Below, piece by piece: positions 1 through 30,201 of a stretch of DNA of 30,201 bases (position 1 is its first letter; every line of letters begins with the position of its first letter). The notes below the pieces were generated by a model. It did no database searches. It saw nothing but the letters and a program-made list of their open reading frames with translations, and was not told the origin of the DNA. Location of the stretch: IMG/VR virus record IMGVR_UViG_3300035698_003045, positions 1 to 30,201 of that record; one strand, given 5' to 3'. This DNA is from a virus. Made by a program: the position numbers and the translations under genes.

Positions 1-127
1 CCGTACCGAACGGCCATATACCGCTCCACCCCGCCGTCCAGTTCAATAGCGAAAAACAAATCTTCCCCAATGTTCTTGAGCATCGACGCCAGCGCCAAGC
101 GTGCTGCTTGATACGTCGCGTCGCTCG
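1..127. repeat. Terminal direct repeat, left copy (assembly overlap)
   Basis: These 127 bases are identical to 30075-30201. A perfect terminal overlap of exactly 127 bases matches the largest k-mer commonly used by de Bruijn assemblers, so it most likely marks a closed circular assembly graph and not a biological terminal repeat. Joining the copies gives 30,074 bp and restores the distal tail gene without a frame break. Circular closure fits a circularly permuted (headful) or cohesive-end genome; the sequence alone does not separate these. Confidence 0.9.
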
Positions 128-329
128 TGCCGACAATGTTCACGCCGATGCTGATGGTGCGGGCCTTCCACCGCTGATGCACCACGGTGTCACCAGTCTG
201 GTAAACCCCGTGTCTCGTGAAATACTCGACAGGCGGCAACCCGAGCCCATCCACGCCCTGCACCAGATACGGGTCTGCCAGCTCGATTTCGTCGCTGTAC
301 GCGTTGCGCAAATAGTATCTGAATCCCAC
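1..329 (-). CDS. Distal tail protein (Dit-like), N-terminal part, cut by contig end
   Basis: This is the start of a Dit-like phage tail protein, the hexameric ring that joins the siphovirus tail tube to the tip. It begins with GTG at 327-329, two bases after the tape-measure stop, with an AGGGG ribosome site about 7 bases upstream inside the tape-measure gene. The first 109 codons are here; after circularisation the frame continues at 30074 and ends at 29516, giving 295 residues. The N-terminal pattern (GLPPVEYFTRHGVYQTGD, then an ISIGVNIVG strand) is typical of the Dit N-terminal beta domain. The position directly after the tape measure supports the call. An Mtd/minor-tail family member is the main alternative. 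Confidence 0.75.
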   Translation of the reverse strand, partial: MGFRYYLRNAYSDEIELADPYLVQGVDGLGLPPVEYFTRHGVYQTGDTVVHQRWKARTISIGVNIVGTSDATYQAARLALASMLKNIGEDLFFAIELDGGVERYMAVRY

Positions 330-331
330 GG

Positions 332-3300
332 CTAGGCCCCTATCATCTGGAGCGTCGAGATCGTGTTCGCCAAGCTAACCTCGTCCTCCATCGTGTGATA
401 CACGGCTGTGATGTTATAGTTCGTACCGTTCACTCCACCGGGCGTCAACATGCCCCCACTCATCGAGCCGATCCCGCCATTCGACGAAACGCCGAGCGGC
501 ATGATCGACGACGCCTGGAGCGGGCGACCGTCGGCTCCGTTGTCGTCGCCGGTAAACAGACCAATGACATCGCTGATAAAATTCTTGATCCATGTGATGA
601 TCCCGCCGAATATCCCGGCGTCCCCTGCGGGGCCAAACAGACCATCTCGCACCTGCTGGAACGGCGCCAACAGGGCGTCGCGTACCGAGTTCGCCAGCCC
701 CGCAATCGTGGTCTTGAGCCCGGTCATGAACGTCGAAACGCTGAGTTTCATCTTCGGCCAAATGCCGTTCGGCTCACCGAACAACAGGTCGCGGGCGTCC
801 TGGAACGGCTTGAGCACCGCGTTCTTGACGCCCGTGGCAAGCTCAACGATCTTGTCCTTGATCTTGCCCATCCACTCGCTCACGGCGTCGCGCATGGCCG
901 TCCACTTGGTCACCAGCTCTTTCTTGATGTCGCCCCACCAAGTCTCCCAATTCCGCTGGATCTCCTCGATCTTCTCCTTGATCCTGAGCCGGATGGCCTC
1001 AACCAGCTCCACAACCTTGTTGCGCATCCCCTCCCAGGTCTCGCGCAAGAACGTTTTAATCGCCGCCCACGTCGTCTTCCACCACGTCTCAATGGCGGTC
1101 ACCACTTCCACGATCTTGGTCTCGATAGCCGTCACCAGCTCATCGACCTTGGCCAGCATGTCCTCCCACGCGGCCTTCAAGAACGCCTTGATCTCGTCCC
1201 AATGCTCCTCCCACCACGTCTGGATAGCGGCGACTACCATGGTGATGATGTCCCAAATCGTGTTAATCGCGTTCTCCACCAGAAGCTTCATGGTCTCCCA
1301 TAGACCGAGCAACGTTTCCTTGATCTCGGTCCACGCGCCCTCCCAGTCGCCGGTGATCATCAGCATCACCGTCCGAATGATACCGAGCACGAAATTGATC
1401 GCGCCCTCTACAGCTATCTGGATCATGTTCCAGATGCCCTCCAGGTATCGCTGGAGGTACGGCCACACGGTCTCCCACACGGTCTGAATCGCGGTCAGCA
1501 CCCAATTGATTACGGCATAGACGGCGTTCAACACGGCCTCGACCGACGCCTGAATGAGATCCATGTTGTCCGTAACCCACTTCTTCATCTTCGCAAACAT
1601 GCGCTGGACGAATGGAATCACCGCATCCAGCACGGCCTTGACGACCTTCTGGATCCCGGTCCACACTGCGGTCCACGTATCCTTGAGTAGCTTCGACCCT
1701 TTCTCAGTCCTCGTCAGCAGAAAGATCAACCCGCCGATCACGGCAATGATGAGAACCACCGGGCCCAGGACTGCCAGAATCGCGGGCGACATAAGCGCAA
1801 ACGACGCCGACGCTGCGGCGATAGCTCCCGAGATGACGCCCACCGCCGAAATGACAGACCCGACTATGATCAGCAACGGGCCAAGCGCGGCCACCACTGC
1901 GGCCACAACCAGGCCGATCTGAATAAACGCCGGGTCTGCGTCGGCCAGCTTGGCTATCAGATCCCCGAACCACGCAATCAGCGGCACCAAGGCTTCAATC
2001 AGGGGCGTAAGTGCGACAATCTGGAACGTCTCGATGACGCCACCGAGCTGCTCCATCGCGGCGTTATATCCCGTCGTGCGCGCGGACGCTGATTCCTGCG
2101 CCGTCGCGGCGTCCTCGGTCTTGATCGCAAACTCGTCCATGGCACCCACGCCGGTGTCGAGTAGCGCAATCATCGCGTTCTTACCATAGCTGCCAGCGAT
2201 GTCCGCGATGTATCCGGCTCGCGTCTCTTCGGTCATGATCTGTGTGGAGGTGACCGTCTCGCCAATCTTCGACGACAACAACCCATGCTCTTCTGCCGAC
2301 AGCGCCAGCTTGTCATTCAATGAGGCAATGGCGGCGGCTCGCTGCTTGTCGGTCTTGGTCGCCATCAGCGTGCCATCGTTAATCATCTGGATCTTCTTGG
2401 CGGCATCCTCTCGCGCCTTCGTCAGCGTCTGGAGGCGCTTCGTCTGCCCCTCTGACAGCGCCGCATGAGTGCGCGTGATGGTGCTGCCAACCTCCAGCTT
2501 GGTCGAAAACTCGTCCATGATCTCGGCGCCCGACTTCATGACTCCGTTCTGGTCATACAGCTTAATGTTCAAGTCGCCCAGGGCTTCTGTGACCGTCTTC
2601 GTGTCCCGGTTCATATTGTTGAACATAGCCTTCAACGCCGTGCCAGCCTCGGCGCCACGGATGCCTCGCTCAGACATCATGCCGAGCATCCCGTTGACTT
2701 CTTCCATCCCGAACCCGAATGCCGACATCGTTGGCCCCGCATTGATCTGCGCATCGGCCAACTCGCTCACGGACGCCACTGAGGCGTCCGCGGTCTGCAC
2801 AAAGTTATTGGCGATCGACGCCGCATCGTCGGCGTCCAGGCCGTAGGTCTTCATCGCGATAGACACGACATCTGAGGCTCGCGCCAAGTCCAGCTCTGAC
2901 GCCGCTTGTAGGTCGATAGCTGCACGCATGGCGCCCGACAGCGAATCGCCATCTTCAAGATAGCCGTTCAAGTCTCCGAACATATCGTTCGTCGTCAGCC
3001 CGGCCTTGTAAAAATTATCCAAGGCCTCTGCGGCCTCAGACGCGCTGATACCAACTAGCTCGGTATCGGCGCCAATCTTGAGCGCGGTATCTGCCAGCGT
3101 CTCCATGGGGATGTTGGCGTCACCGCTCGACACCATCAAAATGTTCATCTGCGACTGGAAATCAGCGGCAACGCCAACGCCAGCAGCCCCGAACGCGACG
3201 ATCGGCACCGTCAGGCCTGCCGTCATTACGGCACCGGCCCGCGTAGCCGACGCGCCCATCGAGCCCATCTTCTGGCTGGTTGTCTGTTCTGCGTTGTCCA

Positions 3301-3382
3301 TTCCCGCATTCAGTTTGGTGTCATCGACACCCAACTCGAGTACGGCGGAGCCAAGACCTTGTGCGCTAATCCCGCTTGACAT
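332..3382 (-). CDS. Tail tape measure protein
   Basis: A 1016-residue tape measure protein, which sets tail length and is ejected at infection. The first ~450 residues resemble the TP901-type core: an Ala/Ser-rich helical start, the motif AGLTVPIVAFGAAGVG near residue 55, and later GMLGMMSERGIRGAEAGTAL. Residues ~490-560 hold several strongly hydrophobic segments (VVAAVVAALGPLLIIVGSVI and following). Residues ~575-850 form Trp-rich helical repeats of the type WEEHWDEIKAFLKAAWEDM. A pair of KPFQDARDLLFG / APFQQVRDGLFG repeats follows. No lytic domain is seen. At about 1.5 A per residue the tail would be roughly 150 nm. The start overlaps the end of the frameshifted chaperone gene by 17 bases, as usual for this module. 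Confidence 0.93.
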   Translation of the reverse strand: MSSGISAQGLGSAVLELGVDDTKLNAGMDNAEQTTSQKMGSMGASATRAGAVMTAGLTVPIVAFGAAGVGVAADFQSQMNILMVSSGDANIPMETLADTALKIGADTELVGISASEAAEALDNFYKAGLTTNDMFGDLNGYLEDGDSLSGAMRAAIDLQAASELDLARASDVVSIAMKTYGLDADDAASIANNFVQTADASVASVSELADAQINAGPTMSAFGFGMEEVNGMLGMMSERGIRGAEAGTALKAMFNNMNRDTKTVTEALGDLNIKLYDQNGVMKSGAEIMDEFSTKLEVGSTITRTHAALSEGQTKRLQTLTKAREDAAKKIQMINDGTLMATKTDKQRAAAIASLNDKLALSAEEHGLLSSKIGETVTSTQIMTEETRAGYIADIAGSYGKNAMIALLDTGVGAMDEFAIKTEDAATAQESASARTTGYNAAMEQLGGVIETFQIVALTPLIEALVPLIAWFGDLIAKLADADPAFIQIGLVVAAVVAALGPLLIIVGSVISAVGVISGAIAAASASFALMSPAILAVLGPVVLIIAVIGGLIFLLTRTEKGSKLLKDTWTAVWTGIQKVVKAVLDAVIPFVQRMFAKMKKWVTDNMDLIQASVEAVLNAVYAVINWVLTAIQTVWETVWPYLQRYLEGIWNMIQIAVEGAINFVLGIIRTVMLMITGDWEGAWTEIKETLLGLWETMKLLVENAINTIWDIITMVVAAIQTWWEEHWDEIKAFLKAAWEDMLAKVDELVTAIETKIVEVVTAIETWWKTTWAAIKTFLRETWEGMRNKVVELVEAIRLRIKEKIEEIQRNWETWWGDIKKELVTKWTAMRDAVSEWMGKIKDKIVELATGVKNAVLKPFQDARDLLFGEPNGIWPKMKLSVSTFMTGLKTTIAGLANSVRDALLAPFQQVRDGLFGPAGDAGIFGGIITWIKNFISDVIGLFTGDDNGADGRPLQASSIMPLGVSSNGGIGSMSGGMLTPGGVNGTNYNITAVYHTMEDEVSLANTISTLQMIGA

Positions 3383-4063
3383 AGATCTTTCTAACCCCTA
3401 TCATCGCCAACTGCCCAACCGTCGGGCGCAGCTTCTCGTGCCCCTCGTTCCGCCAGCTCTCGATCATGCGCTGCCGAGCGCCAGCATCCATGTGCGGGGC
3501 CAGCGTGGTCTCAACCATAATCTGCTTGATCTCGGCTACGCGCTCTGCTCGTCGCTCCATGTACGCCTCGATCATCGCCATCGGCATTCTACCGATCTCA
3601 CTCGGCGGGATCTGATACGGCCACGCGCTCAGGACGCTGTAGACGGTGCCCCAGTCTGTGGGGCCTCCGCTTTTTTTTCGGGCGCCTGCGCGATGCTCTG
3701 CTCTTGGTAGAACGTCAACACCTTCATCATCGCGGCCCAAGTCAGCCCCATCTCGGCTAGCTCGGGGTTCAACAACGCCAGCAGCTTCGTGATCATGGTG
3801 TTGGCGCTGACGAACCAATCGGCCTCATGCTTTTCGGCTTCCTCAGCCGTGTGTCCCTTGGCATATTCCTCTGCGCCAGCGCCTATGCCATGCAGCACGC
3901 CATTATACAGACGCTGGATAGTCTGGAACTTTTGCGCCTCCACCGGGCCAAACGCCTCCATGGGCCGCAGCTCATACTCCATACCGCCAAGCGTGACGAC
4001 GATGGGGCAAGATTGCCCCATCAAGTCGTCTAGATTCAAGACCTGTCTCTTTTTTTCAGACAT
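3366..4063 (-). CDS. Tail assembly chaperone, -1 frameshift fusion (G-T type)
   Basis: The longer of two tail-assembly chaperone products. Ribosomes read the first 131 codons from 4063, slip back one base on the A-tract at 3671-3678, and continue in the -1 frame to the stop at 3366-3368, giving about 232 residues. The extension begins SGGPTDWGTVYSVLSAWPYQ and contains IPPSEIGRMPMAMIEAYMERR. By analogy with lambda gpG/gpGT, the fusion would coat the tape measure and recruit major tail protein before leaving the mature tail. The extension has no convincing start codon of its own. It overlaps the tape-measure start by 17 bases. Confidence 0.85.
3629..4063 (-). CDS. Tail assembly chaperone, unshifted form (G type)
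   Basis: A 144-residue protein between the major tail protein and the tape measure, the standard place of the G-type chaperone. Its body (LDDLMGQSCPIVVTLGGMEY, then a helical segment ending TFYQEQSIAQAPEKK) is followed by a short Ala/Pro/Thr tail, APQTGAPSTAS, made only when the ribosome stays in frame. In known siphoviruses most product is this form and a few percent is the fusion. Start ATG is at 4061-4063. It lies 10 bases after the major tail stop. Confidence 0.85.
   Translation of the reverse strand: MSEKKRQVLNLDDLMGQSCPIVVTLGGMEYELRPMEAFGPVEAQKFQTIQRLYNGVLHGIGAGAEEYAKGHTAEEAEKHEADWFVSANTMITKLLALLNPELAEMGLTWAAMMKVLTFYQEQSIAQAPEKKAEAPQTGAPSTAS
3648..3678 (-). promoter_or_regulatory. Programmed -1 ribosomal frameshift site
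   Basis: On the minus strand codons GAA AAA AAA GCG contain a run of eight A (3671-3678), which includes the slippery heptamer A AAA AAA. Six bases downstream is a stem, GCCCC (3660-3664) with GGGGC (3648-3652), enclosing a 7-base loop. Slippery run, short spacer and hairpin are the standard elements of -1 frameshifting. The -1 frame after the slip is open to 3366 and encodes the expected second chaperone domain. Confidence 0.9.
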
Positions 4064-4073
4064 GCACTACTCC

Positions 4074-4658
4074 CTACGCCGTCGCGTCGTCGTTCTGGGC
4101 GATGACTCTGCCGAACTTCTCAGAGACCGAGGCCGCATCGGGGTCTTCAAGTGCCCGCAACTCCACCGGGATCACCATGTTGCCGTCTTTCTTGTACGCC
4201 AGGGCGGTGCTGCCCGAGCAATACCCGACCGGGATCTCGTACTGGATCGGATAGCTGTCACCGTATGGCGACTGCTCCTCGCCACGAATCAGGAACGAAT
4301 ACCGATCGACTGTTGGGCCTCGCGTAAGGCCAAGCGACTTGATGCCGATCTGACTCGCCCCAGGCGCGACGGTCGTGATTGCGTTGCCCATCACCAGCGC
4401 AAGGTTCTCCAGCGTGCCCTCTACCAGATTGATCGCGACGCCCAACGTCTCCTGCGTCCGGATGGCCTTCTTCGGGCCGGTGCTCTGATCGGTAAAGACT
4501 TCGCTGATTGTCTGCTCCATATTCAAGGTCACGCCGTCCTGCGTCTCGCCCAGGTCGGTCCAACCGACGCCCGGCTCGGCATCTACGTCGGGGAACGCGG
4601 TGCCTTCGTCGGCAATGTGCATACCGCATACACCAGTGATGATCTCGTACGTCTCCAT
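4074..4658 (-). CDS. Major tail protein
   Basis: A 194-residue protein predicted to form the tail tube, called from position and composition. It lies between the tail terminator and the frameshifted chaperones and is rich in beta-strand patterns. It includes GVGWTDLGETQDGVTLNMEQ, a pattern seen in tube proteins of the HK97/lambda-like group, and a central ETLGVAINLVEGTLENLALV helix. The start METYEIITG was chosen because it is preceded by AGGAGG (TAGGAGGCTCAAGCAAA ATG); the longer frame to 4730 would run into the tail terminator gene. No Ig-like C-terminal extension is present. Confidence 0.8.
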   Translation of the reverse strand: METYEIITGVCGMHIADEGTAFPDVDAEPGVGWTDLGETQDGVTLNMEQTISEVFTDQSTGPKKAIRTQETLGVAINLVEGTLENLALVMGNAITTVAPGASQIGIKSLGLTRGPTVDRYSFLIRGEEQSPYGDSYPIQYEIPVGYCSGSTALAYKKDGNMVIPVELRALEDPDAASVSEKFGRVIAQNDDATA

Positions 4659-4672
4659 TTTGCTTGAGCCTC

Positions 4673-5095
4673 CTAGCTCGTAGACTGCTCGCTGGCCAAG
4701 ACGGCCCACGAACTCCAAACCATAGGCCAAGCGGTATCGGGTTCGCGGCCCTGAAATGGACCACCCGCCCGCCGAGCTGAATACAACTTCACCCCTGCTG
4801 CTACCTCGCGGCCCATGTTCCGCATGGCATCGTGCGCCGCTTGGTACACGGTCCTAGCCTCTTTCGGCGTCGAGCCGTAGCACGTCAAGTCAACGTCACA
4901 GTGCTCAATCGGCGCATCATTGATGCTCGGCCACCCGCCTGCCAGGCGAACGACCACACATGCCCTCGGCATACTGGTAGACTCGCTCTCGGGCGTCTCC
5001 GCTGGCCAGATCCGCGTAGCGACGACTGCCGCCACCGCGCTGTCCGCTGCGAGATACGCCTGCACGGCGTCCACCACGTCCGGTAGCTGACTCAT
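4673..5095 (-). CDS. Tail terminator / tail completion protein
   Basis: A 140-residue protein starting MSQLPDVVDAVQAYLAADSA, a common opening of tail terminators (gpU-like or Tc1 class), which cap the tail tube and join it to the head. The middle has PRACVVVRLAGG and HCDVDLTCYGSTPKEA, alternating beta-strand and helix as in this fold. Its ATG overlaps the stop of the upstream gp10-like gene as ATGA (5092-5095), so translation is probably coupled. The longer upstream frame is a shadow of that gene. The exact family is not certain; position between neck and tail tube is the strongest support. Confidence 0.72.
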   Translation of the reverse strand: MSQLPDVVDAVQAYLAADSAVAAVVATRIWPAETPESESTSMPRACVVVRLAGGWPSINDAPIEHCDVDLTCYGSTPKEARTVYQAAHDAMRNMGREVAAGVKLYSARRAGGPFQGREPDTAWPMVWSSWAVLASEQSTS

Positions 5096-5427
5096 TGCAG
5101 ATGGGCCTTGAGTCGGTCTACCAGCTTCGGATACTCTTTCTGCGCCGCCGGTCGCAAGTACGCCTTGCCCTTCGGCTCTGGCGAAATCTCCTGTGCCAGC
5201 GCATAGTTCACGTTGAATGACCCCCATCGGCCAATCCACCCACGCTCCGGCGTATACACCGCGTCCTTGGCTTGAATCGATCCTTGCAACAGCCGCGTCT
5301 TGACATGCACTCGGTCCTTGGCCGGAATCACACAAGCGTGGGTCGTCTCGTCAATGGCCAGCTTGGAGGCCCTGGCGATCCTAGCCACGACCTCATCACC
5401 CCTCCAGCTCTTGAGAGTCCACTTCAC
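5092..5427 (-). CDS. HK97 gp10-like neck / minor tail protein
   Basis: A 111-residue protein of the HK97 gp10-like type. It has the family's usual order: a basic helix (VVARIARASKLAIDETTHAC), a short ARVKTRLLQGSI-like strand region (here DRVHVKTRLLQGSIQAKDAV), a region matching GWIGRWGSFNVNYALAQE, and a final KAYLRPAAQKEYPKLVDRL. These proteins sit at the neck between head closure and tail terminator. It overlaps both neighbours by four bases. Function in assembly is inferred from family and order, not shown. Confidence 0.75.
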   Translation of the reverse strand: MKWTLKSWRGDEVVARIARASKLAIDETTHACVIPAKDRVHVKTRLLQGSIQAKDAVYTPERGWIGRWGSFNVNYALAQEISPEPKGKAYLRPAAQKEYPKLVDRLKAHLQ

Positions 5428-5780
5428 GCGATCACCTCCATCGTCACGAGCTGGTGGTTGGGTTTACGCACCACTTGAACGATGCGCAACGTACGCGATT
5501 CAACGCTCGATCCGCGTCGGTCCATAACGGCCGTCACTTGGTCGCCCTCGGCCACGTCTGCCGTGAGCATAACCAGCATCTGGTGGGTGTAGAGGTTTAC
5601 GTTGACGTCGCCGCGCTGTTCGCCGCGTTGGCGAACAGAAGGCTGGTAGTAGTAGCACGCCTCTGCCGTCTCGGCGGCCTGCCAGCTGGGCGTCTGTGCG
5701 TTGTTTCGCGCGTCGTACGTGGCCAGGTTGGCATCACGCTGGCTGGTGAACCGATGCACCATGCGGCCATAGATGCTCAT
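5424..5780 (-). CDS. Head closure / head-tail adaptor protein
   Basis: A 118-residue, beta-rich protein between the adaptor and the gp10-like protein. It has the typical small-barrel arrangement of head closure proteins (SPP1 gp16 or HK97 gp7 class): an early MVHRFTSQRDANLATYDA, a central DVNVNLYTHQMLVML strand pair, EGDQVTAVMDRRG, and a final RTLRIVQVVRKPNHQLVTME strand. It would close the portal channel after packaging. Overlaps of four bases on both sides suggest coupled translation. Assignment rests on order and fold pattern. Confidence 0.65.
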   Translation of the reverse strand: MSIYGRMVHRFTSQRDANLATYDARNNAQTPSWQAAETAEACYYYQPSVRQRGEQRGDVNVNLYTHQMLVMLTADVAEGDQVTAVMDRRGSSVESRTLRIVQVVRKPNHQLVTMEVIA

Positions 5781-6307
5781 GCGAAAACGATTCCCCGTGG
5801 CCGCAAAGCGGCCAACAGGCGCTCGCGTTCGCGGCGATAGTCCAACGCAGTCATGGAATAGTCCGAGCCACCCACGCCCTCGCTAGCCAGCCCCTCGTAG
5901 GCAGCCGCCAGCTTGCAGAGCTGCACCAACGCCAGCTTGCGCTGCGCTGCACGATCCTCGGGGACATATGTCACGGTGACGCGATCGCCCCATTCGTCAC
6001 GCGGGTTGTCCCCTGTGTCGAGCCGCTCTAGCACAGCGTCGTGCCAGAGACGATGGTCGTTGGCGGACAGCGTCGTATCCTCATCGGAGACGGTCTCGAT
6101 CACCGTCGTGATGCTGGCCGTCTGCCTGGGCAACACGAGCCGATCCCCGCCACCGGCCAGCATGGCGTTGGCCGCGGCGTGCGCCCCGTAGCGCCTGATG
6201 ATCTCGGATTCCTCCGAATCCAACAGGCGCTGCAAGGCGTCGTCACTTAGGTCGCTTTGCAGATGCTCCTGGAGCTGTGTCGTCGTGAGTAGCGTCGCTG
6301 TTGCCAT
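5777..6307 (-). CDS. Head-tail connector (adaptor, gp6-like)
   Basis: A 176-residue, mainly helical protein with the layout of HK97 gp6/SPP1 gp15 adaptors, which bind the portal from outside. The N-terminal half has LTTTQLQEHLQSDLSDDALQ and LLDSEESEIIRRYG, as in proteins that begin with a short helix hairpin. The C-terminal half has DRAAQRKLALVQLCKLAAAY and LDYRRERERLLAALRPRG. ATG at 6305-6307 follows a GAAGAAGGG ribosome site. It is the first gene after a 77-base gap that contains a tandem stem-loop repeat. Confidence 0.72.
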   Translation of the reverse strand: MATATLLTTTQLQEHLQSDLSDDALQRLLDSEESEIIRRYGAHAAANAMLAGGGDRLVLPRQTASITTVIETVSDEDTTLSANDHRLWHDAVLERLDTGDNPRDEWGDRVTVTYVPEDRAAQRKLALVQLCKLAAAYEGLASEGVGGSDYSMTALDYRRERERLLAALRPRGIVFA

Positions 6308-6315
6308 GGGTACCC

Positions 6316-6363
6316 TTCTTCGCCGGGATCCGGCCCTTGTTCTTCGCCGGGATCCGGCTCTTG
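6316..6363 (-). repeat. Two tandem 24-bp copies, each with a small stem-loop
   Basis: Two adjacent 24-base units (6316-6339 and 6340-6363) differ at one position. Each holds the inverted repeat GCCGG-ATC-CCGGC on the minus strand, giving two consecutive short hairpins in the gap between the 134-residue secreted-type protein and the connector gene. The last unit lies just before the connector ribosome site. Possible roles are mRNA processing or stability, or weak transcription termination; no U-tract is present. Confidence 0.75.
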
Positions 6364-6384
6364 TTCTCAGGCGGGCTTTTCATG

Positions 6385-6789
6385 CTAGTAGCGCAAGGCA
6401 CTGACGGTCACTGACAGGAACGGGCTCGCCGTCACCGTCACGTTCTCGTCCGCATCGTTGTAAAGTTTCGTCTGGAACGGACCGGCGACCTTCGACGCGC
6501 CGGGCCCGACCACGAACGACATGTCGCCCACGGCCATTCCGTAGAACAACACGGGGGTCGTGGCCGTGATTGTCACCGTGGTGATGTTGTCATTCGTGAT
6601 GTAAAGCATCACGCGACCGTTGTTATTGAACGTCACCCCGTCGGTCACCACCGACGTGAAGGCTGGCGTGATCGGTGTCGAGGACGACAGATCCTGCAGC
6701 GTCAACGTAGCCGGAGCCGCAGACACGACCAGCGCCAGAATCAGACACACCGCAAGTAGAATCGATGCGCGTAGCAAACGTCTCATCAT
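6385..6789 (-). CDS. Putative head decoration protein with N-terminal signal peptide
   Basis: A 134-residue protein in the head module. Residues 1-25 form a classic signal peptide: basic MMRRLLR, hydrophobic SILLAVCLILALVV, and a possible cleavage site at SAAPA. The rest resembles a small beta-sandwich seen in many phage head modules, with the recurring pattern F-x-N-x-G-R-x-x-L-x-x-x-N, a GPF motif after a Gly/Ala/Ser-rich turn, a YND-type loop, and a final VTVSALRY. That family normally has no export signal. Start ATG-ATG follows AAAGGAGC. It may be exported, membrane-anchored, or carry a hydrophobic tail into the virion. The family link is from pattern memory and needs a profile search. 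Confidence 0.6.
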   Translation of the reverse strand: MMRRLLRASILLAVCLILALVVSAAPATLTLQDLSSSTPITPAFTSVVTDGVTFNNNGRVMLYITNDNITTVTITATTPVLFYGMAVGDMSFVVGPGASKVAGPFQTKLYNDADENVTVTASPFLSVTVSALRY

Positions 6790-6795
6790 GCTCCT

Positions 6796-7866
6796 TTACT
6801 CAATCACCAACACGGTGACGGTGGACGTTGTAGCCCAATCAACACTGCCGCCATTACCCAACGAAACCAGCTTGTTCGTGTTGTCGATGACGGTCTCACC
6901 ATCCCATGCAGTCACGGCCCCGCCGCTTGTCGCGATGACTGCGACCAGCACCGCCACGGGCACAAAGTCGAACGCAAAGTGCATGTTCCCCAACGTGACC
7001 TCGGTCGCGTTCGGAACACGATCGACCAGCACCATCTTCTTGATGGCTGCGGCTGCTCCGCCTAGCATGGTCGCTGCGGCCCACACGTTGTTCGCTCCGG
7101 CCAGCGTCTCGGTACACCCGAGCACCACGGCGCCCACGGCATCGGCCACCAGCAGCATCTCAGTCGTGCCGATGTCGACAGCTATGACGGCCTCAGTGCC
7201 AACCTCGTTAATGGTCGCCAGCAAAGCGTCTGTGCCTGCCGCTGGTGTCAGCGTCGTATCAAGTCCGACTGGGATGTTAGTTGTCCCAGGCGAGTCCGAA
7301 ATGTAAATGTCCACCGCGTCGGCGTGACTCGCTGGCGTGGTGCCACATGCGCCGCGCTCAAACGTGTAGCTGTGGCCAGCAATGACGGTCACGCGCATGT
7401 ACTCGGTCTCGGCGCGGATCAAGTCGCCCACCGCCAGCACCGCATCGATGCCGGTGTACGCGGTCATGTCCACCGTCAGCGGGTCCGTGGTATTGCTCCA
7501 CGAATCGTCCGCCGTGTCGTCGCCAGAGTCCGAATTGATGATGTCCACCTCGTAGGTGTCAGCTCCAATAAGCACTGTCTCGTCATCAGCCACAGCGGTC
7601 GGGACGTACAACACGTTCTGCGCCACCACACCAGGGAACCGCAGCAGCATATTCAACTGCGCTTCGGTCGCTGTTACGTCGCCATCGTCCAACATCTGAG
7701 ACCAAACCGGCGACGCCTGTGTGCCTGTGTTCACGTACACCGCAGCATTGACCGTATCAATCAGCGTAGCGCCGACTGCCGCGATCCCCGCGAACGTGAC
7801 CCCATCAGCAGGCATGCCCGCATACTCCAACGGACTGCCCCTGCCGGTGCCTTCGATATAAGTCAT
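6796..7866 (-). CDS. Putative head fibre/decoration structural protein
   Basis: A 356-residue, beta-rich protein directly downstream of the major capsid gene. It opens with a region of the kind found in phage structural proteins (ATLIDTVNAAVYVNTGTQA), then GDVTATEAQLNMLL. The middle holds the motif RAETEYMRVTVIAGHSYTFE followed by RGACGTTPASHADA; this RG-x-x-GT-x-x-x-H-A pattern recurs in virion beta proteins. The C-terminal third is Ala/Val-rich and has no known catalytic residues. A strong ribosome site (AGGAGAGAGAC ATG) is present. A capsid-associated role is inferred from position; a specific family is not assigned. Confidence 0.5.
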   Translation of the reverse strand: MTYIEGTGRGSPLEYAGMPADGVTFAGIAAVGATLIDTVNAAVYVNTGTQASPVWSQMLDDGDVTATEAQLNMLLRFPGVVAQNVLYVPTAVADDETVLIGADTYEVDIINSDSGDDTADDSWSNTTDPLTVDMTAYTGIDAVLAVGDLIRAETEYMRVTVIAGHSYTFERGACGTTPASHADAVDIYISDSPGTTNIPVGLDTTLTPAAGTDALLATINEVGTEAVIAVDIGTTEMLLVADAVGAVVLGCTETLAGANNVWAAATMLGGAAAAIKKMVLVDRVPNATEVTLGNMHFAFDFVPVAVLVAVIATSGGAVTAWDGETVIDNTNKLVSLGNGGSVDWATTSTVTVLVIE

Positions 7867-7890
7867 GTCTCTCTCCTCTTCTATCCTGCA

Positions 7891-7914
7891 CGGGGCGGGC
7901 GCGAACCCGCCCCG
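7891..7914 (-). terminator. GC-rich hairpin after the major capsid gene
   Basis: Perfect 9-base arms CGGGGCGGG (7891-7899) and CCCGCCCCG (7906-7914) enclose a 6-base loop. It sits 29 bases past the capsid stop. No U-run follows on the minus strand, so it may pause transcription, stabilise the abundant capsid mRNA, or act as a weak terminator. Confidence 0.5.
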
Positions 7915-7942
7915 GACTTCCAGTAGATGCCGGTCCCTTCGG

Positions 7943-9151
7943 CTAGATGCCTGTCACCTTGCAGAACGCTGTGGGGCGGTAGATCGGGAACGCGCACCGG
8001 AAGTCGGCCCGAATCGCCTGCTTGCCCGAGATGAAATAGGTGCTGTGGCTGTTCGTGATCTGAAAGTCCACACCGCCCTTCATCACCAGCTCGCAATACT
8101 GAGCGAACGAGCCCACCAGCGCCGTGTTCTCGGTCTCTTGTGCCGTCTGAATGACCGGCAAACCCCAGATGCGCTCGATGCCCGCCTCTGACGGGCTACC
8201 CCAGATGTACACACCGTCGGCGGTGCGCAACAGGCGGACACCCTGCCAGTCGTTGGGATGCATCACCACGGCGTTCGGCTCTGCTCCACCAGTCACACGA
8301 ATAGCGGTCATCGCCTTATACACCGCGTCTGCCACGGGATCATCACCCTTGGCCTGCGTCTGCACGCTCGAGTTGTCCAGCAGCCCCTCCAAGTTCGGAG
8401 GAGTACCATCACCGACCAGCACTTCGGAGCCCAGACGCTGGTTCATCATCAACGTCAGGCGGTTGTTCACGTACCCACGGGCATACGCCACATCCTCAAG
8501 CTGCTCGTCAGTCATCGGCAACCACACGCCGATCTTGCGGACCGAGCTGGACCGCTCAGTCAAGGCCAGCGCGGCCTCGCCATAGGTGCCGCCCTCAGCG
8601 GTCTCTGCAGCGTTGTTCGTAAACGTGGTCTCTTCCATGTACTTGATCGCTACCTGCGTAGTGGTGCCCTTCGGAATCAGGTCCAGGATGTTGGGCATGG
8701 TCTGAATGCTGAACAACACCGGTCGGCTGCGGGTCGTCTCCGGCGCCCAGCCTGCACCAGTCTCGAACAACGTCTTCGTATCCATCTTCACGCTGGCAAT
8801 CGGTCCCTGGCCGCCCTTCCAGCCCTTGAGCGCCGCACTCTCAACAAACATGTCACCAAGGCCCTGCGGCGCCTGGTTCCCCTTGCTCTGCGGGATGCTG
8901 GCGGGAGCCTGGCCCTTGAGGCCTTCCCCAATGCTCTCGACGGCAACCAGACTCTCGACTTCGACGCCAAACGCCGTCAGCTCGTCGTTGAGCCGCTTGA
9001 TCTCTGCGGCCTTGACCACCGTGTTCTCAAAGCTCTTGAGTTCTTCAACCTTGCTCAAGTCCAGCTCAGGGCCAGCGGCCTCAAAGATGCTCGCCAGTAC
9101 CGCCTGCTTGGCCTTGAGTTCGTTACGCTTCTGATTCAACTGGTATCCCAT
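7943..9151 (-). CDS. Major capsid protein, HK97 fold
   Basis: A 402-residue HK97-type capsid protein. Residues ~1-75 are helical and coiled-coil-like, from NQKRNELKAKQAVLASIFEA to AAEIKRLNDELTAFG, and probably form the delta/scaffolding domain removed by the upstream protease. The mature region begins near the Gln/Pro-rich stretch around residue 90. It has the usual E-loop to spine features: LIPKGTTTQVAIKYMEETTF, AETAEGGTYGEAALALTERS with strand VRKIGVWLPMTDEQLEDVAY, then NAVVMHPNDWQGVRLLRTAD and LVGSFAQYCELVMKGGVDF. AGGAGC precedes the ATG. There is no separate scaffold gene, in line with the HK97 arrangement. Confidence 0.92.
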   Translation of the reverse strand: MGYQLNQKRNELKAKQAVLASIFEAAGPELDLSKVEELKSFENTVVKAAEIKRLNDELTAFGVEVESLVAVESIGEGLKGQAPASIPQSKGNQAPQGLGDMFVESAALKGWKGGQGPIASVKMDTKTLFETGAGWAPETTRSRPVLFSIQTMPNILDLIPKGTTTQVAIKYMEETTFTNNAAETAEGGTYGEAALALTERSSSVRKIGVWLPMTDEQLEDVAYARGYVNNRLTLMMNQRLGSEVLVGDGTPPNLEGLLDNSSVQTQAKGDDPVADAVYKAMTAIRVTGGAEPNAVVMHPNDWQGVRLLRTADGVYIWGSPSEAGIERIWGLPVIQTAQETENTALVGSFAQYCELVMKGGVDFQITNSHSTYFISGKQAIRADFRCAFPIYRPTAFCKVTGI

Positions 9152-9160
9152 GATGCTCCT

Positions 9161-9901
9161 TTACGCGCCTATGGCGCCTGCCAGCGCCGCTCTTGTGCGC
9201 TGGTATTCAACAAACAAACCCGACACATCGACCACCGGCTCTGCTTCGGCGGTAAGCGCCTTGACAGCTTCGCTCAGATACCCGAGCTGCTCGTAAAACT
9301 CTGCCAGCTTCCCCTTGTGGTCATCCGAAAGCCCTCGGCCATCCTTCGCTCGGAGAACGACAAGCGATTCCGTGCGCTCGATCCACGAGGCCACGGCAGT
9401 AAGCGCCGCGTCTCCCTGGTCGTTGTACGACTGCCGATGGCTCTTTATCGCCTCGGTGTAGGTTTCTCGGTTCATGCCGATCAGCACGGGGCTGACCTCG
9501 AATGTCTCGCCGCGCACCAGGTAGCGCGCTTGTCGGTCGTCGTCATCGTCGTCAAAGTCGCCTGTCTTGGATTCAAGAATGTCGAACCCAAACGACCACT
9601 CCTGCAGACCGCCCATGGCCTTGACTGTGCGGTAGTGTTCCGCGCCCTGTTGCGTATCCATGAAAAAGTGGCCATCAAATGTGGCCCGGTCATCCTGGAC
9701 CTTGATCACGCCTTTGCCTGGCGGCAGGCTCCACCAGTCGTGCCCCCAGGCAGCCATCGCAACCTCTTGGCCGTCGGTGAAAAAGCTGGGCAACACCACA
9801 TCGTTGCCCTCATCGCGTATGTTGAACACAGAGAAGGCGGCCATCACGTGGCCCTCATCGCCCTCGGCTGTCATCGCGGCCTTGAATGTTTTGGTTGCCA
9901 T
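9161..9901 (-). CDS. HK97-family prohead protease
   Basis: A 246-residue serine protease of the HK97 prohead family, which trims the capsid N-terminal delta domain during maturation. Family features seen are an early substrate-domain strand (HVMAAFSVFNIRDEGNDVV), the catalytic histidine in WGHDW (His54), and the catalytic serine in LQEWSFGFDI (Ser103), followed by the characteristic EVSPVLIGMN. An Asp-rich stretch at ~115-121 (FDDDDDDR) lies in a loop. The C-terminal ~75 residues are helical and charged. ATG follows AGGAGAGACC. It lies between portal and capsid genes as usual. Confidence 0.9.
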   Translation of the reverse strand: MATKTFKAAMTAEGDEGHVMAAFSVFNIRDEGNDVVLPSFFTDGQEVAMAAWGHDWWSLPPGKGVIKVQDDRATFDGHFFMDTQQGAEHYRTVKAMGGLQEWSFGFDILESKTGDFDDDDDDRQARYLVRGETFEVSPVLIGMNRETYTEAIKSHRQSYNDQGDAALTAVASWIERTESLVVLRAKDGRGLSDDHKGKLAEFYEQLGYLSEAVKALTAEAEPVVDVSGLFVEYQRTRAALAGAIGA

Positions 9902-9909
9902 GGTCTCTC

Positions 9910-12126
9910 CTAGATGCTATCCCGTACGATGGGCGCGAAATTGCGCACGCAACGCGGATGTTCCAGCGGGTTTTGCTCTGCCTCATCGAAGGTCCACGTT
10001 GCGCCGTCGGCGGCTATACATTCCGCATCCCAATCGACGCCGTCATAGACCCGAATGGCCTCGACAATGTCGGTGTATCGATAGGCCATCACGCTACTTA
10101 GGTTCTGCGCCAGTTTGGTCTCGGTCCTGGCGATCGTCTCGCATCTGTACTGGCATGCTGCCAGGTCACCTGCGTCAATCGCCGCGGCTTCGCTCAGACC
10201 TCTGGCCAACGCCGACTCGTATGCCTCTTGGTACATACCTGGGAACATGTGCCGCCCCTCGATGTAGCCACGCATCCGCCGGGCCATCGCCTCTGCGCCG
10301 TCGCCGTCCTCGCGAGCAGCCAGCAAGGCGGCCATCACGGCGTCGCGTGTCTGTTGGTCTGCCTGGATCAGCTGCCCGCCCTGGCGGATCAGGTCCATGG
10401 CCACCGGGTCGTTGAGGTTCACCCCCACCGGCACGCCCAACGTTTCCTCGATCAGGGCGAACGTGCTTTGCATCACCAGCGACCAGTACTGTTGGGCCAC
10501 GTCGGTGATCTGGTTGGCCACATCCGGCGGGATTACGGCATCGACCATGCCACCGCCCTCGACCACGATCTCCCACGTGTCAGGCCATTCGACCGGATCT
10601 GCCGCGTCCTTTTTGCCCTTGCGGCTCTCGCCTCTAGCCACCACATCGCGGGCCAGCTTTTGAAGTGCCTTGACCAGTGCAGCCGACATGGCGACCTCAA
10701 CGGCGCTGCGTGTGCGCTGGAATCCGCGGATCAGGCGCACATCGCGCAACGGTGCGCCAGTTAGGTCAAGCCCTGGTGTGCCGCTTTTCCGGCCCTTGGC
10801 GGGCGTATTCTCCTCGGGATCCTCGTCCGGATCCTCGATCGGGTCGCTGTCCGTGTCCGGCTCTGTCTCTGGCGTCGGCTCAATGTCCACTGCCAGGCCG
10901 TCAACGCCAATCGCTACCATGTTCAGTTTGCGCAGGTACACATCGTCGCCGTCTTCCACGGGCAAACCGACCGCGCTCTTGGCCTCGGCGACCTTGACCC
11001 ATCCGCTATCCACGCCCCGCGTCAGGCGCTCGAATAGCGTGTCCTGGTCCTCTTGGAGCACGCGCACCAGTGCATTGTCGAACGCGCAGCGCTGGGTTTC
11101 GTTGGTCGCAAAGTCGGGCAGGAGCTGCAGATCCAGCGTCTCGGCAATCACGGTCTGCAGTGGGATGATGTTCGACTCGTACGCCATCTCGCGTAGCTCG
11201 CGCATCGTGGCGCCGACCTTGGTCTGCTCCAGGCCGCTGGATAGGCCCACCACGGCCGCGGGGATGCCCAGCACAGCGCTTACACGCGCCTCGGGCATTT
11301 TGCGCAGCGCTTCGAGGTTCATCTGCGCCGGGTTGAACGCCACCGGCGTGACCTTGGCCCTGGCACTGAGCACCATAGGGGATCCTGTGCGGTCCCCACC
11401 GAACGTGTTCATGTAACTGGCCTTGATGGCATCGGCCCCTTCTTGATCGATCTCTGTCTCATCATCATCAGGCGCGATGATCACGCTGGGTACGCCGCCA
11501 TTGCGCAGCAGTGAAGCGCTCCAGTTGGCGGCCTCATCGTCGGTGAATACCTCGCGTGCCAGGCAGGCCAGGTCGGATAGCCCCAAGCGCGTGTTCTCCG
11601 GATCGAGCCCCTGGCGAAAGTGGACCACGTTGGCCGGGTCGTATCGGTGCCGTTCGCCATTCACGATGTATTCATAATGCGAGATGTAGGCGCTGCCATC
11701 GTCTGGCCACCGCGGCGCCATGAGTTCCTGCGGGATCCACCAGAGCTCGGTTACCTCGAGGTGGCGGCCTCGCACCTTGAGCCAATAGGCGTTGCCCGTG
11801 GCCACCAGGTCATTCAGCATGGCCCGCCATAGAATGCGCCCCGAGTAGTACGGGTTGGGCTTGGCCAGCCGCAGTGCTAGGTTGTGCCCGGGAACGGGCT
11901 GCTCGACGCCCTCAGTGTCCGTCTCCAGCACCTGCAGTGGCGCCTCGGGGAATGTTCTCTGTATCCACCCGATGCACGCCACGACGATGCTGTTGCCGCG
12001 ACCGTCGCCCACGTGGGCCGCATAGTCGTAGCCCGTCCGGCCCAGCCCACGCACGGCCCACAGCCGCACGCTGCCCGACCAGCGCATGATCGCCTCGCCT
12101 AGTTTCTTGAATAGCGCTTTGATCAT
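9910..12126 (-). CDS. Portal protein fused to MuF-like head morphogenesis domain
   Basis: A 738-residue protein. Residues 1 to ~410 are an HK97-type portal: NSIVVACIGWIQRTFPEAPL, a LRLAKPNPYYSGRILWRAML segment, and NVVHFRQGLDPENTRLGLSD. An acidic Asp/Glu/Pro linker follows (DSDPIEDPDEDPEENTPAKG). The remaining ~280 residues end in a MuF/SPP1 gp7-type signature: ARTETKLAQN, then VYDGVDWDAECIAADG, and PLEHPRCVRNFAPI. Most phages encode portal and MuF separately. The ATG at 12124-12126 overlaps the terminase stop (ATGA), which favours it over the longer frame to 12177. No frame break is seen across the join. Confidence 0.9.
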   Translation of the reverse strand: MIKALFKKLGEAIMRWSGSVRLWAVRGLGRTGYDYAAHVGDGRGNSIVVACIGWIQRTFPEAPLQVLETDTEGVEQPVPGHNLALRLAKPNPYYSGRILWRAMLNDLVATGNAYWLKVRGRHLEVTELWWIPQELMAPRWPDDGSAYISHYEYIVNGERHRYDPANVVHFRQGLDPENTRLGLSDLACLAREVFTDDEAANWSASLLRNGGVPSVIIAPDDDETEIDQEGADAIKASYMNTFGGDRTGSPMVLSARAKVTPVAFNPAQMNLEALRKMPEARVSAVLGIPAAVVGLSSGLEQTKVGATMRELREMAYESNIIPLQTVIAETLDLQLLPDFATNETQRCAFDNALVRVLQEDQDTLFERLTRGVDSGWVKVAEAKSAVGLPVEDGDDVYLRKLNMVAIGVDGLAVDIEPTPETEPDTDSDPIEDPDEDPEENTPAKGRKSGTPGLDLTGAPLRDVRLIRGFQRTRSAVEVAMSAALVKALQKLARDVVARGESRKGKKDAADPVEWPDTWEIVVEGGGMVDAVIPPDVANQITDVAQQYWSLVMQSTFALIEETLGVPVGVNLNDPVAMDLIRQGGQLIQADQQTRDAVMAALLAAREDGDGAEAMARRMRGYIEGRHMFPGMYQEAYESALARGLSEAAAIDAGDLAACQYRCETIARTETKLAQNLSSVMAYRYTDIVEAIRVYDGVDWDAECIAADGATWTFDEAEQNPLEHPRCVRNFAPIVRDSI

Positions 12127-13415
12127 CGTGCGGTCAGCCGCCTCTTTTTGTTCAGCATTAGCTCGGATAGCGCCCACACAAGGGCGTCCATTCGGTCAGG
12201 GCTGTCCATGCCCTGGTCTGGCGCCCAGTCGCACATCTGATCCTCGAGTTCGGCGAATGCGCCCACGTGATGGACCTTACCCTTTTCATAGAGCGCCGAG
12301 ACTGGCTCGGCTCTCGTGTATTTGCCCTTGGAGGCGTGCACCTTTTTGTAACTCACGCTGGCGTCCTGGGTGCGCAGCACCGTCTCGATCAGGTCGCCGC
12401 CGTTGTTGGCCTCACCGATGATCCGGTCGGCATCGTATTCGGCATAGAGCTGAATGGCCCGGCCCGCCCACTGGTTGGCGCTCGCTCTGAGCGAGCCGTC
12501 GCCCAACACGTACCCATGCCCGTTTGCGCCTAGCCCAGCGACCACAATGCCGGTCTCGTCGCTATTGGCATTGCTCGTCACGGCCGGGTCGATGGCCACC
12601 ACAACCCGTGTCAGCTCTGGCGCCTGCGCGACTCTCAGTCGGTCGATCTGGTCCCTGTTCCACAGCGCGCCAGGGTTATCGTCCAGGATCTCGGCATAGA
12701 TCTCTTGGCGTCCCAGCCGGGTGCCACCATAGGTGTCGAGAATCTCATCAATAAATGTCGGCGCCAGGTTGGCCCGATTCTCTAGCGTCGAGCCTCTGGT
12801 GATCACCGCGTTCTTGCGCTTGAGCAGCTTCTTGACCAACGGCGTTGGCCTGGGCGTCGTGGTCACAATGCACTGGGGACGCGTGCCCAATCGCAGTCCG
12901 AACATGAGCTGGTCCCATGCGTCGCTGTAGCGCCATGCCGCCAATTCGTCTGGCCAGGCCAGGTCGTGCTGGGGGCCGCGCAATTGGTCTGGCCGATCAC
13001 CCGAGTACGTCGTGGCGATCGCGCCGTTGGGCCAGGTCAGTCTGCGCAGGCTGGGCTGGTATTTCGGCATAAACCACGGTGGCGAACATGCCAAGAGCCC
13101 GCTCTCTCCCTGGACCATCACGTCGCGCACATCGGCGGCCGTTCGGCCGACCAGCGCCACGCGCCTGTATCCCTCGTGCTCCACTTTGTAGCGGACTGCC
13201 TCGGCGCCCGTCCGCGTTTTGCCGAACCCGCGCCCGGCCAGAATCACCCAGGTGTGCCAATCGCCTGGCGGGAGCTGCTGCTTGTCTCTGGCCCAGAATG
13301 ACCAGTCATAGAGCAGCGTCGCTGCCTCATCATCCGTCAGTTGGCTGATCAGCTCCGCTCTCTGTTCCCTCGGGAGCGAGGCGATTGAGGAGCTGTGCAA
13401 GTTTGTCCTTTGCAT
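12123..13415 (-). CDS. Terminase large subunit
   Basis: A 430-residue packaging motor. ATPase domain: Walker A GRGFGKT (61-67), Walker B DLAWPDE (151-157) with catalytic Glu157, and coupling motif TTTPRP (185-190). Nuclease domain: first acidic residue in VVAIDPAVT (Asp276), then EANNGGDLIETVL (~335-347), and the final SPDRMDALVWAL with Asp410. All parts of the Terminase_6/6C arrangement are present, and length is normal. The gene starts inside the small-subunit gene (86-base overlap), and its stop overlaps the portal start. Recognition type (cos or headful) cannot be told from sequence alone. Confidence 0.95.
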   Translation of the reverse strand: MQRTNLHSSSIASLPREQRAELISQLTDDEAATLLYDWSFWARDKQQLPPGDWHTWVILAGRGFGKTRTGAEAVRYKVEHEGYRRVALVGRTAADVRDVMVQGESGLLACSPPWFMPKYQPSLRRLTWPNGAIATTYSGDRPDQLRGPQHDLAWPDELAAWRYSDAWDQLMFGLRLGTRPQCIVTTTPRPTPLVKKLLKRKNAVITRGSTLENRANLAPTFIDEILDTYGGTRLGRQEIYAEILDDNPGALWNRDQIDRLRVAQAPELTRVVVAIDPAVTSNANSDETGIVVAGLGANGHGYVLGDGSLRASANQWAGRAIQLYAEYDADRIIGEANNGGDLIETVLRTQDASVSYKKVHASKGKYTRAEPVSALYEKGKVHHVGAFAELEDQMCDWAPDQGMDSPDRMDALVWALSELMLNKKRRLTAR

Positions 13416-13854
13416 CTGTTTTCAAGTCCGGCGCCAGGTCTAGCTCTTTGCGGTCCGTGAATAGCTTGTGATGCCTGCCGATGTGCACCAGCGCCGCTTG
13501 TGCGTCGTAAAACTCGACTACGAGGTTGCCTTGCCGATCCCATTTCGTGCCCTTTACCAGGTGGCCCTTGCCATCTTCCAGGAGGCGGGCTAGGTCTATC
13601 GAGCCATCTTCTAGCAGGTACTCGGTCCATCCGCCCCGGCCTTGCTCTGCCAGCCGGGTCAGCGCCTCATCGGCGCTCATGGCTTTTTCGGCCAACCGGG
13701 CCTTGATGAGGGCCTGGATGTCAACAAATGACAACAATCGAGAGCCTTGGCGGCGTGGATGGGCGTATCCAGCGCGTCGAGCCGCCTCTGATGCATTCCA
13801 GCAACTGAGGTACTCTTCTACAAACGCGCGTCTCTTTGCCGATAGGCGACCCAC
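13330..13854 (-). CDS. Terminase small subunit
   Basis: DNA-recognition subunit of the packaging enzyme, 174 residues from the chosen start. The N-terminus GRLSAKRRAFVEEYLSCWN, then ASEAARRAGY and SRLLSFVDIQALIKARLAEK, matches the helix-turn-helix of the Terminase_2 type. The C-terminal half has KWDRQGNLVVEFYDAQAAL and a helical, charged tail. GTG at 13852-13854 is preferred over the frame start at 13920: GAGGTG lies 6 bases upstream, the family usually begins near this Leu-Ser, and a terminator hairpin lies between the two candidate starts. It overlaps the large subunit. Confidence 0.85.
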   Translation of the reverse strand: MGRLSAKRRAFVEEYLSCWNASEAARRAGYAHPRRQGSRLLSFVDIQALIKARLAEKAMSADEALTRLAEQGRGGWTEYLLEDGSIDLARLLEDGKGHLVKGTKWDRQGNLVVEFYDAQAALVHIGRHHKLFTDRKELDLAPDLKTDAKDKLAQLLNRLAPEGTESGADQPTDG

Positions 13855-13872
13855 AGCATCACACCTCAATAG

Positions 13873-13900
13873 AAAAAGCTCCGGGCTATTCACCCAGAGC
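13873..13900 (-). terminator. Rho-independent terminator between early and late genes
   Basis: On the minus strand GCTCTGGG (13893-13900) pairs with CCCGGAGC (13878-13885), with one G-T wobble and a 7-base loop, and is followed at once by TTTTT (13873-13877). It ends the early block. Only 18 bases separate it from the terminase GTG, so no promoter fits downstream. A TG-n-TATGCT extended -10-like element just upstream would place this hairpin in a leader. Confidence 0.72.
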
Positions 13901-13949
13901 ATACCAATCATCACTGACACCGCATGTCAGCCCCACTGACGCGTTCGCG

Positions 13950-14165
13950 CTAGGACATGTCACAATCCTCCATTTGTCCATAGGCCACGCGCACAACCAG
14001 CGGCGTATAGAGCGGTTCGGCCTGCAGATCGGCCAGGTCGCGGTAGATCGTCCGCTCGGATACGCAGTACCGGTCTGCCAGAGCAGCAACCGTTCGCGGC
14101 CGTTCCTTTATCAGCTCGATCATGTTCGTCAGTCGCACCGCACGCTTGACCGTCTGGCTGCACAT
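13950..14165 (-). CDS. Small winged-helix/HTH regulator
   Basis: A 71-residue protein with one helix-turn-helix: LTNMIELIKERPRTVAALAD, then RYCVSERTIYRDLADLQ, the pattern of HTH_11/DeoR-type domains, followed by a short strand (YTPLVVRVAYG). Starts at MCSQTVKRAV because GGGAGG lies 10 bases upstream; the longer frame overlaps rusA. It is the last early gene before the terminator and the terminase gene. Short inverted repeats (such as CTGACA/TGTCAG at 13914-13930) between it and the terminator could be its binding sites. Control of the early-to-late switch is inferred from place only. Confidence 0.7.
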   Translation of the reverse strand: MCSQTVKRAVRLTNMIELIKERPRTVAALADRYCVSERTIYRDLADLQAEPLYTPLVVRVAYGQMEDCDMS

Positions 14166-14170
14166 GCGCG

Positions 14171-14308
14171 CTATACCTCCCTGATCACAATGAGGACGCC
14201 TTCGGAGTTCTTGCCCTTGGCGCAATACTTCATCGCGTTGAGCTTCACCACCTGATTGTCGTCCACCCACGCCACGCCATTGAGACCGTCCAACACGGCC
14301 TTAATCAT
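14171..14308 (-). pseudogene. rusA: RusA-like resolvase, C-terminal fragment (split gene)
   Basis: Forty-five codons in a different frame from the upstream fragment. The sequence MIKAVLDGLNGVAWVDDNQV is the classic second half of RusA, the Holliday-junction endonuclease; it carries the conserved Lys (MIK) and the third acidic residue (WVDD). Its ATG overlaps the upstream stop as ATGA (14305-14308), so it could be translated by re-initiation, giving a two-chain enzyme. Alternatively one A was lost: GGAAACATG becomes in frame with one added A, restoring DLENMIKAVL. The fragment alone lacks the first catalytic Asp. Confidence 0.8.
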
Positions 14309-14538
14309 GTTTCCAGATCGACATGCGGCGTTCGCTTGCGAGATGCGCGATAAAACGTAAGTTCGACATGCAACAGGCGCGGCGTAGGCTCGAGACCGGG
14401 ATGGGCGCCCCGGAACGCCCACCCCACCTTCTCCTCCCAGGTCTTCGTCGCTTGCGCGGTGTACACGTGCCCGCTCTTCGTGAACCTCGGACGCTGCTTG
14501 GTCATCGGCTTACCGTACACGTAGCAACTCAGCATCAT
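14305..14538 (-). CDS. rusA: RusA-like resolvase, N-terminal fragment (split gene)
   Basis: About 77 residues, starting MMLSCYVYGKPMTKQRPRFT, the typical RusA N-terminus (GKP-x-x-K-x-R-P-R), through YTAQATKTWEEKVGWAFRGA and VELTFYRASRKRTPHVDLET to a TGA stop. The frame breaks just after the first catalytic Asp (VDL, equivalent to D70 of the E. coli enzyme), while the rest lies in the -1 frame. RusA resolves branched DNA before packaging. The start overlaps the upstream gene and follows GGAGG. Either a split but functional gene, a recent single-base loss, or an assembly error; reads would decide. Confidence 0.8.
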   Translation of the reverse strand: MMLSCYVYGKPMTKQRPRFTKSGHVYTAQATKTWEEKVGWAFRGAHPGLEPTPRLLHVELTFYRASRKRTPHVDLET

Positions 14539-14978
14539 GCCTCCTGTCGTTCTGGTAGCTCCCACCCCTGGACCTTCCGATTTCGATACGTTCGATAAAA
14601 CTCGGCCTCCGCTTGAACGCGCTCGTACCTCTCACGCCGCTCTATCGTCCATGCCGCAAAGTCGGCCATCACCGCCGCGTGCTGCTCAACGGTCACATGC
14701 TGGCAATGCCTCCGCTCGCACCCGATACAAAAACACGTCGCTGCGATCTGGTCCTGATGACTCTCGCTCATGGCCAACACGCACCGCATCTTCGGGATCG
14801 GGCACGGGCTCTTCGCACCCGTCGTCTTCAACCGGAACCCTGCTCGCACTAGCACCTTCGTGATCGTATGCGAGTCTCGATGAATGCGCCGCGAGATTTC
14901 TGCCCGGACTATGCCGTCCTTGAACATCTGCACGATTCTGGTGCGATCCTCGTCCTGCAACCGATGGTAGCCTGTCAC
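14535..14978 (-). CDS. HTH protein with Cys-rich centre
   Basis: A 147-residue protein of unknown function. Residues ~5-50 form a helix-turn-helix: LQDEDRTRIVQMFKDGIVRA then EISRRIHRDSHTITKVLVRA, resembling homeodomain-like/transposase-type HTHs. The middle has cysteines in CPIPKMRC and CFCIGCERRHCQH, which could bind zinc. The C-terminal third is a charged helix (TIERRERYERVQAEAEFYRT). Start GTG overlaps the preceding stop. It sits between the helicase loader and rusA in the early operon; a regulator or DNA-binding accessory is likely but unproven. Confidence 0.65.
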   Translation of the reverse strand: MTGYHRLQDEDRTRIVQMFKDGIVRAEISRRIHRDSHTITKVLVRAGFRLKTTGAKSPCPIPKMRCVLAMSESHQDQIAATCFCIGCERRHCQHVTVEQHAAVMADFAAWTIERRERYERVQAEAEFYRTYRNRKVQGWELPERQEA

Positions 14979-15199
14979 CCGTCCACCTCCTTGTACGGCT
15001 CCACAATCACCTCTGCCGGGCCATACTGCTCTTTCGTATGCGCCCTTGCTTTATCCAAACACGACAGCAGCCACCGCCCCTCGGGCGGCGTGATGGGGCA
15101 CCGGCACTCGTCGTCTGCGCACCGCAACCGAATTGCGGCCAACCTCTCGCAGTCCTCAACTCCCGCTCGGATCGCCACTAGCCGTTCGTTGTCTCTCAT
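14975..15199 (-). CDS. Small hypothetical early protein
   Basis: A 74-residue protein with no family recognised. It starts MRDNERLVAIRAGVEDCERL, has cysteines grouped in RCADDECRCPI and a central TPPEGRWLLSCLDKARAH. Four-base overlaps with both neighbours make a real, co-translated gene likely. Confidence 0.6.
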   Translation of the reverse strand: MRDNERLVAIRAGVEDCERLAAIRLRCADDECRCPITPPEGRWLLSCLDKARAHTKEQYGPAEVIVEPYKEVDG

Positions 15200-15975
15200 C
15201 GCACTGGATCCTTTAGCCGGAAATCGGCCGCTGGCAATGTCAGCGTCGTGACCAGTTTCCTGTCTGCCAAGCGAGAGCGCAATCTGGCGTTGAGCTCGGC
15301 TGCCTTGGCGTCGGCCAGGTTGCTGTTTGACGTGATCACCAGGGGCAAGCGCTCCTCATACCGATGGTTGATGATCTGGAACATCTGTTCGATGACCCAG
15401 TCGGTGTCGCGTTCCGCGCCCAGATCGTCCAGCACCATCACCGACACGTTGAGCAGCCAGTCCAGCATCTGGTCATAGCTGCCATCGTTGTATCCTTTGC
15501 GCAGTACCTTGAGCATGGCCGGCACGGACCCCCAGTAGCAGCCGATCCCCTTCGCCAGCACCTCGCCAACGATGGCATGGGCCAGGTGCGTCTTGCCGCA
15601 TCCCACGGGCCCGATCAGGCTCAGCCACCCTTGTGGGTCGGCGGAGAAATTCTGGCATTTGTCCTTGATCCAGCGCATATCCTTGATCGTTGCGTTCCTA
15701 TCCTCGCCCGGGAGAGCCCTGCACGCCTCGGCGCTGAATGCCGAGAATGTGTGCTGTTGCAGGATGGTAGAGCTGACGTTGGCCTTGGCCCGCAGCCTCT
15801 CAGCGTCTCGCTTGGCGATGTCGCTCTGCTTGCACACGCATGGTACCGCTTTCCCGAACAAGGGATGGCCTACCGCTACGGGCATGCGGACGTACCCCAT
15901 GCCGTTGCAGCAGCAGACCGAAATCTGCAGTGCCGCTGCCTCAACTGTCTGATAGGGTAGATCACGGATCTGCAT
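15196..15975 (-). CDS. DnaC-like helicase loader ATPase
   Basis: A 259-residue AAA+ protein that likely loads the host replicative helicase at the phage origin. N-terminal segment has a zinc-binding pattern (CCCNGMGYVRM at 21-31 and CVC at 46-48), as in many phage and Firmicutes-type loaders. Walker A is GPVGCGKT (122-129), Walker B VMVLDDLG (179-186), sensor ITSN (214-217), and an arginine-rich RLRSRLAD (231-238). It overlaps the initiator gene by 14 bases and the next gene by 4. Initiator plus loader without a polymerase means the host replisome is used. Confidence 0.9.
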   Translation of the reverse strand: MQIRDLPYQTVEAAALQISVCCCNGMGYVRMPVAVGHPLFGKAVPCVCKQSDIAKRDAERLRAKANVSSTILQQHTFSAFSAEACRALPGEDRNATIKDMRWIKDKCQNFSADPQGWLSLIGPVGCGKTHLAHAIVGEVLAKGIGCYWGSVPAMLKVLRKGYNDGSYDQMLDWLLNVSVMVLDDLGAERDTDWVIEQMFQIINHRYEERLPLVITSNSNLADAKAAELNARLRSRLADRKLVTTLTLPAADFRLKDPVR

Positions 15976-16873
15976 TGGCTAGTCTCTCCTGGCGCTGAAT
16001 TCGCGCCTGCTGTGCCCACTCTTCGTTGCTGGGTAGGTCGTCCTGGGGGGATGCACGACGCCCTGGCGAGGCGCGAGACTGGCGTGTCGCGCGATTGTTT
16101 GGCCTCTGGCCAGGGACGCAGTTCTCTCGCTTGCACCGCTCCAGAATGGGCCGCACATAGCGCGGGATAGGCGTCGTGCCTGAATCGATTGCTTCCTGAA
16201 GGGCCAGGCGGAACAGATGCTCGTCTCCAGCCATATCCCGTAGATCGCGCCACACCTGATCCGCCTCTCTCGAGCTCGGCATCACGCCAAACCTCTCTAG
16301 TAGCGCCCACAGAGGATCTCTGACCGGCGGTTCCGGTTCTGACGACGCCAAAACCTCGCGCGCGCGTGCTGTAGCTGATGTAGTATCCTGGGACGGGGAC
16401 GGGGACGGGGACGGGGACGGGGTGGACACACTAACACCGTTATGCCCTGCATTAGTAACGCCGTTACTAACAGTGTTACGCGGATCGGTGTCACACTCTT
16501 CGTCACGCCCTTCGTAACGCCCGTCTGCCCCTCGATTCCTATCGCGCCAATCCGCCTGGCGCTTGGCGTTGGCTTTGCGCTTGGCTTTGACCTCAGCCCC
16601 ATCTGGGTTGTATTCGAGATAGTCGTGGATCATGTGCCCGCCATCAGTGGGCTCCCACAGCCCGACTTCGACCAGGCGCTCGACACAAGCCGGCACCTCG
16701 GGTACCTGCGCCATGGCGCCGACAAGGGGCAGAGCGCCATCCGGGATGAACCCATCGGTTAACTGTGCGCCAGCATAGGTCAGCGCAGCGAGATACAAAT
16801 CCCGCGCGTCACGCCCGGCGGCAATCACCTTGGGATGCATGAAAAACTGATCGTCGATCTTGGCCCATGCCAT
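15962..16873 (-). CDS. Replication initiator / replisome organiser
   Basis: A 303-residue protein next to the helicase loader. The N-terminal ~95 residues have the winged-helix layout of phage replisome organisers: WAKIDDQFFMHPKVIAAGRD, then ARDLYLAALTYAGAQLTDGF and VERLVEVGLWEPTDGGHMIH. A basic stretch (AEVKAKRKANAKRQADWRDR) follows, then an Asn/Gly/Val segment, a Ser-Pro repeat (STPSPSPSPSPSQ), and a C-terminal helical domain (PLWALLERFGVMPSSREADQ) that may be DnaD-like. The Asn/Gly/Val segment is encoded by an array of dyads that may be the origin. ATG at 16871-16873. Confidence 0.78.
   Translation of the reverse strand: MAWAKIDDQFFMHPKVIAAGRDARDLYLAALTYAGAQLTDGFIPDGALPLVGAMAQVPEVPACVERLVEVGLWEPTDGGHMIHDYLEYNPDGAEVKAKRKANAKRQADWRDRNRGADGRYEGRDEECDTDPRNTVSNGVTNAGHNGVSVSTPSPSPSPSPSQDTTSATARAREVLASSEPEPPVRDPLWALLERFGVMPSSREADQVWRDLRDMAGDEHLFRLALQEAIDSGTTPIPRYVRPILERCKRENCVPGQRPNNRATRQSRASPGRRASPQDDLPSNEEWAQQARIQRQERLANADP
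16390..16424 (-). repeat. Hexanucleotide repeat coding a Ser-Pro linker
   Basis: Plus-strand unit GGGGAC repeated perfectly four times (16395-16418) with partial copies at both ends. It encodes the Ser-Pro repeat between the initiator's DNA-binding and C-terminal parts. Six-base units keep frame if copy number changes, so linker length could vary among variants. Confidence 0.9.
16430..16480. other. Candidate replication origin: dyad/iteron array in initiator gene
   Basis: Three copies of TAAC-NNN-GTTA lie at 16432-16442, 16456-16466 and 16468-16478, with centres 24 and 12 bases apart. The middle copy is a 19-base perfect palindrome, TTAGTAACGCCGTTACTAA (16452-16470). A partial copy (GTAACGCC) occurs at 16514-16521. 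Phage origins often lie in the initiator gene (lambda ori in O). The array is AT-richer than its surroundings. Repeated Asn-Gly-Val codons could also create part of this pattern. Confidence 0.5.
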
Positions 16874-16897
16874 AGGTTACTGTCTCCCCAACACAAC

Positions 16898-16920
16898 GCG
16901 GGAGGGACATGCCCTCCCGC
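16898..16920 (-). terminator. Hairpin upstream of initiator gene
   Basis: Perfect 9-base arms GCGGGAGGG (16898-16906) and CCCTCCCGC (16912-16920) with a 5-base loop, in the 54-base gap before the initiator start. The minus-strand sequence after it is GTTGTGTTGG, not a clean U-run. It may be a weak terminator or attenuator. Confidence 0.5.
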
Positions 16921-16927
16921 ACTCGGT

Positions 16928-17374
16928 CTATTCGCTTTCCGGGATGTACGCTGACAGGTCGCGAGCGATCGCCACGGTTGCCTGGTCATCGATCTGTAAC
17001 GGTGCTCCGGGCAGGTACTGCGCGGCTTTCTCGTAGAGGAACCCTTGCAGCGAAAGCAGTGTGGGAGCGTTGGTGTGGCACCACTCTTCTGCCTCTGCTA
17101 CGTCATAACTCACTGCCTTCTTGATCCGGATCGTAACGCCCTTGATGGGTTTCTTATTGCGATCTTCCTCGTACATCCGCAGAGCCTCAGCCCGCACATC
17201 CGCAGACGCCTTGGCTTCGCTATCGCGGGCAGTCGCCGCAGCAAGCGTCGTGGCGTCGAGTTGTCCGATGAGATCGGGGGCAACTTGGCGAAGTTTGGCA
17301 TCGATGGCAGTCGTGATCCTGGCTTGTTCCTCTTTGAGGCGCGATCGAGCGACGACATCTGTACCCTGATCCAT
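16928..17374 (-). CDS. Hypothetical early phage protein
   Basis: A 148-residue protein. It begins with a short charged helix (RSRLKEEQARITTAIDAKLR), continues with an Ala-rich helix (DATTLAAATARDSEAKAS), and ends in a conserved-looking domain: KKPIKGVTIRIKKAVSYDVA, EAEEWCHTNAPTLLSLQGFL, and QATVAIARDLSAYIP. This last part resembles a common uncharacterised protein found near recombination genes of many phages. ATG at 17372-17374 is a weak start with no clear ribosome site, and it lies inside the upstream gene by 265 bases, which suggests a frame break (see next entry). Confidence 0.65.
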   Translation of the reverse strand: MDQGTDVVARSRLKEEQARITTAIDAKLRQVAPDLIGQLDATTLAAATARDSEAKASADVRAEALRMYEEDRNKKPIKGVTIRIKKAVSYDVAEAEEWCHTNAPTLLSLQGFLYEKAAQYLPGAPLQIDDQATVAIARDLSAYIPESE

Positions 17375-17592
17375 GCACCGCGAGCGTTGTATTTGGCGCC
17401 TACGATCCAGCCGGGTTCCCTGCGCCCCTCTGGCGGCGTGACGAGCACCTGCTGTTTGATCTTGAACTCTGTGCCGCAATAACGGTTGATCCAGGACAGC
17501 GCCAGATCTCTGTCGGGAGTCTTGCCCTTGCGGGCGTCCACGGCGATCTCGTTCGCCCTGGCCGTACCGAACACGATTCTGTCGGGTGTCAT
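17110..17592 (-). CDS. Hypothetical early protein with doubtful C-terminus
   Basis: The frame is open for 160 codons, but only the first ~80 look like protein: IVFGTARANEIAVDARKGKT, then LSWINRYCGTEFKIKQQVLV and GWIVGAKYNARGAWIRVQ. The remainder is Arg/Pro/Cys-rich and antiparallel to nothing known; it looks like a shadow of the -1 frame, where the next gene lies. Either the two form one gene broken by a single-base loss, or the first lost its stop codon and now runs on. Start ATGA overlaps the upstream stop. No function assigned. Confidence 0.5.
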   Translation of the reverse strand: MTPDRIVFGTARANEIAVDARKGKTPDRDLALSWINRYCGTEFKIKQQVLVTPPEGRREPGWIVGAKYNARGAWIRVQMSSLDRASKRNKPGSRLPSMPNFAKLPPISSDNSTPRRLLRRLPAIAKPRRLRMCGLRLCGCTRKIAIRNPSRALRSGSRRQ

Positions 17593-18023
17593 GATGCCTC
17601 CTCCGCTCTCACAGTGGGCCTTCCCGCTTCTATCATGATGGGTTTGATGTCGATGGATGACTGAGCGTTGCCGACGCAGATACCTTGGCTGGCATAGCGG
17701 AACTGCAAGGCTCCGCTAGGCCATAGGCAGTCGACGCGCAGATCTGGAGCACTGAACTCGCCGGCCCACCTGCTCGGTGGCACGTGCCAGCAGAGATCAT
17801 CGGACGCTTCAGCACACTTCTCGATGTGCGAGTCTCCGTCTTCGTCGTACCACATTCCAAGAACGGTCATGCACATAAAGCCAGAGTCGTGTCGGTGGCG
17901 ATTGCCCACGACCACTATCTGCCCGTATACCCGGTCACTGGCTTTCCATTCGGTGGGGCGCCAGGCGACCTTGAGCAGATCGCTCTTTTTCCAGTTTTCG
18001 TACAGCTGTGGGTTTGCCATCAT
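17589..18023 (-). CDS. Hypothetical early protein
   Basis: A 144-residue protein of unknown function. Sequence is rich in Trp and Cys: NWKKSDLLKVAWRPTEWKAS, IVVVGNRHRHDSGFMCMTVL and CWHVPPSRWAGEFSAPDLRV. A beta-rich domain is likely; no catalytic motif is evident. AGGAGGG precedes a double ATG. It sits between two small genes in the early operon, with a 4-base overlap downstream. Confidence 0.6.
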   Translation of the reverse strand: MMANPQLYENWKKSDLLKVAWRPTEWKASDRVYGQIVVVGNRHRHDSGFMCMTVLGMWYDEDGDSHIEKCAEASDDLCWHVPPSRWAGEFSAPDLRVDCLWPSGALQFRYASQGICVGNAQSSIDIKPIMIEAGRPTVRAEEAS

Positions 18024-18028
18024 CCCTC

Positions 18029-18301
18029 CTAGTACGGCAACTCTGCGCAGTCCGGAAACGGCAGCCCTACGGGCCCCATCTCGTCAAGGGCTTTGTTGTA
18101 GGCGTCGTCCGATGGGGCCGCATTGTCGCGCTTGGCCTGCTCGTAGGCGCCGACCATGAAGTCGATCTCGTCCGAGGTCGGGCGCATGAACCCGACCTCG
18201 GCAACGATGTACTCGCGGACCGTCGCGTGCCCCTTGAGGCTGCCGCCGTCACGCTCGTACAGCGCGATGGCCCATGCCTCGGTGTATCCCGTGTGGTCCA
18301 T
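18029..18301 (-). CDS. Small hypothetical protein downstream of recT-like gene
   Basis: A 90-residue acidic protein: YTEAWAIALYERDGGSLKGH, then TVREYIVAEVGFMRPTSDEI and FMVGAYEQAKRDNAAPSDDA. Helical, no recognised family. Its ATG shares one base with the recT-like stop (TGATG), so the two are probably co-translated. Confidence 0.6.
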   Translation of the reverse strand: MDHTGYTEAWAIALYERDGGSLKGHATVREYIVAEVGFMRPTSDEIDFMVGAYEQAKRDNAAPSDDAYNKALDEMGPVGLPFPDCAELPY

Positions 18302-19242
18302 CAGAATAGACCCTCTTGCGCAGGTTCGAGCTCGGGCGCGGCCTGGCCGTCAACGTAGGCCTCCATGGCGGCCAGTGCATCATCCAGCGTGCCGCCGAAC
18401 TGCCCCACGCGCTCGATCGGTTTCCCAGCTGACTTGGAGAGCGCAGCAAACATGTCCTTGTCCGTTAGTGCCAGTTCATTCATCTTGGCCATGAACGTTT
18501 CGCGGTCGCTGAAACTCGCCGTCCAGTGGGGCCCGTCTTTAACCTCGCGGGCCGTGCTGTCGATCACGTCATCGTCCTGAGCGGCCACGGCCTCGCTGAT
18601 GTTGGCCAGCTCTTCCATGCGGTCCTGAGCCCGACCGATGCGCAGGTGCAGCTCGTTGATCCGGGTTGCCAGCGCGTCGGGATCGTCCCACACGTCGGCG
18701 TCGCCACCGTACTGACCGGCGACCATGCCATCGATCTCGTCCGCGCCCAGGCGGTTGCGCTCGACGTCCGGCGCGATCGCGCGGATGCCGGTGCTCAGTG
18801 CGCGGTATCGGAGCATGAGCACCGGCATCTTGTCCCACGTGAACCGGTTGCGCCCGGGCCAGCCGGCCTTGTCAGCTTCGGCCATAGTCAGCGTATGCAC
18901 GTACGGCTCGGTGGCGCCCTTGAGCCAGAACTCGATCACGCAACGCTGGTCCGTGCTCTCCTTGATCGCGTACGTGTGCCCGTCCTTGCGGTATTGGGCC
19001 ACCAGCACTTTGGTGAACTTGCCCACCTGGCCCTGACCAGGCGAGTAGAGCGACTGTACCGATTCCATGGGCCCCAGCCCCATCTCGCGGCCGGTGAGCA
19101 TGAGCACAACCGCCTTCTCTGGTGTGAGGTCTTTGTGCCCCAGGCCGGACCGGACGAACATCTCGCCCATCTGCATAAGCTCTGCGGTGCTGTACACCTG
19201 GAGCCCGTTGTGCTGTCGCACTGCAACTGCTGTGCTTGCCAT
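18301..19242 (-). CDS. RecT-like single-strand annealing protein
   Basis: A 313-residue recombinase of the RecT type, which anneals ssDNA during phage recombination and replication. Family features: TAELMQMGEMFVRSGLGHKD, then AVVLMLTGREMGLGPMESVQ (the helix and Gly-rich turn that opens the core), SLYSPGQGQVGKFTKVLVAQ, and WDKMPVLMLRYRALSTGIRA followed by GADEIDG, which matches the W-x-x-x-P-x-x-M-x-x-x-R-A and E-E/D-[LI] signature. The final ~110 residues are acidic and variable, ending QEGLF. Strong AGGAGG site before ATG. No paired exonuclease is recognised nearby. Confidence 0.8.
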   Translation of the reverse strand: MASTAVAVRQHNGLQVYSTAELMQMGEMFVRSGLGHKDLTPEKAVVLMLTGREMGLGPMESVQSLYSPGQGQVGKFTKVLVAQYRKDGHTYAIKESTDQRCVIEFWLKGATEPYVHTLTMAEADKAGWPGRNRFTWDKMPVLMLRYRALSTGIRAIAPDVERNRLGADEIDGMVAGQYGGDADVWDDPDALATRINELHLRIGRAQDRMEELANISEAVAAQDDDVIDSTAREVKDGPHWTASFSDRETFMAKMNELALTDKDMFAALSKSAGKPIERVGQFGGTLDDALAAMEAYVDGQAAPELEPAQEGLF

Positions 19243-19252
19243 GTTGTTCCTC

Positions 19253-19414
19253 CTACCCTACAATGGGTGTGACTGATTGCGGGGCGGGCGCGCCTTTGGT
19301 CGGCAAACTGTCAGGGGCGTCTGTCCCAATTGCCTCAGCATCGAGCGCCGCGTCATAGTCTGACAGCGCCCATCCGAACTCTTCTGCCTCTTCCTGCGCA
19401 ATGTCTGCTGCCAT
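19253..19414 (-). CDS. Short acidic hypothetical protein
   Basis: A 53-residue frame, MAADIAQEEAEEFGWALSDY and DAALDAEAIGTDAPDSLPT, ending 10 bases before the recT-like start. Acidic, possibly helical in its first half. Ribosome site is weak. Reality supported by tight packing and sensible composition only. Confidence 0.45.
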   Translation of the reverse strand: MAADIAQEEAEEFGWALSDYDAALDAEAIGTDAPDSLPTKGAPAPQSVTPIVG

Positions 19415-19431
19415 GCTATGGCTATCACCGA

Positions 19432-19578
19432 TCACTCGGTCTCGTCTCGCGTCATCTCGTCCACGCCCGCCGCGCCGATCAGGGCGGCTGCTACGCCAGC
19501 CAGCAGCAGGCCGTGCAGGACGAACACCACCGTTGCTACGATTGCGGCGATCGTTATCGCCACGTCTGCTCCCTTCAT
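19432..19578 (-). CDS. Small single-pass membrane protein
   Basis: A 48-residue protein below common size cut-offs. It is nearly all membrane segment: VAITIAAIVATVVFVLHGLL and LAGVAAALIGAAG, with a charged end DEMTRDETE. A strong AGGAGG lies 8 bases before the ATG. The larger frame on this strand (to 19585) is a shadow of it. Function unknown. Confidence 0.65.
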   Translation of the reverse strand: MKGADVAITIAAIVATVVFVLHGLLLAGVAAALIGAAGVDEMTRDETE

Positions 19579-19593
19579 ATCTCATACCTCCTC

Positions 19594-19875
19594 CTAGCTC
19601 CGCTTCTCTCGTGTCACCGCTTCTCTCGCGCAGTCATAGTCGGTCACAAACTGCGCGTAGCTCTGCCACTCCCGTATCTTGTCGCGCATTCGTTGGCGAA
19701 TCTCGCGACCCTTGGCTAGCATGGGTGTGTCTCCGTAGCGCTCTGCCTGTACTGCCATCACGCGATCTTCCTGGTCGATGAACTCGAGCACTGCCGCCGA
19801 CGATGCTCCTGGGAACTCGTATTGGGCTCGGCACACGTCTCGGACTGGCCTATGCTTCTTGTGTCGCTTGCTCAT
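19594..19875 (-). CDS. Hypothetical basic early protein
   Basis: A 93-residue protein, starting MSKRHKKHRPVRDVCRAQYE and rich in Arg/Glu helices (AKGREIRQRMRDKIREWQSY). No family recognised. Start chosen as the first ATG giving plausible composition; it overlaps the upstream membrane-protein gene by 26 bases. Possibly nucleic-acid binding because of its basic N-terminus. Confidence 0.5.
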   Translation of the reverse strand: MSKRHKKHRPVRDVCRAQYEFPGASSAAVLEFIDQEDRVMAVQAERYGDTPMLAKGREIRQRMRDKIREWQSYAQFVTDYDCAREAVTREKRS

Positions 19876-20182
19876 CGTCCGCCTTGCCCTGGGCTCGTAT
19901 ATGCGACCACACTGCAAGCACGATCTGGGAGCTGCCCAGCACTGCGTTGCCAACCATCACGATGGCGAACACCTCGGCGCATCCCGTCACCGACCACACC
20001 GCAGCCGCCACCAGCGTGTTGCCGCCAGCGACTTCGAGCCAGGCGTACTGCGACCAGTAGCGGCCGTATCGTGTGTGGTCATTCAGCGTGCGCACCAGGT
20101 AGGCGTAGGCTAGGCCCAAGAAGAACCAGAGGCCCGCGATCACCGGCCACTGCGACGACAGCGTGAATGTGACCATCTGCAT
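19850..20182 (-). CDS. Small multi-pass membrane protein
   Basis: A 110-residue protein with three likely membrane segments: WPVIAGLWFFLGLAYAYLV, a middle GGNTLVAAAVWSVTGC, and FAIVMVGNAVLGSSQIVLAV. A short charged tail ends it. The ATG overlaps the stop of the upstream 33-codon frame by one base (TGATG), following GGAGGAAAGGA. No holin context here; function unknown. Confidence 0.6.
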   Translation of the reverse strand: MQMVTFTLSSQWPVIAGLWFFLGLAYAYLVRTLNDHTRYGRYWSQYAWLEVAGGNTLVAAAVWSVTGCAEVFAIVMVGNAVLGSSQIVLAVWSHIRAQGKADDEQATQEA

Positions 20183-20283
20183 CACCGTCCTTTCCTCCAC
20201 CAGCCGCGGACGTTGCCAACGGTCACAATGGTGAGCGAGGACACGTAGGCCAGCGCGACCAGCGTCAGTAGAAAACCGGCCAT
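20182..20283 (-). CDS. Very small membrane protein
   Basis: A 33-residue frame, MAGFLLTLVALAYVSSLTIV then TVGNVRGWWRKGR: one hydrophobic segment and a basic Trp-rich end. The ATG overlaps the stop of the upstream frame (TAATG) and its stop overlaps the next start, as in coupled mini-genes. Too short for high confidence. Confidence 0.45.
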   Translation of the reverse strand: MAGFLLTLVALAYVSSLTIVTVGNVRGWWRKGR

Positions 20284-20414
20284 TATTGCGCCGCCGCCCC
20301 GTACTCGGGCTCGGGATCGACCAGAACCCTCGACTCCATCACACCCTCGACCTTGCGCAACCAGCCGATAGCTTTGAGCGACTCCTCCAACTCAGCAATC
20401 CGCGCATCCTGAGC
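20283..20414 (-). pseudogene. Displaced C-terminal frame of the upstream small gene
   Basis: Codons read AQDARIAELEESLKAIGWL then EGVMESRVLVDPEPEYGAAA, which look like real coiled-coil protein. They lie in the -1 frame of the preceding gene, whose own frame here becomes Arg/Ser-rich. One extra base near 20414-20425 would join them as ...DESAALIR-AQDARIAELEE. No start codon of its own is evident. Confidence 0.55.
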
Positions 20415-20614
20415 CGGATGAGCGCGGCTGACTCGTCTAGACGGGCCATCAGCACGGGCATGGCTTTTACGATGCCGCGCAGGCACGACAGCACTGTGCC
20501 TGCGTCCAGGGGCTCGCCTAACGGCTGCAGGCCCATCGTTTCGGAGACCCAATCGATGGACGCCCGCGCCGATGCGTTGCGCTTGTTGATCTGTGCCTGT
20601 GTCTTGGGACTCAT
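20339..20614 (-). CDS. Hypothetical early protein, probably frameshifted
   Basis: A 91-codon frame whose first ~66 residues look real: QAQINKRNASARASIDWVSE, then LDAGTVLSCLRGIVKAMPVL and MARLDESAALIR. After that the sensible frame is the -1 frame (previous entry). ATG overlaps the upstream stop (ATGA). No family recognised. It is one of four breaks of the same polarity in the early and control regions. Confidence 0.5.
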   Translation of the reverse strand: MSPKTQAQINKRNASARASIDWVSETMGLQPLGEPLDAGTVLSCLRGIVKAMPVLMARLDESAALIRLRMRGLLSWRSRSKLSAGCARSRV

Positions 20615-20808
20615 GCTGCTTCCTCCTCTTGTTCCTGTTCCTTGCCCACGTGGGCGGCCTGCAACATCTCTGCGATCTCGGGCGCCACGCGGACGATCAT
20701 GGCGTCCGCCTCTTCCTGCGTGGGGATCACGCGCGTGACCATGAACGGTCCGATCTGCGTGGTGACCTTGCGGTCCTCTTGTGTCTGGGTGCTCTCTTGC
20801 GGTACCAT
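20611..20808 (-). CDS. Small acidic hypothetical protein
   Basis: A 65-residue protein: TTQIGPFMVTRVIPTQEEAD, then AMIVRVAPEIAEMLQAAHVG and a Glu/Gln-rich tail (KEQEQEEEAA). It is the first minus-strand gene after the plus-strand insert at 20845-21309. No family recognised. Confidence 0.55.
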   Translation of the reverse strand: MVPQESTQTQEDRKVTTQIGPFMVTRVIPTQEEADAMIVRVAPEIAEMLQAAHVGKEQEQEEEAA

Positions 20809-20825
20809 GCTTGTAATCCTGTCCT

Positions 20826-20839
20826 ACCCCTCAAGGGGT
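20826..20839 (+). promoter_or_regulatory. Short inverted repeat covering the ribosome site of the plus-strand gene
   Basis: ACCCCT (20826-20831) and AGGGGT (20834-20839) form a compact hairpin, with a 2-base loop that would open somewhat in practice. The right arm contains the AAGGGG ribosome site of the gene starting at 20845, so it could lower its translation until melted. Confidence 0.5.
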
Positions 20840-20844
20840 GTGTG

Positions 20845-21309
20845 ATGGAGCCTGAGCAGATTATTACGTTGGCTGTAGCTATCTACGGCGCGGCCCTTGC
20901 CACATTCAATGCAGTGAGGGCATTCACCTATGAGCGGCGTCAGAGCGGACGACTCGAAGTCGACATTGATGCAATCGGCTACGGGCAGGCTAGTCATGTC
21001 GTGCTTGGTGCGATCAAGATGACCATCACCAACGTTGGCGTTAACGATGCGACCGTCGTGGCCATCGGTTTCCGGCAACGCGGTGACAAACGTAATCTGC
21101 CGATCGGTGCCAAGAGCGAGTTGCCGCGCACACTAGCAGGAACGCACCAATGCTCCTTTGATCTTGCGGCCAACGGCAGTCTGCCGCCGCTCAGTAGTAT
21201 CACTGGCCTTTGGGCCCGTGATACCCTTGGTCGCTATGCCCGCGTTCCTCGGCGGCGGCTTCGCGAGACGCTTGCAAAGCATCCGTGGCCAGACGCTCCA
21301 AAAGGCTGA
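20845..21309 (+). CDS. Plus-strand membrane-anchored accessory protein
   Basis: A 154-residue protein, one of the few on the plus strand. Residues ~5-27 form one membrane segment (IITLAVAIYGAALATFNAVR). The rest is a beta-rich domain: SGRLEVDIDAIGYG, IKMTITNVGVNDATVVAIGF, and LPRTLAGTHQCSFDLA, the layout of small anchored proteins in bacteria and temperate phages. Its 3' end overlaps the opposing gene at 21200-21424 by 110 bases. ATG follows AAGGGG at good spacing. Position against the early operon and a less GC-rich start suggest an acquired accessory (moron-type) gene; a surface or exclusion role is guesswork. Confidence 0.65.
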   Translation: MEPEQIITLAVAIYGAALATFNAVRAFTYERRQSGRLEVDIDAIGYGQASHVVLGAIKMTITNVGVNDATVVAIGFRQRGDKRNLPIGAKSELPRTLAGTHQCSFDLAANGSLPPLSSITGLWARDTLGRYARVPRRRLRETLAKHPWPDAPKG

Positions 21310-21424
21310 TCTGGTGCTGCACCTCTCGCCACGGTCGTCTGCCAACGCTCCATCCAAGCGTGAATGCCGATAGCGATGTGGTCGCCAGGCCCAAAGCCAG
21401 CGTGATCCAGTCTTGCACACTCAC
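21200..21424 (-). CDS. Small membrane protein downstream of repressor
   Basis: A 74-residue protein with one N-terminal membrane segment (ITLALGLATTSLSAFTLGW), then a helical charged part (WREVQHQISLLERLATDALQ). GTG start overlaps the repressor stop (GTGA), with AAGGAGG 7 bases upstream. It ends inside the convergent plus-strand gene. Function unknown. Confidence 0.6.
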   Translation of the reverse strand: MSVQDWITLALGLATTSLSAFTLGWSVGRRPWREVQHQISLLERLATDALQASREAAAEERGHSDQGYHGPKGQ

Positions 21425-21690
21425 GCTCCCACCTCCTTTGCCTCTGCGGGCTGCATGCCATCAGTACGCGCGAGCGTACTGATGGACTCATTCCTAGGCA
21501 AAATAACTGACACTATGTCGCCGTGCTTGTCGGGAAACGCTGCAATGAACGCATTCATTACCTTGAGCCCCGGCTTGCGTTCGCCGTTGAGAATCTTGAC
21601 CAACGTGCTCCTACTCAGGCCGAGATACGCGGCCAGTTCCGTCTTTGTTCTGTTCCCCTGACAACTCTTGACTAGCTCATCAAGCGTCAT
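21421..21690 (-). CDS. Cro/CI-type HTH repressor
   Basis: An 89-residue DNA-binding protein. Residues ~14-50 form the helix-turn-helix: KTELAAYLGLSRSTLVKILN followed by GERKPGLKVMNAFIAAF, the usual HTH_3 order. The start MTLDELVKSC is chosen because GAGGAGG lies 6 bases upstream; the longer frame crosses the promoter. There is no peptidase (LexA-like) domain, so it is Cro-sized. The promoter's -10 lies within the palindrome 21710-21726, so the protein may control its own gene. A 12-bp hairpin occurs inside the 3' coding part. Confidence 0.8.
   Translation of the reverse strand: MTLDELVKSCQGNRTKTELAAYLGLSRSTLVKILNGERKPGLKVMNAFIAAFPDKHGDIVSVILPRNESISTLARTDGMQPAEAKEVGA
21458..21485. other. 12-bp perfect inverted repeat inside repressor gene
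   Basis: Arms CCATCAGTACGC (21458-21469) and GCGTACTGATGG (21474-21485) are perfectly complementary around the 4-base loop GCGA, a GNRA-type tetraloop on plus-strand RNA. No U-run follows either side. It could be an operator, attenuator or antisense-RNA element. Confidence 0.7.
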
Positions 21691-21709
21691 GCTTCCCTCC
21701 TCGCGTACT

Positions 21710-21726
21710 ACTATACGCAGTATAGT
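21710..21726. promoter_or_regulatory. Palindromic operator candidate
   Basis: ACTATAC-GCA-GTATAGT is a perfect 7-bp inverted repeat with a 3-bp centre. It covers the -10 and start region of the minus-strand promoter next to a Cro/CI-type gene, the standard position of an autorepressor operator. Confidence 0.75.
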
Positions 21727-21747
21727 CGATAGAGACGCACTTGTCAA
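21719..21747 (-). promoter_or_regulatory. Sigma-70-type early promoter (minus strand)
   Basis: -35 TTGACA (21742-21747) is consensus; the spacer is 17 bases; -10 is TATACT (21719-21724). Transcription would start about 6-8 bases further down, near 21711, and read the repressor and early genes. The -10 is inside the palindrome 21710-21726. Confidence 0.85.
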
Positions 21748-21790
21748 GGACTCTTGTACGCATATTCGTCCACAACACGCTATTTCGGGT

Positions 21791-21796
21791 TATAAT
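21791..21796 (+). promoter_or_regulatory. -10 element for leaderless plus-strand transcript
   Basis: A perfect TATAAT ends six bases before ATG (21803). Transcription would begin at or next to the start codon, giving a leaderless mRNA as in lambda PRM-made cI. The -35 region is poor, so an activator may be needed. Confidence 0.6.
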
Positions 21797-21802
21797 CTAA
21801 GC

Positions 21803-21988
21803 ATGGATCAGAACATCCTCGGCAGCAGAATAGAAGACATGCTTGAGCTGCGCGAGTGGTCGGGTCGCAAGCTTGCGTTCAAGTCAGGTTTGACAAGCTC
21901 GCACGTGTCAAAGATCATCCGCCCGAGCTTGAGGACATCGATGTGCTGCGCCGCGAGCTGCAGGCGGCCGTCGACCAGGGGCAGGTGA
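21803..21988 (+). CDS. Truncated HTH repressor-like protein (chimeric end)
   Basis: A 61-codon frame, divergent from the other repressor. Residues 1-40 are a Cro/CI helix-turn-helix: GSRIEDMLELREWSGRKLAF, then KSGLTSSHVSKII. The normal family would continue for 20-150 residues; here the frame runs into the recombinase remnant out of frame and ends in Cys/Arg/Ser-rich sequence (SMCCAASCRRPSTRGR). GC content rises sharply near 21918. No ribosome site is seen; the transcript appears leaderless. It could still make a small DNA-binding protein, or be dead. Confidence 0.6.
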   Translation: MDQNILGSRIEDMLELREWSGRKLAFKSGLTSSHVSKIIRPSLRTSMCCAASCRRPSTRGR

Positions 21989-22095
21989 AGGCGGCTAGGG
22001 CGATGCTGTCCGGGCTGCTTGACCACATCGTCGTGCTTGACGGAACCCTTCAGGTGCGCTATCGTCTGGGCTATCGGTCTGTGCCCCCTTTTTGA
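21918..22095 (+). pseudogene. C-terminal remnant of a large serine recombinase (integrase)
   Basis: In the -1 frame relative to the HTH start, about 58 codons read PELEDIDVLRRELQAAVDQ, GQVKAARAMLSGLLDHIVVL, DGTLQVRYRLGYRSVPPF, then TGA. The order (short helix, R-x-x-L-x-x-L-x-x-x-I-V, then a D-G-x-L-x-V-x-Y-R strand pair) is that seen at the very end of many large serine recombinases. No catalytic domain, zinc ribbon or start is present. An attP-like inverted repeat begins 4 bases after the stop. Recognition is from pattern memory; a profile search is needed. Confidence 0.5.
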
Positions 22096-22098
22096 GTG

Positions 22099-22152
22099 CC
22101 GACATGGATACACTCAACTCTCCCTTGGGGGTACTAACCGTATCCATGTCGG
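22099..22152. other. attP-like inverted repeat
   Basis: Perfect 13-base arms CCGACATGGATAC (22099-22111) and GTATCCATGTCGG (22140-22152) flank 28 bases. The exact centre is CCC-TT-GGG (22122-22129) with a non-palindromic TT. A ~50-bp partly symmetric site with an asymmetric central dinucleotide, beside a serine-integrase 3' end, is how attP sites of this class look. It could instead be a protein operator. Confidence 0.5.
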
Positions 22153-22164
22153 ATGCAAAGAACA

Positions 22165-22190
22165 AGCCCCGCACATCATAGTGCGGGGCT
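22165..22190. terminator. Bidirectional rho-independent terminator
   Basis: Perfect 10-base arms AGCCCCGCAC and GTGCGGGGCT with a 6-base loop. On the minus strand TGTTCTTTG follows; on the plus strand GTTTGCTGTCTT. It closes the late lysis operon from the right and the control-region transcript from the left. The 122 bases between it and the holin-like stop hold only GC-rich partial repeats (CCCCAGGG-type) and no gene. Confidence 0.8.
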
Positions 22191-22312
22191 GTTTGCTGTC
22201 TTGCACAACACAACGCCCCCAGGGCGCCGTCAAACCCCAGGGGCGCTGTGCGGAGGAAGGTGAGGTCAGCCGGTATGCACCCGTCAGGGCCAGCTACCGC
22301 CTGTTGGGCAGG

Positions 22313-22606
22313 TCAGTTGGGTTCCGGCAAACTCGGCGCTCGGTCCTGAAGGTCGTAAATAAACGTGCTACCCGCGCCGATACACAAACATGTGATGATG
22401 CGCCCCACCATGGGCATCGCATCAAATACGGGTAGCGCGTTGATGCCAGTGGCCCAGCCGCCAAGCGATCCCAACAGCACGGCAACATAGCCAAGCCAGA
22501 ACAGGTCAAGGTTGAACTTCTCCCATGCCGGCTTGACCAGCTTGTCAACGAGCTGCTCGAGAATCCACGCGGCCATAATGGCCAGGGCCAGAGATTCATA
22601 GTTCAT
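22313..22606 (-). CDS. Holin-like membrane protein
   Basis: A 97-residue protein with two or three membrane segments: SLALAIMAAWILEQLV, FWLGYVAVLLGSLGGWATG, and GRIITCLCIGAGSTFIYDL, with a short polar tail. Last gene of the lysis cassette, after lysin and XhlA-like gene. It likely forms or helps form the membrane lesion. No sequence family assigned. Confidence 0.65.
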   Translation of the reverse strand: MNYESLALAIMAAWILEQLVDKLVKPAWEKFNLDLFWLGYVAVLLGSLGGWATGINALPVFDAMPMVGRIITCLCIGAGSTFIYDLQDRAPSLPEPN

Positions 22607-22615
22607 GCTATCCTC

Positions 22616-22936
22616 CTACGGGTTGGGTCCATTCCACCAAGTTACGATCAAACCGCCTAGCCCGCCCATCCCTGCAATCACAGCGATGATGCGGCTCTCT
22701 AGTTTGCGGGCGTGGTCGACCTCGCCGATGCGTTTGTCGATCCCGTCCATGCGGGTTTCGTGGTTTTCCGCGCACACCTCCATGCGAGTCACACGGTCAT
22801 GGTCGGCCGCCAGGCGTTGGTTGGTGAGGCGTTGTTCGCCCTTGATCTCGCGCAGCTCCTGGAGGATGTTGATGTTTTGCTCCTCCAGGCGGGCCAGCGT
22901 CACGCGGCCGTTGGGGGTGTCCGGCGGTGGGGTCAT
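22616..22936 (-). CDS. XhlA-like lysis accessory protein
   Basis: A 106-residue protein: a long coiled-coil (ARLEEQNINILQELREIKGE through MEVCAENHETRMDGIDKRIG) followed by one C-terminal membrane segment (IIAVIAGMGGLGGLIVTWW). This is the layout of haemolysin XhlA proteins, which act with holin and lysin. ATG overlaps the lysin stop. Spanin or other anchor is possible, but order supports lysis. Confidence 0.7.
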   Translation of the reverse strand: MTPPPDTPNGRVTLARLEEQNINILQELREIKGEQRLTNQRLAADHDRVTRMEVCAENHETRMDGIDKRIGEVDHARKLESRIIAVIAGMGGLGGLIVTWWNGPNP

Positions 22937-24381
22937 GATTTTAGCGTCTCCTCTAGACGGTAGTGCAACTGGATCAGTGACAGATGTATCTCGTCAGCGC
23001 GATCGGGCCTGCCGCTCTCACGCGCGCGGCGCATCTCCTCCATCCACCAGCGGCACTTGTCTGCCAGCGTGGCCGGGTCTGTGGCCGTTTCGTCCATCGG
23101 CAGGGGCTCGCGAGGGGCAGGGATCACGCTGATCTGCCAAGCCGTGAAATCGCGCACCTCGGGCTCTTTCAGCTCGAAATCCCACCACGTTTGTTCAGCG
23201 CCCAGCGTGTACACAAAGGCGGCCAGCATCAGCGGGTCGTTGGCCATCTCTTGGTCAAGCCACTGGAGTTGCGGCCTGTAGGCATTCCAGGTTTGTGCCC
23301 ACGTGCGCCAGCCGGTGCGAGCGCAGCCTACAGGTTGCACCCCGCCATCGATGCCCGTTTCGGTCAATAGCCAGGGCGGCGAATCGAACCCCGCGTCAGC
23401 CCAGCGCTCGATGATACCCCGGTAGCGCAGCGCGTGGTGGGCATATCGATCGGTCATGAACGGCGCCGAATAGCCATGATAGCCCATCAGATCACACGCT
23501 TTGGCCATGGGGATCATCTCGACAACGTCGGGCCAATCGGGCCAGCCCACGGCGAAACTGCCGCCCACCACGCGCATGCCGCGGGTGTGCATGATGTTGG
23601 CCCAGGCAATGGTGAACACGATCAGCGCCGCGCGTTTGGCCGGGTCGCCCATGAACGGTTCGTTGGGGCCTTCCCAGGCGTAGACATAGGGCGCCCGCTC
23701 GTAGGCCTCGCGACAGCGCTCGAAATACGCCTCGGCACCTGCCTGGCCGCGCACGATGAACTGATCCATCTCGACATCGTCGCCGCCGATCCACACGCGG
23801 CCGATCACGTTGACGCGGTCGGGATTGACGGGGCAGTCGTTTCGCTCAGGTGGGTCCATGATCTTGAGCCACTCAATAGGCGAATCGGCCAGCGCGGCTT
23901 TGAGCCATTTGCATTTCGCCAGCGTTTGCACGTGCCATGATATTTTGCTAGGCCCCACGAATGCCTCCTTTCCAATGAACGGTAACGGGTCGACGTATCC
24001 GAAATAGTCGCTGTTATGTTGCGCCCTGATCCACAGCGCCAAGTGCAGGTGCGGGCCTGTAGAGCGTCCTGTGTTGCCGCTCAGGGCCACGATCTGGCCG
24101 GCCTCGACTGTGCCTGATGCCAGAACCGCCGACAGGTGGGCCAACACGACCTTGCCCCCAAGCTCGTCCGATTTGATATCGACGTGCAGCCCGTAGGCCG
24201 ACTCCAGATGCCCGTTGGCCACCAGCTTGCCCGATATTGGCGCCCGAATCGGCGTGCCCACTGGTACGGCGAAATCCACGCCCTCATGGCCCGGCAGGTT
24301 GAATGGCGCGTACCATTCGGGATTCTCGCCAAACCGCTGCGAGATACGCGCCCCTGGGCAGGGGTGCACTAGCTTGATCAC
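22933..24381 (-). CDS. Two-domain lysin: M23 peptidase plus glycoside hydrolase
   Basis: A 482-residue cell-wall enzyme. Residues 1-135 are a LytM/M23 zinc endopeptidase: His32 and Asp36 in HEGVDF, His82 in AHL, and His111/His113 in GPHLHLALW. Residues ~145-420 form a (beta/alpha)8 glycoside hydrolase of clan GH-A: WEGPNEP with probable acid/base Glu241, and LLTETGID with probable nucleophile Glu341. The final ~60 residues are charged helix. GTG start overlaps the lectin stop. No signal peptide, so release needs the holin. Both sites look intact; substrates are unknown, and a virion role is possible. Confidence 0.85.
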   Translation of the reverse strand: MIKLVHPCPGARISQRFGENPEWYAPFNLPGHEGVDFAVPVGTPIRAPISGKLVANGHLESAYGLHVDIKSDELGGKVVLAHLSAVLASGTVEAGQIVALSGNTGRSTGPHLHLALWIRAQHNSDYFGYVDPLPFIGKEAFVGPSKISWHVQTLAKCKWLKAALADSPIEWLKIMDPPERNDCPVNPDRVNVIGRVWIGGDDVEMDQFIVRGQAGAEAYFERCREAYERAPYVYAWEGPNEPFMGDPAKRAALIVFTIAWANIMHTRGMRVVGGSFAVGWPDWPDVVEMIPMAKACDLMGYHGYSAPFMTDRYAHHALRYRGIIERWADAGFDSPPWLLTETGIDGGVQPVGCARTGWRTWAQTWNAYRPQLQWLDQEMANDPLMLAAFVYTLGAEQTWWDFELKEPEVRDFTAWQISVIPAPREPLPMDETATDPATLADKCRWWMEEMRRARESGRPDRADEIHLSLIQLHYRLEETLKS

Positions 24382-25124
24382 GACGCCACCTGGAACTCTG
24401 GGTAGGTCAGCCCGTCGCCGCTATTGTAGAGAATCGTCAAATCGGCGACGGTCAGCGCCCGATCCCACAGCATCAGTGGCCCCAGGCGATAATCAGGATT
24501 TCCAAAATCGCCATAGACTACAACCAGATCAGTCCCGTTGGCTGCGCTCGGCGTATTCGCATTCGAATCTTGCCACGCCTCGGCGTCTCGGCTCGATGAT
24601 ACCGTGCCGTCTGCCGCTTGTTGAAAAGCGAGTAACATCCATGTGCTACCTGTCAGAGATGCAATATGCGAATAGTGGCCCCATTCCCCCCAGGGAACAT
24701 TTGTGAATGGAGCCGCGTTATTGTAGGCCAGTCGGACTTCCCATCCCTCGTTACCGAAAGGCGCGTATCCTGTTTTTGCTATGCCCATGTAGTGGCCAGC
24801 AACCCACGGCCACCGATCACACCAAATCCAAAACGCGACCGTAAACGCCTCCGTGCCAAAGTCCCATTTTTCGCCTACAGCGTAGGCGCGTGTCAACGAT
24901 TTGGCCTCATCATTGACCTCTAGGCAGGTCGGATAAACGTGGCCAGTTGCGCTACTGCCGATGCCTGCGGCGTCGTCGGTCAGGGTGTAGTCGTTGATCA
25001 GTTCGGCCCGGTCGCCGCTGGCTTCGTTCATGGGCCAAAACGCGACGGCGTTGGTCATCAATGGTCCGAGCGTCGCCACCTCGGGTGCGGCAACCTTCGC
25101 GATCTGTCGTCTGTCTCTACGCAT
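24378..25124 (-). CDS. LamG-type lectin-like protein
   Basis: A 248-residue protein resembling a concanavalin A-like/LamG jelly roll: AVAFWPMNEASGDRAELIND, DFGTEAFTVAFWIWCDR, STWMLLAFQQAADGTVSSSR, and a final RLGPLMLWDRALTVADLTIL. These domains bind sugars and are common in phage tip proteins and wall-targeting parts. Upstream of the lysin with a 4-base overlap. AGGGGG precedes ATG. A host-surface binder is likely; virion location is not shown. Confidence 0.75.
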   Translation of the reverse strand: MRRDRRQIAKVAAPEVATLGPLMTNAVAFWPMNEASGDRAELINDYTLTDDAAGIGSSATGHVYPTCLEVNDEAKSLTRAYAVGEKWDFGTEAFTVAFWIWCDRWPWVAGHYMGIAKTGYAPFGNEGWEVRLAYNNAAPFTNVPWGEWGHYSHIASLTGSTWMLLAFQQAADGTVSSSRDAEAWQDSNANTPSAANGTDLVVVYGDFGNPDYRLGPLMLWDRALTVADLTILYNSGDGLTYPEFQVAS

Positions 25125-25174
25125 GGCGCCCCCTAAACCAGGATACAGCCGACGGTCAGCGTGCGCGCCGCGCC

Positions 25175-25522
25175 CTAGTCCGCGTCGGTGTCATCGTCCT
25201 GCTTGGCGGCGAACCGAATGTACGGCGGCAACATCGCCATCTGCGCAATGGGCAACAGAATGGGGTCGCTGGTATCGGCCATGATCTTGACCACGGCCTC
25301 GTCCTCGTCCTGGATGCTGTTCGACCAACTGCCGGTGCTGGTCCACCGCCCCTCAATCTCGAAATGGTCCAGGTCGGTCATGGCCGCCGGGACCGTCAGC
25401 ATGGCGGGCATCCCGCCGTGCGAAATGTCGAGCTGGTCAGAAACGGCCGCGCCGTTGGCGATCCCCAGCTCCACAGCGGTGTAACGTTGCGGGCTGTTCT
25501 CGAATACGACTTGATCGGTCAT
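25175..25522 (-). CDS. Small beta-rich virion-type protein
   Basis: A 115-residue protein: RYTAVELGIANGAAVSDQLD, then GGMPAMLTVPAAMTDLDHFE and LPPYIRFAAKQ. The A-x-S-D-x-L-D followed by a L-x-V-P-A-A pattern recurs in small proteins near phage tip genes. Strong AGGAGG before the chosen ATG (25520-25522). No function assigned. Confidence 0.55.
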   Translation of the reverse strand: MTDQVVFENSPQRYTAVELGIANGAAVSDQLDISHGGMPAMLTVPAAMTDLDHFEIEGRWTSTGSWSNSIQDEDEAVVKIMADTSDPILLPIAQMAMLPPYIRFAAKQDDDTDAD

Positions 25523-25530
25523 GATGCCTC

Positions 25531-26514
25531 CTAGTGGCTCCACCAAACGAAATATGGACGGCCGGGGCTCAGTTCTTGCATGGATTGCACAAACTCCCTG
25601 ACCGGCCCTTCAATCTGACTTACCCAAATCAGCCACGGGCGTATGCCCGTCTCCGCTTCGACGCGATCCATGCAGCGCTCGAGGTCTTGGTCCAGCGTCA
25701 ACGTGGGGCCGGTTGCTGGCGTTGGTTGCGGCGCTGCGTCCGTTGGCCCTGGCGTCGCCGTCACCACCATGACGGTGGGCATCGGCGGGCACTTTGGGCA
25801 GGTATAGTCGCACTCGAAAAATAGCCGCATCCAGCCAAACGCGCTGGTGCAATCGGGCCCGCACCCTGTGGGATAATCGCCGCCCTCGTGGGTCTGCATG
25901 GTCACGGCAACCCCGCCACCGTCGATCACCCGGAACGTGTAGCGCCCCGGCGGGTTTGCCGGCTCGACCTCGATGATCGCGCTGGCGTCGTACCAGCCGT
26001 CCCAGGTCGTTGGCGTTGGGAGTGGCGTCGGGCTCGGGCCCAGCGTCGCTGTCGGTCGAGGTGTCCAGGTAGGCGCTGGCGTGCTGCTAGGCGTTGGCGT
26101 TTCGCCGCTCGCCTGTGCTGTAATGCTCACGGCAACGGGGTCCGTGCCCTTGAGCCAGGCCACATGGACCGTGTTGTCTCGCAGCGACGCCGTCCCGCCG
26201 GACGCCCTAGCGGATACAATCGTGCCATCGACCGTCAGCCTGGAGGACGTTTGCGAGACGCTCACGCACCAGAGCACGGTCCCACTGGCATCGGTAGCTT
26301 TGGCGTTGCCGCCGTCTCGCGTCACCATCACGTTGGCGACGCCCGCGCCGCCTTGGTCGCGCACCGTGACCACGATACAGGTCTGCGATGCAGCTTTCAC
26401 TGCCCCTGCCCTCGAGGAGCTTGCAGTAAAAGCTGCGCCTACCTGGTGCGGCCGCGCACCAGATCCTGCAAAAAGCACGCACACCAGCGCCAACAGCACC
26501 CCTACACGCCGCAT
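25531..26514 (-). CDS. Secreted Ig-like protein with Pro/Thr linkers
   Basis: A 327-residue exported protein. Start MRRVGVLLALVCVLFAGSGA is a signal peptide; this start, 2 bases after the upstream stop, is preferred over the longer frame. A bacterial Ig-like domain follows (CIVVTVRDQGGAGVANVMVT, TDASGTVLWCVSVS) with paired Cys. A long linker (ETPTPSSTPAPTWTPRPTAT) leads to a Cys-containing beta domain with CDYTCPKCPP, then a second linker with VVTATPGPT and a C-terminal helical part. Such linkers resemble Chloroflexota extracellular proteins. Role unknown: surface modification, adhesion or virion part. Confidence 0.75.
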   Translation of the reverse strand: MRRVGVLLALVCVLFAGSGARPHQVGAAFTASSSRAGAVKAASQTCIVVTVRDQGGAGVANVMVTRDGGNAKATDASGTVLWCVSVSQTSSRLTVDGTIVSARASGGTASLRDNTVHVAWLKGTDPVAVSITAQASGETPTPSSTPAPTWTPRPTATLGPSPTPLPTPTTWDGWYDASAIIEVEPANPPGRYTFRVIDGGGVAVTMQTHEGGDYPTGCGPDCTSAFGWMRLFFECDYTCPKCPPMPTVMVVTATPGPTDAAPQPTPATGPTLTLDQDLERCMDRVEAETGIRPWLIWVSQIEGPVREFVQSMQELSPGRPYFVWWSH

Positions 26515-26516
26515 GG

Positions 26517-26687
26517 TCACGGCAATCGTTCCATCAACCCGGCCCAGAACTCTTGCATAATCATCGCCCACGGCATCCGCTTCGCGATGTCTGCGTCGGC
26601 TAGCTGCGTGATCGTCTCGTTAATCAAGTCGGTCTCGTCGCCCTCTTTCCGAATGGCAACATTGATTGACACGCTGAATCTGGCCAT
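26517..26687 (-). CDS. Short hypothetical protein
   Basis: A 56-residue frame below usual size cut-offs: ARFSVSINVAIRKEGDETDL, then INETITQLADADIAKRMPWA and MIMQEFWAGLMERLP. AGGGGG lies just upstream, 10 bases after the previous stop, and its stop is 2 bases from the next start. Function unknown. Confidence 0.6.
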   Translation of the reverse strand: MARFSVSINVAIRKEGDETDLINETITQLADADIAKRMPWAMIMQEFWAGLMERLP

Positions 26688-26696
26688 CAGAACCCC

Positions 26697-27206
26697 CTAT
26701 GCCGCTCGCGTCCAAAAACAGGAGCCGTGCAAATACCTCATCGTGACCGTGTCGGCATTGTACATATAACACTTCAAGTCAATCACATACGTTCCTGCAA
26801 CCACCACAGGCGACCGCAGCGGCCCGAGCCCCTGGTGCTGCCACGTATTCGCTACCGGTTGCCCCATCAAGGCCAAGTCGCCCTGCTGGCTGCTGCCAAT
26901 GAAAACGTCAAACGCCGCCGCTGCTGTTCGCACTGCGCTGCCACGGGCGCTCCAGCTGTACGAATACCAAATGTACCCCGAGACGGGTAGCGTGATCGAC
27001 ATTTGCGCGGCACTGTTAGGCCATGCCACGTATGATCCCGATGTCGTCACCGTTCGCTGTGTCCCGTCGGTAGCGTTCGCGCCTGGATGCACCCATTCCT
27101 CTGCCACGCCAGCCCGTCCCACATATTCCTGACGCTCGAGCTGGGCCACTCGACGCCGCAAAACTTCCACGTCGCCAATCAGGCGCTCAACTACAACGTC
27201 AGACAT
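26697..27206 (-). CDS. Tail-tip accessory protein with coiled coil
   Basis: A 169-residue protein. The N-terminus is a short coiled coil (ERLIGDVEVLRRRVAQLERQ), good for trimerising, followed by a beta sandwich rich in Trp/Tyr/Ser (YIWYSYSWSARGSAVRTAAA, GTYVIDLKCYMYNADTVTMR). This fits a small tail fibre or tip protein. Eight-base overlap with the hub gene. Confidence 0.6.
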   Translation of the reverse strand: MSDVVVERLIGDVEVLRRRVAQLERQEYVGRAGVAEEWVHPGANATDGTQRTVTTSGSYVAWPNSAAQMSITLPVSGYIWYSYSWSARGSAVRTAAAAFDVFIGSSQQGDLALMGQPVANTWQHQGLGPLRSPVVVAGTYVIDLKCYMYNADTVTMRYLHGSCFWTRAA

Positions 27207-28266
27207 CGGCCGTGCTCACCTTCCGGGACTCGCCTCGCGCGTTGACTGTGATGGTAACGCCCATGATCTTTTTCGTCACACGGTCGCCCATAAACTCGGC
27301 ACTCACCAAGTCGCCCAACCCGTAGTGGATCCCGTACGCACTGCCCACCGTCTGCTGGATCTGGAACTGGAGCGACCGCTTAGGCTCTCCAGCCTTCAAG
27401 GCGATGTCTCCTAACGCATTCAAGCCAGCGGTGGACGACTCCTGCCGCGCGTCCTGGAACTTTTCGCGCCGGTTGATCCCCGACTCGGCTATACGCGGCG
27501 CATCGGTGCGCCACACCGTCTCGCGTTTCTCGGCCTCTCCCTGACCTGCCACCAGCACGGCATTCACTTCGTCGGCACGCGACACCGTGAGCTTCGGGCT
27601 GGCCATGTTTCCGTTCCCTAACGCAAACACCACGCTATCTGTCTTGTCGTCGCCTAGCTGCCCCTCATACCACTTGAACTCATAGGCCGCGGCGCCCGTA
27701 CCTACAACGGCAAAGTCGCCACCGCCCACAGTCGCAATGGCTCGGCATGTCTCGTACAAAAGGTCGTAAGCTGCTGCCATCGGGACCGTGTCGCCCGTCG
27801 CGCCATCGGCTTCGACCGACAGGCCCGTGATCGCCCGCGCGCCAGCGCCTGAGCCTGCCTGAGCTGTCACCCACGCCTTGATGATCGTTTCTGCAACGCC
27901 GCTCTTGGTGCCGCCGCTGCTGCCAGCCGCGGCCTCGATGATGCGGCGAACCAACAGATCGTTGTACCCGCGCCCGGAGATCTCGGCCACCAGCCCGCCC
28001 TGGCTGTCCAGGTAGTACGCCATGTTGCGCACTACCCCTTCATGCTCCAGAGACCAACCAATGCCCCTGGCGTTATCTCGCCACCAGAACTCGACCTGGC
28101 CATCGAGATCGAATTGCTCCACCACAGGATCCTCGGCGTTAACCTGCACCGCCCACGCCCCCAGGCCGTTGACATAGGGCGCGATGCTGAACCCCCACCA
28201 GTCATCGACCACCGCGACATACTTGCCCACCGCGTTCTTGAGCCGGACCTGCCAGACGACGCTCAC
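27199..28266 (-). CDS. Tail hub protein, ReqiPepy6 Gp37-like
   Basis: A 355-residue baseplate/tip protein. Its layout fits the siphovirus Gp37-like/Tal group: N-terminal strands (WQVRLKNAVGKYVAVVDDWW), WSLEHEGVVRNMAYYLDSQG, AEISGRGYNDLLVRRIIEAA, and a C-terminal QIQQTVGSAYGIHYGLGDLV followed by strands to the end. GTG start with GAGGGTG 8 bases upstream. It likely forms the hub through which the tape measure exits. The order here (fibre before hub) is unusual. Confidence 0.75.
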   Translation of the reverse strand: MSVVWQVRLKNAVGKYVAVVDDWWGFSIAPYVNGLGAWAVQVNAEDPVVEQFDLDGQVEFWWRDNARGIGWSLEHEGVVRNMAYYLDSQGGLVAEISGRGYNDLLVRRIIEAAAGSSGGTKSGVAETIIKAWVTAQAGSGAGARAITGLSVEADGATGDTVPMAAAYDLLYETCRAIATVGGGDFAVVGTGAAAYEFKWYEGQLGDDKTDSVVFALGNGNMASPKLTVSRADEVNAVLVAGQGEAEKRETVWRTDAPRIAESGINRREKFQDARQESSTAGLNALGDIALKAGEPKRSLQFQIQQTVGSAYGIHYGLGDLVSAEFMGDRVTKKIMGVTITVNARGESRKVSTADV

Positions 28267-28267
28267 G

Positions 28268-29506
28268 CTATGACACCCTCATGATGTACGCCAGCGCATA
28301 ATACTGAGGCCGGTTGTCCACCGTTGACTGCGCCGACTGCGTGGGCGCATAGATCGTATGGTTATGCCCGCCGTCGTCGTAGAGTCCCGTGGCGGTTGTC
28401 GCTCCGGTGCCGCTCTGGGCAAGCGTGTTGCTCCAACTGAGCCCGTGCCCATGATCGGGCTCGGTGTCGGTCGAAAAATTGGTTCCATGCGTATGGGCCA
28501 TGTCTCGCGAGTCCTCACCGCCAGTGGCTGCTGGAGCGTAGGCGTCTCCGGCCCCTACCACGAACTTGTCGGTCAAGTCCGGCGTTCCGCTTGACCCATC
28601 ACACAGCGTGTAGCCGCTCGGGATTGACGCAAGCGACCCGTACCACAAAACGATGGCCCCCACGGGCAAGCCGCCTCCGAGCAACGTCGCCGCTTCGTAC
28701 CCGTCCACGGTATCGGCATCCAAGCCGTTGCCCGTGCCTGTGTTGAGTCTGGCGTTGGCCAGCTTGCCGGACGTGATCTCGGTCGCCGCGTGCGCATGAC
28801 TCGCTGCCGCAAATGCAGACGCCTCACTACCGTCAACCGTGTCGGCGTCCAAACCGGATCCCGCGCCGCCCGAAACGGATAGCTGCCCGCCGTCCTCAAC
28901 CAGATTGTCTCCGGCCAAGTCGGACGCATTGACGCTCAACGCCGAGCCCGCGCCGCCTGACAGCCCAGTGCCTGCAATCGCCGCGTCCAGCATGTCCACA
29001 TCAACCATGGTCGCGAAATGACAATAGGCTCGCACGTCGGTCACGCCAGTGATGGCCCCCGAGCTGTCGATCACGTAGCGGAAAAGCTCGAGCTGCCACA
29101 GGCTGTCATCGGTCTGCGTCATGCTCGGATAGTCCCCGGACGTGCCTTCCTTGGCCAGCAACCGCACCGTATACTGGCCCACGCCAGCGTCGACCCAATC
29201 GCACTCGAGCACTACGCTGTCCTTGCGTGTCGTCCCCGCATTGTTTGGCGTCAAGTCCAACGACGCCGTATTCCAGTAGACATGGCCCTTGACCACGGCG
29301 ATACCGGTGTTGACGCGGATCGTGTTGGCTGCTGGCGCCGTCACCTCCAGCGTCTTCCACGCACCAACTAGCACGCCTTCGGACGCGCCCGACATGGCCG
29401 TGAACAGCGCCTCCCAAACCTGATCCCACTCGGCTGCGGTGTACTCGCGGCCATCGCCAACTTGCGGCCCGGATGTCTCCGGCCAAGGCAAAGAAAACTC
29501 GGTCAC
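28268..29506 (-). CDS. Tail fibre / collar-domain receptor-binding protein
   Basis: A 412-residue fibre. The N-terminal ~180 residues are beta-rich (TIRVNTGIAVVKGHVYWNTA). The middle has twin GLDADTVDG repeats, typical of trimeric fibres, with SHAHAATEITSGKLANARLN. Residues ~290-330 are a tail-collar domain (LPVGAIVLWYGSLASIPSGY, LCDGSSGTPDLTDKFVVG), and the end has the His-rich DMAHTHGTNF and GGHNHTIY that may bind metal, closing in RPQYYALAYIMRVS. GTG start follows AGGAGG. Likely host-binding. Confidence 0.88.
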   Translation of the reverse strand: MTEFSLPWPETSGPQVGDGREYTAAEWDQVWEALFTAMSGASEGVLVGAWKTLEVTAPAANTIRVNTGIAVVKGHVYWNTASLDLTPNNAGTTRKDSVVLECDWVDAGVGQYTVRLLAKEGTSGDYPSMTQTDDSLWQLELFRYVIDSSGAITGVTDVRAYCHFATMVDVDMLDAAIAGTGLSGGAGSALSVNASDLAGDNLVEDGGQLSVSGGAGSGLDADTVDGSEASAFAAASHAHAATEITSGKLANARLNTGTGNGLDADTVDGYEAATLLGGGLPVGAIVLWYGSLASIPSGYTLCDGSSGTPDLTDKFVVGAGDAYAPAATGGEDSRDMAHTHGTNFSTDTEPDHGHGLSWSNTLAQSGTGATTATGLYDDGGHNHTIYAPTQSAQSTVDNRPQYYALAYIMRVS

Positions 29507-29515
29507 GCTGACCTC

Positions 29516-30201
29516 CTATACTGCTGAATACTGAGCATTGAACCGGATCTCTGCCCGTGTACTCGTGGTCCCGTTCACAAACGAAATGTGCATCGTGTTG
29601 CTCCCGCCCAACCCTTCTGGATGCGGGGCCAGGTGAAACGTAAAGTCGCTATCGTTCGCTAAAAAGTCGGCCAACTCGGTGTTGTCCGTGCTGCTCTCGA
29701 CACTCTTGACACCGTACCCCAGGTCCACCGTGACGACCTCGGTGCTGCCGATGCTGTGGCCTGTCAGGTCCAGCTTCTCATCGGTCGTCTCGTTCTCAAT
29801 CAAAAAGTCTTCTGCCGGGCCATAGACGTACACTTTCGGGTTGACTGCTTCGGTCCCCACGTAGGTACGCACTTGTGTAACGTCCAGCACTGAGGCGCCA
29901 AACCCCTCGGGCAAGCCCACGCCGTACCCCCAGGTGCCGTCACCGGAGCCCAGGGCGTAGCTCCAAATCGTCGTCGTCGGGTCGTACCACATCGGCTTGC
30001 TGGCCGTCAATCGAAACGCCGACGCCGTGCGGTAAACGCCACCCTTGGCCTTCGTCGGCATCGTGAGTTGCCCGCCGTACCGAACGGCCATATACCGCTC
30101 CACCCCGCCGTCCAGTTCAATAGCGAAAAACAAATCTTCCCCAATGTTCTTGAGCATCGACGCCAGCGCCAAGCGTGCTGCTTGATACGTCGCGTCGCTC
30201 G
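29516..30201 (-). CDS. Distal tail protein (Dit-like), C-terminal part, cut by contig end
   Basis: Continues the gene that starts at 329 once ends are joined; the frame is open to the contig end. This part has LKNIGEDLFFAIELDGGVER, YMAVRYGGQLTMPTKAKGG, FRLTASKPMWYDPTTTIWS, and a C-terminal beta domain with TMHISFVNGTTSTRAEIRF. The pattern is that of phage tail family (Dit-type) proteins. It ends 10 bases before the fibre start. Confidence 0.78.
   Translation of the reverse strand, partial: SDATYQAARLALASMLKNIGEDLFFAIELDGGVERYMAVRYGGQLTMPTKAKGGVYRTASAFRLTASKPMWYDPTTTIWSYALGSGDGTWGYGVGLPEGFGASVLDVTQVRTYVGTEAVNPKVYVYGPAEDFLIENETTDEKLDLTGHSIGSTEVVTVDLGYGVKSVESSTDNTELADFLANDSDFTFHLAPHPEGLGGSNTMHISFVNGTTSTRAEIRFNAQYSAV
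30075..30201. repeat. Terminal direct repeat, right copy
   Basis: Identical to positions 1-127. It duplicates codons inside the Dit-like gene; one copy should be removed when circularising. Confidence 0.9.

Follow-up and report, generated by a model that had tools for sequence, protein, structure and literature searches.

A repressor start joined to a serine-integrase end: a probable deletion scar in the lysogeny module of an uncultured phage

A lysogeny-module skeleton in a circular genome

Does a short plus-strand locus in this viral genome, where a repressor-like reading frame gives way to what resembles the end of an integrase, record a deletion in a temperate ancestor? The window, meaning the whole stretch of DNA that was analysed, comprises 30,201 bases of viral DNA and carries an exact 127-bp repeat at its two ends (1–127 = 30075–30201). 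An identical terminal repeat is the usual appearance of a circular genome after k-mer assembly. Because of these identical ends, and because a Dit-like ORF runs uninterrupted across the circle join, the genome is probably complete as a circle of 30,074 bp. The minus strand carries all of the main genes for structure and replication; these include the genes for the tape measure, capsid, protease, portal, terminase and tail proteins, as well as replication initiation, helicase loader, RecT-like and M23 endolysin genes.

At 21.7–22.2 kb the genome contains the skeleton of a lysogeny module, made up of a Cro-like gene, divergent promoters, a palindromic operator, an HTH start and a recombinase end (Table 1). 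The sequence-only reading of this DNA had stated that no other integrase is present. On a contig that closes as a circle, this was borne out for two profiles: Resolvase (PF00239) has zero matches in the whole genome, so that the catalytic domain is absent, and the tyrosine-integrase profile Phage_integrase (PF00589) matches nowhere in the genome.

Table 1. Coordinates of the features at and around the locus (positions in the window)
Feature	Position	Strand	Remarks
Cro-like HTH gene	21421–21690	−	89 aa; ATG 21688–21690; strong AGGAGG-type ribosome site, start read from sequence
Candidate operator	21710–21726		Predicted; perfect palindrome ACTATAC-GCA-GTATAGT, over the −10 of the leftward promoter
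Candidate leftward early promoter	21719–21747	−	TTGACA-17-TATACT; 11/12 consensus positions
Candidate repressor promoter	21769–21796	+	TCCACA-16-TATAAT; 10/12 consensus positions
CI-type repressor remnant	21803–21921	+	First ~40 codons; HTH cut within the domain
Inferred deletion junction	21918–21925		Marked by frame jump and GC step; precise point ambiguous
Large serine recombinase remnant	21919–22095	+	Last ~58 codons and stop; custom C-terminal profile
Candidate attP	22099–22152		54-bp dyad; perfect 13-bp outer arms CCGACATGGATAC/GTATCCATGTCGG; non-palindromic centre TT
Bidirectional intrinsic terminator	22165–22190		Between integrase remnant and convergent lysis genes
Two small convergent genes	22313–22936	−	97 and 106 aa; predicted hydrophobic stretches; possibly holin-like
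M23 endolysin gene	22933–24381	−	PF01551, E=1.2e-18; adjoins the two small genes

The Cro-like gene is the first in the leftward early operon. A longer ORF covering it (21424–21747) matches both HTH_3 (PF01381, E=1.3e-8) and the HTH family phrog_3642 (E=3.5e-8). Between the Cro-like and the CI-like gene lie divergent promoters and an operator, all predicted from sequence only, in the arrangement of a temperate switch. Five promoter-like sites were found in the 1-kb region compared to 0.3 expected, and a diverged half copy of the operator palindrome is present at 21750–21762 (direct repeat D5). From the candidate rightward promoter, the repressor ATG at 21803 would be nearly leaderless.

Two further observations concern the leftward side of the switch. 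An inverted repeat, CCATCAGTACGC-gcga-GCGTACTGATGG, is located at 21458–21485, at the 3' end of the Cro-like gene, and is possibly an operator or an RNA hairpin. Inside the leftward early region, a plus-strand ORF of about 156 aa (20839–21309) has a membrane-type N-terminus and gave no match in a family search; it may represent a gene for superinfection, or one expressed in lysogeny, that survived loss of the module.

Remnants of a repressor and a serine recombinase

The plus-strand ORF that starts at ATG 21803 encodes MDQNILGSRIEDMLELREWSGRKLAFKSGLTSSHVSKIIR, a CI/Cro-type HTH start whose sense is lost near codon 40. Against PF01381 this remnant scored 14.5 bits (E=0.038; cut-off 23) over profile positions 2–31 of 55, with the match ending at residue 40, and against PHROGs it matched phage repressors at weak scores (phrog_2439, E=0.083). 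It contains no complete HTH_3 domain above the cut-off, and we attribute the partial match below the cut-off to truncation of the gene in mid-domain. The assignment as a repressor combines these sub-threshold HTH matches with the context of the gene. Past the remnant, out-of-frame codons run to a stop at 21986–21988.

At the junction the −1 frame takes over (ORF 21847–22092, stop 22093–22095). The junction is bracketed by the end of the HTH match and the start of the recombinase profile match, and GC content rises there from 52% (21803–21917) to 65% (21918–22095). That a CI/Cro-type frame is lost after about 40 codons at a jump in GC content, as had been noticed from the letters, is confirmed both by where the HTH match ends and by this step.

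The −1 frame ORF carries the tail PELEDIDVLRRELQAAVDQGQVKAARAMLSGLLDHIVVLDGTLQVRYRLGYRSVPPF, whose GC content by codon position (0.81/0.37/0.76) is coding-like. Searches of Pfam, PHROGs and NCBIfam with the tail gave nothing useful. We built a custom profile from the C-termini of 107 large serine recombinases, drawn from Chloroflexota and Actinomycetota genomes plus a few others and aligned without the window sequence. With this profile, the tail came top among 35,885 six-frame ORFs at 19.1 bits (E=0.0024; best decoy 11.6), a score that not one of 20,000 shuffled versions of the tail attained. A smaller sub-family profile again ranked the tail first. The proposed resemblance of the 58 codons in the −1 frame to a serine recombinase terminus is thus upheld by the ranking and shuffles obtained with a purpose-built C-terminal profile, and not by any of the existing libraries.

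Six held-out recombinases of capsid relatives scored 40.7, 40.4, 28.2, 27.4, 23.6 and 4.6 with the same 107-sequence profile. Since the score of the tail falls between those of the decoys and those of most of these true recombinases, it is credible for a truncated piece. In addition, as in true recombinases, the profile match reaches the final strand (RYRL) ahead of the stop. We have little doubt that the tail is the end of a large serine recombinase, with the reservation that just 59 residues hold limited information. As C-terminal likeness is present and the Resolvase domain is absent genome-wide, the tail is a remnant and not a member of the family. Searching with the tail, by tblastn or by pattern, yielded no close relative in phages, plasmids, viral or genome contigs, or some 1,050 genomes belonging to three phyla. 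The weak matches obtained (including L153 and L243–L246) were discarded, those inspected not being recombinases.

A candidate attachment site beside the recombinase remnant

Three bases past the stop of the recombinase remnant begins a 54-bp dyad which, like the divergent promoters and the Cro-like gene, had gone unmentioned in the sequence-only reading. Comparable dyads occur at 0.29 per 30 kb in a background of two million bases of related DNA. In the attP of A118, the integrase dimer contacts 50 bp, with the zinc-ribbon motif at positions 16–24 of each half-site (PMC3783163); the arms of the dyad occupy positions 14–26 from its centre. A tRNA gene was found at the 3' end of 26 of the 86 related recombinases and at the 5' end of none, which places the att junction 3' of the gene in that set. 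Because of its A118-like arm geometry, its rarity and its place 3' of the gene, the dyad is probably attP. None of the viral contigs in which the dyad arms were sought carries them, and the flanks of related intact integrases show no equally clear dyad and no consistent pattern.

We also considered the dyad as a terminator. It does fold (z=−4), yet its inner segment is 28 nt long, a T-run is lacking and a canonical terminator is present separately; this candidate role was rejected. The sole other dyad of at least 13 bp at this spacing in the genome is a perfect 14-bp inverted repeat with an 18-bp loop, located within the RecT-like gene (18784–18829). Among the recombinases of Chloroflexota and Actinomycetota examined here (L139–L276, n = 86), C-termini often enter tRNA-derived sequence with IRTxDL-type motifs, and the tRNA genes at their 3' ends are nearly always on the opposite strand.

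No family was found for the two small convergent genes beyond the terminator. In the endolysin, the M23 peptidase domain is N-terminal; the C-terminal part of about 300 aa is unnamed by the libraries and appears glycoside hydrolase-like by eye.

Origin of the junction and comparison with known systems

Of 49 contigs encoding a related capsid protein, 6 have a large serine recombinase. The IMG/VR contig L388, whose capsid protein is 51% identical to that of this phage, has an HTH repressor followed by an ImmA/IrrE-type protease and the recombinase, all on one strand and divergent from the early genes. In the IMG/VR contig L386 (capsid 43% identical), the recombinase comes after a repressor-like gene, which was assigned by eye and is not recognised by Pfam, and a small ORF; all three converge on small genes and the gene for a GH25 endolysin. 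These modules are intact, and their order, strand and position are those of the remnants in this phage, whereas their recombinases are not close in sequence to the tail. By analogy, this arrangement is the layout predicted for the parent. Both halves of the sequence-only reading, a repressor start and a serine-integrase end, hold, and the order of the module matches that of these distant relatives. As for relatives with the full integrase, L386 and L388 keep the intact repressor–(protease)–integrase order and are distant; a near-identical parent with an undeleted locus was not found, but the collections may omit records very near the window, so its absence shows little.

Terminase relatives (L004–L056) show no synteny at this locus, and only 1 of the 42 searched for a recombinase carries one, which is short. 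In the terminase relative L036, a 281-aa serine recombinase is encoded at 4004–4849 (plus strand), and a 54-bp dyad built of ACCGACAAA repeats lies between small HTH genes at 6961–7014.

We propose that the ancestor was a temperate siphovirus in which a Cro-like gene and the early operon ran leftward and a CI-type repressor ran rightward. The ancestral rightward order would have been repressor, any intervening genes, large serine integrase and attP, followed by the convergent lysis genes. A single and presumably recent deletion, of roughly 2–3 kb by analogy with L386 and L388, would then have fused the repressor at codon ~40 to the integrase at a point some 58 codons ahead of its stop. No clear repeat was recognised at the deletion end-points. 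The C-terminal part of the repressor would have been removed together with the catalytic domain, the DNA-binding recombinase domain, the zinc ribbon and most of the coiled coil of the integrase, and the divergent promoters, operator and attP would have been spared. Without the repressor the early operon would be constitutively on, and without the integrase attP would lie idle, so that the phage would no longer integrate and would be expected to behave as obligately lytic. Repressor and integrase are both defective here, and their remnants lie where a lytic phage derived by deletion would be expected to have them. Overall, it is very likely that a deletion between the repressor and the integrase of a temperate ancestor gave rise to a non-integrating derivative. 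Since this deletion would have spared a complete putative attP, there is a small chance that the phage still integrates with a matching serine integrase provided in trans by a related phage or prophage. If so, its lysogeny would be conditional and dependent on a helper, and the phage would not be strictly lytic.

Other origins of the junction were weighed against this deletion. The sampled phages could carry the full module, with the junction arising from misjoined k-mers or with a minority deletion form being reported. The contig is indeed metagenomic, but it forms a perfect circle with an intact ORF over the join, and the two sides of the junction suit a single lysogeny module, with order and strand as expected. 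Furthermore, the direct repeats at the junction are imperfect, 21 nt long and 90–98 bp apart, and therefore cannot collapse a multi-kb segment, leaving an assembly artefact or population variant improbable. We give a similarly low probability to a mosaic join, in which illegitimate recombination brought in the integrase tail and attP from another phage, so that this integrase and the repressor never belonged to one module. Phage genomes are generally mosaic and the GC step at the junction would fit such a join; however, order, strand and position equal those of the intact L386/L388 module, and a single internal deletion needs fewer steps.

It is very improbable that the locus is due to chance, the tail being no more than a random open frame in GC-rich sequence and the repressor piece a false start. 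At 61% GC, long ORFs do occur often, and the tail has no library match, but its first rank, the failure of every shuffle and its coding-like codon-position GC speak against chance, as do the attP-like dyad and switch elements that adjoin the remnants. A functional fusion, in which a frameshift joins the HTH and the recombinase tail into a small regulator, is extremely improbable: the frames overlap at 21847–21985 and a −1 shift could join them, but no slippery heptamer was seen by eye at the overlap, a homologue with such an arrangement was sought and not found, and the HTH domain is cut inside its fold.

Conversion from temperate to lytic growth is usually shown in phages that are in culture and whose parent is known. 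In this case, the scar is legible from one uncultured genome, which still shows the broken ends of two genes together with the switch and a putative attP. The last ~60 residues of serine integrases escape standard libraries. Since integrase ends are invisible in this way, scars of this type are probably reported too rarely, as are mistaken lifestyle assignments of environmental phages, and a C-terminal profile of the kind built here could serve to find more of them.

A deletion of this kind has precedents in D29 and TM4, so the type of event is already known. D29 is a lytic deletion derivative of a temperate parent that lost ~3.6 kb, with an end-point inside the repressor, in an event attributed to a 3-bp repeat (PMC5712189). 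In both D29 and this phage, a deletion end lies inside the repressor gene and the integration site is left (a putative attP here), and in D29 the deletion ends share little or no homology beyond that short repeat. D29 retains a fully functional integrase, whereas just the integrase end remains here, and the family is that of the large serine recombinases. TM4 lost the integration apparatus of its temperate parent and no longer forms lysogens (PMC3203893). In that case the integrase, of the tyrosine type in relatives, was lost together with attP, and a separate deletion is thought to have removed the repressor; in contrast, the putative attP survives here and one junction affects both genes. 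Compared to large serine integrases and attP sites of the A118 type (PMC3783163), the tail matches the C-terminus, and the dyad of the putative attP is of about 50 bp with outer arms at the region of the zinc-ribbon motif, but only ~58 codons are left, without the catalytic, recombinase and zinc domains. The event seems to be a clear and cleanly documented example of a known route to purely lytic phages.
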